From: Microvenator marinus | Lineage (GTDB): Bacteria > Myxococcota_A > Bradymonadia > Bradymonadales > Bradymonadaceae | Assembly (NCBI RefSeq): GCF_007993755.1 | Contig: NZ_CP042467.1 | Location: 620,001-684,000 of the forward strand | Length of the DNA: 64,000 bases | Direction: 5' to 3' | Part shown: one piece after another, positions 1 through 64,000 of the stretch | Position numbering within the stretch: position 1 is the stretch's first letter | Layout: each line of letters starts with the position of its first letter | Made by a program: the position numbers and the translations under genes | Notes under the pieces: model-generated | Seen by the model: the letters and a program-made list of their open reading frames with translations, nothing else | Database searches by the model: none | Told to the model about the DNA's origin: nothing

Positions 1-1223
1 CGAATCCGGTCCACCACAGTTTGAGTATCCACACCCGGAATCGGGTCTTCCTCTGCGGCGTACATCTTGGTGATGATGACCTCATCACTTCCTTTGAAAG
101 CTGCGCCGTATTCGTGCTGCAGGTACTTGATGAGCGAGTATCGATACGGCTTAAAGATACTGATGATGCGCCCATCCACGAGGTCTCTCGCGGACTCGAG
201 TACTTTGCGCATGCAGGTTGGGTGTGAGTTATAATCCTTCACAAAGGTCACCCCGCCCCCGTGAACGATAGTGAAACGATTTTCCATGCCGGAATAGGTC
301 GATATGGCGTCCTGAATAGTGGGTATATCGACTCCCACTCGAATCGCCACTGCGATAGCAGCCATCGCGTTCACCACATTGTACCGACCGGGCAAGTTCA
401 GTTCGAACTCCCCTATGACCTCGCCGCGCCGAATCGCCTTAAAGCGAATCGGCAGCTGCCCATTTCCATCGAGAACGCCTTTGTACTCGGTCTCGTGCTC
501 AACACTGTAGCCCGTTGGTCGCAACTGCACCTTGGACGCAAGCTGCCGATTTCCTTCGCAATCAAGGTTCAGGAAGACTTCCTTGAGTTTCGGGTTCTCC
601 TGAATGTAGCGAGTCATGCTGGCGATGATATCGTTCAAATCATCGTAATAATTGAGGTGGTCCAGCTCCAGAAAGTTACAGACGACGAGGTCCGTTGGAA
701 CGTTATGATGTGAGCCGTCGCTTTCATCAACTTCTACCACCATCCAAGGGTGTTCGACCTTACCTGGCGCCCGCGCGTTGGTCCCAAAGTTGTTCAGCAT
801 GCCTCCGATGATGAAGCCCGGCTCGAGTCCTGCCTTCTCCAGAATCCATGCGATCATGCTCGAAACCGTTCCCTTGCCGTGAGTGCCAGTGACCCCGATG
901 GTCCGGAAATCATCGATGAGCGCCGCGAGCACGTGCGAGCGATGCACAACGGGAATCCCCTTCTCTTTGGCCGCCACGAGCTCCACGTTCGTCTCTGGGA
1001 TCGCCGTTGAAACCACGACGAGGTCCACACCCTCCACGTTCTGAGGCATATGGCCGATAAAGACCTTCATACCTTCATTTCGAACAGCTTCGGTGAGCGC
1101 ACTCTCCCGCACATCAGAGCCCGATACCTGGTAGCCGCGTCCGTTCAGGATTCTCGCGACACCAGACACTCCAATCCCACCGATCCCAAGTAAGTGGACC
1201 CGCTTCACATTTTCCAAAATCAT
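1..1223 (-). CDS. Mur ligase, MurC-like (3' end cut by window edge)
   Basis: Translation from the ATG at 1223 gives an N-terminal Rossmann segment (HLLGIGGIGVSG), a P-loop read as GTHGKGTV, a central DESDGSHH motif and an N-x4-DH motif. This is the layout of UDP-N-acetylmuramate:L-alanine ligase (MurC), a cytoplasmic ATP-dependent peptidoglycan-precursor enzyme. The frame is open at base 1, so roughly the last 50-60 residues are missing. Two motifs differ from ordinary MurC: the P-loop has GKG where GKT is usual, and the C-terminal domain reads DYNSHPT where DYxHHPTE is usual. It starts 9 bp after the stop of the lipoprotein gene at 1233-2612, so the two are probably co-transcribed. It may be true MurC, a Mpl-like recycling ligase, or a paralogue with another substrate; the family call is firm, the substrate is not. 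Confidence 0.75.
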   Translation of the reverse strand, partial: MILENVKRVHLLGIGGIGVSGVARILNGRGYQVSGSDVRESALTEAVRNEGMKVFIGHMPQNVEGVDLVVVSTAIPETNVELVAAKEKGIPVVHRSHVLAALIDDFRTIGVTGTHGKGTVSSMIAWILEKAGLEPGFIIGGMLNNFGTNARAPGKVEHPWMVVEVDESDGSHHNVPTDLVVCNFLELDHLNYYDDLNDIIASMTRYIQENPKLKEVFLNLDCEGNRQLASKVQLRPTGYSVEHETEYKGVLDGNGQLPIRFKAIRRGEVIGEFELNLPGRYNVVNAMAAIAVAIRVGVDIPTIQDAISTYSGMENRFTIVHGGGVTFVKDYNSHPTCMRKVLESARDLVDGRIISIFKPYRYSLIKYLQHEYGAAFKGSDEVIITKMYAAEEDPIPGVDTQTVVDRI

Positions 1224-1232
1224 GTTCTTTCT

Positions 1233-2612
1233 CTACTTAGGTTCGGGAGCATCAGGCTTCATCTTGCCTTGTTTTTTCATCTCTTCGATCAGTTCGGGGG
1301 AGACCATCGTGCCCTTTGGCTGAGGCAACTTGGCCACATTCGGGCGCTCAATCGCAAGGTTTGGCGCCATCTTGACCTCGGAGACGATGTTCAGTTTCCC
1401 AAATTTGTCTACCTGATGGAAGTCTCCCCGCGGCTCAGTGGACCATCCGTACGCGTGAGTCTTGCCTGCCTCTGGTCGGTCAAATCGGTAGAAATTGACG
1501 GCCCAGGAGTCCCCAACATTGGCTGACTTGAAGCCTGGAATCTCTTGCAACGGAATCGAGATTTCAGCGGTCCATGATTGGTCTTCTTTGTCGTCGTTCA
1601 ACGTGCCTTCGACATGGACAGCTGACTTTAGACCCTCGAGGTTCACGGCACGCGCGCGGTCGATCTGCTCCTGCCGTGTCCCCTCCCCTTTTCCAAGTTG
1701 GTCTTTGAAGTGTGCGTCAAAAATCACGTTGTTCGGTGTGATTTGGAGCTCGAGATAATCCTTTCCATCTCCGTCCACATCTAGGAAAAGCTCAAGAACT
1801 TCTTCCGTCCAGGTATCGGAATCCCGCTCCGTAAGCTTACCCCAGATATTCTTGTCACTCATTCGAGCGCCAATATGAAGGTGGGTATCGCTCACGAAAC
1901 CCTTGACGATGGTGTTGACCATTGGCGCCGACCCAAAGGGCTTGAGGCGAATACCTGGAATGGAGCTCCACACAGGCTCGTCGAGCTTGCCGTCAACCTG
2001 AATCTCTGCGTCTGTCTTAAGAAGTTCGGCTTCGGGAAGTTGTGGCTTGGCCTCAGCTTTGCCCTTGATTTTGAGCGTCGGCCCAATCACACGGGGCTGC
2101 GCCTCTTGGGTCTTCGCCACGTCATTCGAAACCTTAAGTCGAGCGTCGCCTTTGAAGAAGCCGATATATGGAATGGCATCGCCGTCTGGGAAGTCATTAC
2201 GGATGGTGACCTTTTGCTCATCCTTAATGATTTGGCCCTTCTTCCACTTGCCTGTCTGAAAGAGGTCCCGAACCGGCACGTGGTCGAGGTTCTGGCGGAA
2301 TGGCTTCTTGGCAGCATCCAGGTGAATGAACGCTTTCCAGTTGTCTGTCCCGTCTTTGAGGGCGCGCCAGTACCATGTGAACGTCACTTCCTTGCCTGCC
2401 TCAAGCGGCCCTGAGACATCAAGGCCGATGAGCTCGATACGCTCATCAAACTGGGCGCCGACCTTGTATTGCGGCGACGGCTCTTCGGAGAGAATGTTGG
2501 CTTTGACGTCGTTCCACTGCTCCTGTGTGAGGACTTGAGCCGGTGGCTCCACGTCCTGACATGCACTGAGACTTAACGACAATCCGATTGCGAAGAGAAA
2601 ATTACGCTTCAT
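1233..2612 (-). CDS. lipoprotein with CBM9/DOMON-like domain
   Basis: The first 18 residues form a lipoprotein signal (MKRNFLFAIGLSLSLSAC) with a lipobox ending at Cys18, so the protein is probably anchored in an envelope membrane. Residues about 45-190 look like an Ig/beta-sandwich domain rich in Trp and aromatic residues. Residues about 205-420 match the CBM9-like pattern: DGKLDEPVW opening, a W..EVLELFLDVDGDGKDY core, then a long beta-rich tail. Such domains bind sugars or haem in other proteins. No catalytic motif is visible. It sits directly upstream of the MurC-like ligase on the same strand, which would fit a cell-wall or glycan-related role, but that is inference from position only. 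Confidence 0.6.
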   Translation of the reverse strand: MKRNFLFAIGLSLSLSACQDVEPPAQVLTQEQWNDVKANILSEEPSPQYKVGAQFDERIELIGLDVSGPLEAGKEVTFTWYWRALKDGTDNWKAFIHLDAAKKPFRQNLDHVPVRDLFQTGKWKKGQIIKDEQKVTIRNDFPDGDAIPYIGFFKGDARLKVSNDVAKTQEAQPRVIGPTLKIKGKAEAKPQLPEAELLKTDAEIQVDGKLDEPVWSSIPGIRLKPFGSAPMVNTIVKGFVSDTHLHIGARMSDKNIWGKLTERDSDTWTEEVLELFLDVDGDGKDYLELQITPNNVIFDAHFKDQLGKGEGTRQEQIDRARAVNLEGLKSAVHVEGTLNDDKEDQSWTAEISIPLQEIPGFKSANVGDSWAVNFYRFDRPEAGKTHAYGWSTEPRGDFHQVDKFGKLNIVSEVKMAPNLAIERPNVAKLPQPKGTMVSPELIEEMKKQGKMKPDAPEPK

Positions 2613-2677
2613 AAGAACACTCCTAGTTTTCGGGCCGGAAACTACCGCGATGAGGATCCCTAGTCAACGAGGGCGAC

Positions 2678-2706
2678 TTGACGCCTAAGGTAAGACAACG
2701 TATTCC
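2678..2706 (+). promoter_or_regulatory. candidate sigma70-type promoter for the RHH gene
   Basis: TTGACG (2678-2683) is followed after 17 bp by TATTCC (2701-2706), about 65 bp before the ATG at 2770. The -35 is good and the -10 is weak. An 11-bp word, cataagaacac, occurs at 2706-2716 and again at 2610-2620, where it covers the start codon of the divergent lipoprotein gene. It could be a shared regulatory element. Confidence 0.3.
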
Positions 2707-2769
2707 ATAAGAACACCTCGACGCACACATGGAACACGTGGTGATGGGCCACGCAAAGGAGAATCGCCG

Positions 2770-2976
2770 ATGAGTGATAAGCGTAAACAAAGTCTATACT
2801 TCCCGGACGAGTATTTGGAGGAAATCCGAAACGAGTCCCTGCGCCAAGACCGAAGCATGTCGTGGCTGGTGCAGAAAGCGTGGGAAATCTCCCGCGACAA
2901 AATCATGCAGTTTCCCTCCGCCAATGATTACCTACCCGGCGAGGTAGATGAGGACGAGCGCGGCTCTCAAGACTGA
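2770..2976 (+). CDS. small ribbon-helix-helix-like protein (TIGR04563-like)
   Basis: This 68-residue protein opens with a positively charged strand (KRKQSLYFPDEYLEEI), then two predicted helices containing DRSMSWLVQKAWE, and an acidic tail. The layout is that of short ribbon-helix-helix proteins, which dimerise through the N-terminal strand and bind DNA. It resembles a family of very short proteins seen repeatedly in myxobacteria and relatives (recalled as TIGR04563). The start is supported by AAGGAG seven bases before the ATG. Its last 10 bases overlap the 3' end of der on the opposite strand. No toxin partner lies next to it, so a transcription-factor role is more likely than an antitoxin role. 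Confidence 0.6.
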   Translation: MSDKRKQSLYFPDEYLEEIRNESLRQDRSMSWLVQKAWEISRDKIMQFPSANDYLPGEVDEDERGSQD

Positions 2977-4298
2977 CGCAAGTCCCTTCGCCTTCTCTCT
3001 CGCATCACCGTCTTGATGGGGGTTCCCTCGAAGCCATATTCTTCGCGAATCTGGTTCTCGATATACTTGCGGTATGCCGGAGCCACGCCTTTAGGGTTCG
3101 ATACCATGAACGCAAAGCGCGGCGGGCGCACGGCCACCTGCGAGACGTAATAGAACTTGAGCTTCTTGTTCTGGTACACCGGCGGCGAGTGCTTCTCCAA
3201 GATGTGCGCAAGGAACCGGTTGAGCTCACCCGTGCTGACACGACGCTGGTACTGCTCAAACACGCGGTCTACTTCGCCAAGAATCTTCTGCACACGTTGG
3301 CCAGTCTTCGCCGATACAAAGAGAATCGGCGCGTAGGACAAGAATGGCATCTCTTCGCGAATCACTTTGACGTATTCGCCAGCCGTGTTCGTATCCTTTT
3401 CAACAATATCCCATTTGTTGACGAGGATGACACATGCGCGTCCACGGCCATCTACCACGCTCGCAATCTTCTTATCCTGCGTGGTGACGCCTTCAGTCGC
3501 GTCAAGAACCAAGAGCGCAACGTCAGCCCTGTCAATCGAACGAATAGCTTGGACCACGCTCCATTCCTCGAGCTTTTCAGAGATTGAAGACTTCTTTCTC
3601 AGACCCGCGGTATCGATGACGAGATACTCTCGCTCATTCCATGAAATCATGGTGTCCACAGCGTCTCGTGTGGTTCCCGGGATATCGCTCGTTAGCAGCC
3701 TCGATTCCCCAAGGAGTGCGTTCACCGTGCTCGATTTCCCGGCGTTTGGCTTGCCGACAACCGCCACTCGCGCAAAGACCTCTTCCTTGAGCTCGGGCTC
3801 GCCGGGCTCGATCAAGTTCGCCACGGAATCCATCAGATTATCGAGGCCGTGACCGTGCTCAGCGCTCACCGCATAAAGGTCGGAACCAAGCGAGTAGAAC
3901 TCAGCAATGGCTTCTTCCTTGCGCTGGTACGCATCGATCTTGTTGACCACGTAGAAGATGGGTTTGGTGCTGTTCCGAAGAAGCTCGGCAATCTGCATAT
4001 CAGCAGCCGTTAAGCCCTGTTTTCCGTCCATCATGAAAATGATGATATCGGCTTCTTCGATCGCAAGACGCGCCTGGTCTCTCATGAGGTTTAGCAGCGG
4101 CTCTTCGGTCACCGGAACAAATCCACCGGTATCCACCAGCGTGTAGTAGCGGCCGTACCACTCAGCGTCGCCGTATTGGCGGTCGCGCGTGACCCCTTCG
4201 TAATCCAAAACAATGGCACGCTGGGACTCGGTGAGGCGGTTAAAGAGTCGGCTTTTTCCGACATTCGGTCGGCCGACGATGGCGATCATGCTTCTCAT
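2967..4298 (-). CDS. der: ribosome-assembly GTPase Der (EngA)
   Basis: The 443-residue protein has two GTPase domains in tandem, which is diagnostic for Der/EngA, an essential GTPase acting in 50S ribosomal subunit maturation. The first P-loop is GRPNVGKS at about residues 9-16 with DTGG as its G3 motif. The second is GKPNAGKS at about 182-189 with DTAG. Each domain has an NKxD motif (NKID, NKWD). A KH-like C-terminal domain follows and the end is basic (RRRRDLRQS), as usual. The start at 4298 was chosen because its ATG forms an ATGA overlap with the era stop; a longer frame upstream lies inside era. Length is normal for the family. Confidence 0.95.
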   Translation of the reverse strand: MRSMIAIVGRPNVGKSRLFNRLTESQRAIVLDYEGVTRDRQYGDAEWYGRYYTLVDTGGFVPVTEEPLLNLMRDQARLAIEEADIIIFMMDGKQGLTAADMQIAELLRNSTKPIFYVVNKIDAYQRKEEAIAEFYSLGSDLYAVSAEHGHGLDNLMDSVANLIEPGEPELKEEVFARVAVVGKPNAGKSSTVNALLGESRLLTSDIPGTTRDAVDTMISWNEREYLVIDTAGLRKKSSISEKLEEWSVVQAIRSIDRADVALLVLDATEGVTTQDKKIASVVDGRGRACVILVNKWDIVEKDTNTAGEYVKVIREEMPFLSYAPILFVSAKTGQRVQKILGEVDRVFEQYQRRVSTGELNRFLAHILEKHSPPVYQNKKLKFYYVSQVAVRPPRFAFMVSNPKGVAPAYRKYIENQIREEYGFEGTPIKTVMRERRRRDLRQS

Positions 4299-5251
4299 GA
4301 CTTGTATCCAAAACGGTTCAAGGAGCGGGGGTTTTCGCTCCACTCAGATTCTACGCGCACAAAGGTTTCGAGGAAGACTTTGCGACCAAAAAAACGCTCC
4401 ATTTCTTTACGAGCGTTGATGCCAATGGTCTTGAGCTTGGCACCCTTATTCCCAATGATGATGCCCTTCTGAGAGTCCCGCTCCACGTGAATCACCGCGG
4501 AGACCTCCAAAACGTCACCGTTTGGTGAGTCGTGGAAACGGTCCACCTCAATGGCCACGCTATAAGGGATTTCTTTGCTCGTGAGCTTCATGATTTCCTG
4601 GCGCACAAATTCGGCCGCGATGAAACGCTCGGCCTGGTCTGTGAGCATATCAGGCGGGAAAATCATGCCTTGGTCAGGAAGAGCGCCAAGGATATCGCGC
4701 ACAAGCGCGTCCACCTGCGTACCGTCTTTAGCGGAGACTGGAACCATCGCGATGAACTCTCGCAGTTTCGCGAATTCTTCCATGATCGGCAGGATTTTCT
4801 CACGCTCGCGCACGGCATCGACTTTGTTGAGCACAAGGAACACAGGTGCGCTGACGTTTTCGAGCGCATGAAGCACCACGGCTTCCTGCTCGCGGAGCCG
4901 CTCTTGGCCTTCTTCCGAGGCGTTCGCCAAAGCCGCAACGTCCACTACATAAGCGATGGCATCCACATCTTGCATCGCATCGAGCGCGGTTTGCACAAGG
5001 GCCTTGTTCAGGCGCTTTTTGGAGCGATGCAGACCCGGGGTATCCACAAATGCAATTTGACCGACGTTCTCGATGGTATGGACGCCCAGGATACGATTGC
5101 GTGTGGTTTGTGGCTTTGATGTGGTAATCGCGACCTTGACGCCCAGGATATGATTCATCAAGGTGGACTTCCCAGCGTTGGGAGCGCCCACAAGAGCGAC
5201 AAAACCTGAATGAAATGTGTTGTCCGTCATTTTGGAATCCGTTCGGTACAT
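4295..5251 (-). CDS. era: GTPase Era
   Basis: Era is a GTPase with a C-terminal KH domain that binds 16S rRNA and assists 30S subunit maturation. The sequence shows GAPNAGKST, DTPGLH, NKVD and, near the C-terminus, the KH signature GIIIGNKGAKLKTIG; length (318 residues) is typical. Two starts are possible: ATG 5251, which has GAGG about 8 bases upstream, and ATG 5230, closer to the usual family N-terminus but without a visible ribosome-binding site. It is translationally coupled to der by a 4-bp ATGA overlap. Its 5' end overlaps the 5' end of the divergent lipoprotein gene at 5210, so each promoter must lie within or beyond the neighbour's coding start. Confidence 0.94.
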   Translation of the reverse strand: MYRTDSKMTDNTFHSGFVALVGAPNAGKSTLMNHILGVKVAITTSKPQTTRNRILGVHTIENVGQIAFVDTPGLHRSKKRLNKALVQTALDAMQDVDAIAYVVDVAALANASEEGQERLREQEAVVLHALENVSAPVFLVLNKVDAVREREKILPIMEEFAKLREFIAMVPVSAKDGTQVDALVRDILGALPDQGMIFPPDMLTDQAERFIAAEFVRQEIMKLTSKEIPYSVAIEVDRFHDSPNGDVLEVSAVIHVERDSQKGIIIGNKGAKLKTIGINARKEMERFFGRKVFLETFVRVESEWSENPRSLNRFGYKS

Positions 5252-5593
5252 GTGTACCGCCTCTTTGTCTGCGCGCTTTTGGGGTTGGTTTTGGCTGCCT
5301 GCGAGCCACCCGGCAAGACCGAAACAGTGCTATATGAGGAAGCCGAAGTCCACTATCGCGCAGGCGACTATCAACGCGCGCTCGATGGCTACGAATCGTT
5401 TCTCAAATTGTATCCCGAAAGTCCACTTGCGGACGTGGCCCGTATTCGGATTCGGTCTATCAATCGAGAAGTCAATGCCGTCCTCGGGCGCTCAGATATC
5501 CCGAAACCCAAATGGATTCCACCACGAAACGCAGAGATCACGGAATCTGCACAAAGCGAACCTCTTGAATCAGGCCCCCGCCAGAAAAAATGA
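5210..5593 (+). CDS. small TPR-type lipoprotein
   Basis: The protein carries a hydrophobic segment ending in the lipobox LVLAAC, so it should be a lipoprotein. Residues about 42-75 (YEEAEVHYRAGDYQRALDGY, then a Leu/Tyr-Pro-rich helix) form one or two TPR-like helix pairs of the type found in BamD/YbgF-like envelope proteins. The C-terminal 40 residues are polar and Pro-rich. The start could be the ATG at 5210 or a GTG at 5252, which would give a shorter, more standard signal peptide. The gene is divergent from and overlaps era, and its last 56 bases overlap the convergent lipoprotein gene ending at 5538. The function is unknown; envelope scaffold is a guess. Confidence 0.55.
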   Translation: MKCVVRHFGIRSVHVYRLFVCALLGLVLAACEPPGKTETVLYEEAEVHYRAGDYQRALDGYESFLKLYPESPLADVARIRIRSINREVNAVLGRSDIPKPKWIPPRNAEITESAQSEPLESGPRQKK

Positions 5594-6989
5594 GCGTGTT
5601 TTGGGCGGGGTCGAATCCGACCAGACGATCGGCCAGGCCCTGAGTGGAACCCGACCCGTTGACTCGAATCACTCGACCACTCACGTTGGCCGGCGCCAAG
5701 AGGAGTCCTTCGCCGTCGCGCTCAAGAAGTGCCCCGAGGCTTGAGAACCCGAGAATCTCGGGCGAGTTCATCGCCTCAACCGCCATATCCGGGGCAAGCG
5801 TCTGAAACCCGTTCTCAAAGCCTAACCACCGCACAAGGCCCGCACCGCTTAGAAGCGCGAGGTCGTCCCCCCGAGTCGCAATCCCTACAAACTCAGCCCC
5901 TCCGGCCACTCCTGGCTCAAACTCTCGCTCAGCTCGCCAAACTTCGTCGGTCAGCGTGTCAATGACGACCAATCCACGCAGTGTCAGCACCACCACTTTC
6001 TGCTCGATGAATTCAACGTCCAAGACTTCGAAGTCGGGGCAGGCCCCATCTGTGGCTGCGCATTCTGCACAGGCCACATCTTCGTCACAGGTATCAAAGC
6101 AGCCGGCTAACGCACACACATCACATTGGGCCCTCTCCGACGCACTAAAATCGTCCCAGAACGCGTTTAAGTACCAGGCCCGGTCAAGCACCGCCTCCCC
6201 AACTCGAAGAGCGTTCTCGAAGCCCTGAACGCGCACAAGCTCGCCTTCATCATCGAATCCTCGGTGGAATCGTCGGGGCCCCCATTCAGAGCAGTCCGCG
6301 GGAATCTCAACTAGGTCTTCAAAACCGGGCCCGACTTCAACCACCACGTCTTCCCAGACCATCGCCGCTTGTCCGTTGGGTAGAAGTTCCAGGCGTTGAA
6401 ACTCCCCGGTTGGCGTGACTGGGAGCTGCACGCTTCTACCCTTGTAAACCAGCGCCAACCCGGCGTCTGAATCACCGGCGTAGATCAGGCCTTCGTCGGT
6501 GCTGAAGGCGGCAAAGACCTCTAGAAAGGGAACAAACACACTTTGCGCATCGTCCCAGACGAGCTCCCATTCGCACCCGTTCGAGGCGTCAAAGTCGAGG
6601 TCGAATCGGTCCTTTGGGCAAAGGCGGCCAGCCGAACATGTCCAGCCGCGTTCACCTACCTGGCAAGTCTGGTCGGGCTCGCAGGCGTGGTCACACGTGC
6701 CACAGCTTTGACTCGTAGACACGGAAGTCTCACAACCATCGACTCGGTCAGAGTTGCAATCAGCCCAGCCGAACTCGCACGCCAACACACGGCATTCGCC
6801 GCTCACACACGTCCCGGTGCCACGCGCGAGGATACAGCCCTCGCCTTCAAACCGCCCGCGGCATTCGGGGTCGTCGAACTCCGGTCTCTCGGAATCGAGA
6901 TCCATATCCGGCTCGTCCGGACGGTCGGCTACGAAAATGGGAGGACGCACCGCTCGGTCATTGCATCCAAGCAATGCCACGAGCAACAA
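5538..6989 (-). CDS. Cys-rich lipoprotein of unknown function
   Basis: A hydrophobic start followed by LLGC indicates lipid attachment. The next 130 residues are rich in Asp, Glu and Cys, with repeated small Cys modules (CVSGECRVLACEFGWADC, then CGTCDHACEPDQTC) like those of exported myxobacterial proteins. The rest alternates short beta-strand-like runs and looks like a beta-propeller or YVTN-like fold; a second Cys cluster (CDVCALAGCFDTCDEDVACAEC) lies at about residues 290-315. The first codon used here is TTG 6989. The frame is open further upstream and could include Lys/Arg residues expected of a signal peptide, so the true start may be a few codons earlier, overlapping the icmF stop. 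No enzyme motif was recognised. Confidence 0.55.
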   Translation of the reverse strand: MLLVALLGCNDRAVRPPIFVADRPDEPDMDLDSERPEFDDPECRGRFEGEGCILARGTGTCVSGECRVLACEFGWADCNSDRVDGCETSVSTSQSCGTCDHACEPDQTCQVGERGWTCSAGRLCPKDRFDLDFDASNGCEWELVWDDAQSVFVPFLEVFAAFSTDEGLIYAGDSDAGLALVYKGRSVQLPVTPTGEFQRLELLPNGQAAMVWEDVVVEVGPGFEDLVEIPADCSEWGPRRFHRGFDDEGELVRVQGFENALRVGEAVLDRAWYLNAFWDDFSASERAQCDVCALAGCFDTCDEDVACAECAATDGACPDFEVLDVEFIEQKVVVLTLRGLVVIDTLTDEVWRAEREFEPGVAGGAEFVGIATRGDDLALLSGAGLVRWLGFENGFQTLAPDMAVEAMNSPEILGFSSLGALLERDGEGLLLAPANVSGRVIRVNGSGSTQGLADRLVGFDPAQNTLIFSGGGLIQEVRFVQIP

Positions 6990-7002
6990 GGCCGGCCAGA
7001 GT

Positions 7003-10000
7003 TTACATCGAGCGCCGATACTGACCGCCGACTTGATAGAGAAGTTGCGTAATCTGACCGAGACTCGCGTGACGCACAGTGTTCATGAGCTCGGCAAAGA
7101 TGTTCTCGTTGGCAAGAGCGGTGTCTCGGAGGCGCTCCAGCGCTGCCTGAGACGTCGATTCATGCTCATTTTTGAAGATTTCGAGATGCTTGAGCTGCGT
7201 CTGCTTCTCGTCTTCCGTGGAACGAATCAGCTCCAACTTATCCGGAGCTTTAGCCGCGCCACCCTTTGGAAGATACGTGTTCACCCCGATAATCGGGATT
7301 TCTCCGGAGTGCTTCTTGAGTTCGTAGAGGATGGACTCATCTTGAATTTTTGAGCGCTGATATTGAAGTTCCATCGCGCCCAGAACGCCACCACGTTGGC
7401 TAATCGCTTCAAACTCCTGCAGCACAGCCTCTTCCACAAGGTCCGTCAACTCGTCGATGATGAACGCGCCCTGATTCGGGTTCTCGTTCTTCATCATCCC
7501 GAACTCTTTGGTCAGGATCATCTGAATCGCCATGGCGCGGCGCACGCTCTCTTCGGTAGGCGTAGTGATAGCCTCGTCGTAGGCGTTTGTGTGCAGACTG
7601 TTGCAGTTATCGTAGAAGGCCAGCAACGCCTGCAGAGTGGTTCGAATATCGTTGAAATCCACCTCTTGGGCGTGAAGTGAACGACCCGACGTTTGGATGT
7701 GATACTTCAACTTCTGCGAGCGCTCATTGGCTCCGTACTTTTCACGCAACGCAACCGACCAGATGCGGCGAGCCACTCGGCCAAGGACCGCGTACTCAGG
7801 GTCCATGCCGTTCGAGAAGAAGAACGAGAGGTTTGGCGCAAACGAGTCAATACTCATGCCCCGCGCAAGGTAGTACTCCACAAACGTAAAGCCGTTAGCG
7901 AGCGTGAAGGCCGTCTGCGTGATGGGGTTCGCTCCGGCTTCCGCAATATGGTAGCCGCTGATGGACACCGAGTAGTAGTTCCGGACTTCCTTTTGCACGA
8001 AATACTCTTGGATATCGCCCATCAATTTGAGGGCAAAATCCGTGGAGAAAATACATGTATTTTGGGCCTGATCTTCCTTGAGAATATCGGCCTGTACCGT
8101 GCCGCGCACGACCCTTAAGGTCTGGTCTCGAATCTCGTCACGCTCGCTCTCCGAGGGGGCGCGACCGTGCTTATCCTGGAATTTTTGGACCTGCTGATCG
8201 ATGGCTGTGTTCAGGAACATTGCCAGGATAATCGGCGCGGGACCATTGATGGTCATAGACACACTGGTGTTCGGCGCACAGAGGTCAAATCCGGCATAGA
8301 GCCGCTTCATATCGTCCAGGCTGCAAACGCTCACGCCTGAATTCCCGACCTTTCCGTAGATATCTGGGCGCGGATGCGGGTCTTCGCCATAGAGGGTCAC
8401 CGAATCGAAGGCGGTACTAAGGCGATTTGCTGGCTCACCTTCACAGAGATAGTGGAACCGCTGATTCGTTCGCTGCGGCGTGCCCTCGCCCGCAAACATG
8501 CGTTTTGGGTCTTCGGATTCACGTTTGAACTCGAAAACACCAGCCGTAAACGGAAACTTGCCGGGCACATTCTCGAGCATTTGCCAGCGAATGATATCGC
8601 CCCAATCTCGAAGTCGCGGCAGCGCAATCTTAGGAATTTTGGTGCCGGAGAGCGAAGTCGTGTTGAGAGTGACCTTGATTTCCTTGCCGCGAACGACCTG
8701 CACATATTCGTCGCCAGAATAAGCGCTCACGAGCTCTTTCCAGCCATCGTTAAGTGCTCGAACTTCTGGACTGATTCGGTCACGAATCTTCTGAATCTCG
8801 TCACGAAGCTTATCCGAATCCCCAATGATCTCCTTCGCGCCGACAAGGCGATAGAGAGCTGACATCAGGTCAGCCTGTTCTTCGACGCGGCTTCGATAGT
8901 CACGGCAAGTCTCGGCAATCTCGGCCAAGTAGCGCTGCCGATGGCCGGGAAGAATCGAGTACGCCTTCTCGGATACCGGCCCTCCGCCCGCAAAGAGGCT
9001 TTGTTCTTTCGCCCAACCAAGCTCGTTCATCACGGCCCGGAAAAACGCGTTGACGCCGCTATCGTTGAACTGGCTCGCGATAGTCCCAAACACAGGCAGT
9101 GTCTCGTCGGCCACGTCGTAGCCGATATGCCGGTTGCGGCGGACTTGTTTACGCACAGCGCGAAGCGCGTCTTCACTTCCGGGCTTCTCGAACTTATTGA
9201 GCACCACGAAGCGCGCAAAATCGAGCATGTCGATCTTCTCAAGCTGCGAATGAGCCCCGAACTCCGCGGTCATTACGTAGACCGGAAGGTCGCAGTGGTC
9301 CACGATATCCGCGTCGCCCTGCCCTATGCCCGAAGTCTCCACGATTACGAGGTCAAACCCCGCCGCCTGAACCACGCTCACGGCATCATCAATCGCGTGT
9401 GAGAGCTCGCCTTTGGCGCCACGAGTAGCCAGGGAGCGCATGTAAGCACGGGAGTTCGCGAGCGAGTTCATGCGAATTCGGTCGCCAAGCAAGGCCCCGC
9501 CGCGCTTTCGGCGAGAAGGGTCAACCGAGATGACCGCAACGCTCTTGTCGGGGAAGTCCATCAGGAATCTGCGGATAAACTCGTCGGTAAGGCTCGACTT
9601 TCCAGCCCCCCCTGTGCCCGTGAATCCAATCACAGGAGCCGCGCTCTCCCTCTCAGGTAGCGCGAGTTTGGACGTCTGCCCCAATTCGGCAAATGTAATC
9701 GCCCGAGCGATGGCGTGAGGGTCTCTGGCCGCCAACGATTCCTTGCTCGGCGGCGTGCCCGTTTGAATCGGATTGGAATCCGTTTGCTCCAACATCAGGT
9801 TGATCATGCCCTGCAGTCCGAGCTCTCGGCCATCATCAGGGCTAAAAATCCGCGCGATACCGTATGCATGGAGCTCCGCAATCTCGTCCGGAACGATAAC
9901 GCCACCACCGCCACCAAAAATCTTGATATGCCCCGCACCGCGCTCGTTCAACAAGTCGTACATATACTTGAAGAACTCCATGTGGCCGCCCTGGTACGAC

Positions 10001-10233
10001 GAAATTGCGATGCCCTGCGCATCCTCCTGGATGGCAGCGTCCACAATCTCCTGTACCGAGCGGTTGTGGCCAAGGTGAATGACCTCGGCACCGGAACCCT
10101 GAAGGATCCTGCGCATCACGTTGATGGCCGCATCATGGCCATCAAAGAGGCTAGCTGCAGTGACAAATCGAACGGGATTCTTCAACTCTACAGGTTCGTT
10201 ACTTCGGTGCGCGTCTTGAAGGCTTACGGCCAT
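7003..10233 (-). CDS. icmF: fused isobutyryl-CoA mutase IcmF (B12 domain + G-protein chaperone + mutase)
   Basis: The 1,076-residue protein joins three parts that are separate in the usual methylmalonyl-CoA mutase system. Residues about 20-150 are a cobalamin-binding domain with the DGHDAAIN form of the B12 motif. About 200-420 is a MeaB-like G-protein chaperone with P-loop GTGGAGKSS. About 560-1060 is the acyl-CoA mutase barrel with its typical radical-enzyme motifs ([13 protein letters not shown]). This order is characteristic of IcmF, which interconverts isobutyryl-CoA and n-butyryl-CoA (or related substrates) using adenosylcobalamin and reloads its own cofactor. Two adjacent ATGs exist; 10233 was chosen because its spacing from AAGGAGA is better. 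It stands alone, with no partner subunit nearby. Exact substrate cannot be read by eye. Confidence 0.92.
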
Positions 10234-10310
10234 CATTTCTCCTTAGGCGTCAGGCGCGCCCATCTAAGCAAATGCGGTGTAGCTCGTCAACGCGGGGCTC
10301 TTGGCCGACC

Positions 10311-10904
10311 TCACTCGCGAACCTTGGTCGCGTCGATGCCCACCCTCCAAATACATCGCGGCACCAAATCTAAATTGTCTGGATTGCGAACCATCCGGCA
10401 GTCACCCCAGTAGGGATTACAATACTCAATTGGGGGAAAAATATGCGGCTGTCCACACGTAAAATCCAGCCTGCGCCACGCGATGCATTGGTCGGCCCAA
10501 TAGGTGAGCCCCATTCTCTTAGGCTCAAAAAGGTCCATCGTGGGGCTGATCACGCGAACCGGTCCGAAGTCCCGAATCGGGCATCCTACGATATAGTGTC
10601 CCATATCGTACCAGACCGGTTTTCCTTGCTCGCAAATGAAGACTGGTGAAACCTGCTGACCGTCACGTTCAACCTTGAACTTTCCAGTCAACGCGAAAAC
10701 CTCACGCTCACGCGTCACGTCCAGATAAACACGCAGCACAATAGCACCATCAGCTATCGCCCCGTCGTAGTAGCCCTGGTGCGATTGGAGTTTGTAGTTT
10801 TCTCTTTGAATCTCATCGGGCTTCAAACAGGCCAAAGGAGTAGCCTCCGCTTGCGCCGCCATTAAGAGAGGTAAAACTATCTGCAGTAGACGCGTTGGCT
10901 GCAT
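10311..10904 (-). CDS. secreted protein of unknown function (ADYC-like)
   Basis: From ATG 10904 (AAGG four bases upstream) the protein begins with a signal peptide, MQPTRLLQIVLPLLMAAQAEA, so it is exported. The mature part is about 175 residues with eight or so cysteines, aromatic-rich strands and a C-terminal segment containing WADQCIAWRRLDFTCG and WGDCRMVRNPDN. It resembles secreted proteins of unknown function seen in Bradymonadales-like genomes, but I do not recognise a characterised family. It overlaps the 3' end of the upstream gene by 28 bp and is the third member of a same-strand run starting at 13653, so it is probably made together with the predicted protease. Confidence 0.5.
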   Translation of the reverse strand: MQPTRLLQIVLPLLMAAQAEATPLACLKPDEIQRENYKLQSHQGYYDGAIADGAIVLRVYLDVTREREVFALTGKFKVERDGQQVSPVFICEQGKPVWYDMGHYIVGCPIRDFGPVRVISPTMDLFEPKRMGLTYWADQCIAWRRLDFTCGQPHIFPPIEYCNPYWGDCRMVRNPDNLDLVPRCIWRVGIDATKVRE

Positions 10905-11323
10905 TGTTGACCTTCTGGGCACATCTCGTCCTCTTCACACGGCGTGAGACGACTACACACCTTTGCGATACAATTCGGCTCGGATGGGTCGGTACATTCT
11001 TCACTTGTCGTGCACTCTGGCGCGGTGAAATATCCCTCCGAAAAGTCCTCACCATGGTCAAAATAGCAGCCCTTATCTGGAGTGCCGTTGAACAAACATC
11101 CCCTTAACGCCAAGCACACATCGATGTTGCAAGAAGTACCCCTTGGACAATCCGTATCACGACTACATGGTATCAACGCGTCCGTATCCATATCCGGATC
11201 GTCCAGCATATCCTGCATATCATTGAAGTCAGGTCCCGCATCAGCGGGCATGTCCGGCGCTTCTACGACCTGATCGTCGGAACAGGAAAGCAGAACAATA
11301 AAAATGCACACAAAGTATCTCAT
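10877..11323 (-). CDS. small Cys-rich lipoprotein
   Basis: Translation from ATG 11323 gives MRYFVCIFIVLLSC, a short lipoprotein signal with Cys14 as the likely lipidated residue. An acidic linker rich in Asp, Met and Pro follows, as is common for surface lipoproteins in this lineage. The C-terminal 90 residues contain about 14 cysteines in small spaced pairs (CSRDTDCPRGTSC, CEEDEMCPEGQQCSQRVYC), the pattern of disulfide-rich Dickkopf/EB-like modules. The start is set by a 4-bp ATGA overlap with the stop of the protease-like gene. Function is unknown; the position suggests a partner or inhibitor of that protein, which is inference. Confidence 0.55.
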   Translation of the reverse strand: MRYFVCIFIVLLSCSDDQVVEAPDMPADAGPDFNDMQDMLDDPDMDTDALIPCSRDTDCPRGTSCNIDVCLALRGCLFNGTPDKGCYFDHGEDFSEGYFTAPECTTSEECTDPSEPNCIAKVCSRLTPCEEDEMCPEGQQCSQRVYCR

Positions 11324-13653
11324 GGAATTACCTTTTCTACGCAAATAGGGACCACGTTCGCCAATCGACCTTGAAAATCGTGATAAATGTTGAGTCCACG
11401 GATGATTGGGTGCGAAGCTTTACAAGTTGCCTTGACCATTGTCGGACACTTCAGCGGATCCCCCGTTCCGCCTGAACACTCAGGGTCTTTTTCCATCGGA
11501 AATCCAATCATTTGAGTCAATGAAAACCGCCGTCCAAACAATCGTTGGTCATAGTCTTGGGCTGGAATCGCAGCGGTTGGCACGGTCAATTTGTTGCCTG
11601 TTCCATCCGGATTTCCTGCCGTCCCATCCGGTAAGACACAGATCAACTTCTCGAGTCCAAGCAGATGAGTTTCATTCCTGCTGAACTCAAGTCCTGAAAG
11701 CAGGTAGCCAGGTGGGCATGTCTTGAATGATGGTGGCCGGATGTAAACCTCATTCTTTCCCTCGCGAACCGCTCCTCTGGCTTCATTTTTCGCCACGAGC
11801 GCACGCCTTAGCTCGCTGAAAGCTATCGAGCCTCCCAAAGTGTCGAAGCGAGGTTCGATAGTGTTGCCTCCAATATTCAAGAAACGCCAATTCGATGTGA
11901 AAGGTACGGAACTGTAAGGTGCGCAAATCAGAAAGAAGCTACCCACACCTGCCCCGGAGTCGATTAACGTTTGCCTATCGGCGAAGAGATTAGATTCTCC
12001 CACCGGCTTATCGTCTTTAACTCCCAAATGGAGCGAACCTAAAACCCCCACTCCAACCCCAGGGTCGCTTTCGATGTACACACCGTCTTTTGTAGCGGTC
12101 GGATAGCTCGCACCGCATAAGAATTGAATGTATTTGCCGTGATGGGGGGAGTTCGGATCCGGATTTTCTATCGGCTTTGTCTCTATGGATGGGAGACCGT
12201 TGATTACTTCACCTTCATCCGTGGATTCATTCCACTCCACACAAACTGAATTGGAATGTATCTGTCCGTCTACCACAACAGTTTGCACTTCCTGCCTAGA
12301 GCACCCGCGCGCTTGGTCTTTTTCTCCATAAACGGGCGAAGGAAGCCAAGGGTTTTCGCCATCCCGGTTAGAGTACTTCCAATCGTCTCCGATTGCCGTG
12401 AACTGAGTCCCAAATTTGCCTTCTTGTCCCGGCGTCACTTTCTCCCATCCTTGTGGTACGACGGCCCCTTCATAGCTTGTTCCGTGAATCACACCGAACG
12501 CCTGGAGCCACCTGTAGCTTGGGTTGTTTCCATCTCCAAACGTTAGTAAGTTTTCCGCGAGAACGGCGCCCCCACTGGTTCCTTCAGCGGAGTCCAAAGT
12601 CGTGCGATGCAGGTGATGAAAGTCGCGTTGCTCGGGGGCGGTATCAGCTTGTCTACACAGATAGTTCTTTAAGTTCTGAAATGCTCCTGAATATTCGCCA
12701 GATAAACAAGCGCTTGGGGTTAGCGGGAGCCTTGGGATAAACGGCGATGTGTACGAGGCTTTAACAGCGGTGTCACTTTCAATGAAACCGTACTCGGGCT
12801 TTGCGACCTCAATTTGATCGAAAAAAACCGACGGCGAGATGAGTGGGAAAGGCCTCATTCCCATCCAATCTGGAGGGTCGAGTTGACGGGCCTTGAGAAG
12901 GGCTATGTCTTTGGACGGAGAAGTGGGCAACAAAGGGGCAAACCCTTGGCCCCAGAGTGTCCCTTGTACATGGTGAGGATCAGGCTGCGCAATTGATTCA
13001 ATCTCAAAGCGCCACTCTCCCCGCAAAGTTTCGTGGATTTGGCTTGATGACTTTTGTGCCCACTTTTCTAGACCCAACGCAAAGAGACGATTGGGAAGAA
13101 ACGGAGAAAGTTCGTCATCGCCACATCGAAGAGTATCGCCCCACGCTTCATTTAAAACATCGTACCCAGTTGCCGTGGGGGTATCGTTCCAATGAATTCC
13201 GAGAAATGACTCGAACTGCACCTGATACCTCGGTTGGGTCGTATTGAGGGTGTGCAGCGCCGTCAGGGCTCGGGTGTCCGAAGTCATAAAAAACGTCCCT
13301 ATGAAGCCCGCTCCGATGTCCTTGCAATCTAACTCTTCGTTTAAAACGTTGGCTCGCAATGCCCCTGTGGAGCGATTAAAAGCTGCCACGTTATGCGCTT
13401 GGCTTCGCCAGCCAGGTTGGCGCGCAAGTTCGTATACGCCTCTTGTGGTTTCAACGTGACGTTTACCGAAGACTACTTCCTGCCTGCGCGTTTCTTCAAT
13501 TTTGTCCCCCTCTCCATCACTGTAGCAGCCCGAAAGCGCAAAAAGTGCTAGGCACCATAGTGTTGCGTGTTGCGTGTTGCGTGTTGCGTGTTGCGTGTTG
13601 CGTGTTGCGTGTTGCGTGTTTGCACGATTCTTCCCCTGTTTTGGTCCCCTCAA
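11320..13653 (-). CDS. predicted trypsin-like (S1) serine protease lipoprotein, possibly phase variable
   Basis: After a repeat-encoded N-terminus comes a hydrophobic stretch ending in LSGC (Cys43), a lipobox. The mature protein carries three motifs in the order of a chymotrypsin-fold triad: LTALH (His134), KDIALL (Asp249) and EGTSGGA (Ser360). This supports an S1-like protease, although the Ser motif has Thr where Asp is usual. The last 400 residues are an unknown beta-rich domain with several cysteines. The frame begins at TTG 13653 and passes through eight copies of a 7-bp repeat before reaching the signal peptide. No start codon exists between the repeat and the signal, so a change in copy number would break or restore the frame. 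A GTG at 13625, preceded by AGGGGA six bases upstream, has a better ribosome-binding site. It is out of frame at eight copies and would come into frame at nine or six. Confidence 0.6.
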   Translation of the reverse strand: MRGPKQGKNRANTQHATRNTQHATRNTQHATLWCLALFALSGCYSDGEGDKIEETRRQEVVFGKRHVETTRGVYELARQPGWRSQAHNVAAFNRSTGALRANVLNEELDCKDIGAGFIGTFFMTSDTRALTALHTLNTTQPRYQVQFESFLGIHWNDTPTATGYDVLNEAWGDTLRCGDDELSPFLPNRLFALGLEKWAQKSSSQIHETLRGEWRFEIESIAQPDPHHVQGTLWGQGFAPLLPTSPSKDIALLKARQLDPPDWMGMRPFPLISPSVFFDQIEVAKPEYGFIESDTAVKASYTSPFIPRLPLTPSACLSGEYSGAFQNLKNYLCRQADTAPEQRDFHHLHRTTLDSAEGTSGGAVLAENLLTFGDGNNPSYRWLQAFGVIHGTSYEGAVVPQGWEKVTPGQEGKFGTQFTAIGDDWKYSNRDGENPWLPSPVYGEKDQARGCSRQEVQTVVVDGQIHSNSVCVEWNESTDEGEVINGLPSIETKPIENPDPNSPHHGKYIQFLCGASYPTATKDGVYIESDPGVGVGVLGSLHLGVKDDKPVGESNLFADRQTLIDSGAGVGSFFLICAPYSSVPFTSNWRFLNIGGNTIEPRFDTLGGSIAFSELRRALVAKNEARGAVREGKNEVYIRPPSFKTCPPGYLLSGLEFSRNETHLLGLEKLICVLPDGTAGNPDGTGNKLTVPTAAIPAQDYDQRLFGRRFSLTQMIGFPMEKDPECSGGTGDPLKCPTMVKATCKASHPIIRGLNIYHDFQGRLANVVPICVEKVIP
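13561..13620. repeat. tandem 7-bp repeat, eight copies
   Basis: TGTTGCG is repeated eight times without a mismatch (13561-13616), followed by a partial copy TGTT. On the minus strand it reads CGCAACA and encodes a cycling heptapeptide (N-T-Q-H-A-T-R). Seven is not a multiple of three, so gain or loss of one unit shifts the frame of the lipoprotein gene that contains it. This is the usual structure of a slipped-strand contingency locus. A single extra GCAACAC-like word occurs at about 13786. Confidence 0.9.
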
Positions 13654-13842
13654 GTTAGGACAGTTGTTTTAGAGAGTGTCCCAAACCGAGATAGATACGT
13701 CAATATCGGAAAATCTGCATCAAACCACTCTGACTTCCGCGTGTGCCCAAGTTTCACGCCCAAACCAAAAAAATGAATAAAATGCGCAACACTTGGAAAT
13801 TTTGGCCGAAAACATCTTTGTAACCTTTGTTGCGAGATATTT

Positions 13843-14649
13843 ATGGGAGCCAAAAAAATTCATAAGCGCCACGAGAAGTGGTGTACCGACTTCGCACTCC
13901 AACTCTCGTGTGACGTCAGGTCTTCGGTAGTATTGAGGCAACAACTTGAGGTGGATGCTCTTGTTCGAGTCATTCCAACAACCGAGCTTTGGGTTGAACT
14001 CACGCCCGACCTCTTGAGGCGCGATGTGATCGTAGAGCATTTTTCGGGTTCGGTCAGCACAGCAGCTTATGCCAACTCTTTGGCGAAGATCGCACATTTG
14101 CTTCAAAACTTCGAGAAGGTGGCGCTCAAGGAACGTGGAGGTCTAAGACCACCGATTCTCGTGATACTTTCCTACCAACGACCTGATCGACTTTTGCGCG
14201 AAAAAGGGCTTTTTGAGGAAACAGAGAATCCCGGAATTTGGAGACGGAGTCCTCTGAATTTAGGAGGCATGTTTTTGGTGGCCACGTCACACCTGCCAGA
14301 TGACCCCGTCTACGACTGGATGAGAGTGTCCACAAGGCTACCGGAAACGGGAGAGCAGTTCGGTACTGCGATGCGATTGATGCACGAGCAGAAGTTGTCT
14401 AAACTAAAGGAAGAAGCGTTGGAGAGGGTTGTTATGGAATTCTTTATCGATGGTAAATCGCCGATTGAGCTTAAGGCCGAGCTGGCCGAAGAACGTGCCC
14501 TGCGCGCTCAAATCGAAGCGGAGCGGCTCAAAGAGCATGAGGAGCGGCTCAAAGAGCGAGAGGAGCGGCTCAAAGAGCGTGATCGGCGTATGGAACTGGA
14601 ACGAGAGCTCGAACTCATGAAAGCGCAAATCGCAGAACTCAAAAAATAG
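13843..14649 (+). CDS. unknown protein with C-terminal coiled coil
   Basis: The first 180 residues are a compact alpha/beta region (HKRHEKWCTDFALQ, then EVDALVRVIPTTELWVELTP and PPILVILSYQRPDRLL). The rest is a strongly charged coiled coil with three near-perfect repeats of a heptad unit (RLKEREE). The alternation of acidic residues and strands in the N-terminal part is reminiscent of PD-(D/E)XK or Rpn-type nuclease-like proteins, but I cannot point to a complete active site. The start ATG has only a weak upstream GAGA. It is flanked by the repeat-bearing protease gene, which is divergent, and the suf operon end, which is convergent. It may therefore be an accessory insertion; I would call it hypothetical. 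Confidence 0.5.
   Translation: MGAKKIHKRHEKWCTDFALQLSCDVRSSVVLRQQLEVDALVRVIPTTELWVELTPDLLRRDVIVEHFSGSVSTAAYANSLAKIAHLLQNFEKVALKERGGLRPPILVILSYQRPDRLLREKGLFEETENPGIWRRSPLNLGGMFLVATSHLPDDPVYDWMRVSTRLPETGEQFGTAMRLMHEQKLSKLKEEALERVVMEFFIDGKSPIELKAELAEERALRAQIEAERLKEHEERLKEREERLKERDRRMELERELELMKAQIAELKK
14521..14583. repeat. three 21-bp in-frame repeats
   Basis: The unit gagcggctcaaagagcgagag and two near-copies lie end to end inside the coiled-coil gene. Because 21 is a multiple of three, copy-number change would lengthen or shorten the coil by seven residues rather than shift the frame. Confidence 0.85.
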
Positions 14650-14706
14650 GCCACCACTAAGGATTTGCCGGGCAGCAAGCGGCGGAGTCTCCTCAGAATA
14701 GCCGGG

Positions 14707-15273
14707 CTAGATGGCTACGACTTCGATATCGGGGTCTACCTGCATCTGGATAGCGTTCTCAATGGCCATAAGAGTGCCCATGGAAGACGCCGGACACGTG
14801 CCACACGCACCCTGGTAACGAATTAAGAGCTGGTTGTTCACAAACCCCTTGATCTCGAGGCCACCACCGTCCGACTGCAGGAATGGAAGGATGTCTTCGT
14901 CCAGAATTTGCTGAATTTCTGGGATTCGCGGGTCATCTAGACCCACGCCCTCCCCTTCAATCGGCTCACCTTGATGAAGCATAGACTCACCAATGCTCGC
15001 ATCTTCAACGACCGCCTCGCGGATTGGAATCGCTACTTCACGAAGCAACTCGTGCCAGCTAACCCCTCCATCTTGCGTGATCGTCACCCAGGTGTGCGTG
15101 TAGTAGACCGATTGAACGTGCTCCACTTCGAAGAGCGCTCGCGCAAAAGGAACCGACGCTGCCTGTTCCGCGTTATGAAACTCCCCAGCAATCCCAAAGG
15201 GCGTCAAGGGTTCATCGAGGATGAACTTTACGGCGTTGGGATTGGGCGTGTACTCAATTTCTTTAATCTTCAT
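14707..15273 (-). CDS. nfu: NifU-like Fe-S carrier (Nfu_N + NifU C-terminal domain)
   Basis: Residues about 1-90 match the Nfu N-terminal domain (KIKEIEYTPNPNAVKFIL), and residues about 115-188 are the NifU-type domain with the Fe-S ligand motif GACGTCPAS. Such proteins receive a [4Fe-4S] cluster from the SUF scaffold and pass it to client enzymes. The start ATG 15273 overlaps the sufU stop in an ATGA, so it is translated as the last gene of the suf operon. An earlier in-frame start exists within sufU but is less likely. It ends facing the coiled-coil gene with 57 bp between; no clear terminator hairpin was seen there. Confidence 0.88.
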   Translation of the reverse strand: MKIKEIEYTPNPNAVKFILDEPLTPFGIAGEFHNAEQAASVPFARALFEVEHVQSVYYTHTWVTITQDGGVSWHELLREVAIPIREAVVEDASIGESMLHQGEPIEGEGVGLDDPRIPEIQQILDEDILPFLQSDGGGLEIKGFVNNQLLIRYQGACGTCPASSMGTLMAIENAIQMQVDPDIEVVAI

Positions 15274-15743
15274 GAGTTCTCCCACACATCGTGCTCGCCC
15301 TCAGTACTGGCACCTTCTGCACCGCCCAGCGCAGCACTCAGTGTATGCCAGGGAAGGACCGCACATTTGATACGGTTGGGGAGTTGAGCCACTCCCTTAA
15401 ACACCCGAAGATGGCCCAGATGCTCGGATTGCTCCTCACTTTCCTGACTCGCCATCATCAGTCGAAACTCCTCCACCAATTCTCGAGCTTCGTCTACGGA
15501 TTTACCTTTGACTCGAGACGTCATCATCGACGCCGCGGCTTTGGAGATCGCGCAGCCCGCTCCATCAAAAGACACATCCTTCACGGTGTCGGAATCGACC
15601 ACCAGATAGACATGATAGTCGTCCCCACAGAGTGGATTGTGGCCGTGTGCGTCGTGCGTACAAGGCTCCAGAACCCCGAAATTTCGAGGCTTCCTATTAT
15701 GGTCAAGTATGACCTCTTGGTAGAGGTCTCGTAAGTCTGTCAT
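15270..15743 (-). CDS. sufU: SufU, zinc-dependent sulfur acceptor for SufS
   Basis: The 157-residue protein has the SufU/IscU fold pattern: N-terminal YQEVILDHNRKPRN, then CGDD, GAGCAISKAAASMM and a third Cys in KCAVLPWHTL. The 18-residue or so insertion before the last Cys marks SufU rather than IscU. SufU accepts persulfide sulfur from SufS and hands it to the SufBCD scaffold. It starts in a 4-bp ATGA overlap with the end of sufS and ends in another with nfu. The C-terminus is longer and more acidic than in Bacillus (EGASTEGEHDVW), which may be lineage-specific. Confidence 0.93.
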   Translation of the reverse strand: MTDLRDLYQEVILDHNRKPRNFGVLEPCTHDAHGHNPLCGDDYHVYLVVDSDTVKDVSFDGAGCAISKAAASMMTSRVKGKSVDEARELVEEFRLMMASQESEEQSEHLGHLRVFKGVAQLPNRIKCAVLPWHTLSAALGGAEGASTEGEHDVWENS

Positions 15744-16984
15744 ACGCCAAAAATCTCCCGAACATGTTCGATAGCGCCCACCAATTGATCTACGTCTTCT
15801 TCGTTATTGTAGAAGGCGACCGAAGCACGTGCCGTCGCCGGCACACCGAGCCTCTTCATCAGTGGCTGCGTGCAGTGATGCCCGGCTCGAATCGCCACAC
15901 CCGCCTGGTCTAGAATGGTTCCGATATCGTGTGGATGAACGTCGGAGATACCAAATGAATAGACCGAGGCGCGATCTTTGTCCGGCCCAAACACCCTGAC
16001 CCCTTCCAACGCTTTGAGGCGCCCGAGGGCGTAGTCCCCAAGCGAGGCCTCACGCTCAGCAATGCGGTCCATGCCGATCGTTTCCAGATAGTCGATGGCC
16101 GCCCCGAGCCCAACCACCGGCAGAATTGCAGGCGTTCCAGCCTCGAATTTATGCGGAATTTGGTTGTAGGTCGTCTTCTCAAAACTCACGGACAAAATCA
16201 TGTCGCCGCCACCCATGAAGGGCTGCATTCTCTCTAGCCACGAGGCCTTTCCGTAAAGAACACCGGAGCCGGTAGGCGCGCACATCTTATGCCCAGAAAA
16301 GACGTAGAAATCGGCGTCCAAATCCTGCACGTCAACTTTCATATGAGGCGTGGCCTGGCAACCATCCACGAGGACAGGAATGTCGCGTTGATGGGCAAGG
16401 CTCACCAAGCGTTTGACGTCGTTGATGGTGCCCAAGGAATTGGACACATGCACAAGTCCCACAAGGCGCGTGCGCTCTGATAAGGCTTCCACAAACGCGT
16501 CTTCTTCGATCCGGCCGTCGTCGGTGATGGGCACCACCTTCAACACGATGCCCTTCTCGTCACGGAGCATCTGCCAGGGAACGATATTCGCGTGGTGTTC
16601 CATGGTGGTGATGACCACCTCGTCACCGGCTTTGAGGTACTTTCGCCCATAACCGTGCATGACGAGGTTGATGCCTTCGGTGGCACCCCGCACAAAGACA
16701 ATTTCACGGTCTTCACGCGCGTTGATGAAGTCCTTGACCTTGGTGCGTACACCTTCAAAGGCATCCGTAGCCCGCTGACTCAAGGCATGAACGCCGCGAT
16801 GAATATTGCTATGCTCGGTGCGCTGATAGGTCAAAAGACGCTCGAGCACGGGTTCTGGAACGTGGCTCGACGCCGCGTTGTCCAAAAACGCCAGACGCTT
16901 CCCGTGAACTTTCTGGTCTAGGATTGGAAAGTCCTTTCGGACCCTCTCCCAATCCACCATCGTCTCATGAAGTGCGGCACTCAT
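15740..16984 (-). CDS. sufS: cysteine desulfurase SufS
   Basis: This PLP-dependent enzyme removes sulfur from cysteine and supplies it as persulfide for Fe-S cluster assembly. The sequence shows the cofactor lysine motif SGHKMCAPTG, the upstream EHHANIVPW segment and the active-site cysteine loop RAGHHCTQPLM, all typical of group II desulfurases. Length from ATG 16984 is 414 residues, normal for the family. That start was chosen because GAGGT lies five bases upstream; a longer frame back to 17020 would run inside sufD. It lies 7 bp after the sufD stop and overlaps sufU by 4 bp. Confidence 0.95.
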   Translation of the reverse strand: MSAALHETMVDWERVRKDFPILDQKVHGKRLAFLDNAASSHVPEPVLERLLTYQRTEHSNIHRGVHALSQRATDAFEGVRTKVKDFINAREDREIVFVRGATEGINLVMHGYGRKYLKAGDEVVITTMEHHANIVPWQMLRDEKGIVLKVVPITDDGRIEEDAFVEALSERTRLVGLVHVSNSLGTINDVKRLVSLAHQRDIPVLVDGCQATPHMKVDVQDLDADFYVFSGHKMCAPTGSGVLYGKASWLERMQPFMGGGDMILSVSFEKTTYNQIPHKFEAGTPAILPVVGLGAAIDYLETIGMDRIAEREASLGDYALGRLKALEGVRVFGPDKDRASVYSFGISDVHPHDIGTILDQAGVAIRAGHHCTQPLMKRLGVPATARASVAFYNNEEDVDQLVGAIEHVREIFGV

Positions 16985-16991
16985 ACTTACC

Positions 16992-18260
16992 TCAACGGGT
17001 TCTGGAACGCGCGATCTCAATCAAACGTTGACGAAGCGAAGGCACGTCGATTTCATCGAGAACTTCACCGGCAAACGCGTAGGTCAACATGCCGCGCGCA
17101 GCCTGTTCGTCGTATCCGCGACTCTTCAGGTAGAAGACTTGCTCGTCGTCGAGCTGCCCGATGGTCGCGCCGTGTGTACAGCGCACGTCGTCCGCAAAGA
17201 TCTCGAGCTGCGGCTTCGCGTCAACCTTGGCTTTGTCCGAGAGCAAGAGCGAGCGATTGAGCTGGTAAGCATCGATCTTTTGAGCGCCCTTCTGCACGAA
17301 AATCTTACCGTTGAAGACTGCGTGCCCCTTGCCCCCAGCCACGATCTTGTGGAGCTGGTGGCTGTTGCAGTGCGGCCGCGTGTTATCGATGATCGTATGG
17401 GTATCACTGAGTTGCTCGTCAACGAGCAGCGCCAGGCCATCGATACGAGCGAACGCACCCTCGCCTTCGTGACGTGCCAAGAGGTCGTGGCGCGCCCAGG
17501 CTCCACCTACGGAAATCGTGTACGAGTCGTAATGGCTATTGGCGCCGAGACGCACGGCCGAGCGCAACAAATGCTGTGCCTTCGGACCTTCGTCCTGTAC
17601 GCGAATATGCGTCACGTGAGCGTTTTCACCCACGAGCACTTCAGTGACTGCATTCCGGAAATAATTCTGGCCTTCGTCCGCGCTTCGATATTCCTCAACG
17701 AGGCGAGCCTTGGAGTTTCTGCCGATGACGATGATCGTCCGGTTCGCAAATACGGAATCCGCTGCAGCATTTCCTACGTTGAGCAGATGAAGCGGTAATT
17801 CTGCAGACGTATCTGGCGGCACCACCACACAGAGCACTTCGGGCGCTAGCATGTCATTTTGCGACTTGAACACATCGCTCCAATACGAAGCACCGTGTCC
17901 AATCGCATCTTTAACAGCGCCTTGTGCTGCCGCATCCAAGTCCTCAAGACGTCCAACCTGAACGTTTGAGGCCGAAGGCAGGCTTTGAATCGCCCCGTTG
18001 ACCGTCAACGCAACGTGGTTGTGGCATTCTTCGATCTCAAACGCTTTTGCTACCTTGGCATCAATCGTGCCGCTCCAAACCGGATTTAACTCGCGATTTG
18101 TGACCGACTTAACTTCGCTAAATCGCCATTCTTCATGTTTATGGGTTGGAGGGTCCAAGTCCGATTTGGCCTTCGCCTCGGCTCGAAATGCTTCGAGCAA
18201 CGCTGGCGTCGGGACCTGAGCACTCCAACTCCCCGAGATAAACGGGTGAGTGTTGCTCAT
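16992..18260 (-). CDS. sufD: Fe-S assembly protein SufD
   Basis: SufD forms the SufBC2D scaffold with SufB and the SufC ATPase. The protein has the family's right-handed beta-helix core and the conserved stretch [15 protein letters not shown] near residue 360, followed by [15 protein letters not shown]. Length (422 residues) is normal. The N-terminal 60 residues are the usual variable helical part. It starts in a 4-bp ATGA overlap with sufC, which places it firmly in the operon. SufD rather than SufB is called because it is shorter and lacks the full cysteine set of its neighbour. Confidence 0.94.
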
Positions 18261-19024
18261 GCTGCCCCCTTATCGTCCAAAACCCACTCGTAGCCTCGCT
18301 CTTCGAGCTCGAGCGCCAATTCACGCCCACCAGACTTGACGATCTTGCCGTCCACCATGACGTGCACAAAGTCCGGCTCCACGTAGTTGAGAAGTCGCTG
18401 ATAGTGCGTGATCAGGACAACTGCATTGCCCTCATTTTGCAGGGTGTTGATGCCTGCAGCGACAGTCCGAAGTGCGTCGATATCGAGCCCTGAGTCGGTC
18501 TCATCAAGGAGGGCGAGCTTCGGATTTAAGACCGCCATTTGAAGGATCTCGTTTCGCTTCTTCTCACCGCCCGAGAACCCGACATTGACACTACGGTCCA
18601 AGAATTTCGGGTCCATATCCACGGTCTTGAGACGCTCTCGGACATAGTCATCAAACTCGAGCGGGTCGAGCTCTTCTTTGCCCTGCTCTTTGCAGATCGC
18701 GTTGTACGACTCGCGCAAAAACGAAGAGTTTGAAACGCCCGGGACTTCAATCGGGTATTGGAACGCCAAGAACACGCCAGCACGAGCGCGCTCGTCGGCT
18801 TCCAACTCGAGGAGGTCATTGCCTTCAAACTCGACGGTGCCGTCAGTGACTTCGTAGGCCGGGTGGCCCGCCACGATCTTGGTCAAGGTGGACTTGCCGC
18901 TACCGTTTGGCCCCATGATGGCATGGACCTCGCCCGCGTTAACGGTCAGGCTAAAGCCTTTGAGAATTTTTGGGCCAGTTTCCGCCACTTTGGCGTGCAA
19001 ATTTTCAATTTTAAGAAGAGTCAT
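18257..19024 (-). CDS. sufC: Fe-S assembly ATPase SufC
   Basis: An ABC-type ATPase of 255 residues with Walker [11 protein letters not shown], signature SGGEKKRNE and Walker [13 protein letters not shown], the DET-S-GLD version specific to SufC. It powers conformational change of the SufB-SufD heterodimer during cluster assembly and is soluble, without membrane partners. A clean start at 19024 lies 18 bp after the sufB stop. The downstream end overlaps sufD by 4 bp. Confidence 0.96.
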
Positions 19025-19042
19025 AATTCTACTCCGGTGGAC

Positions 19043-20479
19043 TTAGCCCACGCTGCCTTCAAGCTTAATTCCAAGTAATTTTTGAGCTTCCACGGCGAAC
19101 TCCATCGGGAGCTCACGGAAAACATCTTTGCAAAATCCGTTAATGATCATGGAGATGGCGTTCTCTTCATCGATTCCCCGTTGGAGGAAGTAGAAGATCT
19201 GGTCCTCTCCGATTCTCGAAGTGGTCGCCTCGTGCTCGACCTGAGCGGTCGGGTTGTTGACCTCGATATACGGGAAGGTATGAGCGCCACATTCTTCGCC
19301 GATGAGCATCGAATCACATTCGGCATAACTACGCGCACCCTCAGCGCCCTTCATGATCTTGACCAGTCCGCGATACGAGTTCTGCGAGCGACCAGCTGAG
19401 ATACCTTTAGAGATGATGGTGCTCCTCGTGTTCTTCCCGAGGTGGATCATCTTGGTTCCCGTGTCGGCCTGCTGCATGTTGTTCGTGAGTGCGACCGAAT
19501 AGAACTCACCGATCGAGTTATCCCCTTTGAGGATACAGCTCGGGTACTTCCACGTAATCGCTGAGCCCGTCTCGACCTGCGTCCAGGAAATCTTGGACGA
19601 CTCGCCAGCGCAAAGTCCGCGCTTCGTCACAAAGTTGTAAATTCCGCCCTTCCCGTCTTTGTCTCCGGCGTACCAGTTTTGTACGGTCGAGTACTTGATC
19701 TCGGCGCGCTCCATGGCGACCAATTCCACCACGGCGGCGTGCAACTGGTTCGTGTCGAACTGTGGAGCCGTGCAGCCTTCAAGGTAGCTCACGTACGCGT
19801 CGTCCTCACACACAATCAAAGTGCGCTCGAACTGACCGGAATCCTGCGTGTTGATGCGGAAATAAGTCGAGAGTTCCATCGGAGACTTTACGCCTTTGGG
19901 CACAAACACAAAGGAGCCATCGGAGAACACAGCCGAGTTCAGGGCCGCGTAGAAGTTGTCGGTATAAGGCACCACGGAGCCCAAGTACTTCTGAACCAGG
20001 TCCGGGTACTCTTTGATGGCCTCACTGAACGAGCAGAAAATCACGCCCGCATCTTTGAGCTTCTTCTTGAAGGTCGTAGCCACACTGACGCTGTCAAAGA
20101 CGGCATCCACAGCCACGTTTTGCAGCATCTTCTGCTCGTAGAGCGGGATCCCGAGCTTCTCATAGACTTCGAGAATCTGTGGGTCGACCTCATCGAGGCT
20201 TTCTTTCTGCTTCTTAACCTTGGGGGCCGAGTAGTAGATGATGTCCTGGAAGTTCGGCTTTTCATATGTCACGTTGGGCCACTCGGGCTCTTCGAGCGTA
20301 AGCCAATGCCGATAGGCTTTGAGACGCCACTCCAACATCCACTCCGGCTCTTCCTTCTTGGCCGAAAGCGCCCGAATAATGTCTTCATCCAGACCGCGTG
20401 GAAGCTGGTCAGCCTCGATATCCGAAACAAATCCGTATTTGTACGGCTTGTCTATCATTGCTTGAATTTCAGAACTCAT
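19043..20479 (-). CDS. sufB: Fe-S cluster assembly scaffold SufB
   Basis: SufB is the main scaffold of the SUF machine and is also the target of sulfur delivery. The 478-residue sequence contains the family hallmarks [31 protein letters not shown] and the C-terminal [17 protein letters not shown]. Length is typical. The gene lies 9 bp after the regulator gene and 18 bp before sufC. A long open frame exists on the opposite strand (19679-20539), but it is a codon-bias shadow and is not annotated. Confidence 0.96.
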
Positions 20480-20488
20480 ATCTTCTCC

Positions 20489-20968
20489 TCATGCGACCGG
20501 GCAGAATACTTCATCTGGTGGGGGCGCGAGTTTCTGTAGGTAATTGGTTACAGCGTTTTGATCTCTTAAGAGCACTGCGATCGAGACATTATCGAGGGTT
20601 CGCACTACGAACTCAGCGATATGGCTCCAGACGGGCCTAAGCGTACATTTGCACTCGTGTGCACACGCCGTGAGCTCGCCGGTATAGCGCTCGCAAATCT
20701 CATCGATATCGAACATGCCGCCTAGCGCACGCACAGCGTCACCAACACTGATGCGGTCGGGCGAGCGGGCGAGCACGTAGCCTCCGTTGACGCCACGCTT
20801 GGCCTCGATCAAGTCGTTTTGAGCCAAGATGCGCAATATCTTTTGGGTGTACGGAAGCGAGAGCCCTTCTTTTTCGGCAATGGTTTGCGCCGAAATAGGC
20901 TCTTCTGGATGCCGTGCGACATGCAGCAAACATCTCAATCCGTATTCTTCCAGGGCTGTGATTTTCAT
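20489..20968 (-). CDS. Rrf2/IscR-family Fe-S-sensing regulator of the suf operon
   Basis: The N-terminal 80 residues form an Rrf2-type winged helix (ALEEYGLRCLLHVARHP, then SLPYTQKILRILAQ and KRGVNGGYVLARSP). A cysteine cluster at about residues 92-108 (CERYTGELTACAHECKC) supplies candidate Fe-S ligands, as in IscR, NsrR and SufR-like proteins. Family members repress suf or isc genes when their cluster is present and release when it is lost. It is the first gene of the suf operon, and two operator-like sequences lie upstream. Compared with IscR the spacing of cysteines differs, with a fourth Cys, so the cluster type is uncertain. Confidence 0.9.
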   Translation of the reverse strand: MKITALEEYGLRCLLHVARHPEEPISAQTIAEKEGLSLPYTQKILRILAQNDLIEAKRGVNGGYVLARSPDRISVGDAVRALGGMFDIDEICERYTGELTACAHECKCTLRPVWSHIAEFVVRTLDNVSIAVLLRDQNAVTNYLQKLAPPPDEVFCPVA

Positions 20969-21028
20969 AGTCTCAGTCCTCCGAGGCGGCGGACCCTACA
21001 CAAAGGGTTTAAGAACATCAACGCCAAA

Positions 21029-21047
21029 ACCATACAATTTTGCATCA
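21029..21047. promoter_or_regulatory. operator-like site 1 upstream of the suf operon
   Basis: The 19-bp word ACCATACAATTTTGCATCA matches a second word at 21123-21141 at 15 of 19 positions. It contains an imperfect inverted repeat (ATAC...GCAT). It lies about 60 bp upstream of the Rrf2-family gene start, where an autoregulatory operator would be expected. Binding by that regulator is inference. Confidence 0.45.
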
Positions 21048-21122
21048 ATTTTGACTCAACGGCATTGGGCTTGGTCCTTCGCCGTCTTTAGGATGCATCA
21101 CTACCCCAAATTGATTCCAAAT

Positions 21123-21141
21123 ACCATACTTTTTTGTATTA
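21123..21141. promoter_or_regulatory. operator-like site 2 upstream of the suf operon
   Basis: ACCATACTTTTTTGTATTA has a perfect ATAC/GTAT inverted repeat and matches site 1 at 15 of 19 positions. The two sites are 94 bp apart, close to nine helical turns, so proteins bound at both would face the same side of the DNA. It lies between the suf operon and the convergent end of the esterase gene. Confidence 0.45.
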
Positions 21142-21145
21142 GAAT

Positions 21146-22036
21146 TTAACGCGGGAGAATCCAGTCCCACGCATCACGTGCCGCGTCCGTCCATGTGAAT
21201 GCGTGAAAGCTATGAGGACCGTCAAAGGACTGCATCTCCACCTTCGAACCTGAAGACGAAAGGACTGTGAAAAGCGCATCAGAATGGACGCGCAGCGGAT
21301 CCTGTGTCGCGCGAACGACCTTCACCAACCCACGCACCCTCGCGCCACTGGTCAATAGGTCGATAGGATCAGGCACCTCTGCGCTGCCGGCAAACGCCAG
21401 CCGTGCGCGCTCAACTTCGGATTCGGCCATCTTCGAGTCACAACGCACGTTGCGCTTCATATCCATAAGCCCCGAGATGGGCACAGTCAGTGTAGGCCTA
21501 AACCCAAGCCGCTCGATTCGCCGCGCCCAAACCTCGTCTACCTCGCCGCTCATCGCGAGAGCGGTCATCATGACCAGGTAAGCGCCTGCTGACTCTCCAA
21601 CCAACACAACTTCCGGACCTTCAACACCCAGCAACTCACGATTCGCGGCAGCCCACTCGAGCGCCGATGCGATATCCTGGAGAGCAGACGGATATTTGTG
21701 TTCAGGAGCAAGCCTGTAATTCACATTCAGAGTGACGTAGCCACGAGCCGCAATCTCGCGCGCGATATGCCGATGCGAGTCCTTGCTGAGCAGCCTGAAC
21801 CCACCGCCGTGTACGTGAATAGCGATGCCTTTCGTTGGGCCCACGGGCATCAACACGTCGAGACGGTGCGCGGGATCTGGGCCGTAGGGGATATCGGCCA
21901 ATACATTGACCTTCTCACTGGAAATCTCAAGCTTCCCCAAAAAGTCCGCGGCCCCAAACAAAAATCCCACGCCAAATTCGGCAAGTGCTCGTTCGGTTTG
22001 AGTTGCGGTGCTGACAAGTGCGCTGAGAAAAGGCAT
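21146..22036 (-). CDS. alpha/beta-hydrolase, hormone-sensitive-lipase family
   Basis: The sequence has the HSL-family oxyanion motif HVHGGGFRLL, the nucleophile elbow GESAGAY, and late Asp (ATQDPLRVHSD) and His (GPHSFHAF) residues that complete the triad. Such cytoplasmic enzymes hydrolyse short acyl esters or deacetylate small molecules; the substrate cannot be told from sequence. The start ATG 22036 is fixed by AGGAGGT five bases upstream, a strong site; the frame continues a little further upstream but without one. It is divergent from the acyltransferase gene, 59 bp away, so the two may share a control region and perhaps a lipid-related role. Confidence 0.85.
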   Translation of the reverse strand: MPFLSALVSTATQTERALAEFGVGFLFGAADFLGKLEISSEKVNVLADIPYGPDPAHRLDVLMPVGPTKGIAIHVHGGGFRLLSKDSHRHIAREIAARGYVTLNVNYRLAPEHKYPSALQDIASALEWAAANRELLGVEGPEVVLVGESAGAYLVMMTALAMSGEVDEVWARRIERLGFRPTLTVPISGLMDMKRNVRCDSKMAESEVERARLAFAGSAEVPDPIDLLTSGARVRGLVKVVRATQDPLRVHSDALFTVLSSSGSKVEMQSFDGPHSFHAFTWTDAARDAWDWILPR

Positions 22037-22095
22037 AGTGACCTCCTGATAAGCAAGATGCACCCCTGTGCAACTTGGTGCGCCTAGATTCCAAG

Positions 22096-22791
22096 ATGTC
22101 CACCGACCTGACTCGCCCCATTCCAGCCATTACTCTCAAGGCACTCGACCGGGTGAGCCGATACTTTGACACTCAACTTTACGACGCTCACAAGATTCCC
22201 GAAGGTGGTGTCCTCATCGTAGGAAACCACGCGCTCGCTGGGATTGACGCGCTCGCACTGATGCCGAAACTCTACGATGCGACTGGCCGAGCCCCGCGTG
22301 GCTTGGGCTTGAAGGCGCTCTTTGATGTCCCTGTCCTCAAGAATATTCTGGAGGAATGTGGGGCGGTGGCAGGTGAACGAAAGACGGCGTGTGAGCTGCT
22401 CGAGGCTCAAGAGATGGTGGTCGTCTATCCCGGTGGCGCCAAGGACTCGCTCAAGACGCGCTCAGAGCGCTACCGCCTCAAATGGGATGGTCGCAACGGT
22501 TTCGCACATGTAGCCATCAAGACGGGAAAGCCGGTTGTACCTATCGCCGGAATTGGCCCCGACGAAGTGTTCCCCATATTAACAAGCCATGGACTCCGCG
22601 TGCCATGGCTCAACAATCAGCGGGTGCCACTCTTTTTGCCGTTGGCACGTCGCGTGCCGTTCAGGTTCTACGTGGGTGACCCCATCTACCCTCCAGAGCA
22701 CACGCTTGAGACCGATTCATCGCACTTCGCTCGGGAGGTCTCGACCGCTTTGCAAGACCTCATCGATCGAGGTCTGAAAGAGCGTCCTTAG
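22096..22791 (+). CDS. PlsC-family acyltransferase
   Basis: Residues about 40-70 contain GNHALAGIDALALMP, the NHxxxxD catalytic motif of glycerolipid acyltransferases. YPGGAKDSLK at about 115-125 corresponds to the FPEG substrate-binding motif. The protein is 231 residues from ATG 22096; GTG 22078 is an alternative start seven codons earlier, and neither has a clear ribosome-binding site. The variant resembles the hypothetical diacylglycerol acyltransferase-like branch (YPGG instead of FPEG) more than core PlsC. It heads a same-strand run with malic enzyme, ligA and a histidine kinase. The role is probably acyl transfer to a lipid or related alcohol. Confidence 0.8.
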   Translation: MSTDLTRPIPAITLKALDRVSRYFDTQLYDAHKIPEGGVLIVGNHALAGIDALALMPKLYDATGRAPRGLGLKALFDVPVLKNILEECGAVAGERKTACELLEAQEMVVVYPGGAKDSLKTRSERYRLKWDGRNGFAHVAIKTGKPVVPIAGIGPDEVFPILTSHGLRVPWLNNQRVPLFLPLARRVPFRFYVGDPIYPPEHTLETDSSHFAREVSTALQDLIDRGLKERP

Positions 22792-22847
22792 AAACGCGTG
22801 TTCACCGTGCAAACGGTCTGTGATACCACGTTTGACGACCCACTGAT

Positions 22848-25145
22848 GTGTCAAACCACAGGCCAACCATTATGCCGCAACATGCCCCTGTCAGGCGCAA
22901 AGACGCGCTCGAATACCACGAGTTTCCGACACCCGGAAAATTCGAGATCACCCCCACCAAGCCTCTCTCTTCTCAACGTGACCTCGCCCTTGCCTACTCA
23001 CCAGGAGTGGCCGAGCCTTGTCGAGAGATCGTCAAAGAACCGAATGACGTGTTTCGCTACACGAACAAGGGAAATCTGGTTGCGGTGATCACGAACGGGA
23101 CGGCGGTTTTGGGCCTTGGGAATATCGGGCCACTCGCGGCTAAACCCGTCATGGAAGGCAAGGCCGTCTTGCTCAAGTCGCTGGCCAATATCGACACCTT
23201 CGACATTGAATTGGATGCGGCCGACCCGGACGTTTTTATTCAGTGCGTCAAAGCCATGGAGCCCACATTTGGCGCCATCAATCTTGAAGACATCAAGGCG
23301 CCGGAGTGCTTTTATATCGAAGAGCAACTCCGTGAGAAAATGAACATTCCGGTCTTCCACGACGACCAGCATGGAACGGCCATTATCGTGAGTGCGGCAC
23401 TTATCAATGCTGCCCTTTTGCAACAAAAGGAGATGGGCGAACTCAAGGTGGTGTTCAGCGGTGCGGGCGCAGCGGCCATAGCGACCGCTCGGCTCTTCTG
23501 CAGCCTCGGCGTCATGCGCGAAAACATCATCATGACGGATATCGAGGGGGTGATTCATTCGGAGCGCGAGGGGCTCGACGAGTGGAGACGCTATTTCGCC
23601 AAAGATACCAAGTTCCGCACCCTGGCTGAGTGCCTGGTAGGAGCGGACGTTTTTGTGGGTCTCTCCGCCGGAGGCGTCATGTCTCAAGACATGGTCCGAA
23701 CGATGGCGGCAAAAGCCATCATCTTTGCGCTCGCAAACCCCGACCCCGAGATTTCCTATCCAGACGCACGCGCTGTCCGCGACGATATCATCATGGGTAC
23801 GGGCCGAAGCGACTTCCCAAATCAGGTCAATAACGTACTTGGCTTTCCGTTCCTCTTCAGGGGCGCTCTGGATGTTGGGGCGACCACGATCAATGAAGAG
23901 ATGAAGATCGCCGCGGTTCACGCCATTGCGTCCCTGGCCCGGGAAGAAGTCCCCGAGTCGGTGTTGAAGGCGTACGGAACTGAGGCCTTAAAATTTGGAC
24001 CTGAGTACATCATCCCAAAGCCTTTCGACCCCCGCGTACTCTTGCGCGTGGCGCCCGCGGTGGCCGAGGCCGCGAGCGAGTGTGGAGTGGCTCGAAAACC
24101 ACTGACCGACGTTCAGCTTTATCGAGATAAACTCGAAGCCTCGCAGGCACTCTCCAAGCAGATTATTCGATATCTGATTCGCAAGGCTCGCCGCTCACCA
24201 AAGCGCATTTTGTTTCCGGAAGGAAATCACGACAAGATACTGCACGCCGCGCAGATTCTGGTCGACGAGCATATCGCGATCCCGATCTTGATGGGCAAAG
24301 AAGACGAAATTCGCGCCCGCGCCCAAGAGCTCGATCTCGACGTTGAGGGCATTGAGATTTTCGACCCCGCGCTCGATTCTGAGTACAACAACATGGTCGA
24401 AGCGCTCTACAAACGGCGCCACCGTCACGGTGTGACACGCGAGGAAGCGCGCAAGCGACTTCGCCATCGCGAGGACTACGGCATGGTCATGCTCGCCGAG
24501 CACCGAGCTGACGGGCTTGTTACGGGCATTACCAAAAACTACGGGCACTCGCTTCGCCCAGGTCTCGAGGTGATAGGCACGCATTCTCCAAGAGCTTTTG
24601 GGGTTCACCTCGTGCTTACGAAGACCGGGCTCATCTTTTTTGCGGACACTACGGTCAATATCAATCCCGATGCGGAGGCCCTCGCGCAGGTCGCGATTCA
24701 AACGGCCGACTTCGCGCGTACCTTTGACGTGGTGCCTCGAATCGCGATGTTGAGTTATTCGAACTTCGGGCAGAGTCGAAACCCTCAGGCACAAAAGGTT
24801 TCTGAGGCGACCTCCATCGTTCACAAACGTCGCCCCGACTTGAGGATTGACGGTGAGATGCAGGTGGACCCCGCGCTCGACGTGGACTTCCGGGCATCGA
24901 CCTTCGACTTTTCAACGCTAGATGGTCGCGCAAATGTCCTGATTTTCCCATCTCTCGACGCCTCAAACATCGCGTATAAGCTGATGCGGCATATCGGAGG
25001 CGCCGAAGTCATCGGCCCTATCCTCTTGGGCATGAATCGCCCCATGAATATCATCGACAGAGCCGGCAGTGTGGCCTCTATCGTCAATCTAACTGTAATC
25101 ACAGCGATCGAAGCCCAGAGGCGAGAGATCGGCAGCAAAATCTGA
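22848..25145 (+). CDS. maeB: NADP-dependent malic enzyme with phosphotransacetylase-like domain
   Basis: Residues about 15-430 are the malic enzyme part, with [12 protein letters not shown], the [10 protein letters not shown] metal/active-site loop and a Rossmann motif [12 protein letters not shown]. Residues about 440-760 resemble phosphate acetyltransferase ([23 protein letters not shown]-type segments), the fused form called MaeB. The enzyme decarboxylates malate to pyruvate with NADP+; in MaeB the PTA domain is regulatory, binding acetyl-CoA, rather than fully catalytic. Starts at GTG 22848 or ATG 22872 are both possible. Length (765) is typical. It lies 8 bp before ligA. Confidence 0.93.
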
Positions 25146-25153
25146 GGTCAATT

Positions 25154-27124
25154 ATGGTGGATATCACACGCTCGCAGCCATGGATGCAACTTGAGGTCGA
25201 AGACCTTGAGAGCGCAGTCCAGTTCCACAACAAAGCCTACTGGGTGGATAATAACGCGGTCATCTCTGACGAGGACTTCGACCGACTCGTCGAAGCTCTT
25301 CGCACCAAGGCTCCTCAAAGCCCGGTGCTCGACGCGATTGGCCCGGAAGGCGCCGCGGAGGGCTTTGAATTCGAAGGCGAGAAAGTCGCCCACGATCCAC
25401 CGATGCTCTCGTTGGACAAGTGTTATGACGAAGCCACGCTCCTCAAATGGTTCGGGAAATTCGACGGCGAAGTCGTCGTAAGCCCCAAGGTTGATGGCGT
25501 GGCCGTGTGCATTCGCTACGACCAAAACGGCGAACTCGTGATTGGCTCCACTCGCGGCAACGGAACCGTTGGTGAGCTCATCACCGAGAACGTGAAGCGA
25601 ATTGTCGATGTTCCACTAAAGATTTCCGATGGACCGCTCGAGGTGCGAGGCGAAGCCTACCTGCCGCTTGATGTGTTTCGCGCAAAATTCGAGGGCGAGT
25701 ATTCAAGCCCCAGAAACCTCACTGCCGGCGCGCTCAAGCAGAAAGATCCAGAGAAAACTCGGCGTTTTGAGGTCCACTTCTTCGCCTACGATGCGATAGG
25801 TCGCGAGTTTCAAAGCGAAAACGAAAAGATGCTCTTTCTCGCAAAGCTTGGGTTCTCTGAAGTGGAGAGCACGGTCGTTCACGTGGACGGACTTCAAGCC
25901 GCCTACGACGATATCTCAGCTCGACGTGCGAGCCTGAACTACGAGACCGACGGCCTTGTTTACAAGGTCAATTCCATCGAAGAACAAGAACGGATGGGAT
26001 TTACAGCTCACCACCCGCGATACGCTATTGCGTACAAGTTTCAAGGGGATGCCGGGCAAAGCGTGCTGCGTGAGATCCACTGGAGCGTCTCTCGAACTGG
26101 GGCGATTAATCCGGTTGGGGTGGTGGATCCTGTAGACCTCTCCGGCGCAACCGTGACGCGTTGTAGCCTCCATAACCTCTCGATCATGGACAAGCTTGGC
26201 GGCGACAAGGGGCTAACGCTCAATTCAAAAGTCCTCATGGTGCGTCGCGGCGGCGTGATTCCACATCTCGAGCGTGTTCTAGAGGCCGGAGACATCCCGG
26301 TTGAACTACCCTCAGAGTGTCCGTTTTGCGGAGCGCCAACACGACGGGACGGCGATATTCTGGTCGCAGACCACCAGCCGAACTGTCGAGGAAGCCGTCT
26401 CAAAGAGCTCGAACACTTCGCAACCGTCATGGAGATTAAGGGATTCGGGCCAAAGATTTTGGAGACCCTCTACGAGGCCGAGCTCGTCACTGCACCGGTG
26501 GACTTCTTCGCGATAACACCGGAAGACCTCATGAGTCTTGAGCGTGTGGGCCGAAAGCTCGCGGAAAAACTTGTCGAGAAGATTCGGGAACGGAGAAAAC
26601 CTCGTGCGGAAGTCTTCTTGCGCGCGCTTGGTATCGATGAACTCGGAAATCACGTGAGCAAAATCCTGGCTCAACGCTACGACTCCATCGAAGCGATCCT
26701 GGACATCAAAGAAGAGGAGCTCGCCTCCATCCACACCATCGGTGATATCATCGCCCAAAAGGTCTGTTCAGGGCTTGAGCACAGGCGAGAAGATATCTTG
26801 GAGTTGGCAGATATCCTCGAAATTCAGTTCGTCAAGGAGGAGCCGAAAGAAGGAGCATTGCGTGGCAAGAAGTTTCTCTTTACGGGCGCTATGGAATCCA
26901 TGTCTCGCAAAGACGCGCAGAAGAAAGTCCAAGCACTTGGCGGGGAGACACCGAGCGGAGTCATCAAAGACTTGGACTATCTCGTCATTGGCGACGCAGA
27001 CCTCGAAAAGTTCAAGGGTGGCTGGAGAACCAACAAACTTGAGAAAGCGGAAGCCTATAATCGAGAAGGCGGTGACATCAAAATCATCGGAGAAACAGAT
27101 TTCTTGGGCCTGATCGACCTTTAG
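25154..27124 (+). CDS. ligA: NAD+-dependent DNA ligase, divergent LigA
   Basis: The protein has the LigA domain order: adenylation domain with catalytic KVDG (in SPKVDGVAV, about residue 114), OB fold with the RTG...PVG pattern and HNLSI, zinc finger, HhH region (IKGFGPKILETL, then IDELGNHVSKIL) and a C-terminal BRCT domain (KFLFTGAMESMSRKDA). It seals nicks during replication and repair. Several positions differ from typical LigA. The motif after the active site reads TRGNGTVGELITEN where TRGDGxxGEDVTxN is usual. The zinc finger shows CPFC and one later Cys (PNCRGS) but no obvious fourth Cys. These differences suggest a second, specialised ligase. GAGGT five bases before ATG 25154 supports the start. 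Confidence 0.88.
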   Translation: MVDITRSQPWMQLEVEDLESAVQFHNKAYWVDNNAVISDEDFDRLVEALRTKAPQSPVLDAIGPEGAAEGFEFEGEKVAHDPPMLSLDKCYDEATLLKWFGKFDGEVVVSPKVDGVAVCIRYDQNGELVIGSTRGNGTVGELITENVKRIVDVPLKISDGPLEVRGEAYLPLDVFRAKFEGEYSSPRNLTAGALKQKDPEKTRRFEVHFFAYDAIGREFQSENEKMLFLAKLGFSEVESTVVHVDGLQAAYDDISARRASLNYETDGLVYKVNSIEEQERMGFTAHHPRYAIAYKFQGDAGQSVLREIHWSVSRTGAINPVGVVDPVDLSGATVTRCSLHNLSIMDKLGGDKGLTLNSKVLMVRRGGVIPHLERVLEAGDIPVELPSECPFCGAPTRRDGDILVADHQPNCRGSRLKELEHFATVMEIKGFGPKILETLYEAELVTAPVDFFAITPEDLMSLERVGRKLAEKLVEKIRERRKPRAEVFLRALGIDELGNHVSKILAQRYDSIEAILDIKEEELASIHTIGDIIAQKVCSGLEHRREDILELADILEIQFVKEEPKEGALRGKKFLFTGAMESMSRKDAQKKVQALGGETPSGVIKDLDYLVIGDADLEKFKGGWRTNKLEKAEAYNREGGDIKIIGETDFLGLIDL

Positions 27125-27169
27125 AGCTTCGTTTACAACACTTTATTTTTCCGATAGTTAAGAGAGACC

Positions 27170-28393
27170 ATGGAACGCACCTTTCTCGTCATCGATGACG
27201 AACCTGACATTCTGGACTCCATCTATCGCCTTTTCCGAAAGGAATACCGTGTACTGAGAGCCCAGAACACGAGAGATGCGTGGGAGCTCATCGAGAACGA
27301 AGAGGTCCATGTCGTTCTGACCGACCAGCGAATGCCAGAGACTACAGGTGTGGAGTTTTTGACCGAATTGCGGGCCACACATCCAGATATCGTTCGGGTG
27401 CTCCTCACCGGGTATTCAAGCCTCGATAGCGTGATTGAAGCTATCAACGAAGGCAGCGTTTACCGCTACATCGCAAAACCGTGGAACCCTCTCGAGCTCA
27501 AGCTCTTTGTCTCGCAGGCGTTCGACTATTTCGAAACGCGTCGCGAACGTGAACTCCTGGTTGAGAAGCTCAAAGAGGCAAACGCGCAACTCGAGGAACA
27601 GAACCAGGCGCTTCAAGACAAAAACGAAGAACTTAAACTCCTAGACCGCATGAAATCGGTGTTCATGGAGGTGGTGAGCCATGAGTTGAATACCCCTATC
27701 GCGGTCATCCTCGGTTACGAGTTTTTGTTACGTCGCGAACTAACCCCGGCCACGAATGTGGTTATTGGAAAGGCTCTAGCGGGCATCGAGAGCAGCGCAA
27801 ACCGCCTCAAGAACATCAGTTCTAGAATTTTCAAGATGATGGCCACCGAAGACCCTTCGATGACCTTGGACCTGCAGCCGACAAAGGCCAGTGAACTGGG
27901 GGATGCCCTGCGTCTACACGTGGACCCGTTCCTCGTGCGCCGGCACCAAAAGCTCCGAATTGATATCCCTTCGCCCTTCCCGCCGCTCTATGTGGACCGC
28001 GAAAAAATCATCGACGTGCTCATCAATGTGGTTATGAACGCAATCAAATTCTCCCACGACAACCAAGAGATCGTCTTAGCGTTTGGGAGACTCGATGATT
28101 CCAGATACGAGGTCTGGGTTCAGGATCAAGGGATTGGTATTGAAGAAGAAGACCTCCAACAGGTTTTTGCCCCGTTTTTCAGTTCGTTCAACTCCCAGTA
28201 TCACTCATCCGGCGAGTTCGAGTTCGGCAAGCGCGGGATCGGGCTTGGGCTAGCGCTGGCGCGCCGATTCGTGGAAATGCACGGGGGCACCATCCAAATG
28301 GACAGCACCCCCGGCGAAGGTACACGCGTTGGGATTCAGTTGCCGTTTCAGCCCGAGAAATTCGACTCATCGGGCGAAATGAACAAACTCTAA
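27170..28393 (+). CDS. receiver-histidine kinase (response regulator fused to kinase)
   Basis: Residues 1-120 are a CheY-like receiver with the acidic pair VIDDEPD, phospho-acceptor Asp52 (LTDQRMP) and Lys103 (YIAKPW). A coiled coil at about 125-155 links it to a DHp domain with the H-box VVSHELNTP (His171) and an HATPase domain (VVMNAIKFSH, DQGIGIEEEDL, GIGLGLALARR). There are no membrane segments, so it is cytoplasmic and takes its input by phosphotransfer to the N-terminal receiver. The RYIAKPW form is common in RpfG/HD-GYP-like receivers. The stop codon overlaps that of the convergent TPR gene by 4 bp. Its target is unknown. Confidence 0.92.
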   Translation: MERTFLVIDDEPDILDSIYRLFRKEYRVLRAQNTRDAWELIENEEVHVVLTDQRMPETTGVEFLTELRATHPDIVRVLLTGYSSLDSVIEAINEGSVYRYIAKPWNPLELKLFVSQAFDYFETRRERELLVEKLKEANAQLEEQNQALQDKNEELKLLDRMKSVFMEVVSHELNTPIAVILGYEFLLRRELTPATNVVIGKALAGIESSANRLKNISSRIFKMMATEDPSMTLDLQPTKASELGDALRLHVDPFLVRRHQKLRIDIPSPFPPLYVDREKIIDVLINVVMNAIKFSHDNQEIVLAFGRLDDSRYEVWVQDQGIGIEEEDLQQVFAPFFSSFNSQYHSSGEFEFGKRGIGLGLALARRFVEMHGGTIQMDSTPGEGTRVGIQLPFQPEKFDSSGEMNKL

Positions 28394-31300
28394 ATCCGAT
28401 TGAACTGAGAAGGTCTCGAACCCAAACCGACCTTGAATCTAGCCAAGAGGAAAGCCTCAGACATTCCGAACTTGAAGAGATTTTCGACGTCCTTCGAGCG
28501 CCTCAACTGCTTCTGAGTCGCCTCTTCACTTAGCGGCTCGCTCCAGCCCGACATCCGCAGGGTACCAGAGGTAGCGGCTTGAATATCCGACGCACTAAGA
28601 AGGCCTACCCGCAGTGCAAACGAATGAAGTTGCGCAGGCCACGCCTCGCAATGGGCACTCGCAATAGTCTCCAGTGCCGGCTCGAGCGCCTGTACCACTC
28701 TTCGTCTCGCAACCGCAAAGAACGGGCTCGACACAGCGTCGGCCATCTCCTGACTACGGGCGTCCACACGTTCACTGAACCCAGCACCGGTCTGCTTGTA
28801 CAAAATCCCTTCGAGCAAGTGCCAGATCTCTCGGCCATCGAGCGCGCTCAGTGCCGAAACTTCAGACCAGGCCAGAGCCGCAGAATATCCGGCGAGGAAG
28901 CGCAACTCGGGCTCGGAACACTTCTCGATTAACTCGGAGTTGAACCAAGAAACCGGCGTGGACTCATGGAAGACAAACGGCGTGTTCTGTGCCGAATCCG
29001 ACGCAAAAGCCTTGATCTTCTTGATGCCAAACATCTGCCCCGCATTGGCAAGGGCATCGAGCAATCTCGAGTCCTCGATCTTCTGAGCGTCCAACGCCTT
29101 CTTCTGAGGAAGGTCGCCGCCCCAGAGCTTCTCCGCAATCGGCATCACAGCATGCAGTGCTGCAAAGTACGGGCGAAGGTCCTCTGGAAGCAAAAGCTGA
29201 CGGATATCATCGTCCGAGAATGCCCTCGAAACGCTTGATTTAGCGCGGATTTCCTCGCCTTCAACCTTCATGTTCAGGGTCCGAAGGAACTGACGAGCGA
29301 CACGCGCACGGTCGTAGGCTTGAATCTTCTCAAAAACCTCGACCATTCCCTTGTACGTCGTCGACTCGAAGGGCTCTTCGGCCACCAGCGTCTCAAAATG
29401 CTTAAGCGCTTCAGTCTCGCGACCCACGCTCCTCGAGAGCGTGAAAGCCAGGCGTCGACGGTAGTCTAGGGTCGATTCAGGGCCTCCAATAGCCACCAAG
29501 TCGCGATAGAGACGTGCCGCCTCGTCAGCGCGCCCAAGGTCTTCATCGAGCGCCACAGCGGCTCGCCCAACAAGCGCAATCCTCGTCGGCACATCGAGTT
29601 CTTTCGCAAACGACTCGATCTCAATGCAGCAATCATGAAGCTCATTGAGCTCCCACGCAATCTCGAGCAACTCATCCACATCGTCCAATGAGGACGGTTG
29701 TGAGCGCACGAGCTTCCACTGGAGGGCATAGGCCTGAGCCGCATCTCCAAGGTCCACCTTGTATGCCCGCACCAAACGGCGCCAATCCAAGATTTGGGAT
29801 TCGAGTGCGTTGAACGAAAGCGTCTCCTCAAAAAGTCCGATTCCGCGCTCTACGTCGCCAAAATCACAATGGAGATGAGCCAGTTTTAGCCGAACTTGAG
29901 TGTACGACGGATGAGATACCTTCGGATGAAGCAACATCTCCAGATGCTCAATAGCCTTCGCCGCGTCGCCGATTCGAACGCATAGCTCAGCCAGGTCGAG
30001 TCCCGAGTTCAAACGGTCGATCGGTGAATCCGACTTCAATACCTCTCGGAAATGAAGCTCTTGGAACTGCGCCGCCGACTCCAAGTCGTCGAGCGAGCGG
30101 CATACGCCCACAATCGCACTCAGATTCCTCGGGTCATTTGAAAGCTGCCAGGCATGCTCATAGGCATGACGAGCACCATCGAGGTCCAAAATCTTCTCTT
30201 CCAACACCTCGCCGAGCTTCTCGAAGAGCTCAGCTCGACGGGCATCACCGAGCTCGATGTTGGCCACGTGAGACTCAAGCGCCGTGCGCATCGCATCCCA
30301 AATCTGGCCTGTCTCAAGCGCTGCAAAAAGCTCGTCAACAATGGGCCCGTCTTCGATCGCCGGCTCGTTGCCAAACGCGATCTCGACCGCCTCTTCAAGC
30401 ACCTCACGCGATTCAAGGCCCTGCAACACAGCCGCTAAATCGACGCTCCTCTTGACCCTGAGGTCTCGAGAAACCGCCGCTGCGATCTCTTCGCGCGTCA
30501 AAGAAATCCACTTTTCCACATCTTTGTGGGCCGAGGCTTCTTCGATTCTCAAACGAAGAACGTCCGGATCAACTGAATCCCCCTCAGGCTTCAGGCCAGC
30601 CTTCACGCGCTGGATCTCCCGCCGAAGTCGGCTTACCTTCGAGTCTCCATCCTCGATCCAAGCCTCAGCGAGCTCATTAGGCAACCAGCCGACAAACCAA
30701 TTGCGCTCATCGGCGCTCGCGCTCTCGAGAACACGAATCAATGTCTGTTTAGTTGGCCCATTCCACTCTTTGACCCCGACCACCTGCTCAACCCCAAACC
30801 ATGGGTGTTCGTCGCGCTGACGCAAAAGACCCGCGCGATCTCCGGCAAGTCCAGCACATAAGCGAACAACAGCCTGGTTTTCGGTGCAATGTTCATCACC
30901 ATGAACACGGTAGCCGACGCTCTTCTGAGGAGTCCCACTCGCCCGCTCGCGAATCCGCGCGATCGAGAGGAAATAGGTGTCACGAGCCTCAGCTGGCATG
31001 GTGCGAAGTGCAAGCTCCTCCAACTCTTTGGAGAGCTTCATCGCATCCACTCCCGCGGCACGCCAGGTTCTCAGAATGCCGTAGAGCCAGTGGATATTCT
31101 CGGCCTCGATGCGCGCACCTTTCATCCAGTAGCCATAGGCCTCGGCTGGACTTTCCAGGCGCCATTCCAAGACATTGGCAATCTCGGCCAAAAGAATTGG
31201 CTGATCTTCAGGAAGCGTTCTTACGACGCGCTCCTCAAGCACCGAAATCAGCGCTCGCCAATTCCCTGTTTGGCGGTGCAAACGTGCCAACGCGAAGAAG

Positions 31301-33348
31301 ACATGAGGGTTTGACGGATTGAGTTCCTGAATCCGCGTGTAGAGAAGCACGGCGTCCGCCTCATGCCCACACTCGAACTCCATCAACTCGGCGAGCGCTC
31401 CAAGGTGGCGCTCAGCTTCGCGTTTGTCGGGGCTCGACACCAGCTGGGCCTCCGTCATCGCTACGAGCTCATCCCATCGGGCGCCTCGCACGTAGATACG
31501 GCCGAGACCTTCCAAAGCAGGCAGGTAGTCCGGAAGTAGGTTCAGGGCGCGTCGGTAGGCGTCTTCCGCCACGTCGGTCATGCCCAGTTTATCCACAGCG
31601 ATGCTCGCGTTTCGAACCAAGAGCGCCGCCGATTCTTCCTCGTCGTCGATCAAGCCGAGCTCTCGCTCGTTCAGCATCAACAAATCATTCCAACGCTCGC
31701 CGCGGGAATAGAGCCGTCCCAGCGCGGCAAAGGCGCGCGATTGCTCGGGGTCCAACTCGAGGATCTCTTCCCAAGCCCCAATCGCAACTTCGGTATGCTG
31801 AAGCCTGTCTTCAGCAATCTCCGCGACCTTCTCCAAAAGATAGAGCTTTTGGCGTCTGGACTCAGTCGCGCTCACGCTCGCCAGGAAGAGGTCGGCGAGT
31901 TCTGTCCACCGCCCTTCCCTCTCCATGAGACGCGCTGCGCCCTTGAGCGCCGGTAGATAGCCATTTCTGTGTCGCACCACGGTCAAGTAGTGCTTAAGAG
32001 CCTTCGACGCCTGATTCAGACGCTGTTCATAAATCTCGGCAACCTGGAAATGCCGTCGCCAAACAAACGGGGCCTCCCCAAGGTGAGCAATCTCTGTCTC
32101 ATACAAGTCCGCCAAGAGTCCCCATTCACCCAAACGACTGTAGAGTCGGCCCAGCGCACGAATCGCAGGCGTAAACGAGGGCTCGTGTTGCAAAGCCTCA
32201 ACGTAGACCTCCGCCGCAGCACTTTCTAGCCCGGCATCTGGTCTATGGTGGGACTGAGACTCGTAAAGGCGCCCAAGCTCCCAAAGGGTCCAGACCCGCT
32301 CATCGGATGAGAGTCCTGGATTCGCAAGACGGGCGTTCAAGAGGTCGATGAGCTTAGCATCTTGAGCGTCAGTGGCGTGCAAAAGGGCCACATATCCCTC
32401 ACGCACAAGCGCATCTTCCTCGAAGTCTTGGCCCGCGCGCTCGAGTACTTCAGCCGCAGTCTTAGGGTCGCGCTGATAGGTCATCTGGCTGAGTTCAAGC
32501 GCAATCGGGGCCACACGGCGGCTAAGGCGAGCCTCGGAAAGGAACTCAAAGCCCTCGTCTTTGGCGCCCGTGTCACGAAGAAGTGAATAGAGAAGGTCTT
32601 CGACGTCGTCCCCTGCAATCGTGTGCGAGAGGGAGTCCTTGAGCACGTTGCTCGCCTCGTCAATCCTTGCGTGGCTCGCTAACCAGGAGGCTTCCATCGC
32701 CACGAGCTGGGCTCGCGTCTGACCGTCGAGCTCGGGATGATGACGAAGGGTGTTTAGAGCGCGAATCGCCTCGTCTGAACGTCCCAACTCGAGCAGGAAG
32801 TCCACACAGAGCAAGGTCGCAAATTGCGCACTCAGCGCTGGCATATCCTCGAGCGGTCGAGCTCCGGTCACCTCATCGAGCCTTTGGAGAAGGGATTCAG
32901 GAGATTCACCATCGACCCAAGCCAAACGAATTGCGTCCAAACCCTCTACAAGTCCGGCCTCGGACGCAATATGCTCGACCACGTCACGGGAGTCGTCACC
33001 GTGCGCAAGGAGGACTCGTCGGCAAAGTTCCCAAAACTCGCGATCTGCCCCAAAGTCTTTGGCGAAGCGGCCTTGTTTGGCCTCGATTCGGTCAAATTGC
33101 CCGAGTGCCTCACGTGCGAGAAGCTCAGAGAACGCCTTGTTGCGACGGGTGGACTCATGGTCCCGAATCAAGCGCGCTTCCTCAGCCATCATCCGCGCGA
33201 AGGTCTCGAGCGTATCTTGACGCAAAGCCACCTCTTCGGGCGGGCGAAACGACGCCATCCGTTCGGTGATTGCTCCCTCAGACTCATTGGGTCTTAATAT
33301 GCGGGCTGCGCGCGACTCATTTTCATGGGTACGTAATTCCTTCGCCAT
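28390..33348 (-). CDS. very large TPR-repeat protein
   Basis: From ATG 33348 (GAGGAG about 8 bases upstream) the product is 1,652 residues. It has no signal peptide or membrane segment, so it should be cytoplasmic. From about residue 180 to 1300 it consists of helix pairs with recurrent TPR patterns (for example ALGRLYSRGERWNDLLMLNE, AFAALGRLYSR, EALGQFDRIEAK), at least 15-20 units by eye. The C-terminal 300 residues are a different helical domain with VMPIAEKLWGGDLPQKKALDAQ and VDARSQEMADAVSSPFFAVARR. Similar giant TPR proteins occur in myxobacteria and are thought to scaffold protein complexes. The partner is unknown. Confidence 0.7.
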   Translation of the reverse strand: MAKELRTHENESRAARILRPNESEGAITERMASFRPPEEVALRQDTLETFARMMAEEARLIRDHESTRRNKAFSELLAREALGQFDRIEAKQGRFAKDFGADREFWELCRRVLLAHGDDSRDVVEHIASEAGLVEGLDAIRLAWVDGESPESLLQRLDEVTGARPLEDMPALSAQFATLLCVDFLLELGRSDEAIRALNTLRHHPELDGQTRAQLVAMEASWLASHARIDEASNVLKDSLSHTIAGDDVEDLLYSLLRDTGAKDEGFEFLSEARLSRRVAPIALELSQMTYQRDPKTAAEVLERAGQDFEEDALVREGYVALLHATDAQDAKLIDLLNARLANPGLSSDERVWTLWELGRLYESQSHHRPDAGLESAAAEVYVEALQHEPSFTPAIRALGRLYSRLGEWGLLADLYETEIAHLGEAPFVWRRHFQVAEIYEQRLNQASKALKHYLTVVRHRNGYLPALKGAARLMEREGRWTELADLFLASVSATESRRQKLYLLEKVAEIAEDRLQHTEVAIGAWEEILELDPEQSRAFAALGRLYSRGERWNDLLMLNERELGLIDDEEESAALLVRNASIAVDKLGMTDVAEDAYRRALNLLPDYLPALEGLGRIYVRGARWDELVAMTEAQLVSSPDKREAERHLGALAELMEFECGHEADAVLLYTRIQELNPSNPHVFFALARLHRQTGNWRALISVLEERVVRTLPEDQPILLAEIANVLEWRLESPAEAYGYWMKGARIEAENIHWLYGILRTWRAAGVDAMKLSKELEELALRTMPAEARDTYFLSIARIRERASGTPQKSVGYRVHGDEHCTENQAVVRLCAGLAGDRAGLLRQRDEHPWFGVEQVVGVKEWNGPTKQTLIRVLESASADERNWFVGWLPNELAEAWIEDGDSKVSRLRREIQRVKAGLKPEGDSVDPDVLRLRIEEASAHKDVEKWISLTREEIAAAVSRDLRVKRSVDLAAVLQGLESREVLEEAVEIAFGNEPAIEDGPIVDELFAALETGQIWDAMRTALESHVANIELGDARRAELFEKLGEVLEEKILDLDGARHAYEHAWQLSNDPRNLSAIVGVCRSLDDLESAAQFQELHFREVLKSDSPIDRLNSGLDLAELCVRIGDAAKAIEHLEMLLHPKVSHPSYTQVRLKLAHLHCDFGDVERGIGLFEETLSFNALESQILDWRRLVRAYKVDLGDAAQAYALQWKLVRSQPSSLDDVDELLEIAWELNELHDCCIEIESFAKELDVPTRIALVGRAAVALDEDLGRADEAARLYRDLVAIGGPESTLDYRRRLAFTLSRSVGRETEALKHFETLVAEEPFESTTYKGMVEVFEKIQAYDRARVARQFLRTLNMKVEGEEIRAKSSVSRAFSDDDIRQLLLPEDLRPYFAALHAVMPIAEKLWGGDLPQKKALDAQKIEDSRLLDALANAGQMFGIKKIKAFASDSAQNTPFVFHESTPVSWFNSELIEKCSEPELRFLAGYSAALAWSEVSALSALDGREIWHLLEGILYKQTGAGFSERVDARSQEMADAVSSPFFAVARRRVVQALEPALETIASAHCEAWPAQLHSFALRVGLLSASDIQAATSGTLRMSGWSEPLSEEATQKQLRRSKDVENLFKFGMSEAFLLARFKVGLGSRPSQFNRI

Positions 33349-33399
33349 CCTTAGCACTCCTCTATGTTGACCATCCTTGGTCAGTATTGGGCGCGCCGC

Positions 33400-34353
33400 T
33401 TAATGCTCTCCAGGCAATGGATATTGCGATTCATCGTAATCCCATGCCGGGTTGTCCTTCATGGACGCTAGCTTTTGTGCGGTGCGCTTCTTACGCAATC
33501 TCCAAGCTACTAGGAAAAGCAGACTTGCGCCAAAAAATATGACAATTCCGTCCATGAAAAGCGACCACAAACTTGATGCGTTCTTCAAATCTTGGCGCCA
33601 ACGCCCCTCCGCAACAGGGACACTTTCACCCGTAACCTTACGAAAAGACTGATGAAAGCTATCCCCTTGCTCCATATTTTGAAAAAGTCTCGAAAACACA
33701 TCGTCTCCGTGCCTATCTCTCAAATCTCGAACAAAATGGAACGATTGAGCGTACGCAAGTGATGCCGTGTTATGATGCTCAGGAAAGCTAAACTCCAGAT
33801 CTCCAAAGGCAATCAGGCCGCTCGCCGCGGCTGCGCGCGATAAAAGCTCACTCCTGTCGGCCGTCCACTCATCGGCGTGAAGCACAGCAAACCCCTCGTG
33901 AAACCATCTTGGAACTTTCTTGCCCCTCGCAGCGATATCAACGGCGACGTGCGCCAATTCGTGTCTGAACGTCGCGTCAACCTCAGCCATACCCTGAGCC
34001 CCCGGTTTGTTTGCCACAATCACCGTTGCGCGATTTGAAAACGAAAGGCCGGCCGCCCATTCGGGCGCATTGTTTGGAATTTGATGAAGCCTGAAATAGT
34101 CCCCTACCCGCTTCAATACCCACACTTGGATAGGCTTCATTTCCTCGACACCCAAAGATGCCTTGAGCTTCGCCAGGTCCGCTGGGGCCGTCTCCATTAA
34201 ATCCTCAGCAGCCTTTGATGCTGCTTCTGGGTAGTGAAACACCAACCCATTATCTGCCGATGGACGGCTCTCAATCTGCTCAAGACTTGATTGCGCAAAG
34301 ACCGACCCCGACAAAACCAACGCAAAAACCAAAGTTATCAACTTGCGAAACAT
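33400..34353 (-). CDS. membrane-anchored zinc metalloprotease, peptidase MA-like
   Basis: From ATG 34353 (GAGGTGAAT just upstream) the protein begins with a signal peptide, MFRKLITLVFALVLSGSVFAQ. The zinc motif RHELAH lies at about residues 120-125, followed 18 residues on by WFHEGFA, whose Glu would be the third ligand, the gluzincin arrangement of the peptidase MA family. A single membrane segment near residue 275-295 (VIFFGASLLFLVAWRL) is followed by a basic cytoplasmic tail, so the catalytic domain faces the periplasm. It is divergent from the Asn/Thr-rich lipoprotein gene. Substrates are unknown. Confidence 0.8.
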   Translation of the reverse strand: MFRKLITLVFALVLSGSVFAQSSLEQIESRPSADNGLVFHYPEAASKAAEDLMETAPADLAKLKASLGVEEMKPIQVWVLKRVGDYFRLHQIPNNAPEWAAGLSFSNRATVIVANKPGAQGMAEVDATFRHELAHVAVDIAARGKKVPRWFHEGFAVLHADEWTADRSELLSRAAAASGLIAFGDLEFSFPEHHNTASLAYAQSFHFVRDLRDRHGDDVFSRLFQNMEQGDSFHQSFRKVTGESVPVAEGRWRQDLKNASSLWSLFMDGIVIFFGASLLFLVAWRLRKKRTAQKLASMKDNPAWDYDESQYPLPGEH

Positions 34354-34450
34354 ATTCACCTCGTCACTCTGATTCCCCGCAATGCACTTCGGATTCCAAA
34401 TTCGCGTGGTGGACGACCAGGCGCTCAAAACCGTCAAAAAAATGACACGA

Positions 34451-34466
34451 GTGACACGTTTGTCAC
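34451..34466. promoter_or_regulatory. perfect inverted repeat, candidate operator
   Basis: GTGACA and TGTCAC flank CGTT, a 16-bp palindromic element in the divergent intergenic region, about 5 bp upstream of the candidate -35 at 34471. It could be an operator for the lipoprotein or the metalloprotease gene. No binding protein is proposed. Confidence 0.35.
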
Positions 34467-34470
34467 ACTC

Positions 34471-34499
34471 TTGCCTTGGTGATGCCCCGCCTCTGTAAA
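34471..34499 (+). promoter_or_regulatory. candidate promoter of the Asn/Thr-rich lipoprotein
   Basis: TTGCCT (34471-34476) and TGTAAA (34494-34499) are separated by 17 bp and lie about 115 bp before ATG 34615. Both boxes are only moderate matches. The remaining leader holds a small hairpin (ACGGGC at 34569, GCCCGT at 34584) and the ribosome-binding site AAGGAAGGA. Confidence 0.3.
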
Positions 34500-34614
34500 A
34501 AACATGCTAAACATCAAGCACTTGAAAGGCTGGCACGAATATCGCTTACCTTTAGCGAGCAGAAGGAAACGGGCTCATGTCGGGCCCGTCGGTTAAGTAG
34601 TAAAGGAAGGAAAA

Positions 34615-35112
34615 ATGAAGAAATTTTTGGTCATGATGTGTGCTGCGGCTCTCGCTGGTTCGATTGGTTGTGGTGACGACGAGGAAACACCCTCAAATAA
34701 CAACAACAACAACACCAACAATGAAACGACTCAAACAAACAATGAGACGACTCAGACAAACAATGAGACGACTCAGACAAACAACGAAACGACAACTAAC
34801 AACCAAACCACCACAAACAACCAGACCACCACAAACAACCAGACCACCACAAACGGTGGAACTTTCGAGCCATGCGCTGATTACTGCACGCAGTACGAAG
34901 CAAATTGCGCGGAAGCATTCGCTACCGATTACACCGACAACGCTGGTTGCTTGACAGCATGTGAAGCGTTCGAAGTTGGTACAGAAGGCGACACAACAGG
35001 CGATACGGCTGCATGCCGTCTCTACCACGTGGGCGCTGCAGCTGCTGACGCTGCTACTCACTGCCCGCACGCTGGTGCAACTCCAACTGAGTTCTGCGTA
35101 GCAGCCGAATAA
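34615..35112 (+). CDS. lipoprotein with Asn/Thr-rich linker and Cys-rich domain
   Basis: A lipoprotein signal (MKKFLVMMCAAALAGSIGC) is followed by an acidic patch (DDEETP) and a 55-residue linker built of Asn, Thr and Gln repeats (NNETTQT, then NNQTTT). Such linkers hold a domain away from the membrane in surface lipoproteins of myxobacteria and relatives. The C-terminal 85 residues carry eight cysteines in a compact pattern (CADYCTQYEANC, then CLTAC, CRLYH, CPH, FC). That domain probably forms four disulfides; its partner is unknown. A strong ribosome-binding site (AAGGAAGGA) and a strong terminator suggest the gene is highly expressed on its own. Confidence 0.75.
   Translation: MKKFLVMMCAAALAGSIGCGDDEETPSNNNNNNTNNETTQTNNETTQTNNETTQTNNETTTNNQTTTNNQTTTNNQTTTNGGTFEPCADYCTQYEANCAEAFATDYTDNAGCLTACEAFEVGTEGDTTGDTAACRLYHVGAAAADAATHCPHAGATPTEFCVAAE
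34696..34854. repeat. in-frame 21-bp and 18-bp repeats encoding the Asn/Thr linker
   Basis: Three near-identical 21-bp units (caatgagacgactcagacaa plus one base) are followed by three 18-bp units (caaccagaccaccacaaa). Both unit lengths are multiples of three, so length changes would alter the linker without a frameshift. Confidence 0.85.
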
Positions 35113-35130
35113 TCCGAATCGGATAGAATC

Positions 35131-35162
35131 AAAAAAGGCGTGGTCGATGACCACGCCTTTTT
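35131..35162. terminator. rho-independent terminator, probably bidirectional
   Basis: A nine-base-pair GC-rich stem (GGCGTGGTC / GACCACGCC) with a 3-base loop is flanked by six A and five T. It follows the lipoprotein stop by about 20 bp and precedes the convergent divIVA stop, so it can serve both strands. It is the strongest intrinsic terminator seen in the window. Confidence 0.9.
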
Positions 35163-35180
35163 CTTTGCCTTAAAAACAGA

Positions 35181-35675
35181 CTAGGTCGCCAGATTCGTCT
35201 CTTCTTCGATGGCGTCCCACTCTACTTCAGACGTTTCGAACTTCTCGACGAAAGCCAAATGCGTCTCGAGAGTGGCCTTCAACTCGGCCAACACCCGCAC
35301 CCGACGCTCTTCAAGCACTCTCACCTCGGACTGAGCTCGGCTGATCTCGTCCTCACACTCAGCGAGAATCTTTTCCGCCTTAATTTCGGCATCCGCCACC
35401 AAGAGTTCTGCCTCACGAGTCGCCTGGTGCTTGAGGTCCTCGGACATCTGACGGGCCATGTCCAGGGCGTCCTGCAGCGTTCGCTCACGCCGCCTGTACT
35501 CCCGAACCTCAGCCATCAGCTCATCACGTTCTTTTTGAGCTTGTTTGGCATTCATCGCGAGGTGGTCCCATTCGCGAGCCACACCCTCCAAAAACTCTCT
35601 GACTTGATTGACGTCGTATCCGCGAACTCGGCGTTCAAACTCTTGTTTGATGATATCGTCGCTGCTGAACTTCAT
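35181..35675 (-). CDS. DivIVA-domain coiled-coil protein
   Basis: The N-terminus matches the DivIVA lipid-binding domain (KFSSDDIIKQEFERRVRGYDVNQV), with the usual curved-membrane binding loop, and the remaining 120 residues are coiled coil rich in Glu and Arg. DivIVA proteins bind curved or polar membrane and recruit division or growth proteins. The start ATG 35675 is supported by AGGAGG five bases upstream; the frame is open a little further but without a ribosome-binding site. It is the last gene of a maf-yggS-proC run, an arrangement also common in Gram-positive bacteria (yggS-proC-divIVA). Confidence 0.85.
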   Translation of the reverse strand: MKFSSDDIIKQEFERRVRGYDVNQVREFLEGVAREWDHLAMNAKQAQKERDELMAEVREYRRRERTLQDALDMARQMSEDLKHQATREAELLVADAEIKAEKILAECEDEISRAQSEVRVLEERRVRVLAELKATLETHLAFVEKFETSEVEWDAIEEETNLAT

Positions 35676-35721
35676 GTGGCCTCCTGGCAATCATCCGACG
35701 TCATTGTAACGCAAGAGACTC

Positions 35722-36498
35722 TCAGGACAATTTTTCTGCCATGGACTTCGAGTGTTCTGCTGCGACAACTACGGCACGATTGAGCGCATGGCGAAACCCA
35801 AGCTTTTCGAGCTCAGCGCACGCGGCGATCGTGGTTCCACCAGGACTTGCAACCCTGTCTTTCAAGACTTCAAAATGAGTACCTGTCTGGCTCGCGAGCT
35901 CCGCTGCCCCCAGCACGGTTCCAATAGCGAGCTTGGTCGCCACGTCTCGTGAGAGCCCCATCTGCACGCCCCCGTCGGCCAAGGCCTGCATCGCAATAAA
36001 AATATACGCGGGCCCACTCCCACTGAGGGCGGTCAACGCATCAAACTCTGACTCACCTGAGAGCACCACGACCTCCCCCGACATCTCGAAGAACGCCACG
36101 ACTTCATCAGAAACTGAGTCTGAGAAGAGTCCGGTCATGCCTTTCCCCACGAGCGCCGGGGTATTGGGCATGGCTCTTACCACCTTAAGCCCTTGCCATT
36201 TTTTTGGAAGCCACGCCTTAAGCGACTCAAGCCGGACTCCAGCAGCCACCGAAACAACGATGTCGCCCTCCTGAAACTCAAACTCGGAAAAAACAGCTTC
36301 CAGCTGATAGGGCTTGACCGCAAAGACCACCACGCGCGGCCCACCTTTTGACGTCTCGCTCGCTCCCAGGCTCACGAGTCGGTCTATCTTGTCCCGGCTC
36401 CGGCTCCGCACCACACAATGCGCGCCGGCCTTGAGCGCACCTTCGACAAGCGCACTCCCCATATTTCCGCAGCCGACCATCCAATATTCTATCGACAT
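35722..36498 (-). CDS. proC: pyrroline-5-carboxylate reductase
   Basis: This enzyme makes proline from pyrroline-5-carboxylate with NAD(P)H. The sequence has the dinucleotide-binding motif GCGNMGSAL near the N-terminus, VVRAMPNTPALVGKGM and the C-terminal signature DRVASPGGTTIAACAELEKLGFRHAL. Length (258) is slightly shorter than the usual 265-275. It begins 2 bp after the yggS stop. Confidence 0.95.
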   Translation of the reverse strand: MSIEYWMVGCGNMGSALVEGALKAGAHCVVRSRSRDKIDRLVSLGASETSKGGPRVVVFAVKPYQLEAVFSEFEFQEGDIVVSVAAGVRLESLKAWLPKKWQGLKVVRAMPNTPALVGKGMTGLFSDSVSDEVVAFFEMSGEVVVLSGESEFDALTALSGSGPAYIFIAMQALADGGVQMGLSRDVATKLAIGTVLGAAELASQTGTHFEVLKDRVASPGGTTIAACAELEKLGFRHALNRAVVVAAEHSKSMAEKLS

Positions 36499-36500
36499 AC

Positions 36501-37172
36501 TTAACCTCGTTTGCCAAAAATTGCGGTCCCGACCCGAATATGAGTAGCACCAAGTTCAATTGCCGTCTCAAAATCTGAGGTCATACCCATCGAGAGAATA
36601 TCGAGCTCCGGCATCTCTTTGCGCGCGGAATCGAAGAGCCCTTTCATCTCTCGAAAATAGGGTATCGCCTCGCGATCAAAGGGCGGAATCGTCATAAAGC
36701 CGCGCACCCTAGCCCCTATCTCGCTCGCCTGCGTCACGAACTCCAGAGCTGCGTCTGGTTCAATGCCTCCCTTAGCCTCATCATTTCCGGTGTTGACCTG
36801 AACCAGAATCTCCGGCGCGACCTCACTTCGCTTAATAAGCTCTTTGACTGCCGATTTCGAGTCGATGGAATGAATCAGGGTTACCCGATTCGCGAGGTAT
36901 TTCGCCTTATTACTCTGTAGCCCACCGATGTAGTGCCACCGAATACTATCTGGCAACTCATCGACCTTATCTCGCCACTCTTGCACATAGTTTTCGCCAA
37001 AATCGCGCTGCCCCACTTCCCATAGGGCCAGAATATCGGCCACAGGCATCGTCTTAGACACCGCGATCAGGGTAATCTCATCCGGGCTTCGCCCTGCTCG
37101 GCTTGCAGCTTCAGAGATCCGACCCCGAACTTCCTCCAAATTCGCCACCAGCTCGTCTTTGCGATTCTTCAT
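36501..37172 (-). CDS. YggS/PROSC-family PLP-binding protein
   Basis: The sequence matches the YggS fold: AVSKTMPVADI carries the PLP lysine, followed by FGENYVQEWRDK, WHYIGGLQSNKAKYLA, QVNTGNDEAKGG and LSMGMTSDFETAI. Family members hold PLP homeostasis and affect amino acid metabolism without catalysing a known reaction. It lies between maf, which it overlaps by 4 bp, and proC, and this yggS-proC linkage is widely conserved. Length is 223 residues, normal. Confidence 0.95.
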   Translation of the reverse strand: MKNRKDELVANLEEVRGRISEAASRAGRSPDEITLIAVSKTMPVADILALWEVGQRDFGENYVQEWRDKVDELPDSIRWHYIGGLQSNKAKYLANRVTLIHSIDSKSAVKELIKRSEVAPEILVQVNTGNDEAKGGIEPDAALEFVTQASEIGARVRGFMTIPPFDREAIPYFREMKGLFDSARKEMPELDILSMGMTSDFETAIELGATHIRVGTAIFGKRG

Positions 37173-37753
37173 TTCGACTCACTCTCCAGCGCATTCAACA
37201 TTCTAACGACATGCGAAATTGGAAGCCCAACCACGCTATGAAAACTGCCTTCGATCTCTTCCACAAGAAGCCCACCGAGCCCCTGAATTCCATAGGCTCC
37301 GGCCTTATCCATTGGCTCACCCGAGTTCACATAATCAGCGATGGTCTTTGCGTCTAAGTCCCAGAACTTGACGCGCGTTGTCACACTTTCAACTCTCAGT
37401 ACATCCGCACGATTCCAGCAAAAGCTCGTGATAACCTCGTGCCATCGCCCCGAAAGCAATTTCAGCATCGACACCGCGTGCTCAAAATCGCCTGGTTTCT
37501 CCAAGATTTTTTCGTCTTGTACCACGACCGTATCTGCTGCAAGCACCCAGAGATCCGAGTCCAAATTGCTCGAAACGCTGCGAGCCTTTTCCTCGCAAAG
37601 CCGCCGTGTGTAGGCCATTGGACCTTCGTTTTCGTCCGGAATTTCAGGGATATCGGACGGACGCACATGCACTTTGAAGCCCATCTGTTCCATCATCTCC
37701 CTGCGGCGCGGCGAGCCGCTTGCCAAAATAATTTCGCGTGAGTGTAAAAGCAT
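37169..37753 (-). CDS. maf: Maf-family nucleotide pyrophosphatase
   Basis: The N-terminus LASGSPRRREMMEQMG is diagnostic for Maf, a pyrophosphatase for dTTP, UTP or modified NTPs linked to septum formation and house-cleaning. AADTVV and GAYGIQGLGG carry the remaining family motifs. The start at 37753 was chosen because the frame before it has no ribosome-binding site and no family homology. It leads the maf-yggS-proC-divIVA operon and overlaps yggS in an ATGA. Confidence 0.94.
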   Translation of the reverse strand: MLLHSREIILASGSPRRREMMEQMGFKVHVRPSDIPEIPDENEGPMAYTRRLCEEKARSVSSNLDSDLWVLAADTVVVQDEKILEKPGDFEHAVSMLKLLSGRWHEVITSFCWNRADVLRVESVTTRVKFWDLDAKTIADYVNSGEPMDKAGAYGIQGLGGLLVEEIEGSFHSVVGLPISHVVRMLNALESESK

Positions 37754-37826
37754 TGTGTGCTCTCTTGAGTTTGTGCTCAGCGGCAAGGTAGAGTGTGGGT
37801 CGCTGCAATGTCAAACGAGGCGTGAC

Positions 37827-38258
37827 GTGTACAAGAATCCCTATCCCACCGTGGATGTGATCATTGAGAATAATGGGAAAGTCCTTCTCATCGAGCGCAA
37901 CAATGAGCCTCTTGGCTGGGCCTTGCCCGGTGGATTTGTAGACTATGGCGAGAGCGTAGAGTCCGCAGCACAACGAGAAGCTGTAGAAGAAACCTCGCTC
38001 GAAGTCGAACTCTTAGACCTCTTCTACGTCTACTCAAACCCATCGCGAGACCCGCGACAACACAATCTCAGCGTGGTTTTCCTCGCCAAATCGCTTACGC
38101 CGCTCGACGAAATGAAAGCCAGAGATGACGCACGAGACGTGCGATTTTTTGGCTTCAACGAGCTGCCTGCTCTCTGCTTCGACCACGCCCGTATCCTGCA
38201 GGACTATCAGGAGTTCCGGCGTAGCGGAAACAAACCAAGACCCGGTGAAGGCCGTTGA
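37827..38258 (+). CDS. NUDIX hydrolase
   Basis: A 143-residue protein with the full NUDIX box, GGFVDYGESVESAAQREAVEE, at about residues 35-55. It would hydrolyse a nucleoside diphosphate linked to another moiety, for example NADH, a sugar-nucleotide or an oxidised nucleotide; SNPSRDPRQHNLSVVF is like that of NadM-type or ADP-ribose hydrolases. The start GTG 37827 was chosen because GAGG lies six bases upstream; the longer upstream frame runs antisense through maf. It overlaps the next gene by 4 bases (TTGA). Confidence 0.88.
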   Translation: MYKNPYPTVDVIIENNGKVLLIERNNEPLGWALPGGFVDYGESVESAAQREAVEETSLEVELLDLFYVYSNPSRDPRQHNLSVVFLAKSLTPLDEMKARDDARDVRFFGFNELPALCFDHARILQDYQEFRRSGNKPRPGEGR

Positions 38259-40888
38259 AACTCATCGTTCTTCTAGCCCTCATTTGGCTCCTCCCGTCGA
38301 GCGTCCTGGCTCAGGAAACCCGTTTTTCCGAGAGTTTCGACGGTGTGCGTCCGTCAATCGAGGTCACACTTCAGCGCATTCCCAGGGAATCGGGTTGGCA
38401 AGCTCGCCTACTCGTTGGCTCTTCGGCTCGAGAAGCCGCATCTGCGCAGTTTCCGGAATGGGCCGGTGCACCCTACTACGATTACGACGTTGAGCTGCGC
38501 TCGCTCGGCGGCGTCAGTGTCTTACTTTTCGAAGCAATTCCGGCCACCGGTCGAGACGCCCCCGGCTCCGCGAGCTCATTCCAAGCGCTCTTTGCGCAGC
38601 GAGGACGCTCGTGGACACTTGTCACACAAACTCGTTATTCCCTTTTGGACGGCGGGATTCGTCTGGAATGGAGCGACAACGGCGAGCTCATTCGCAGAAC
38701 CCAAGATGCAGGGGCTTTCTGCGCCGCACCCTCCTTGAACGCGGGCTATCAACGCTTCATCCCTACGAGCCTGACCTTTTCGAGCGCCGTCGACACTGAC
38801 CTCATCGAGTCAAACGCCACAACTGAGGCCAACACCCTCGTACCCGACGCCCCATTTGAGCTCGAACCCTATAACTACTCCTTGTGGTACGCTGCGAGCT
38901 CGAACCAGCGCAATCCAGACGATTCGGTCACGGCGATTCGCCCCACCGAAGTCGGTGACCTAAACGGAAGCACAGCGTGGATCAGCGGGCGCCCCGGGGA
39001 AAATCGCGGCCAGTTCATCACCGCCAGACTCAATCCTGCCCTCAAACTCAAAGGGCTGAGAATTTTTCCGGGACACGGCGCCTCGGAGAGCGAATTTCGA
39101 AAGCATATGCGCCCCAAGAAATTGCTCATTTCCACGGACTCCGGCGGGTTCATCGCGAACCTACCCGAGGTGGACTACGACACGCTGACGAACCTCGGCG
39201 GAGTCCAGATTCGATTGCCCGAATCCGTGAGGTCGCGCTGCCTGAGCTTACTCGTTCTGGAGACATACCCGGCACTCGATCGGAGCGACCCATCGAGCTC
39301 GCGGACTATCGCGATCGCTGAAGCGACGCCGATGACTGAGCTTCACGGCATCCCAGCAGACGTGGCCGCTCTCGTTGTGGTCGAAATGCTCCTGAAACAA
39401 GACGACCCCGGCAACACCAGGCGACTCGCCCAGCTCACCTCACCTATCGGTCCCGAGCTCGCTAAAGTTCTAGACTCAGTCATCTCTCCGGGAAACGCTG
39501 AGGATATCGCCCTCGTCGCGCCGCTCTTGCGCTATCTGCCTGCCGAAGAGGCGGTTCCGATTCTCTTCGCGCTCTTTAGAACGCTACCCGCCGACCATTC
39601 TGCCTACCCACAGGTCAAACGCTCCATGGTCGCCAATGCGGAAATGTCGAGGAACTACCTTTCGTCTTTGCCACCGTCAGAGCTGGGGCCGGAGAAACGG
39701 ATCGATCTCATTCGAATGATTGGACGGGTTGGCACCGTGGTAGACATTCGGAACCTGATTGAAAACCTCGGTGAAGACGACAAGCAGCTGAGGCAAGAGA
39801 GAATTCGAGCGGTCGTTCGAGGCGGAGAAGAAGTATTGCCGGAACTATTCCGCTTCATCGCTACGAGCAAAGACGCTGAAGCTCGAAATGATGCCTTCCA
39901 GGCAACCTACTCTATCGCTCGCAAGAAGTATTATGCAGCACCCAGTCATGTCCCCGGCTCCGAAGTTTTGACTCAAGAGTTGAATCGCTCCGAGACAAGC
40001 CCCCGACAACGAATGCTCATTTTGACCACCCTGAAGCATATCGCCCCATCGGGTGGATTGGACGAACTAATCAAAATCTTGAAGTCTGCCCAGAACCCCT
40101 TGGAGAGACGAGAAGCGGCATCCTCGTTAGGGCACTACACCCAACGAGAAGCACGGGTCGCGCTTGAAGAGGCTCTTAGCGATCCCTCGCCGGACGTGCG
40201 GATTGAGGCAATTGTCTCGCTTTCAAAACGAGAAGACCTGAGCTTTTCGCAAGCTGCGATCTTGGATTTTGTAGACCAGGACCGATGGCCGGAGGCACAA
40301 ACCGCGGCGTTCGCTGCGCTCGCCACAATTGGAAGCGCCACCGCGATGAGTGTGCTCGAAGAAGAGCTTTTGGACGAACCCGCATCGGCGAGCGCGACAC
40401 GAGCAGCCGACGCCATTCGCCGAGCCGACCGTCCCATCAATGTATCGGTGGCGAGCAGTGTGATTTCTGCACCCGCCGTACCCTTCCTGACAAAGCGGCA
40501 CATCGTAGACGCGCTTGGAACCACCCCAGGCAATGAATCCTTTGGTGCGTTGACTCGAGTGGTGGACGCAAAATTCGAGGAACTCGACGAGAAGCGACAA
40601 GACAACCTTCGCACCCGAGCGATTCTCTCCATCGGTCGTCACGGCACGCCTCAGGCGCGTAAATTCCTCTTTGAACTGCTTGAGGACAAAGACCATCAAC
40701 TCTCAGCGCTTCGCGCACTCGCCTTCTTCCAAGATCCGGCGCTCATCGACGAGTTACGCGAGTTTCAACGGATCAATCCTGCGCTCGAAACCGAGATCCA
40801 AGACACCATCACAATGATTGAGCGAAGGCTTGACGTTGAAGGAATCAAATCGGCCTTTGAGGACGCGGAAGAATTTCTCAGTGAATAG
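38255..40888 (+). CDS. secreted HEAT-repeat protein
   Basis: The frame starts with TTG at 38255, overlapping the NUDIX stop, and begins with a signal peptide (KLIVLLALIWLLPSSVLAQ). Residues about 30-370 are beta-rich and include a discoidin-like segment with GLRIFPGHGASE. From about residue 400 to 860 the protein is a solenoid of HEAT-like helix pairs (LSDPSPDVRIEAIVSLSKR is a good example). Exported HEAT proteins usually act as binding scaffolds; the ligand here is unknown. The 3' end overlaps the convergent rhodanese-E1-like gene by 11 bp. Confidence 0.72.
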   Translation: MKLIVLLALIWLLPSSVLAQETRFSESFDGVRPSIEVTLQRIPRESGWQARLLVGSSAREAASAQFPEWAGAPYYDYDVELRSLGGVSVLLFEAIPATGRDAPGSASSFQALFAQRGRSWTLVTQTRYSLLDGGIRLEWSDNGELIRRTQDAGAFCAAPSLNAGYQRFIPTSLTFSSAVDTDLIESNATTEANTLVPDAPFELEPYNYSLWYAASSNQRNPDDSVTAIRPTEVGDLNGSTAWISGRPGENRGQFITARLNPALKLKGLRIFPGHGASESEFRKHMRPKKLLISTDSGGFIANLPEVDYDTLTNLGGVQIRLPESVRSRCLSLLVLETYPALDRSDPSSSRTIAIAEATPMTELHGIPADVAALVVVEMLLKQDDPGNTRRLAQLTSPIGPELAKVLDSVISPGNAEDIALVAPLLRYLPAEEAVPILFALFRTLPADHSAYPQVKRSMVANAEMSRNYLSSLPPSELGPEKRIDLIRMIGRVGTVVDIRNLIENLGEDDKQLRQERIRAVVRGGEEVLPELFRFIATSKDAEARNDAFQATYSIARKKYYAAPSHVPGSEVLTQELNRSETSPRQRMLILTTLKHIAPSGGLDELIKILKSAQNPLERREAASSLGHYTQREARVALEEALSDPSPDVRIEAIVSLSKREDLSFSQAAILDFVDQDRWPEAQTAAFAALATIGSATAMSVLEEELLDEPASASATRAADAIRRADRPINVSVASSVISAPAVPFLTKRHIVDALGTTPGNESFGALTRVVDAKFEELDEKRQDNLRTRAILSIGRHGTPQARKFLFELLEDKDHQLSALRALAFFQDPALIDELREFQRINPALETEIQDTITMIERRLDVEGIKSAFEDAEEFLSE

Positions 40889-41972
40889 ACGCACACACCG
40901 GGCATTCTGGATCACGCCCGATTTTCACTTCACGAAGCCTCGTGGTCTTGGCGTCGAACATCAGTAGACGCCCTATCAAAGGCTCCCCAAATCCAACGAC
41001 GAGCTTCAACGCCTCCAGAGCCTGAAGTAGCCCCACCACGCCCGGAACAACACCCAGAACCCCGGCCTCCTGACATGAAGGCGCCAACTCAGGCGGTGGT
41101 GGCTCGGGATAGAGACAACGGTAGCACGGCCCCTTCCCTGGAATGAAAGTCGTTGCCTGCCCCTCGAACCGATAGACCGACCCGTGTATCAACGGGATTC
41201 GATGACTGACGGCAGCATCATTCAAAATGTAGCGCGTGGAGAAATTATCGCCTCCATCGAGGATGGCATCCCAGCCGAGACCTAGAATCTCCGCCACGTT
41301 CGCGCCGTCGAGACGCGTCTGAAACTTCTCCACCTTCACGTCAGAATTTAGCGCTCGAATCGCGACTTCGGCAGAATCAACTTTGCGCATGCCGAGCCTA
41401 GACTCGTTGTGAATCACCTGGCGCTGAAGGTTGGACTTATCCACGATGTCTGAATCGATAACACCCAAACACCCAACGCCCGCTGCGGCGAGGTAAAGCC
41501 CGGCCGGGGAACCGAGTCCGCCAGCACCAAGCATGAGAATACGGGCGGATCTCAGCTTAGCCTGCCCCGCCTCCCCTACCTCGGGGATGCGCAAATGGCG
41601 CGAATACCTCACGCGTTCATCGGCCCCTAGCTGCACCGGAATCTCAATCTCGCGTCCTTCTGATTTCCATCGAGAAAACCCACCTTGCAGGACCGAGACA
41701 TTGGTGTAGCCGAGTTCCTTCAACGAAAGCGCAGCCAATGTAGATCTGGCATCTGTCGCGCAATAGAGCGCAATCGCGGCGTTTGCGGGGGCATGTGCCT
41801 CGATTCGCATCTCAATCACCCCTTTAGGAATGATAAGAGCTCCTGGAATCACTCCGTCGGCAGTCTCGTCTTGCTCTCGAATATCGATGACCAAACGACC
41901 ACCTGGGAGCTCCGCCGGCTCCACAAAGTTCAACTTAGTCTTGAGCTCTTCAATTTTCTGACGAATCGACAT
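40878..41972 (-). CDS. N-terminal rhodanese fused to ThiF/MoeB-type adenylyltransferase
   Basis: Residues about 1-105 are a rhodanese domain with active-site-like Cys71 in ALYCATDARS. Residues about 125-364 are an E1-like adenylating domain with GAGGLGS at about 149, the DNFSTRY segment, catalytic-type CQEAGVLGV and a two-CxxC zinc site (CYRC, CPVC). Such enzymes adenylate a ubiquitin-like carrier protein (MoaD, ThiS or similar) and pass sulfur to it, for molybdopterin, thiamine or tRNA thiolation. In the well-known MoeZ and Uba4 versions the rhodanese follows the E1 domain; here it precedes it. No carrier protein gene is next to it. Confidence 0.87.
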   Translation of the reverse strand: MSIRQKIEELKTKLNFVEPAELPGGRLVIDIREQDETADGVIPGALIIPKGVIEMRIEAHAPANAAIALYCATDARSTLAALSLKELGYTNVSVLQGGFSRWKSEGREIEIPVQLGADERVRYSRHLRIPEVGEAGQAKLRSARILMLGAGGLGSPAGLYLAAAGVGCLGVIDSDIVDKSNLQRQVIHNESRLGMRKVDSAEVAIRALNSDVKVEKFQTRLDGANVAEILGLGWDAILDGGDNFSTRYILNDAAVSHRIPLIHGSVYRFEGQATTFIPGKGPCYRCLYPEPPPPELAPSCQEAGVLGVVPGVVGLLQALEALKLVVGFGEPLIGRLLMFDAKTTRLREVKIGRDPECPVCASIH

Positions 41973-42086
41973 GGAACACCTCCGCCGCTACTTCTACTCT
42001 TTGGGCCCTTCTGGATTCAACCGTGGATCGACATTCACAAAAATCACTGCTAGAAGACCCACAAAACAGTTGTTAGGACTCAACAC

Positions 42087-42713
42087 ATGATCGATTTACG
42101 AACATTTACCTACATCGACATTCTGCAGCCCAAGCTCGCTGGCTTCCTCCAGACCGTGTCTGCTGGCTATCAACCCCTTGAGAGCCAGGCAGCACTCTTC
42201 GTCGAAGTCGCGCCCGGAATCTCGATCAATCAGGTGACCGATGTTTGCCTTAAAGCCACCTCCGTAGAGCCGGGAATGCAGGTGGTTGAGAGAGCCTTTG
42301 GTGTTTTGGAAGTCCACCACTTTGACCAAGGTCAAGTGCGAGCTGCCGGTGACGCGATTCTGCAATATTACGGAATCCAAGAGTCCGACCGACTCAAGCC
42401 TAGAATCCTCACAAACGAGATGATTACTGGCGTTGCGGGCCACCAATCCATGCTCATCAACCGTATGCGACACGGTGATTTGCTCGCCGAAGGTGAGACG
42501 CTCTACGTGATGGAGTGTCACCCAGCAGGCTATGCGATGATCGCGGCCAATGAGGCTGAAAAGGCGAGTCCAATCAATCTGCTTGAGATGATGTCGATCG
42601 GTGCTTACGGGCGCTTGTACCTTGGCGGATCCGAAGAAAACATCCGTGAAGCCGCACGCGCAGTGGTCGAGTGCCTCGAGTCCATCGACGGTCGAGCAAA
42701 TCCGGGCCGCTAA
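42087..42713 (+). CDS. tandem BMC-domain protein (shell-protein-like, BMC-T type)
   Basis: The 208-residue protein contains two copies of the bacterial microcompartment fold. The first, at about 32-98, runs AALFVEVAPGISINQV to an acidic GQVRAAGDAIL end. The second, about 128-200, runs YAMIAANEAEKASPINLLEM to GSEENIREAARAVVECLE. The alternation AALF..E...G...A.....K......L......G.....G....I..A matches BMC domains in both halves, and the length fits BMC-T proteins. Such proteins form trimeric plates with a central pore in microcompartment shells. No pentamer vertex protein and no aldehyde- or alcohol-metabolising cargo enzymes are nearby, so this is an orphan. The following unknown gene and SDR may be partners. 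Confidence 0.7.
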   Translation: MIDLRTFTYIDILQPKLAGFLQTVSAGYQPLESQAALFVEVAPGISINQVTDVCLKATSVEPGMQVVERAFGVLEVHHFDQGQVRAAGDAILQYYGIQESDRLKPRILTNEMITGVAGHQSMLINRMRHGDLLAEGETLYVMECHPAGYAMIAANEAEKASPINLLEMMSIGAYGRLYLGGSEENIREAARAVVECLESIDGRANPGR

Positions 42714-42783
42714 CGTGCAACGCCCGTTGACATCAAACATCTATTTAAGGCAAAACCCTTGACGCTCAGCGCAGGAGACGCCC

Positions 42784-43398
42784 GTGGCCAACGCAAATGT
42801 CATCGAAATCGAAACGTGCTTAAAAGAGGCACTCAAGTTTTGTGAAGAACACCAAGACCTGGAGTTCATCCGCTTCTATCATCCTCGCCTTGAGCGCGCG
42901 AAAAAGCAGTTCGAGGACGCCGTAAAAGCCTCTGACCTCCATTGGCTTCAGTGGCAAAAGGAGTCTCAAGAGGACAAAATCGTTTGGAAGCACATGGCCA
43001 ACGAATACCTCGCGGCGCAGCGTGCGTTGGTGAGACAAAACGCCGTCGGATATCCAAACGTCCGCGTCCGACACTGGGACGAAGAGGCGTTGCTTGGCTA
43101 TGTCGAAGAGATGATCGCGTATCTTGATGAACACAAGGCTGATATCGAAGACGCTGGCGTCATGTCCGAAAAGTTGCAGCGCCTTGTCGGAAAAGCGCTC
43201 AAAGAAAATAAGGACGAGAGCGAAGCGTTTAAGAATTATCAACGCTACGCCACACAACGCTCGAACGCCTTTGGTGTCATCGGTTCTGCGCTCTGGGAGT
43301 TTCGCGGCGCCATGCGTCGACATTACGGCAAACGAAACCCGACCTATCTGAGCATTCGATGGCCCATGACCCTCAACTCTGACGAAACTGTCCTTTGA
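42784..43398 (+). CDS. unknown helical protein next to the BMC gene
   Basis: A 204-residue, highly charged and almost entirely helical protein with conserved-looking aromatic pairs (FIRFYHPRLERAKKQFED, LHWLQWQKESQED, WHM-like WKHMANEYLAAQRALV). No signal peptide, membrane segment or recognised motif is present. The start is a GTG with AGGAG about seven bases upstream. It follows the BMC-like gene by 70 bp and is translationally coupled to the SDR downstream, which suggests the three act together. It might be a cargo, assembly or regulatory protein, but that is inference from position. Confidence 0.6.
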   Translation: MANANVIEIETCLKEALKFCEEHQDLEFIRFYHPRLERAKKQFEDAVKASDLHWLQWQKESQEDKIVWKHMANEYLAAQRALVRQNAVGYPNVRVRHWDEEALLGYVEEMIAYLDEHKADIEDAGVMSEKLQRLVGKALKENKDESEAFKNYQRYATQRSNAFGVIGSALWEFRGAMRRHYGKRNPTYLSIRWPMTLNSDETVL

Positions 43399-44024
43399 AA
43401 AAACGCGCCTGGATATCTGGCCACTCTCGAGGAATCGGGAGTGCGCTCTATCAACTTTTGGAATCACAGGGATGGATTGTCGGTGGAGGGTCTCGCTCCA
43501 CAGGCGTTGATATCACGGACCTTTCAAGTGTCGAGGCTTCGATCGACGAGTTCGCGAGAACCCATGGCGGCCTTGATGCCGTTGTCCATTGTGCCGCCAT
43601 GCTCGGGCCCAGGGCTGAGCTAAGTGATGTTTCAACCGAAGAAATGCGTACAGTTCTAGACGTCAACGTCTTAGGAACCTTTCACGTCATCAAGGCAGCG
43701 GGCCCGCGATTTACCGGCGCCGCCCAACTCTTGCTCCTCTCTTCATCTGTAGGCCGCCGTGGACGTGCAGGCTGGGGGCCTTATTCTGCCTCCAAACACG
43801 CACTTGAGGGATTGGCCGACACCATTGCCGAAGAGATGCCGCAAGTACGCGTGCTCTCATTAAATCCGGGTGGAACGGCCACAGATATGCGCGCGGAAGC
43901 CTACCCAGATGAAGACCCCAAAACCTTGCCCAGTGCCGAAGAAATCGCGAAGGTCATCTTCGACTTGATGAATGACGCGAGTCACAAATCCGGCTCGAAG
44001 CTCGATTGTCGCGATTTTCTCTAG
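43395..44024 (+). CDS. short-chain dehydrogenase/reductase
   Basis: A classical SDR of 209 residues. The nucleotide motif SGHSRGIG is near residue 8, catalytic-type Ser lies in LLLLSSSVG (about 116-118), and the pair Tyr130/Lys134 sits in YSASK. The aspartate after the second strand (GVDITD) together with GGSRSTG does not clearly decide between NADP and NAD. It oxidises or reduces an alcohol/ketone pair of unknown identity. The start is TTG 43395, overlapping the stop of the upstream helical protein. A short GC-rich segment and T-run (about 44028-44038) may act as a weak terminator. Confidence 0.88.
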   Translation: MKKRAWISGHSRGIGSALYQLLESQGWIVGGGSRSTGVDITDLSSVEASIDEFARTHGGLDAVVHCAAMLGPRAELSDVSTEEMRTVLDVNVLGTFHVIKAAGPRFTGAAQLLLLSSSVGRRGRAGWGPYSASKHALEGLADTIAEEMPQVRVLSLNPGGTATDMRAEAYPDEDPKTLPSAEEIAKVIFDLMNDASHKSGSKLDCRDFL

Positions 44025-44106
44025 GACGCGGCGGGCCTTTTAATTGATACGTGCACAATTGGCCGAAGTCGGTACAATCTAGTGTGATTAGTTCGATGCG
44101 GTAGAG

Positions 44107-46062
44107 ATGAGTCAGCTCAAAACACTTGGCCCCTACACTTTGCTGAGGCGTATCGCCGTCGGTGGCATGGCCGAGTTGTATCTTGCTAAGAAAACGGGCG
44201 GACTCGGTGGGTTTGAGAAGTTCTACGCTTTGAAGGCGATCCTGCCGCACCACATCGGCGATGAAGACCAAGAAAAGCTGATGATCGACGAGGCGCGGCT
44301 CACCTCGCAGCTTCGCCATGACAATATCATCACGGTCTTGGACCTCGACCGCGACCAGAACCGAATGTTCATGGTGATGGAATACGTGCGCGGCCATGAC
44401 CTCAGCGTCTTAGTCGACAAACTTCGTCACGCGCGTGGAATGCTCGCGTTGGAGATTGCAGCGTACGTCACGCGGGAGATTTGTGCGGGCCTGCATTACT
44501 TACACTCTCAAGTTGGGGCAGATGGCCAGCCGCTGAACCTCATTCACCGCGATGTATCGCCTCAAAACGTTCTTATCGGTATGGATGGAGATGTAAAACT
44601 CATCGATTTCGGCGTTGCAAAAGCTCGTGGCAAAGACCGAGTGGAAACCAAGACCGGTATCATCAAAGGGAAGCTCAAATATATGGCTCCCGAATACGCG
44701 ACCGGGAACCTCCAAGACGCTCGCAGTGATATCTTCGCCGCTGGTTTGATCCTCTACGAGCTGATTACCGGCTCACCGGCCTACGACGAGACGCAGGTCT
44801 CACCCGCGGAGTTTTTAGAGCGAATCAAATACGCTCGTGTTCCTCATCCCTCTGAGCTGCGCTCGGATATACCGGACGACTTGCAGAAGATCGTCGCAAA
44901 ATCATTGGCCTTGCATCCTGATAAGCGCTACCCAAGCGCGCTTGAGATGCAGCACGACCTCTCAATCTATCTCTCGCGAGTGGCCCCCCACTTCTCAAAG
45001 TCTCATTGCTCGGTCTATTTCCAAAGCGTTTTCCAACGTCTTGGAATCGAGCCCGAGCTGCCTTCAAACATAAGCGCTGACCGAAGTTCGCCGGCCAAAC
45101 GTCCCGAGCGTTCCATTGAACACGCCCTAGATGAACAAGGCCGCGTACAGCTCGTAGCGGAGGATCTTGCGCAAGCCGTCGAGAAGACCGGTGAGCTGCA
45201 GATCCCCATGGGTCATGATTTAGAGCCGACCTCGCAACTTCAAGCACTCGCCCGTGATCCGAGTGCACCGAGAATTGTCACGCTATCCAAATTTACGGAG
45301 CTCTACAAAAGCCCTGATGAAAGCGGTATCGCGGCCGTTGAACCACGAGAGATCAAAGTAGAATTTGAGCCAATTCCGGTGAAGATCGAGACGGCGGAAC
45401 TCGCACCTTTGGAACCCATCTCTCATGAAGATGAGTTCGACTATGAAGATGCCGAGACCGGTCGCCTTCCGGCGGATGCGTTGAATTTCGACGACGGTTT
45501 TGACCATACGGATCGACTTAGCCCTCCTCCAACAGAGCCCGTTAGCCGAGTTCAACCCAGCGCAATACCCGTGGCGAAAATCCCTATTAGGCCGCCGCAG
45601 AAAGAGCAAAAGCCCGCCCAATCTGGATTCAATAGTCTCGGCGCTCAGGGTAATTTTTCAGCTGCGCCTCAACCGTCCACCACTGGAAACCAGCCCTTCG
45701 GGTTTGCCTCGGGCGGCTCTGGAGCATTTCAGTCCCCACCGCCGGCAGCTAGCCCGTTTCAACCTCCGACAACCACCGGCTTCCAGCCCACCGGTTCAGG
45801 ACAGTTCAATCCAAACCCTTCGACAACAGGCGAGTTTCAACAGGCACAGCCTGAAAAGTCGGAAGATGAAAAACGGGCGGAAACGCTACTGAGTAAGCAG
45901 CTCGAGGGCGTCAAGCAAGGCACTCACCGCCCATTTCGCATCACCGATGCAGATGTTGAGGAGTTCGAGAAGCCGAACATCCACAGCCGAAAACTCAAGA
46001 GTATGATCGCGCTCATGATCCTCGTCATCGTTGCTGGAATCACCCTTATGATTCTGGTCTAG
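44107..46062 (+). CDS. Ser/Thr protein kinase, tail-anchored
   Basis: Residues about 10-290 are an eukaryotic-type kinase domain: gly-loop IAVGGMAELYLAKK, catalytic loop LIHRDVSPQNVLI, DFGVAKA and MAPEYA. Residues about 330-610 are a disordered linker rich in Pro, Gln and Thr. The last 20 residues (MIALMILVIVAGITLMIL) form one membrane helix, so the kinase faces the cytoplasm. This layout is standard for myxobacterial STPKs. It lies 8 bp before ruvC and may be in one operon with the ruvCAB genes, an unusual neighbourhood. Substrates are unknown. Confidence 0.9.
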   Translation: MSQLKTLGPYTLLRRIAVGGMAELYLAKKTGGLGGFEKFYALKAILPHHIGDEDQEKLMIDEARLTSQLRHDNIITVLDLDRDQNRMFMVMEYVRGHDLSVLVDKLRHARGMLALEIAAYVTREICAGLHYLHSQVGADGQPLNLIHRDVSPQNVLIGMDGDVKLIDFGVAKARGKDRVETKTGIIKGKLKYMAPEYATGNLQDARSDIFAAGLILYELITGSPAYDETQVSPAEFLERIKYARVPHPSELRSDIPDDLQKIVAKSLALHPDKRYPSALEMQHDLSIYLSRVAPHFSKSHCSVYFQSVFQRLGIEPELPSNISADRSSPAKRPERSIEHALDEQGRVQLVAEDLAQAVEKTGELQIPMGHDLEPTSQLQALARDPSAPRIVTLSKFTELYKSPDESGIAAVEPREIKVEFEPIPVKIETAELAPLEPISHEDEFDYEDAETGRLPADALNFDDGFDHTDRLSPPPTEPVSRVQPSAIPVAKIPIRPPQKEQKPAQSGFNSLGAQGNFSAAPQPSTTGNQPFGFASGGSGAFQSPPPAASPFQPPTTTGFQPTGSGQFNPNPSTTGEFQQAQPEKSEDEKRAETLLSKQLEGVKQGTHRPFRITDADVEEFEKPNIHSRKLKSMIALMILVIVAGITLMILV

Positions 46063-46070
46063 GGGACGTC

Positions 46071-46580
46071 ATGCGCGTGATTGGAATTGACCCTGGAAGC
46101 CGCTACACCGGGTTCGGTGTGGTGGAAAAAGTTGGCCAAGAGTTGAAGCACGTGGCCAGCGGACGCATCAACGCATCAGCGCGCACGCTGAGTTTCGGAG
46201 CCAGACTAAGCCTGATCTACGCGGGCCTCGACGATGTCATCGCCGAGTATCTGCCGGAGCACTCAGCGATCGAGTCCATCTTTGCGGCCAAAAACGTCTC
46301 ATCCACCATCAAACTCGGTCAAGCACGCGGTGTAGCGTTGCTGGTCTTAGAACACCGCGGCCTCTCTCCTACCGAGTACTCCCCTGCGGAAGTGAAAAAC
46401 AATGTCACTGGACACGGTAGAGCCTCGAAGGCTTCCGTTGACATTATGATCCGAAGGCTCCTAAAACTGCCTGATGAGGCCAATATCAGCGAGGACGCTG
46501 CTGATGCGCTCGCCGTTGCGTTGTGCCATTGCCAGCTCATCGGCTTCAAACAAAAGCTGGAATCGCCAAACCGGAGCTAA
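46071..46580 (+). CDS. ruvC: Holliday junction resolvase RuvC
   Basis: RuvC cuts Holliday junctions symmetrically as part of RuvABC. The protein is 169 residues, starts MRVIGIDPGSRYTGFG with the first catalytic Asp, has the second acidic residue in AIESIFAAKN and the C-terminal pair DAADALAVALCH. It starts 8 bp after the kinase gene and ends 3 bp before ruvA, so the three ruv genes are likely one transcript. Confidence 0.96.
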   Translation: MRVIGIDPGSRYTGFGVVEKVGQELKHVASGRINASARTLSFGARLSLIYAGLDDVIAEYLPEHSAIESIFAAKNVSSTIKLGQARGVALLVLEHRGLSPTEYSPAEVKNNVTGHGRASKASVDIMIRRLLKLPDEANISEDAADALAVALCHCQLIGFKQKLESPNRS

Positions 46581-46583
46581 CCC

Positions 46584-47186
46584 TTGATTGCACGTCTAAC
46601 AGGACATATCACCGACGAGGCCCTGGACCATTTTGTGGTCGATGTAAATGGGGTCGGCTATCTGGTGCATTGCCCGATCGGCACAGCCCAGCGAGCCAAA
46701 CGCCTTGAAGATGGCCGCTCGACCCTCATCATTCACACCGTGGTTCGTGAGGATGCATTCTTGCTCTACGGGTTCGCCAACCAAACCGAACGCGAGATTT
46801 TCCTAAAAATCATCGCGATTTCCGGTGTCGGACCCAAGCTCGCAAGCGCCATACTTAGCGATATGGACGTCAATGAAATCCTACAAACGGTGCAGTCCGA
46901 GAATGTACAACGGCTGACCAAGGTCAGTGGCGTAGGAAAGAAGACCGCACAACGGCTCATCTTGGAACTCAAAGGGTCACTGCAAAATTGGGCACCCGAA
47001 GATAACGTGGCGCCAAAACCCAAGGCGGCGGCCTCCCGGCTCGAGGACGACCTCAAGTCGGCTTTGTTGAATTTGGGCTATAAGCCTCTTTTGGTCGATG
47101 ATGTGGTCGACAAACTCAGTCCAATACCTGAAGATATGAACAGTATTGAGCCGTTGATTCGACAAGCTCTGAAGCTCCTTCAATAA
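46584..47186 (+). CDS. ruvA: Holliday junction branch migration protein RuvA
   Basis: RuvA binds Holliday junctions and loads the RuvB motor. From the TTG start at 46584 it reads [28 protein letters not shown], the OB-fold of RuvA; two helix-hairpin-helix segments follow ([22 protein letters not shown]) and the C-terminal RuvB-contacting domain closes the chain. Length is 200, normal. It ends 1 bp before ruvB. Confidence 0.95.
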
Positions 47187-47187
47187 G

Positions 47188-48210
47188 ATGTCCAGAAACT
47201 CAAACATTGAACACACTCAACTCGGCGGGGCCGAGGAGGAATTTGAACAGAGCCTGAGGCCGCTAGGTCTCGATGAGTTCGTGGGCCAGGTTTCGATCCG
47301 TGAAAACCTGAACGTCATGGTGCAGGCGGCAAAGATTCGGGGCCAAGCTCTCGACCACATCTTGTTCTCTGGACCTCCGGGGCTAGGAAAGACCACGCTA
47401 GGTCATATTATCTCGCGTGAACTTGGCGTCACGATGCACCTGACCAGTGGCCCGTCGCTCGAACGCAAGGGCGACCTCGCCGGCATTCTCAGCAGTCTTG
47501 AAGAAGGTGACGTGCTCTTTATCGACGAATGCCATCGACTCAACACGGTGGTGGAAGAAAACCTCTACCCTGCGATGGAGGATTTCTACTTTGACATTGT
47601 CATTGGTGAAGGTGCGGCGGCGCGTTCGATGAAGCTCAATCTGCCGAGGTTCACCCTCGTTGGCGCCACTACGCGCGCAGGACTGGTCTCAGCACCTCTT
47701 CGAGACCGTTTTGGCCTCGTCACTCGACTCGACTACTACACTCATGAAGACCTGACGCGAATCGTCAGTCGTTCCGCAGCCATCTTGAACATGAATCTCA
47801 CCATTGAGGGGGCATCCGAGATCGCGCGACGCTCAAGGGGTACGCCGAGGATAGCGAACCGCCTGCTTCGACGGGTTGGAGATTATGCGCTCGTTCATCA
47901 GTCGAAGACTATTGACCAAGAATTAGCCGCCTACGCACTCTCGAAACTCGCCGTGGATTCACTCGGGTTTGATTATCTCGACAGACTTTATCTGGATGCG
48001 CTGGTCTCCAAATTCGACGGTGGTCCTGCAGGACTCGACACTCTAGCCGCCGCGATCGGAGAGGAAAAAGACACCATCGAAGAAGTGGTGGAACCGTTCC
48101 TTTTGCAGTTGGGATTCATCCAACGTACTCCACGTGGCCGTGTGGCGACTCGGCAGGCGTTCGAGCACTTAGGCATAGCCCTACCCTCCAAACAGGGCTC
48201 TTTGGTTTAG
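47188..48210 (+). CDS. ruvB: Holliday junction helicase subunit RuvB
   Basis: RuvB is the AAA+ motor of the RuvAB branch-migration complex. The protein has Walker [10 protein letters not shown], Walker B FIDECHR, sensor-1 TRAG, an arginine-finger-type RDRF and the winged helix near the C-terminus ([17 protein letters not shown]). Length (340) is normal. It starts one base after ruvA. Confidence 0.97.
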
Positions 48211-48218
48211 GACAAGAT

Positions 48219-48767
48219 TTGACTACCCCTGAGCGACATTTCCAAGACTTCCTTGAGGCCCTTGGGCTGAGCGCCGAGAAAGACCCTGAACTGGCCGAAA
48301 CTCCTCGACGTGTCTCTGAACTCCTCGCCGACCTCACAGCATCGGCCAAACTTGACCCTCCTCAACTCTCGACCTTTCCGGCTCAAAACCACGAGACGGT
48401 AATCGTGGAGCACATCGAGTTTCGCAGCATGTGTGTTCACCACATGCTGCCATTTTTCGGCACGATTGATATCGCCTACATCCCTGACGCTCGACTCGCC
48501 GGATTCGGCGGCTTTTTGCGCGCCGTAGAATACGTAAGCCGTAAGCCTCAGGTGCAGGAGAGATTGGTCCAAGAGCTCGCCGATATCTTGCAAGACGCAC
48601 TCTCCCCCAAAGGCCTGCTGATTCGCTGTCAAGCGCGTCAGATGTGCGTAGAAATGAGGCGAGACACCATCGCCAAGTTTACGTCATTTGCATCCACCGG
48701 AGAGCTGAGCGGTGGCCCGGAACGCGAAAGCGTCCTTAATCAGCTAGCTCAAAGGTCTTCCACGTGA
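48219..48767 (+). CDS. folE: GTP cyclohydrolase I (FolE-like), divergent
   Basis: GTP cyclohydrolase I makes 7,8-dihydroneopterin triphosphate, the first step toward folate. The zinc ligands expected at Cys72 and His75 lie in MCVHHMLPF, and Cys143 in QMCVEMRR is the third. QVQERLVQEL is the family's QVQE segment. The protein is shorter at the N-terminus than FolE of E. coli, the usual HxCM loop reads RQMC, and the usual SK(L/F)xR segment is replaced by GGFLRAV. This divergence could mean a changed substrate or a bifunctional role. The TTG start follows TAGGAC; the gene overlaps the next by 4 bp. Confidence 0.82.
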   Translation: MTTPERHFQDFLEALGLSAEKDPELAETPRRVSELLADLTASAKLDPPQLSTFPAQNHETVIVEHIEFRSMCVHHMLPFFGTIDIAYIPDARLAGFGGFLRAVEYVSRKPQVQERLVQELADILQDALSPKGLLIRCQARQMCVEMRRDTIAKFTSFASTGELSGGPERESVLNQLAQRSST

Positions 48768-49678
48768 AGGTTGGGGTTATTGGTGGCGGCCCTGCCGCCG
48801 TTTCGGCGATACTCTGGTTAGAAAAGTTTGGGGTGGAAGTTTTTTGGCTAAACGAGACCAAACTTGTGGGCGGAATGGTCCGGAAGACATTCAACCAAGT
48901 TCTAGACTTACCCATCCAACCCCATGAAGACCCGCGCAAAATTACTAGCGAGCTTGAAGTGCTTTCGAGAAAACTCAGCACACGCATGAACGTCGGTTGT
49001 TTAGAGGAGATCTGCAGCTCAGACGGACCTGTGACCCTGCAATACACCCAGGACGGCACAACATCAGCTCAAGAGGTTGCTGGGGTCATAATCGCCACCG
49101 GGACCTCAAAGAGGTTGCTCGATGTGCCGGGCGAAGCAGAACTCCTCGATTCACGAGTCTTTCAAAGTGCCAGCGCCCACAAGGATTCCTACAGCGGAAG
49201 GAAGGTCGCGGTGATAGGCGCTGGCGACGCAGCGTTCGAAGGGGCATGTCTCTTGGCCGAGGGAGGCGCTAGAGTCATTGTCTTCGTTAGAGCCGATATC
49301 AGCGCGCGAGGCGAGTTTGTTAAGCGGGCAGCGGAGCTCGGCGTCGAGGTTCGAAATGGGACTCAGGTCAGCGGCTTCAAAGAGAACTCAACTCTTGAAA
49401 TCCAGGTGGAATCAACACAGGGCGCGCAAACGGTAGAGGTTGATGCGGCATTTGTCCGAATTGGAGTCTCACCAAACCTTCCCATATTTACGGGTCAATC
49501 TCCAAAGGTGGATAGAGAGGGTTATCTCTGGGTGGACGCCAACATGAACACAAGTGTTCCCGGCATCTGGGCTGCCGGGGACGTTAGATCCACCATATTG
49601 AGAAGTATTTCTACGGCGCTTGGAGACGGCGCTCTTGCGGCAGCGTCGGCCTACGCGTCCATGACGTCGAGAACCTGA
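48764..49678 (+). CDS. FAD/NAD(P)-dependent oxidoreductase, thioredoxin-reductase-like without CxxC
   Basis: The fold matches thioredoxin-reductase-type proteins: FAD motif GGGPAAVSA at the start, an ATGTSKRLLDVPGE segment, a second dinucleotide motif GAGDAAFEGA at about 148, and the C-terminal AAGDVRSTILRSISTALGDGALAA. The redox-active CxxC that follows the ATG segment in thioredoxin reductase is missing; in its place is SASAHKD. That absence is typical of ferredoxin:NADP+ reductase-like proteins and of some disulfide- or flavin-reductases of this fold. It is coupled to folE by a GTGA overlap. The partner is not known. Confidence 0.84.
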   Translation: MKVGVIGGGPAAVSAILWLEKFGVEVFWLNETKLVGGMVRKTFNQVLDLPIQPHEDPRKITSELEVLSRKLSTRMNVGCLEEICSSDGPVTLQYTQDGTTSAQEVAGVIIATGTSKRLLDVPGEAELLDSRVFQSASAHKDSYSGRKVAVIGAGDAAFEGACLLAEGGARVIVFVRADISARGEFVKRAAELGVEVRNGTQVSGFKENSTLEIQVESTQGAQTVEVDAAFVRIGVSPNLPIFTGQSPKVDREGYLWVDANMNTSVPGIWAAGDVRSTILRSISTALGDGALAAASAYASMTSRT

Positions 49679-50673
49679 CGCACGATTGGCTTGGCTTCCT
49701 TGGAGGCTCCGATACGCTCATACCAATTCTCTCGAAGCACGGTAGGCCCTTGGGCCAAGACTTCGTCGAGTAGATTCTCAGTGCACTTCAAAAGATGCGC
49801 CTGCACCAGAGGATGCTCATAGCAACGAGCTAAGAACTCCCGCGCACCGATTGAGCGATTCCAAAGCTCGCCACAAGCCTCCTCAAACTCAACCGCATAG
49901 TTTTCGGACGCGAGGTACCCAGGCATCGAGGTCTCAGGTGAGTCCGGGCGACGAGTCAATCGATGCACAATATGCCGATTGCCCACGAAAGCCGCCAGAA
50001 ACGCCAAGGCCGCATCTTCTCTTCGCCCCAGGTCAAAATACGCCAGGCCAAGGTTGTAAGAGACCGCAGGTTCCATAGGCACGAGCTCGTAGAACGAAGC
50101 CGCCTTCTGGATGTCGCCGCTAAAATGAGCGACCTCACCGGCGAGGTATCGGCATCCCGCGTATTCAGCAGGATTCATATCCGCAAGTGACTCGAAGAGC
50201 GCAAGCGCTTCCTCGTTTTCACCCAAACGGTAGTGCGCAAGCGCCTGCCCTTCCATCGCCCTCAGGAATGGTCGGTGACGAGTATCAAACCAGTCAGCAT
50301 CGTCAGCGGGGAATGCGGTCACCACGGCCATACGGTAGTGATCTCGCGCAGCCGCAAAATCTCCAGTCTCCCACGCCACGAGGCCAAGATGATTGTGCAA
50401 TTCTGAATCATCAGGGAAGTCCGCTATCGCAGCCTCAAGGATCTCGCGTGCCTCGTCCAAGCGCTCTTGTGCAATCGCTTCAAGTGCGCGCTGAAAATGC
50501 TTCTCCCGACGCTGGGGATCTGGGCGAGAATTCAAGAGTCGCTCGCTTTCTACATGCAGGGATTCGAGTAGCGCTCGGATCTGGGGTTGAGACTCATCTC
50601 GGATCTGATCGAGGGTCTCCATACCTTCCAGTAAACGCGCAACATCCGTCATCAATTCCAGCAATACTCGCAT
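49651..50673 (-). CDS. TPR-repeat protein
   Basis: The protein has at least five TPR units (ELHNHLGLVAWETGDFAAAR is a good example; AGCRYLAGEVAHFSGDIQKA another), no signal peptide and no membrane segment. ATG 50673 is chosen because GGAGGAG lies about five bases upstream. The N-terminus is a coiled-coil-like stretch (LDQIRDESQPQIRALLESLH) and the C-terminus is helical and acidic. Its 3' end overlaps that of the convergent oxidoreductase by 28 bp. A scaffold role is likely, the partner unknown. Confidence 0.72.
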   Translation of the reverse strand: MRVLLELMTDVARLLEGMETLDQIRDESQPQIRALLESLHVESERLLNSRPDPQRREKHFQRALEAIAQERLDEAREILEAAIADFPDDSELHNHLGLVAWETGDFAAARDHYRMAVVTAFPADDADWFDTRHRPFLRAMEGQALAHYRLGENEEALALFESLADMNPAEYAGCRYLAGEVAHFSGDIQKAASFYELVPMEPAVSYNLGLAYFDLGRREDAALAFLAAFVGNRHIVHRLTRRPDSPETSMPGYLASENYAVEFEEACGELWNRSIGAREFLARCYEHPLVQAHLLKCTENLLDEVLAQGPTVLRENWYERIGASKEAKPIVRQVLDVMDA

Positions 50674-50798
50674 CAAATCTCCTCCGCGGGTTAAGGACAG
50701 AGTGCGAGCGGATCGAATTCAGGTCAAAAAATTTCAACCAATTTCTCAGGAAAAAGCTAATCCATCACATTAAACATAGGCATTTGGCACCGCATTCG

Positions 50799-50827
50799 TT
50801 GAGTTAGACTCGCTTTGGTGGTATGCC
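50799..50827 (+). promoter_or_regulatory. candidate promoter of alaS
   Basis: TTGAGT (50799-50804) and TATGCC (50822-50827) are 17 bp apart, and TGG precedes the -10 in the position of an extended -10 (TGn). The site ends about 31 bp before the alaS ATG. It is the best promoter candidate in the intergenic stretch 50674-50858. Confidence 0.45.
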
Positions 50828-50858
50828 CTCGGTCCCAAAAATTGGCGCTAGGTGATGC

Positions 50859-53483
50859 ATGAATTCCGACCAAATTAGACAAGCATATCTCGACTATTTC
50901 AAGAAACGTGAACACGAAGTTATCGAGAGTTCACCCGTTGTCCCTCAGGGCGATCCCACCCTGCTCTTCACAAACGCAGGAATGAACCAATTCAAGGATC
51001 TCCTGCTAGGAAATGAAGTGCGCGACTACAAGCGCGCAGCGAGCGTCCAGAAATGTATCCGTGCCGGCGGCAAGCATAACGACCTGGATGAGGTCGGAAA
51101 GGACGGACGCCACCTGACCTTCTTCGAGATGCTCGGAAACTGGTCTTTTGGCGACTACTACAAGAAGGCGTCGATCGAATGGGCGTGGGACTTTTGCTTG
51201 AACGTTCTCGAGCTCGATCCGGCGCGACTCTACGTCACCGTCCACAACGACGATGATGAATCCCTCGCTATCTGGAGAGACGAGATCAAGGTCGATCCAA
51301 CTCACATTCTGAAGCTTGGAGACAAAGACAATTTCTGGGCGATGGGCCCCACAGGCCCATGCGGACCATGCACGGAAATCCACATCGATCTTCAGCCGGA
51401 AAAAGGCCCCTTCGAATTCCTCGATGGCTACGACCCGGACCGCATTGTCGAGATTTGGAATCTGGTTTTTATGGAGTCCAATCGACTTGAAGACGAGTCG
51501 CTTGAGCCACTTCCGATGAAGAGCGTGGATACGGGCATGGGCCTAGACCGCGTGGCTATGGTGAAAGCCAACACCAACAACGTCTTCCACACCGATCTCT
51601 TCAAGCCCCTGATGGCCAAAGCAGCCGAGCTGCTTGGGACTCCAGTCATCGATTGGCAAGAATTCTTCGTGTCAGAAAAGTTCACGAACTTCTCGGTCAT
51701 TGCAGACCATATTCGAACCGTGACCTTTGCTCTCTGCGACGGCGCAAAGTTCTCGAACGATGGCCGAGGCTATGTGCTTCGACGTATCCTTAGACGCGCT
51801 GTGCGCTACGGCCGTGAGCTCGGCTTTGAAGGCCCGTTCCTGCATCAAATTGCAGCTGTGGTCGTGGAGAACTACGGCCACGTCTACCCAGAGCTCAAGA
51901 CCGGTGGGTCTCGTGCCTCCGAAATGATTCGGCTCGAAGAGGAGCGCTTCTTCCGCAACATCGACCGCGGCATCGAGCTCTTCGAGCAAGCTGCTGCCGA
52001 ATCCAAAGATGTGATTTCGGGAGCGCGGGTCTTCGAACTCCATGCGACCTATGGCTTCCCTCCTGACTTGACCGAGATCATGGCCGAAGAAAAAGGCCTA
52101 GGCATCGACAAGACCGAGTACGAGGCTCTCTGGGTCCAACACCAGAATGCGTCTCGTGGCAAAGACCTTTACGCTGACGCGGCAGGCGTCGGTGACTGGA
52201 TTACTGTCCACGAAGGCCCAAGCAGCACGTTTGTCGGATACACGGACCTCGAGGCGAAGACGCGTGTCATGAAGTTCAGGCGCATCGATGAAGAGCGCTT
52301 CGAATTGGTCCTGGAAAAGACTCCGTTCTACGCGGAGTCCGGCGGCCAGGTCGGGGACAAAGGAGAAATCCAGGTAGGAAATCTGCATTTTTCCGTATCC
52401 GACACTCAGAAAGCCCCAATCGGAATCCTGCATTCAGCCACGCTCGAAGATGGCGTTTTCACTGTGGACTCGCTCAAAGGCGAGGTCCTGGCGAAAGTAA
52501 ACGCACATGAACGTTCCCTGATCATGGCCAACCACACCGCCACTCACCTCTTGCATGCGGCTTTGCGTGGGCTGGTCAGCGATGCGATCTTCCAAGCCGG
52601 CTCAATGGTGGCTCCAGAGAAGTTGAGGTTCGACTTCTCTCACCCGGAACCTTTGACAGCCAGCCAAGTCAAGGCTGTGGAGGATGCCGTCAACGCAGAA
52701 ATCGCAAAGGCTCTGCCGGTCACGATTTTCGAAAACGTGGACCGCGAACGGGCCATCAGCGAGATGGGAGCCATGGCCATTTTCGGCGAGAAGTACGGGG
52801 ACAATGTCCGCGTCGTCTCTATCCCCGGATCCGTTGAACTCTGCGGAGGCACGCACGTCTCCAATACGTCTGAAATTCGCCTCTTTCGTTTGGCTTCTGA
52901 GTCTGGTGTTGCAGCAGGTATACGCCGTATCGAGGCCGTCACATCTCAAGGCGCGCTTTTGGCGGTCGCCGACGACAGAAACAAAATCAAGTCTGTGGCA
53001 AACGTCCTCAAGGCGGATGTCCATAACCTTGTGGAACGTGCTCAAAACCTTGTGGCCGAAAAAAGCGAGCTCGAGAAACTTGTCGAGAAGCTTCAGCAAA
53101 AACTCGCCTCTCAGGAGTCTGCAGACCTTCTCAAAGACGCCGTAGAAATCGATGGCATCACGGTCATCTCAAAGGCTATTCAGGTCGAGAACAGGGACCA
53201 ACTCCTCGCGTTCGCTGATGCGTTGCGCTCGAAGCTCAAGCTAGGCATCGTGCTTTTGGGCACCGAACTCGAAGGCAAGGCTGCCTTGATTTGTCTGGTC
53301 ACCGACGAGGCGTTCAAGTCGAAAAAGGTCAAAGCTGGAGACCTGATTAACGCCGTGGCTCCATTCGTGGATGGTCGAGGAGGTGGACGCCCCACCCTCG
53401 CTCAGGCGGGCGGTAGCAAGCCCGAAGGCATTCCAACCGCCATCGCCGAGTTCGAATCCAAAGTTCGCGAGCTCTTGAGTTAG
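50859..53483 (+). CDS. alaS: alanyl-tRNA synthetase
   Basis: AlaS charges tRNA(Ala) with alanine. The 874 residues include the catalytic class II core (QGDPTLLFTNAGMNQF, then FEMLGNWSFGDYYK), the tRNA-recognition part (GRGYVLRRILRRAVRYGRELG) and the editing domain with HTATHLLHAAL and CGGTHVSNTSE, which removes Ser or Gly wrongly attached. A C-terminal GGRGG-type DHHA1 domain ends the chain. The start at 50859 has AGGTG a few bases upstream. Its stop overlaps that of the convergent kinase by 4 bp. Confidence 0.97.
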   Translation: MNSDQIRQAYLDYFKKREHEVIESSPVVPQGDPTLLFTNAGMNQFKDLLLGNEVRDYKRAASVQKCIRAGGKHNDLDEVGKDGRHLTFFEMLGNWSFGDYYKKASIEWAWDFCLNVLELDPARLYVTVHNDDDESLAIWRDEIKVDPTHILKLGDKDNFWAMGPTGPCGPCTEIHIDLQPEKGPFEFLDGYDPDRIVEIWNLVFMESNRLEDESLEPLPMKSVDTGMGLDRVAMVKANTNNVFHTDLFKPLMAKAAELLGTPVIDWQEFFVSEKFTNFSVIADHIRTVTFALCDGAKFSNDGRGYVLRRILRRAVRYGRELGFEGPFLHQIAAVVVENYGHVYPELKTGGSRASEMIRLEEERFFRNIDRGIELFEQAAAESKDVISGARVFELHATYGFPPDLTEIMAEEKGLGIDKTEYEALWVQHQNASRGKDLYADAAGVGDWITVHEGPSSTFVGYTDLEAKTRVMKFRRIDEERFELVLEKTPFYAESGGQVGDKGEIQVGNLHFSVSDTQKAPIGILHSATLEDGVFTVDSLKGEVLAKVNAHERSLIMANHTATHLLHAALRGLVSDAIFQAGSMVAPEKLRFDFSHPEPLTASQVKAVEDAVNAEIAKALPVTIFENVDRERAISEMGAMAIFGEKYGDNVRVVSIPGSVELCGGTHVSNTSEIRLFRLASESGVAAGIRRIEAVTSQGALLAVADDRNKIKSVANVLKADVHNLVERAQNLVAEKSELEKLVEKLQQKLASQESADLLKDAVEIDGITVISKAIQVENRDQLLAFADALRSKLKLGIVLLGTELEGKAALICLVTDEAFKSKKVKAGDLINAVAPFVDGRGGGRPTLAQAGGSKPEGIPTAIAEFESKVRELLS

Positions 53484-54733
53484 GCTAGCATCAGGTATCC
53501 GAGAAGAGAGAGGCAGACTACAGCGAGCAAAACAATGCCAATTCGCATTGCGGCCAACTCTTTTCGGAGGTCGTCTCCGGCATCCTGAGGCTCCGGAGGA
53601 AGTGGCACTGGCGTTTCTCGAAACACCGGCCTCTCACCCGACTCTCGCTCACGGGTCGCCAACTCAAGAGTTGTTTCAGCAAGCCCCTCCTCCTCTGAGG
53701 TGAGTTCGCCCATCTTCTCAAGTTCCTCGATGGATTGGCCCTCGAGCAATGTATTCGCCACAGCCTGCCGCTCGTCTCGGAACATGGCGGCTACGTAGGT
53801 TCCAAGACCTTTCCGGATATCTTGCTGCTCCGAAACCATATCGAGAAACTTATTGAGGTCATCGCGCATATCGCCCGCAGTTTTGTATCTTTGGAGCGGA
53901 TCGCGATCGAGGGCCTTCATAATCACATTTTCCAAAAAGGGCGTGATCTCAGGCCGAAGAGTCCGTGGCAGCGGAATCTCTTCTTCGGTAATCGCCTTCA
54001 AGACTTCCGGCTGGGATGACCTTCTAAAGAGGCGATATCCCGTCGCGAGCTCGTAAAGGATGATTCCCATGCTGAAAATATCAGAGGCTGGACGGGCGGG
54101 TTGCCCCATCGCCTGCTCGGGACTCATATAGGCGAACTTACCGCCAGTCAGACTATCCCCTTCTTCATCGAACCCCAGAATATTAGCGATGCCAAAGTCA
54201 AAAAGCATGGTCACGCCATGATAGGTAACCATCAAGTTTTGAGGGCTGATATCGCGGTGAACCACACAGAAATGGCGGTTATCCAGGTCGCGAAAATGAT
54301 GGACGTAATGAAGTCCAGCGCAGGCATCTGCGACGATTTGAGCGATCTGTTTGAGTGTGGGAGGACTCTTTCGCTGGTAGCCGCGCTGCGCGATATCCGC
54401 AACAGTCTGGCCAGAGATAAAGTCCATCATCATGCAATGCTCACCCTCTACCAACCGTGCGTCATGAACATTGATGACGTGGGGATGATGGAAGCGCGAC
54501 GAGATGAATGCTTCGCGATAGAACATGCGCACAAAACGCTCGTCGTCTTTGCGATTCCCCGGCATTGCCTTGATCACAACTGGCCTGGTGTAGCCCTCGG
54601 GCCCGTGCTTCATCGCGAGAAACACCTCGGATTGCCCGCCCACAGCGAGGCGGCGAAGCAATACGTAATCTCCAAGTCGTCGGTTAATTACCATCGAGTC
54701 GGCCTGACCGACCGTGGGGGCAAGAGCATTCAT
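53480..54733 (-). CDS. Ser/Thr protein kinase, tail-anchored
   Basis: The kinase domain spans about residues 21-300: LLRRLAVGGQSEVFLAMK as gly-loop, CVVHRDISPQNLMV as catalytic loop, DFGIANI and the APE region as MSPEQAMG. A 65-residue linker rich in Glu and Pro follows, and the last 20 residues (AMRIGIVLLAVVCLSLLGYL) are a membrane helix, so the enzyme faces the cytoplasm. It resembles the kinase at 44107-46062 in layout, but its sequence is clearly different. Start ATG 54733 lies 128 bp from the divergent M16 gene. Confidence 0.9.
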   Translation of the reverse strand: MNALAPTVGQADSMVINRRLGDYVLLRRLAVGGQSEVFLAMKHGPEGYTRPVVIKAMPGNRKDDERFVRMFYREAFISSRFHHPHVINVHDARLVEGEHCMMMDFISGQTVADIAQRGYQRKSPPTLKQIAQIVADACAGLHYVHHFRDLDNRHFCVVHRDISPQNLMVTYHGVTMLFDFGIANILGFDEEGDSLTGGKFAYMSPEQAMGQPARPASDIFSMGIILYELATGYRLFRRSSQPEVLKAITEEEIPLPRTLRPEITPFLENVIMKALDRDPLQRYKTAGDMRDDLNKFLDMVSEQQDIRKGLGTYVAAMFRDERQAVANTLLEGQSIEELEKMGELTSEEEGLAETTLELATRERESGERPVFRETPVPLPPEPQDAGDDLRKELAAMRIGIVLLAVVCLSLLGYLMLA

Positions 54734-54861
54734 GGAACTCGCGACATTCTAAAGAGAGTCTAAGTCCTGTCAATTTCAATATCTGCCTTCTACCAGAGAA
54801 GAAATTCCAACTAAACTATGTTATAGCCCAGCAGGACTCAGCGCGAGCCGAAGGAGACACT

Positions 54862-56235
54862 ATGAAATTTTTGAGCTACTTGGTCATCAGTTTGGCCCTC
54901 TTCTGGTCAAACACTGGCTTTGGCCAAGATATCCAGAAACGCACATTGAGAAATGGCCTAGACGTGGTGGTTATCCCCTCAAGCGTGGTCCCCGTGGCGA
55001 CGATTGAGATTACAGTCAAGAATGGCGCGTTCACTGAACCGCCCGAGTTCAACGGCCTCAGTCACCTCTACGAGCATATGTTCTTCAAGGGGAATGCGCT
55101 TATCCCTAATCAGGAAGCGTACCTTAAGCGGATCCGAGAACTCGGAATCGTCTTCAACGGCACCACCAGCACCGAACGGGTGAACTATTTCTTCACCCTG
55201 CCCTCGGACAAAGTCCTCGATGGTCTCGAATTCATGCGAGCCGCCATTACCTCACCCAGGTTTGACGAGGCGGAGTTCCAAAAGGAAAAACAGGTCGTCT
55301 TGGGCGAGGTCGATCGAAATGAGTCCAACCCTTATTATTGGCTCAGCCGGGCCATCAACGAGAAGCTCTGGTACGCCCATCCGACCCGAAAGGACCCTCT
55401 GGGTGACCGCCAGTCTATCATCGACGCGACGACCGCTCAGATGCGTCAGATGAAGGACACGTATTATGTTCCGAACAACGCCGTATTGATGATCACTGGG
55501 GATGTCCAAGCCGAACAAGCCTTCAAGATGGCTGAAGACGTCTTCTCATCTTGGACCCGTGGCCGCGACCCATTTGCGCGAAATCCTGTCCCTGCTCATC
55601 CTCCGCTCAAAAAGAGCGAAGCGGTATTGGTGGTCAAGGACGTTCAAATGCCATCCGTGTCGTTCAACTGGCACGGACCAAGTGTGGACGCCGACCCCAA
55701 AGCGACGTTCGCAGCTGATGTACTCAGCTACATCATCGCGCAACCCTCGTCGCAATTTCAAAAGAACCTCGTAGACTCGGGTATTACGCTTAACTCCTAC
55801 CTGAGCTACTACACACAGCGTTATACCGGCCCCATTTCACTTTCGGCTCAGGTGCAGCCCGATAAACTCGAAGATGCGATTCAGTTTCTCCTGCGCGAAA
55901 CCGAGAAATTCAGCTCGCCCGAGTATTACACGGACGAGCAGCTTGAGTCTGCAAAAACGCTCCTCGTTATCGATGACCTGTACGGCCGAGAGCAGATGAG
56001 CTCTTTCACTCACACGGTCTCGTTCTGGTGGGCAACAGCAGGGCTCGACTACTACCTGAACTACCTTGATGGACTGCGCTCAGTGACCCGCGACGACATC
56101 AACCGGTATGTAGCCATGTACATCCGAAATCGTCCTTGGGTTCTCGGAGTAATCGCGTCGCAAGCAGTTGTGGACGCCAAGCAAGTTAACGAAACCAAAC
56201 TCCTAAATCTGGGCGAATCCGCCATTTCCAAATGA
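54862..56235 (+). CDS. secreted M16 zinc metalloprotease, catalytic subunit
   Basis: After a signal peptide (MKFLSYLVISLALFWSNTGF) the protein has the inverted zinc motif of family M16, HLYEH at about residues 68-72, and the distal ligand Glu149 in VVLGEVDRNE. A second M16 half-domain follows, as expected for a 457-residue member. Family members degrade or process peptides in the periplasm or outer space. Its stop overlaps the start of the next M16 gene in ATGA, so the two form one pair. The ribosome-binding site AAGGAGA lies about 6 bases before the start. Confidence 0.92.
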   Translation: MKFLSYLVISLALFWSNTGFGQDIQKRTLRNGLDVVVIPSSVVPVATIEITVKNGAFTEPPEFNGLSHLYEHMFFKGNALIPNQEAYLKRIRELGIVFNGTTSTERVNYFFTLPSDKVLDGLEFMRAAITSPRFDEAEFQKEKQVVLGEVDRNESNPYYWLSRAINEKLWYAHPTRKDPLGDRQSIIDATTAQMRQMKDTYYVPNNAVLMITGDVQAEQAFKMAEDVFSSWTRGRDPFARNPVPAHPPLKKSEAVLVVKDVQMPSVSFNWHGPSVDADPKATFAADVLSYIIAQPSSQFQKNLVDSGITLNSYLSYYTQRYTGPISLSAQVQPDKLEDAIQFLLRETEKFSSPEYYTDEQLESAKTLLVIDDLYGREQMSSFTHTVSFWWATAGLDYYLNYLDGLRSVTRDDINRYVAMYIRNRPWVLGVIASQAVVDAKQVNETKLLNLGESAISK

Positions 56236-57680
56236 GAAATCGACCCATGAAGAATACTTTTTTGATCATGTTTTTAGCGTTCCTCAGCGCGTGTTCGGCC
56301 AGACCTGAGCGTTTCGAGGAGGGCACGGCCGAAGAGGCTCTGAACAACGAGACTGCCCAGGCCGAGGTTGTTGAAGAGGAATTGCCGGAACTCGAACCGC
56401 TTAAACTCCTCAGCACAGAACCTCAGGTCTCTCTGATAGGAACGATGGGCATGACCCAGAAGTTCAAGGTCGGCGATATCACCGTGATTCACCGAGTTAC
56501 ACCGGCGAATCAGGTCGTGGCTGCTCGGGTCTATATCGACGGAGGGGCTAAGAACCTGACGCCAGAGACTCAGGGTATCGAGCGTCTTGCGCTCGACGTC
56601 TCAGCCAGCGGCGGAACGCTCAATATCCCGCGAGATGAGTTCACTTCTAAGCTCAATAGTATGGGCTCAGAAGTCTTCTCGTTCGCTGATAGAGATTTTT
56701 CGGGATACGGCATGAAATCCGTTGTCGAGAACTTTGAGACGACATGGGAACTTATGGCAGAAGCGGCCTTCTATCCGGCATTCCCACAAGAGGAGATCGA
56801 CGTTCGACGCCAGCAACAACTCGCCGAAATCGCGTCGATCACTGAAGATCCTGACTCTCGAGTTCAGTACGAGGCATCACGACTCTTTTTCAAAGGCCAC
56901 TCCTATTTCAATCTGCAAATCGGTGTCGCAGAAAACCTGCAAAGGGTCTCTTCGCGCAAACTCGCCCACTATCACCGAGGCCTGCTCAAGCCCGAGCGAA
57001 TGTTGATTGTGGTCGTCGGTAACGTACCGACGTCGAAACTCACAGACATGATTAAATCGTCCTTCGCAAGGCTTCCGTCCACAGGCGCTGAGCCCGTTCA
57101 GCCGGAGGCGTTCACCTCCGAGGCTGGCGTCGAGATCGTAGACCAGGACCTTCCTACGAACTATGTACTCGGGTACTTCGAAGCCCCCAAACCAGGAACT
57201 CCGCAATACCCGGCAATGGTTGTCACCATGGAGTTCCTGCGCGACCGACTCTTTGAGGAAGTTCGCACGAAGCGCAATCTTACTTACGCTGTGTCAGCGG
57301 GTATTGGGGCCAATCGCTCTAACTACGGCTATCTCTACGTCACGGCTACCGACCCCGTCACAACCATGGGAGTTATCTTCGACCAGATCGCCGAAGTTAA
57401 GCTGATGCAAATCCCCAAACAAGAGCTCGACCAGGTCGTCAACGTTTTCCTCACCGAACACTACATGAATCTGGAAACCAACGGAGGCCAAGCTTCAATG
57501 CTAGCCAGAGCCGAGTTGATTTCGGGCGACTGGAAAACGGCAGAGGCATTCTTGGCCGAGGTTCGTGCTGTGACGCCGGAAGATGTGCAAATGGTGGCTC
57601 AGCGTTATCTGACCAACTTCCGTTTCGGTGTTGTTGGAAAAGCTTCCGCTCTGAACGCTAAGACCTTCCAGCCTCGCTAA
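56232..57680 (+). CDS. M16-like protein without zinc motif, lipoprotein
   Basis: The fold and segment order are those of an M16 peptidase, but the position of HxxEH reads IERLALDVSA, so no zinc site is present. The N-terminus has a lipoprotein signal ending in LSAC (about residue 21). Pairs of one catalytic and one inactive M16 subunit form heterodimeric clamshell proteases, as in mitochondrial processing peptidase and several bacterial periplasmic proteases; the inactive one positions the substrate. The start overlaps the catalytic gene by 4 bp. Its stop lies one base before the convergent mscS stop. Confidence 0.9.
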   Translation: MRNRPMKNTFLIMFLAFLSACSARPERFEEGTAEEALNNETAQAEVVEEELPELEPLKLLSTEPQVSLIGTMGMTQKFKVGDITVIHRVTPANQVVAARVYIDGGAKNLTPETQGIERLALDVSASGGTLNIPRDEFTSKLNSMGSEVFSFADRDFSGYGMKSVVENFETTWELMAEAAFYPAFPQEEIDVRRQQQLAEIASITEDPDSRVQYEASRLFFKGHSYFNLQIGVAENLQRVSSRKLAHYHRGLLKPERMLIVVVGNVPTSKLTDMIKSSFARLPSTGAEPVQPEAFTSEAGVEIVDQDLPTNYVLGYFEAPKPGTPQYPAMVVTMEFLRDRLFEEVRTKRNLTYAVSAGIGANRSNYGYLYVTATDPVTTMGVIFDQIAEVKLMQIPKQELDQVVNVFLTEHYMNLETNGGQASMLARAELISGDWKTAEAFLAEVRAVTPEDVQMVAQRYLTNFRFGVVGKASALNAKTFQPR

Positions 57681-57681
57681 T

Positions 57682-58566
57682 TCACACGGAAGGGCTTCTA
57701 AAGGCCCTGGCAGACTCAATCTCTTCTTCAACCCTGAACTGTCTTGCGTGGGGATAGACGATCTTGTTTTCGCGAAATGCGCGCTTCACTCGCTGGGTGA
57801 TGTCTGTCACGAACGCTTCTTCATATCTCACGTCGATGACGTAAGCCTTACAGGTGAGCGTGGTGATGTAGTGATTGCCCTCTACGGCATCCTTTAACTC
57901 GACCTGAACCGGCTTTGGCAGATAGACGTAGCGCGACGTAACGCAGGCCTCGTAAGCGATTTGGCGTGCAAGGTCGAAGTCTTCGGAGATCGAGATGTAG
58001 AACTTGACCACGACCATCATGTCGAGGGCACCAGAGTTGCCGCACGAAACCACGTCGGTCAGGAATTTGTTGTTTGGAATCGAGACTTCGTTGTCATCCA
58101 AGGTTGCGATCCTGACCACCCTCAGACCGATTTCTTTGACCTCTCCGTACGTTTCTCCGAATTGGACCCGGTCTCCAACTTGGAATGGCCGGTCAATCAG
58201 AATCAGGATTCCTGAGACGATACTTGAAGCCATGTCCTTCATCGCGAAACCGAACGCCACCAAGAGCGTGGTTCCAAGCCCGTAAAGAGCTGTCTTGTCG
58301 CCCGCAAGCAGGGTCACTGCCGCAAGGTAGCTCGCGATACCAAAGATCGCGATCCGGGCAAAGCTCGAGAGCTTCTTCATGAGAAGGCGCCGCTTTGCCT
58401 GCCCTTCGCCCAGTCGGTCCAGCGTTGCCGAAATGAAGCGATTGACCAGGAAGGCCACCGCGACAATCGTGAGCGTAGTTATCAGACGACCTACGTCGAA
58501 GAACTCGATCGCTGCCGCGATTTCTTCGGGCTTCGGCTCTAATTGTGCGAGGATGAATGTATTCAT
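57682..58566 (-). CDS. MscS-family mechanosensitive channel
   Basis: The 294-residue protein carries the MscS core: a pore-lining helix region (LGTTLLVAFGFAMKDMASS), a short beta domain opening with ILILIDRPFQVGDRVQF, and the SIPNNKFL motif. Earlier membrane helices at about 27-45 and 70-100 precede the pore helix. MscS channels open when membrane tension rises and release solutes during osmotic downshock. The length is that of a small MscS. The gene starts in an ATGA overlap with the large membrane ATPase gene upstream, so the two are translated together. Confidence 0.93.
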   Translation of the reverse strand: MNTFILAQLEPKPEEIAAAIEFFDVGRLITTLTIVAVAFLVNRFISATLDRLGEGQAKRRLLMKKLSSFARIAIFGIASYLAAVTLLAGDKTALYGLGTTLLVAFGFAMKDMASSIVSGILILIDRPFQVGDRVQFGETYGEVKEIGLRVVRIATLDDNEVSIPNNKFLTDVVSCGNSGALDMMVVVKFYISISEDFDLARQIAYEACVTSRYVYLPKPVQVELKDAVEGNHYITTLTCKAYVIDVRYEEAFVTDITQRVKRAFRENKIVYPHARQFRVEEEIESARAFRSPSV

Positions 58567-61500
58567 GAATATAGGAAATTTGAGTTTTTAAGATGACGAA
58601 TAACTTGTCGAAAATAGAGTGGTGCGAGCTTCACCCGCCCCTTCCCCGCCGCAATAATGACACCTCGGGAATCGAAGTAATTGACTGCCAGTGCACAAAA
58701 CGAGCGCTCAAGATTGGTGATTTCCGAGATTTCTTCAACGCTCAGCTCTCCATGCTGAGCAACCGCGGTGAGGACGAACCAGTGGCCATCATCCCGGGCT
58801 TCCATATCCGAAGTCTTGGGCCGCTTGAAAAGTCCTACCTCAAGCACCGTCTCATCACGCAATCTCAGGCTGCGCAGCCAATAGAGCATCGCAAGTCGCG
58901 GATTGCCCCCCGAGAACTCATGGAGATATTTAAAGAACCCGCTCGAAGTCTTCACCACATCAACGTAGGCGGTTTGATCCTGAATCTCGGCATCGACCAT
59001 CATCTCGGTGTAGCTCAACTCGTACCCCGAGAGCGCGTGCCTCTCCTCAATCATTTTCTGGATTTCTTCGCGCGACCACATTTCCATTCGTATCACTTTT
59101 CCAAACATGTGCTGCCGACTGCGCACTCTATTCACGTAGTCCCAAGCAAACAGATTAAATGTTAGAAGCCAAAAATGCTTCGAGTCTGTCAACGTCACAA
59201 CTTGCAACAACGTGTCCAATCCCACAAAGCCGCCAATGGTTCTCATATACATGTGGTGACAGTCGTCCAAAATGATGACTCTGGGCTCCATCTCAAGAAT
59301 CAAAGCGACCAATTCCTCCACCGCAGATGGGGGCTCCTCAATTCCCAACAAGGTGCAGATCTCCTCGATGGTGTCCGACTTGGACTTTGATTTGGTTGAA
59401 ATTTCGAGACGTGTGACTTCAAGTGAATCAATCGAAGACGCAAAAGTCGACGTCAAGGTAGACCGCCCCATCCCCACCTCGCCGACAAGTGCCACCGAGC
59501 CTTGCTCTCGGCCGCTTTGCCAGTCTTCAAACGCCACTTTCAATGAACTCAAGTCACGCTCTTTGACCACGGGACTCTGGGTTGGGCAGTCGCCAAAGGG
59601 CGAAAAGAGTTCCCGGTAGTCAGTGGGTACATCTTCAGGCTGCCACTCTCTATGGTCGGATTTGCTTTCATTGGCTTGAAGCTCGATCCGCTTTCGAAAC
59701 CAAAAGTTTGTCACTGTCGAGTACCACTCGGTATCAACCAAATATTGCCGACCGAGTCGCACAAGCTCCACGACAACGATGTAGACTGTCGCGGCCGCTA
59801 CGATGAGCACCCCGTAAAACCTGTCCTTATGTTCATTGACTAATGTCACAGCCCTCGGAAGTTTTGGGCCAGCAATCTCGGTAAAGAGCTCTGCAATCTC
59901 GTTTCGCCAAGTCGCAATGACCCAGTACACGATAAGCGCCAGGACAAGGTACGCGCTAAGCTCCACCACATGTGTGAGCACCGAAATGCCCAGAAATTCT
60001 CGTAATCCTGCGGGTATCAGCGTGGCCAACAACCAGAAAAGCGCCACGACTCGGGCGCTTCTCACAAGCTTTCGTCCGCGCTCTTCGCCAAGGTCAAACC
60101 ACGAAACATTGTCTTGGAGTTCCAGCCCTAGCCCGATTGAGTATTCCGCCTGTCTGATGCTCCTTGGCAGGAAGACCGCACGCGCGAAAGCGTTTATCGC
60201 GCTGTAAACAAACACCCATTCGATGACGGTCTCGGCGTAGCTGAACTCGGGAAAGCTATCCGTGAAATACTGCATCGGGTACATCACCGCTTTGAAGATG
60301 ATGAACGGCCTCGCCAGCGCAAACGCGATCTCCAAGAGCGTAGCCACTTTGCCGGGCCAACGCCTAAACGTGCGACCTCGGATGGCGCGCTCGTATAGCC
60401 AGTGAAACCCTACCGACAACCATTTCAGGCTCACGAATACAAGAATTAGAAAGATAACGATGCGAGTCGCGAGCCCGAAGAGCCAAGTGAAGATATCCAC
60501 CGAAAACCCAAGCTCCATGACTTCCGCACTTCGTTGACGGCCCCAGTGGAGAACCCGCTCCGCTGCAATCTCAAAACTAATGCTCGCGTCGCGAAAAGTC
60601 TCATCGCTGAATCCGAAAAGTCCGGTTTGCGCGCTAGAACTCGTAAGATCGAGCATGTCAGCCATCGTACTCGAGTAGAATCGAGCACGCTGATTTACCG
60701 CCGAGATTCGTCTCTCCCAAAATGCGCTCATCTGGCTCGCAGTGTCGAGTTCCTTGACTCTAAGGTCTACCTCGGCTTGGGCCACCGCAATTCGTTGTTT
60801 GATAAGTTCGCTTGAACCCTCCTCCACACGTGCTTGCTCGGCCGCCAAATTCTGAGTTGCGCGGTTTAGACTTTCTCTAAGAGTGGCACTCTCTGATTCT
60901 AGTTTTCGCCACTCTCGAAACGATTCCAGCAGAGTTTCGCGCGCGACCCTGCGCCTAGACAAGACATCTGCAAAGAGTGCATCCGCCTTGTCTACTTTGG
61001 CCTGCGTGGGCGGCATTTCTTTGACTTCATCCAATCCATTTAGAATCTTACCCTTCCACTCGGAGTAGACCTCCGTCTCAGAATCTTCGAGCTTCTGCAA
61101 CGCAGAGATCTTCTCATTGGCGAGTCGTGTCGCAGCCAAGACTTCTTCGGCCAACTCTCTCTCGCGCTGTAGGAGTTGACGCATTGCCGCATCGCGAGCC
61201 ATTGCTTCACGCGCGAGAGCCTCCTCAACCCTGTTCTCAGCATCTCTCTCAGCATCCCTCGCCTTTGTTTCCCGTTCTTCGCGCTCTTTCGCGGCCCCTT
61301 CCAAATTCTCCAGTGTGGCAATCTGAGCTTCGACAGATGCCAGTTCGCTCTTGACCGCGCCCAATTCCGCTCCGAGTAGTTCGAGCCCAGATGCCAGAAA
61401 AGCGATTTCAGTCTTTGCCTGAGCGAGTCTAACGGGCTCGCCATTTTGCTCGCTCAAAAGCTCGAATTTGGCTTCTTCCCTGATGACATTGCGCTCTAAC

Positions 61501-61757
61501 TCAGCCTTTTTTTCTTCGAGCTTAGCAATATCCTCAACGATTGAGCTCTTTAATAAGCGACCCGCATCAAGGCTCTCTACCTTGAGCTCTTCAGGGGTCT
61601 GGTCCGCCACCGTGTTCGCAAGAGTGTCAACTTCCGGGCTCGGCGTCTCGACTTTAGGTTGATCCTCGGTTAGGGTCTCCTGCGCAGAAACAAGGTTCCA
61701 TGCGCTCCCAACAACGACCAGCGTTAGAATCCAAAGTATTTTTCTCATCCACCACAT
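58563..61757 (-). CDS. large membrane protein with MscK-like coiled coil and P-loop ATPase domain
   Basis: From ATG 61757 the product is 1,064 residues. A signal-peptide-like segment (about 1-26) is followed by a coiled coil of some 330 residues (about 50-380), then about six membrane helices (about 421-667), as in the sensor half of MscK/KefA. After the last helix comes a cytoplasmic-type ATPase: Walker A reads GEVGMGRST (about 759-767) with Arg for the usual Lys, Walker B reads RVIILDD (about 826-832), and SGGNPRLAM looks like a sensor-2 motif. A winged-helix-like end follows. The next gene is MscS, coupled by a 4-bp overlap. The arrangement suggests an ATP-binding sensor or gate regulator for the channel; no known channel of this design comes to mind. 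The number of membrane passes, and so topology, is estimated by eye. Confidence 0.75.
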   Translation of the reverse strand: MWWMRKILWILTLVVVGSAWNLVSAQETLTEDQPKVETPSPEVDTLANTVADQTPEELKVESLDAGRLLKSSIVEDIAKLEEKKAELERNVIREEAKFELLSEQNGEPVRLAQAKTEIAFLASGLELLGAELGAVKSELASVEAQIATLENLEGAAKEREERETKARDAERDAENRVEEALAREAMARDAAMRQLLQRERELAEEVLAATRLANEKISALQKLEDSETEVYSEWKGKILNGLDEVKEMPPTQAKVDKADALFADVLSRRRVARETLLESFREWRKLESESATLRESLNRATQNLAAEQARVEEGSSELIKQRIAVAQAEVDLRVKELDTASQMSAFWERRISAVNQRARFYSSTMADMLDLTSSSAQTGLFGFSDETFRDASISFEIAAERVLHWGRQRSAEVMELGFSVDIFTWLFGLATRIVIFLILVFVSLKWLSVGFHWLYERAIRGRTFRRWPGKVATLLEIAFALARPFIIFKAVMYPMQYFTDSFPEFSYAETVIEWVFVYSAINAFARAVFLPRSIRQAEYSIGLGLELQDNVSWFDLGEERGRKLVRSARVVALFWLLATLIPAGLREFLGISVLTHVVELSAYLVLALIVYWVIATWRNEIAELFTEIAGPKLPRAVTLVNEHKDRFYGVLIVAAATVYIVVVELVRLGRQYLVDTEWYSTVTNFWFRKRIELQANESKSDHREWQPEDVPTDYRELFSPFGDCPTQSPVVKERDLSSLKVAFEDWQSGREQGSVALVGEVGMGRSTLTSTFASSIDSLEVTRLEISTKSKSKSDTIEEICTLLGIEEPPSAVEELVALILEMEPRVIILDDCHHMYMRTIGGFVGLDTLLQVVTLTDSKHFWLLTFNLFAWDYVNRVRSRQHMFGKVIRMEMWSREEIQKMIEERHALSGYELSYTEMMVDAEIQDQTAYVDVVKTSSGFFKYLHEFSGGNPRLAMLYWLRSLRLRDETVLEVGLFKRPKTSDMEARDDGHWFVLTAVAQHGELSVEEISEITNLERSFCALAVNYFDSRGVIIAAGKGRVKLAPLYFRQVIRHLKNSNFLYS

Positions 61758-61779
61758 CTCTACTTCCGTGCTCCGGTAC

Positions 61780-62832
61780 ATGCGATTAGACCGCACTCAG
61801 TGGAAAATACAAGCTCTGACCGCACTCTTTGTGTTGTCTACAGGGGCATGTAGCGTGAATCGACCCTCTGAGCAGTGGGAAAACGATGTCCTGGAGGCGC
61901 AAACCCAACTTGACCGTGGGACTCTCAAAGATCTGAAGCCACTCGAAGACGCCGTTCAATCCGCCCCCGATGAGCCCCGGAAACGCTGGGCGATAAGACA
62001 ATTGGCGGAGCGTCTTCTCGAAGAAAAAGATAACGAGGCGGCAGAAAAATATCTGTTGGCCCTGACCGAACCACCTATCATCGACCCGCATGGCGCATGG
62101 GCGATGTACCAACGATCTTTGCTTCAAAAATCTAAGGGAAATGATCGCGAAAGCTTGAGCCGACTCTTTGCAACAATTCTCAAGTATCCAAATGAGATTC
62201 CAGCTGAGTGGGCCTTAGAAGACTTGAAGAAGCGCTATCTCGCCAGCGAGAGCTTCGAGGGTTGGGACGCTGTCTTGAAGCGAATGTACCCGTGGATTCA
62301 AGCGTCGATGCTCGCCGAGAACCTGCTCTTTGAACGTGGAAGAAATTACGACGTCAACCTCAGAGACCCAGACCGCGCGATGAAAGTCTATGCCCAAATC
62401 TGGGCAGACCACCCCGAAGAAGCACTCGCCGACGACGCCATTTGGGAGATCGCTCAAATTCAAGCGCGAGTCCAAAACTGGAACGCAGCGATCCACAACT
62501 TCATGATTTTGACCGAAAGCGGCGAATCATCATGGTTCGTGGGCACATACAATTCGCAGTGGTTGGATGACGCAATCCTCGAAGTCGCACACGCGTGGGT
62601 TCATCTCGGTGAACATGAAAAGGCGAGCCAATGGTTCTTGAGGTTTGTGGACGAGTACTCAGACAGTCTGCGCGCGCCTTATGCATTATGGCTCGGAGCC
62701 GAATGCTACAGGCTCATGGGAGCCGACGAACACCATCTTTCACTGATGAAGCGCCTTACACGCGAATATCCCGACTCAAAATGGGCGCGGCGCGCCTCGG
62801 CACGACTCGGTCCGGGAGGTGGCGATGATTAA
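61780..62832 (+). CDS. TPR lipoprotein upstream of the Mla-type transporter
   Basis: The N-terminus MRLDRTQWKIQALTALF, then STGAC, looks like a lipoprotein signal with a non-standard lipobox. The rest is helical, with TPR-like pairs (VYAQIWADHPEEALADDAIW and LGAECYRLMGADEHHLSLM) typical of BamD or YbgF-type scaffold proteins. GTG 61768 is an alternative start. The 3' end overlaps the start of the ABC ATPase gene by 8 bp, so it belongs to that operon. The divergent ATPase gene begins only about 23 bp away. The role might be to hold the transport complex to an envelope membrane. Confidence 0.65.
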   Translation: MRLDRTQWKIQALTALFVLSTGACSVNRPSEQWENDVLEAQTQLDRGTLKDLKPLEDAVQSAPDEPRKRWAIRQLAERLLEEKDNEAAEKYLLALTEPPIIDPHGAWAMYQRSLLQKSKGNDRESLSRLFATILKYPNEIPAEWALEDLKKRYLASESFEGWDAVLKRMYPWIQASMLAENLLFERGRNYDVNLRDPDRAMKVYAQIWADHPEEALADDAIWEIAQIQARVQNWNAAIHNFMILTESGESSWFVGTYNSQWLDDAILEVAHAWVHLGEHEKASQWFLRFVDEYSDSLRAPYALWLGAECYRLMGADEHHLSLMKRLTREYPDSKWARRASARLGPGGGDD

Positions 62833-63565
62833 AGTCGAAAACATCACCAAACTGCACATGGGGGAGCCGGTTCTCCAAGACGTTTCTCTGGAGATTCGCG
62901 AGGGGGCAAACCTCGGGCTCATCGGCCCAGGTGGCGCCGGAAAGTCACTTTTGGTGAAGATCATCTGCGGTCTGGTGCGACCCGAAAAAGGTCGCGTAAC
63001 CATTGACGGAACGGATGTCTTTTCGCTCAATGAAATCGAGCTTGCAGACCTCAGATTCAAAATCGGAATGCTTTTTCAGAACTACGCTCTCTTCGACTTC
63101 ATGAACGTTGGGGATAATATTGCGTTTCCTCTGAGGCAGGCCGGAAAACTCACGGAAGAAGAAATCGGCGCGAAAGTTCAAGACATCTTGACTTCAGTTG
63201 ACCTCCCTACAATCGCGGCCAAGTACCCCAATGAACTCTCTGGCGGTATGAAGAAACGCGTCTCTTTTGCGCGAGCAGTCATTCCACAACCGCCTATCGT
63301 CTTCTACGATGACCCCACCGCAGGACTTGATCCTGTCACCAGCTCCAAGATTTTCATCTTGCTGAGAGAGATGAGGGATAAGCGCGGTGTTACATCGATT
63401 ACGATTAGCCACGATATCGAGGGAATTAAGGATATCTGTGATAACTTCGCCCTGCTAGACAAAGGAAAGTTGGTTTTTCTGGGCGACCGTAGTCAAATCG
63501 AAACCTCCGAAATCCCGATTGTCCGGCAATTCTGGGATGGATTCAGCGATGATGAGCTAGGATGA
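62825..63565 (+). CDS. ABC transporter ATPase, MlaF-like (MCE system)
   Basis: An ABC ATPase with Walker A GPGGAGKSL, signature LSGGMKKR and Walker B IVFYDDPTAGLDP. The KKR after the signature and DPVTSSKI pattern mark the MlaF family that powers phospholipid transport with an MlaE-type permease. Note the second acidic residue of Walker B is Asp rather than Glu. Start ATG 62825 follows GGAGG five bases upstream; GTG 62819 is less likely. It overlaps the MlaE-type gene downstream by 4 bp. Confidence 0.88.
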   Translation: MIKVENITKLHMGEPVLQDVSLEIREGANLGLIGPGGAGKSLLVKIICGLVRPEKGRVTIDGTDVFSLNEIELADLRFKIGMLFQNYALFDFMNVGDNIAFPLRQAGKLTEEEIGAKVQDILTSVDLPTIAAKYPNELSGGMKKRVSFARAVIPQPPIVFYDDPTAGLDPVTSSKIFILLREMRDKRGVTSITISHDIEGIKDICDNFALLDKGKLVFLGDRSQIETSEIPIVRQFWDGFSDDELG

Positions 63566-64000
63566 GCGCAAAAGACAAATTGCTCGTGGGCGGAATCGGA
63601 GGATTTGGAAGTGTCTTCATGTCCGTGTCTCACGCTATTGGTACGATGGCGCTCCTACTCTTGGAGATCGTGCGCTGCACGCTCCCTCCGAAGCTCGACG
63701 GGCCGGAAACATGGCGAAACATGTATCGCGTTGGGGTCAAGAGTTTCCCGATTGTCGTGGTGACGGCTGCACTCACGGGCGCCATCATGGTGATCCAATC
63801 AGGTATGTATATCGAGCAATACGGGGCCTACGGACTACTCGGTTGGGGTGCCGGTTATTCGGTGTTCAGAGAGGTCGGTCCCATCATGATTGGATTGATG
63901 TTCTCAGGCCGCGTCGGCGCGAACAATACAGCAGAGCTTGGCACCATGAAGGTCACCGACCAAATCGATGCCCTTCGCGCACTCGCCATCGACCCCATCT
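63562..64000 (+). CDS. MlaE-type permease (3' end cut by window edge)
   Basis: The first 146 residues show the MlaE family: LTGAIMVIQSGMYIEQYGA followed by LVxVREVGPI-type VFREVGPIMIGLMFSGRVGANNTAELGTM. MlaE is the membrane subunit of an MCE-type transporter that moves phospholipids between membranes. It overlaps the MlaF-like gene by 4 bp (ATGA). The remaining third and the expected MCE-domain (MlaD-like) gene lie beyond the window. Confidence 0.88.
   Translation, partial: MSAKDKLLVGGIGGFGSVFMSVSHAIGTMALLLLEIVRCTLPPKLDGPETWRNMYRVGVKSFPIVVVTAALTGAIMVIQSGMYIEQYGAYGLLGWGAGYSVFREVGPIMIGLMFSGRVGANNTAELGTMKVTDQIDALRALAIDPI

Follow-up and report, generated by a model that had tools for sequence, protein, structure and literature searches.

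A membrane ATPase gene and an MscS-family channel gene form a conserved two-gene unit in Microvenator marinus and other Myxococcota

Channels of the MscS family are commonly presented as tension valves complete in themselves, and their variants have additional domains within one polypeptide. In the stretch of the Microvenator marinus genome analysed here (the window; 64,000 nucleotides of contig NZ_CP042467.1) an MscS-type gene follows immediately upon the gene of a large membrane ATPase, which raises the question of whether the two proteins work as one system and whether the ATPase controls the pore, as a first-pass annotation of this DNA had proposed. Both genes lie where that annotation had placed them, as two minus-strand ORFs that share four nucleotides, and the parts it had read in the upstream protein (a signal-like segment, a long coil, a P-loop ATPase and a winged-helix end) are recovered in the ORF, in an AF2 model and with Pfam (Table 1). 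The ATPase protein starts at an ATG at 61757 with the residues MWWMRK.

Table 1. Coordinates of the two genes and their parts within the window.
Feature	Position	Strand	Basis
Membrane ATPase protein gene, 1064 aa	58563..61757	(-)	ORF, AF2 model, Pfam AAA_22 (E 7e-8), 109 homologous genes
MscS-family channel gene, 294 aa	57682..58566	(-)	PF00924 (E 4e-20); PDB matches MscK/MscS/MscM/YnaI
ATGA overlap (4 bp) of ATPase gene end and MscS gene start	58563..58566	(-)	ORFs
Putative signal peptide, residues 1-27, ...LVSA|QE	61677..61757	(-)	Hydrophobic segment and A-Q cleavage-like site
Long coiled-coil/helical region, probably periplasmic, residues 55-416	60510..61595	(-)	AF2 helices; side from signal peptide and positive-inside counts
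Membrane bundle, hydrophobic helices 420-460, 468-501, 503-529, 558-589, 593-616, 649-673	59739..60500	(-)	
AAA+/STAND-like ATPase domain, residues 708-981	58815..59636	(-)	Pfam; VIA-align Z ~14-15.5 to ORC1/Cdc6, TnsC, NSF-D2
Walker A Arg in place of Lys, R765 in GEVGMGRST	59463..59465	(-)	Sequence
Walker B Asp-Asp, D831-D832 (VIILDD)	59262..59267	(-)	Sequence
GGNPR (GxP/sensor-2-like) motif, as SGGNPR	58896..58910	(-)	Sequence
Winged-helix domain; its C-terminal tail NSNFLYS is hydrophobic and conserved	58566..58796	(-)	AF2 model

Judged by its sequence, the downstream gene encodes an intact MscS-family channel. The protein has three membrane helices and a beta domain at residues 112-173 that matches MS_channel_2nd/PF00924 with 72 bits against a cut-off of 20.2. 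The pore helix TM3, the PFxxGD-type turn that follows it and the C-terminal cage are conserved (window sequence AFGFAMKDMASSIVSGILILIDRPFQVGD), and profile matches to MscS, MscK and MscM structures extend over the full length.

The pairing of the two genes was examined with 109 homologous ATPase genes from Myxococcota, which were gathered without using MscS. Three of these run into contig ends, and at 103 of the 106 loci with room an MscS gene lies directly downstream, its MscS domain beginning a median of 60 bp after the ATPase stop codon. A search in Myxococcota also gave ten named loci, one of them from Lujinxingia vulgaris. The three non-adjacent loci keep an MscS partner at 2.1 kb, 3.5 kb or ~60 kb, the last of these at locus L047. 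At several loci (for example L006, L033, L043, L060, L065, L068 and L110) MscS seemed to be missing as a result of over-long ORF calls and was recovered by a domain-level search. The first-pass annotation had named homologues that mostly lack a nearby mscS as the finding that would speak against coupling; the opposite is seen, and ATPase and MscS are a conserved two-gene unit, the pairing of which is no chance event. About one third of the sampled relatives carry the pair, as do all three Alphaproteobacteria plasmid homologues, the three records that represent its spread beyond Myxococcota.

The two genes are also present and absent together. The window-type MscS occurs in 13 of the 20 family genomes and adjoins a window-type ATPase at every match, and none is found in the six family genomes without the window-type ATPase. 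Of 52 AAA_22 matches in the window genome, only those of two module copies adjoin an MscS-type gene. The pair is inherited by class: placed on the MscS tree, the N-terminal class of the ATPase changes four times, the minimum for five classes, and within classes the ATPase and MscS distances correlate with Spearman coefficients of 0.62-0.84 compared with at most 0.52 for shuffled partners, although the species tree also contributes. Every locus read contains two separate genes, without a fused ATPase-MscS ORF.

What is exchanged between classes is the front end of the ATPase protein. The same ATPase-winged-helix domain, again with an MscS neighbour, is fused elsewhere to an Na+/H+ exchanger (PF00999) or to an NKCC1/KCC-like SLC12 cotransporter, and M. 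marinus itself possesses a second, diverged copy of the module that belongs to the exchanger class. The exchanger assignment is that of Pfam PF00999, and the exchanger domain of L047 has no match in the PDB search. That the N-terminus can be replaced by ion transporters is a point absent from the first-pass annotation. The swap between a sensor-like part, an exchanger and an animal-type cotransporter suggests an undescribed form of salt and volume control.

These observations could also be produced by two proteins that never touch but are co-expressed in the same osmotic response. The ATPase would then act on its own fused membrane protein and not on MscS: the coil and membrane protein would remodel or sense the envelope, or the fused transporter would move ions, while MscS would be an ordinary tension valve. 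Pairing and co-inheritance require shared function alone, the ATPase is covalently joined to a transporter or sensor and never to MscS at the loci read, and the partner at L047 is distant. However, gene order and tight spacing or overlap are kept across Myxococcota and Alphaproteobacteria in combination with at least five N-terminal modules, with MscS as the sole constant neighbour, and we regard this explanation as somewhat unlikely.

In the AF2 model of the ATPase protein (mean pLDDT 83) the coil is followed by six hydrophobic helices (420-673) and by the ATPase and winged-helix region (708-1064). The signal-peptide-like N-terminus has a hydrophobic peak of 1.93 and recurs in relatives. Of the roughly six membrane helices claimed earlier, all are seen in the model as hydrophobic helices, but the sixth (649-673) is doubtful as a true span: it is weakly conserved, with a median KD of 1.65 and a value above 1.6 in 56% of the members, and basic residues flank both its ends. 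An arrangement of five spans and one interfacial helix is therefore likelier than six spans. If the coil is periplasmic and all six helices crossed the membrane, the ATPase domain would lie outside, a topology that was considered and rejected on the charge pattern and the transporter-fused relatives. The domain is very probably cytosolic, since the charge pattern around the membrane helices favours this side and since the same domain is found behind the Na+/H+ exchanger and the SLC12 part of its relatives, the C-termini of which are cytosolic in the known families. Membrane helices are apparently absent, as judged by sequence, from the ATPase proteins of L066 and L147. The membrane domain of the window protein has no significant match in the PDB, which is not proof of a new fold.

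The ATPase domain of the window protein scores above the AAA_22 cut-off, and 34 of 36 members likewise match. Besides the structures given in Table 1, NLR NB-ARC domains are among the fold matches. The P-loop, the Walker B motif and an ORC/STAND-type fold with winged helix are those of an AAA+/STAND-type ATPase, the window protein itself carrying the Walker A arginine; it ends at the winged helix, without the sensor or repeat array that follows the NBD and winged helix in STAND proteins in the strict sense. The combination of this arginine with intact Walker B and GGNPR motifs is read as first described. Its extension to a nucleotide binder that acts as a switch rather than a hydrolase is not supported as a property of the system, because 81% of the relatives keep the Walker A lysine (88 lysines and 16 arginines among 108 homologues), and the arginine is a minority state and not a family feature. 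The second glycine of GGNPR is present in 108 of 108 homologues and, within class A, the first Walker B aspartate in 20 of the 22 members; Walker B is variable in the transporter-fused classes. Together with a Walker A motif altered in ~19% of the homologues, this indicates that hydrolysis is not needed everywhere.

The resemblance to ORC1/Cdc6 and TnsC, together with a weak MarR_2 match of the winged helix, would fit a membrane-tethered transcription regulator that binds DNA as ORC/Cdc6 does and reports the envelope state, with MscS as a co-regulated target. In the window class, nevertheless, the winged helix has a mean net charge of -3.5 and its recognition helix one of -1.7, an average acidity that sets them apart from DNA-binding helices, although the window's own copy is near neutral. 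The winged helices of STAND and ORC proteins also serve as structural switch parts, and such a regulator is very unlikely. Still less credence is given to an anti-phage or cell-death system in which a STAND-like sensor opens the MscS pore as effector. NACHT, NB-ARC and nSTAND-like matches do occur (NACHT and nSTAND ones weak and confined to some members) and NLR structures share the fold, but the best PADLOC match of the window pair (E 0.87) does not rise above noise, no relatives were retrieved from 50,697 phage records or, with the patterns used, from viral contigs, and stable class-wise inheritance, a conserved neighbourhood with Mla-type genes and fusion to housekeeping ion transporters all argue against it.

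The explanation that we favour, with modest confidence, is a single module of ion and turgor homeostasis in which the ATPase domain relays the state of the membrane module to the MscS pore. That the module serves ion homeostasis is suggested by the fusions to PF00999 exchangers and NKCC1/KCC-like SLC12 proteins, all of which are ion-homeostasis parts. The upstream protein would be a receptor-like subunit of the inner membrane, in which a periplasmic coil and membrane bundle precede the cytosolic AAA+/STAND-like ATPase and winged helix, the bundle being replaced by an exchanger or cotransporter in the sister classes. Envelope strain or ion transport would set the state of the membrane module, and the ATPase domain, through its nucleotide and assembly states, would carry it to the pore and thereby set the timing of solute release. 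Physical contact, the direction of control and nucleotide gating of MscS by the ATPase are what we infer. More tentatively, and with some doubt, the family may be a categorically new class of ATPase-gated channels, in which membrane modules that can replace one another (a strain sensor, an Na+/H+ exchanger or an NKCC/KCC-like cotransporter) share one cytosolic AAA+/STAND-like switch that directly gates a dedicated MscS. If so, one nucleotide-dependent switch over salt uptake and pressure release would regulate cell volume in bacteria with the kinds of transporter on which animal volume control relies.

Throughout a phylum and outside it, the observed pairing connects an entire MscS channel family with a membrane ATPase encoded separately, and this ATPase is also fused to ion transporters. 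Should the ATPase gate the pore, release of turgor in bacteria would be under energy- or transport-linked control, directly testable in cultured strains, and the NKCC/KCC-type fusions, with MscS as the partner that releases volume, could serve as a simple model for the coupling of volume regulation. Searches of open-access papers yielded no description of the MscS-ATPase pair.

Among known systems, the order of parts is most readily compared with that of E. coli MscK (PMC9653487). As in MscK (KefA), a periplasmic helical domain led by a signal peptide, a membrane bundle and an MscS pore with three helices and a cytosolic cage are present; unlike in MscK, the pore is on its own gene, the bundle is followed by ATPase and winged helix, and no locus read has the sensor bundle and the pore joined in a single chain. 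The MscK-like N-terminal half proposed earlier stands as a comparison of architecture, with no homology seen at the sequence level: MscS_TM (PF12794) has no match at the ATPase loci of 15 genomes and hhalign against E. coli MscK gives a probability below 2%. The model of the membrane domain aligns to MscK residues 504-745 (TM1 onward; 7uw5) with Z 7.7 and an rmsd of 5.0 over 164 residues, which is suggestive but below threshold, as Z < 13 is not decisive for helical bundles, and Foldseek returns E 5.8. With the parts in the same order, the upstream protein might be a diverged N-terminal half of MscK (periplasmic domain and sensor paddle) from which the pore was detached and to which an ATPase was added. 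Against this stand the missing sequence matches and the indecisive structural ones, as well as a genuine MscK found separately in one relative (G068), and we hold such an origin to be unlikely; as a statement on origin it is compatible with the homeostasis module favoured above.

The bCNG-type channels of the MscS family, in which a cyclic-nucleotide-binding domain lies within the pore chain, likewise have a pore of the MscS type together with a nucleotide-linked domain in the cytosol, but the domain here is a P-loop ATPase and belongs to another protein of the membrane. STAND, ORC/Cdc6 and TnsC ATPases share the fold, the P-loop, Walker B and GxP motifs and a winged helix after them; here these are C-terminal on a membrane protein, lack a TPR, WD40 or LRR sensor array and are paired with a channel. 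The PF00999 exchangers and SLC12 NKCC/KCC cotransporters correspond to the N-terminal domains of those sister classes within this ATPase family in which they are fused to ATPase and winged helix and followed by MscS, and are absent from the window protein. A functional analogue is the KATP channel, in which SUR partners Kir6 as a separate membrane subunit with an ATPase fold; that pair consists of an ABC ATPase and a potassium channel without homology to the present one, and the regulation established there would have its counterpart here in control of MscS by the membrane ATPase.

The ATPase and MscS reading frames share an ATGA, in which the former ends and the latter begins. The product of the downstream gene is an MscS protein according to Pfam (PF00924, E = 4e-20), and the NCBIfam MscK/MscS models match it with E values of 1e-18 to 1e-17. 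For the ATPase protein AAA_22 is the Pfam match (E = 7e-8), and searches of Pfam, NCBIfam and PADLOC returned little else of note. AlphaFold2, with 36 homologues as input, predicts (mean pLDDT 83) a signal-like helix, a long helical coil (residues 55–416), six hydrophobic helices (420–673), a P-loop domain and a winged helix that reaches the last residues. The C-terminal part resembles ORC1/Cdc6, TnsC and NSF-D2 (VIA-align, Z of about 14–15.5), with NLR proteins as a weaker structural match. The domains and the 4 bp overlap described in the first-pass annotation are borne out by the reading frames, Pfam and this model.

Module genes and neighbouring genes (window positions)
Feature	Positions	Strand	Remarks
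ATPase ORF, 1064 aa	61757-58563	−	ORF reading
MscS ORF, 294 aa	58566-57682	−	ORF reading; PF00924
TPR (lipo)protein, ABC ATPase, MlaE permease	61768-63999	+	head to head with ATPase gene
Two adjoining M16 peptidase genes, ATGA overlap	54862-57680	+	convergent with MscS gene

Homologues were gathered using the ATPase protein alone and the downstream DNA was afterwards searched with an MscS profile. An MscS domain starts on the same strand within 700 bp downstream of 103 of the 109 ATPase genes (median 60 bp), and 54 of the 109 end in an NTGA context that permits a 4 bp overlap. Little or no downstream DNA remains at L023, L137 and L138. The three real exceptions to adjacency each keep the partner: at L051 an opposite-strand gene has been inserted and the MscS gene lies beyond it at 2.1 kb, at L127 the distance is 3.5 kb and the MscS is 68% identical to a class D partner, and at L047 the two genes share a contig but are about 60 kb apart. 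The pair is found across Myxococcota, and the outcome that would have refuted the first-pass reading, that most ATPase homologues lack a nearby mscS, is contradicted. The family occurs in 104 of 284 sampled Myxococcota genomes, about a third. Plasmid relatives outside the phylum come only from Novosphingobium US6-1 (pLA3), Novosphingobium PP1Y (Mpl) and Caulobacter NIBR2454, all three with MscS directly behind the ATPase gene. Two different tandem MscS genes follow in the Caulobacter plasmid (L172, 7726-9569), and two consecutive MscS frames follow one class A ATPase gene (L056, 10732-12605).

Above threshold, the window's genome holds 52 AAA_22 and six PF00924 hits; of the AAA_22 hits, none but the two module copies adjoins an MscS-type gene. 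Among the 20 family genomes, window-type MscS (E below 1e-30) is present in 13, beside a window-type ATPase every time, and absent from six in which no such ATPase was detected; the seventh (G015) has the ATPase only as a fragment at a contig end.

All-against-all comparison divides the N-terminal parts into five classes and singletons. Classes A (the window's; n = 23), B (n = 32) and D (n = 18) have a coil and membrane helices. Tested members of class C (n = 26) match Na_H_Exchanger (PF00999, E = 3e-15 to 2e-23) and those of class E (n = 6) AA_permease/SLC12. With phmmer a large part of these class E proteins aligns with human NKCC1 and KCC structures (E = 4e-76 and 7e-74); they also match TIGR00930 with E = 4e-107 to 5e-114, yet under that model's own cut-off. 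Such NKCC/KCC-like domains fused to the ATPase–winged-helix domain, with MscS behind, occur at L160 and L161 (tested) and L159, L164, L166 and L167 (grouped by BLAST); complete proteins have 1700–1784 aa. The second copy in the window's genome, a paralogous class C module (C1, near 2.37 Mb; L032 1753-6584), has an exchanger part that groups with class C by BLAST yet is below the PF00999 threshold; its ATPase gene has an ATGA overlap with a diverged MscS that scores below the Pfam cut-off. As the five classes require four changes on the MscS-partner tree, the minimum possible, no partner swap between classes is seen there, even in genomes with at least two modules.

The signal peptide and coil imply that the window ATPase protein starts in the periplasm. 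Loop charges are consistent with spans 1–5, basic loops being inside. The sixth helix has low hydrophobicity in many relatives and is flanked by basic residues at both ends. The ATPase domain of classes C and E sits after an exchanger or SLC12 domain, and the known families of both have a cytosolic C-terminus. We therefore infer a cytosolic ATPase domain and consider five full spans more likely than six.

Of 108 homologues, 88 have Lys at the Walker A position, 16 have Arg and four another residue; the window's Arg recurs in two class A relatives and in other classes. The proposal of a switch more than a hydrolase may therefore hold for the window protein, as a weak or non-hydrolysing switch, whereas retention of Lys makes an active nucleotide-binding switch likely in most of the family. 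Members of the exchanger class (L162, L163 and L168) have altered motifs, such as GVAGIGNAAV and VVDG/VVEG in place of DD, suggesting from sequence that hydrolysis was lost in some lineages. On average the class A winged helix has a net charge of −3.5 and its recognition helix one of −1.7; this acidity argues against a DNA-binding role.

The TPR/ABC ATPase/MlaE arrangement is found at seven further loci of class A (L052, L033, L053, L055, L057, L058 and L060), and the module may be connected with lipid transport or membrane asymmetry. One relative (L052) retains the M16 pair together with a protein kinase gene.

The two-gene module is real and conserved, and apparently not previously described. 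The pairing is shown, and the function that fits best is control of turgor and ions through an MscS linked to the ATPase; direct nucleotide gating of the pore is a plausible hypothesis.

An MscK-like N-terminal half had also been proposed. Pfam MscS_TM and hhalign found no MscK homology in it, and a model of the membrane domain by itself (pLDDT 87, pTM 0.76) had no significant Foldseek match. In a second structural comparison MscK is the fifth-ranked match (Z = 7.7, 164 residues, r.m.s.d. 5.0); the match starts at MscK residue 504 and fits a colinear alignment from TM1 onward. What stands of the proposal is this structural lead to a possible relationship between the two membrane bundles. MscK is a single chain in which a periplasmic domain and eleven TM helices are joined to the MscS core (PMC9653487), whereas in the window system the pore is encoded by a gene separate from that of the membrane bundle.
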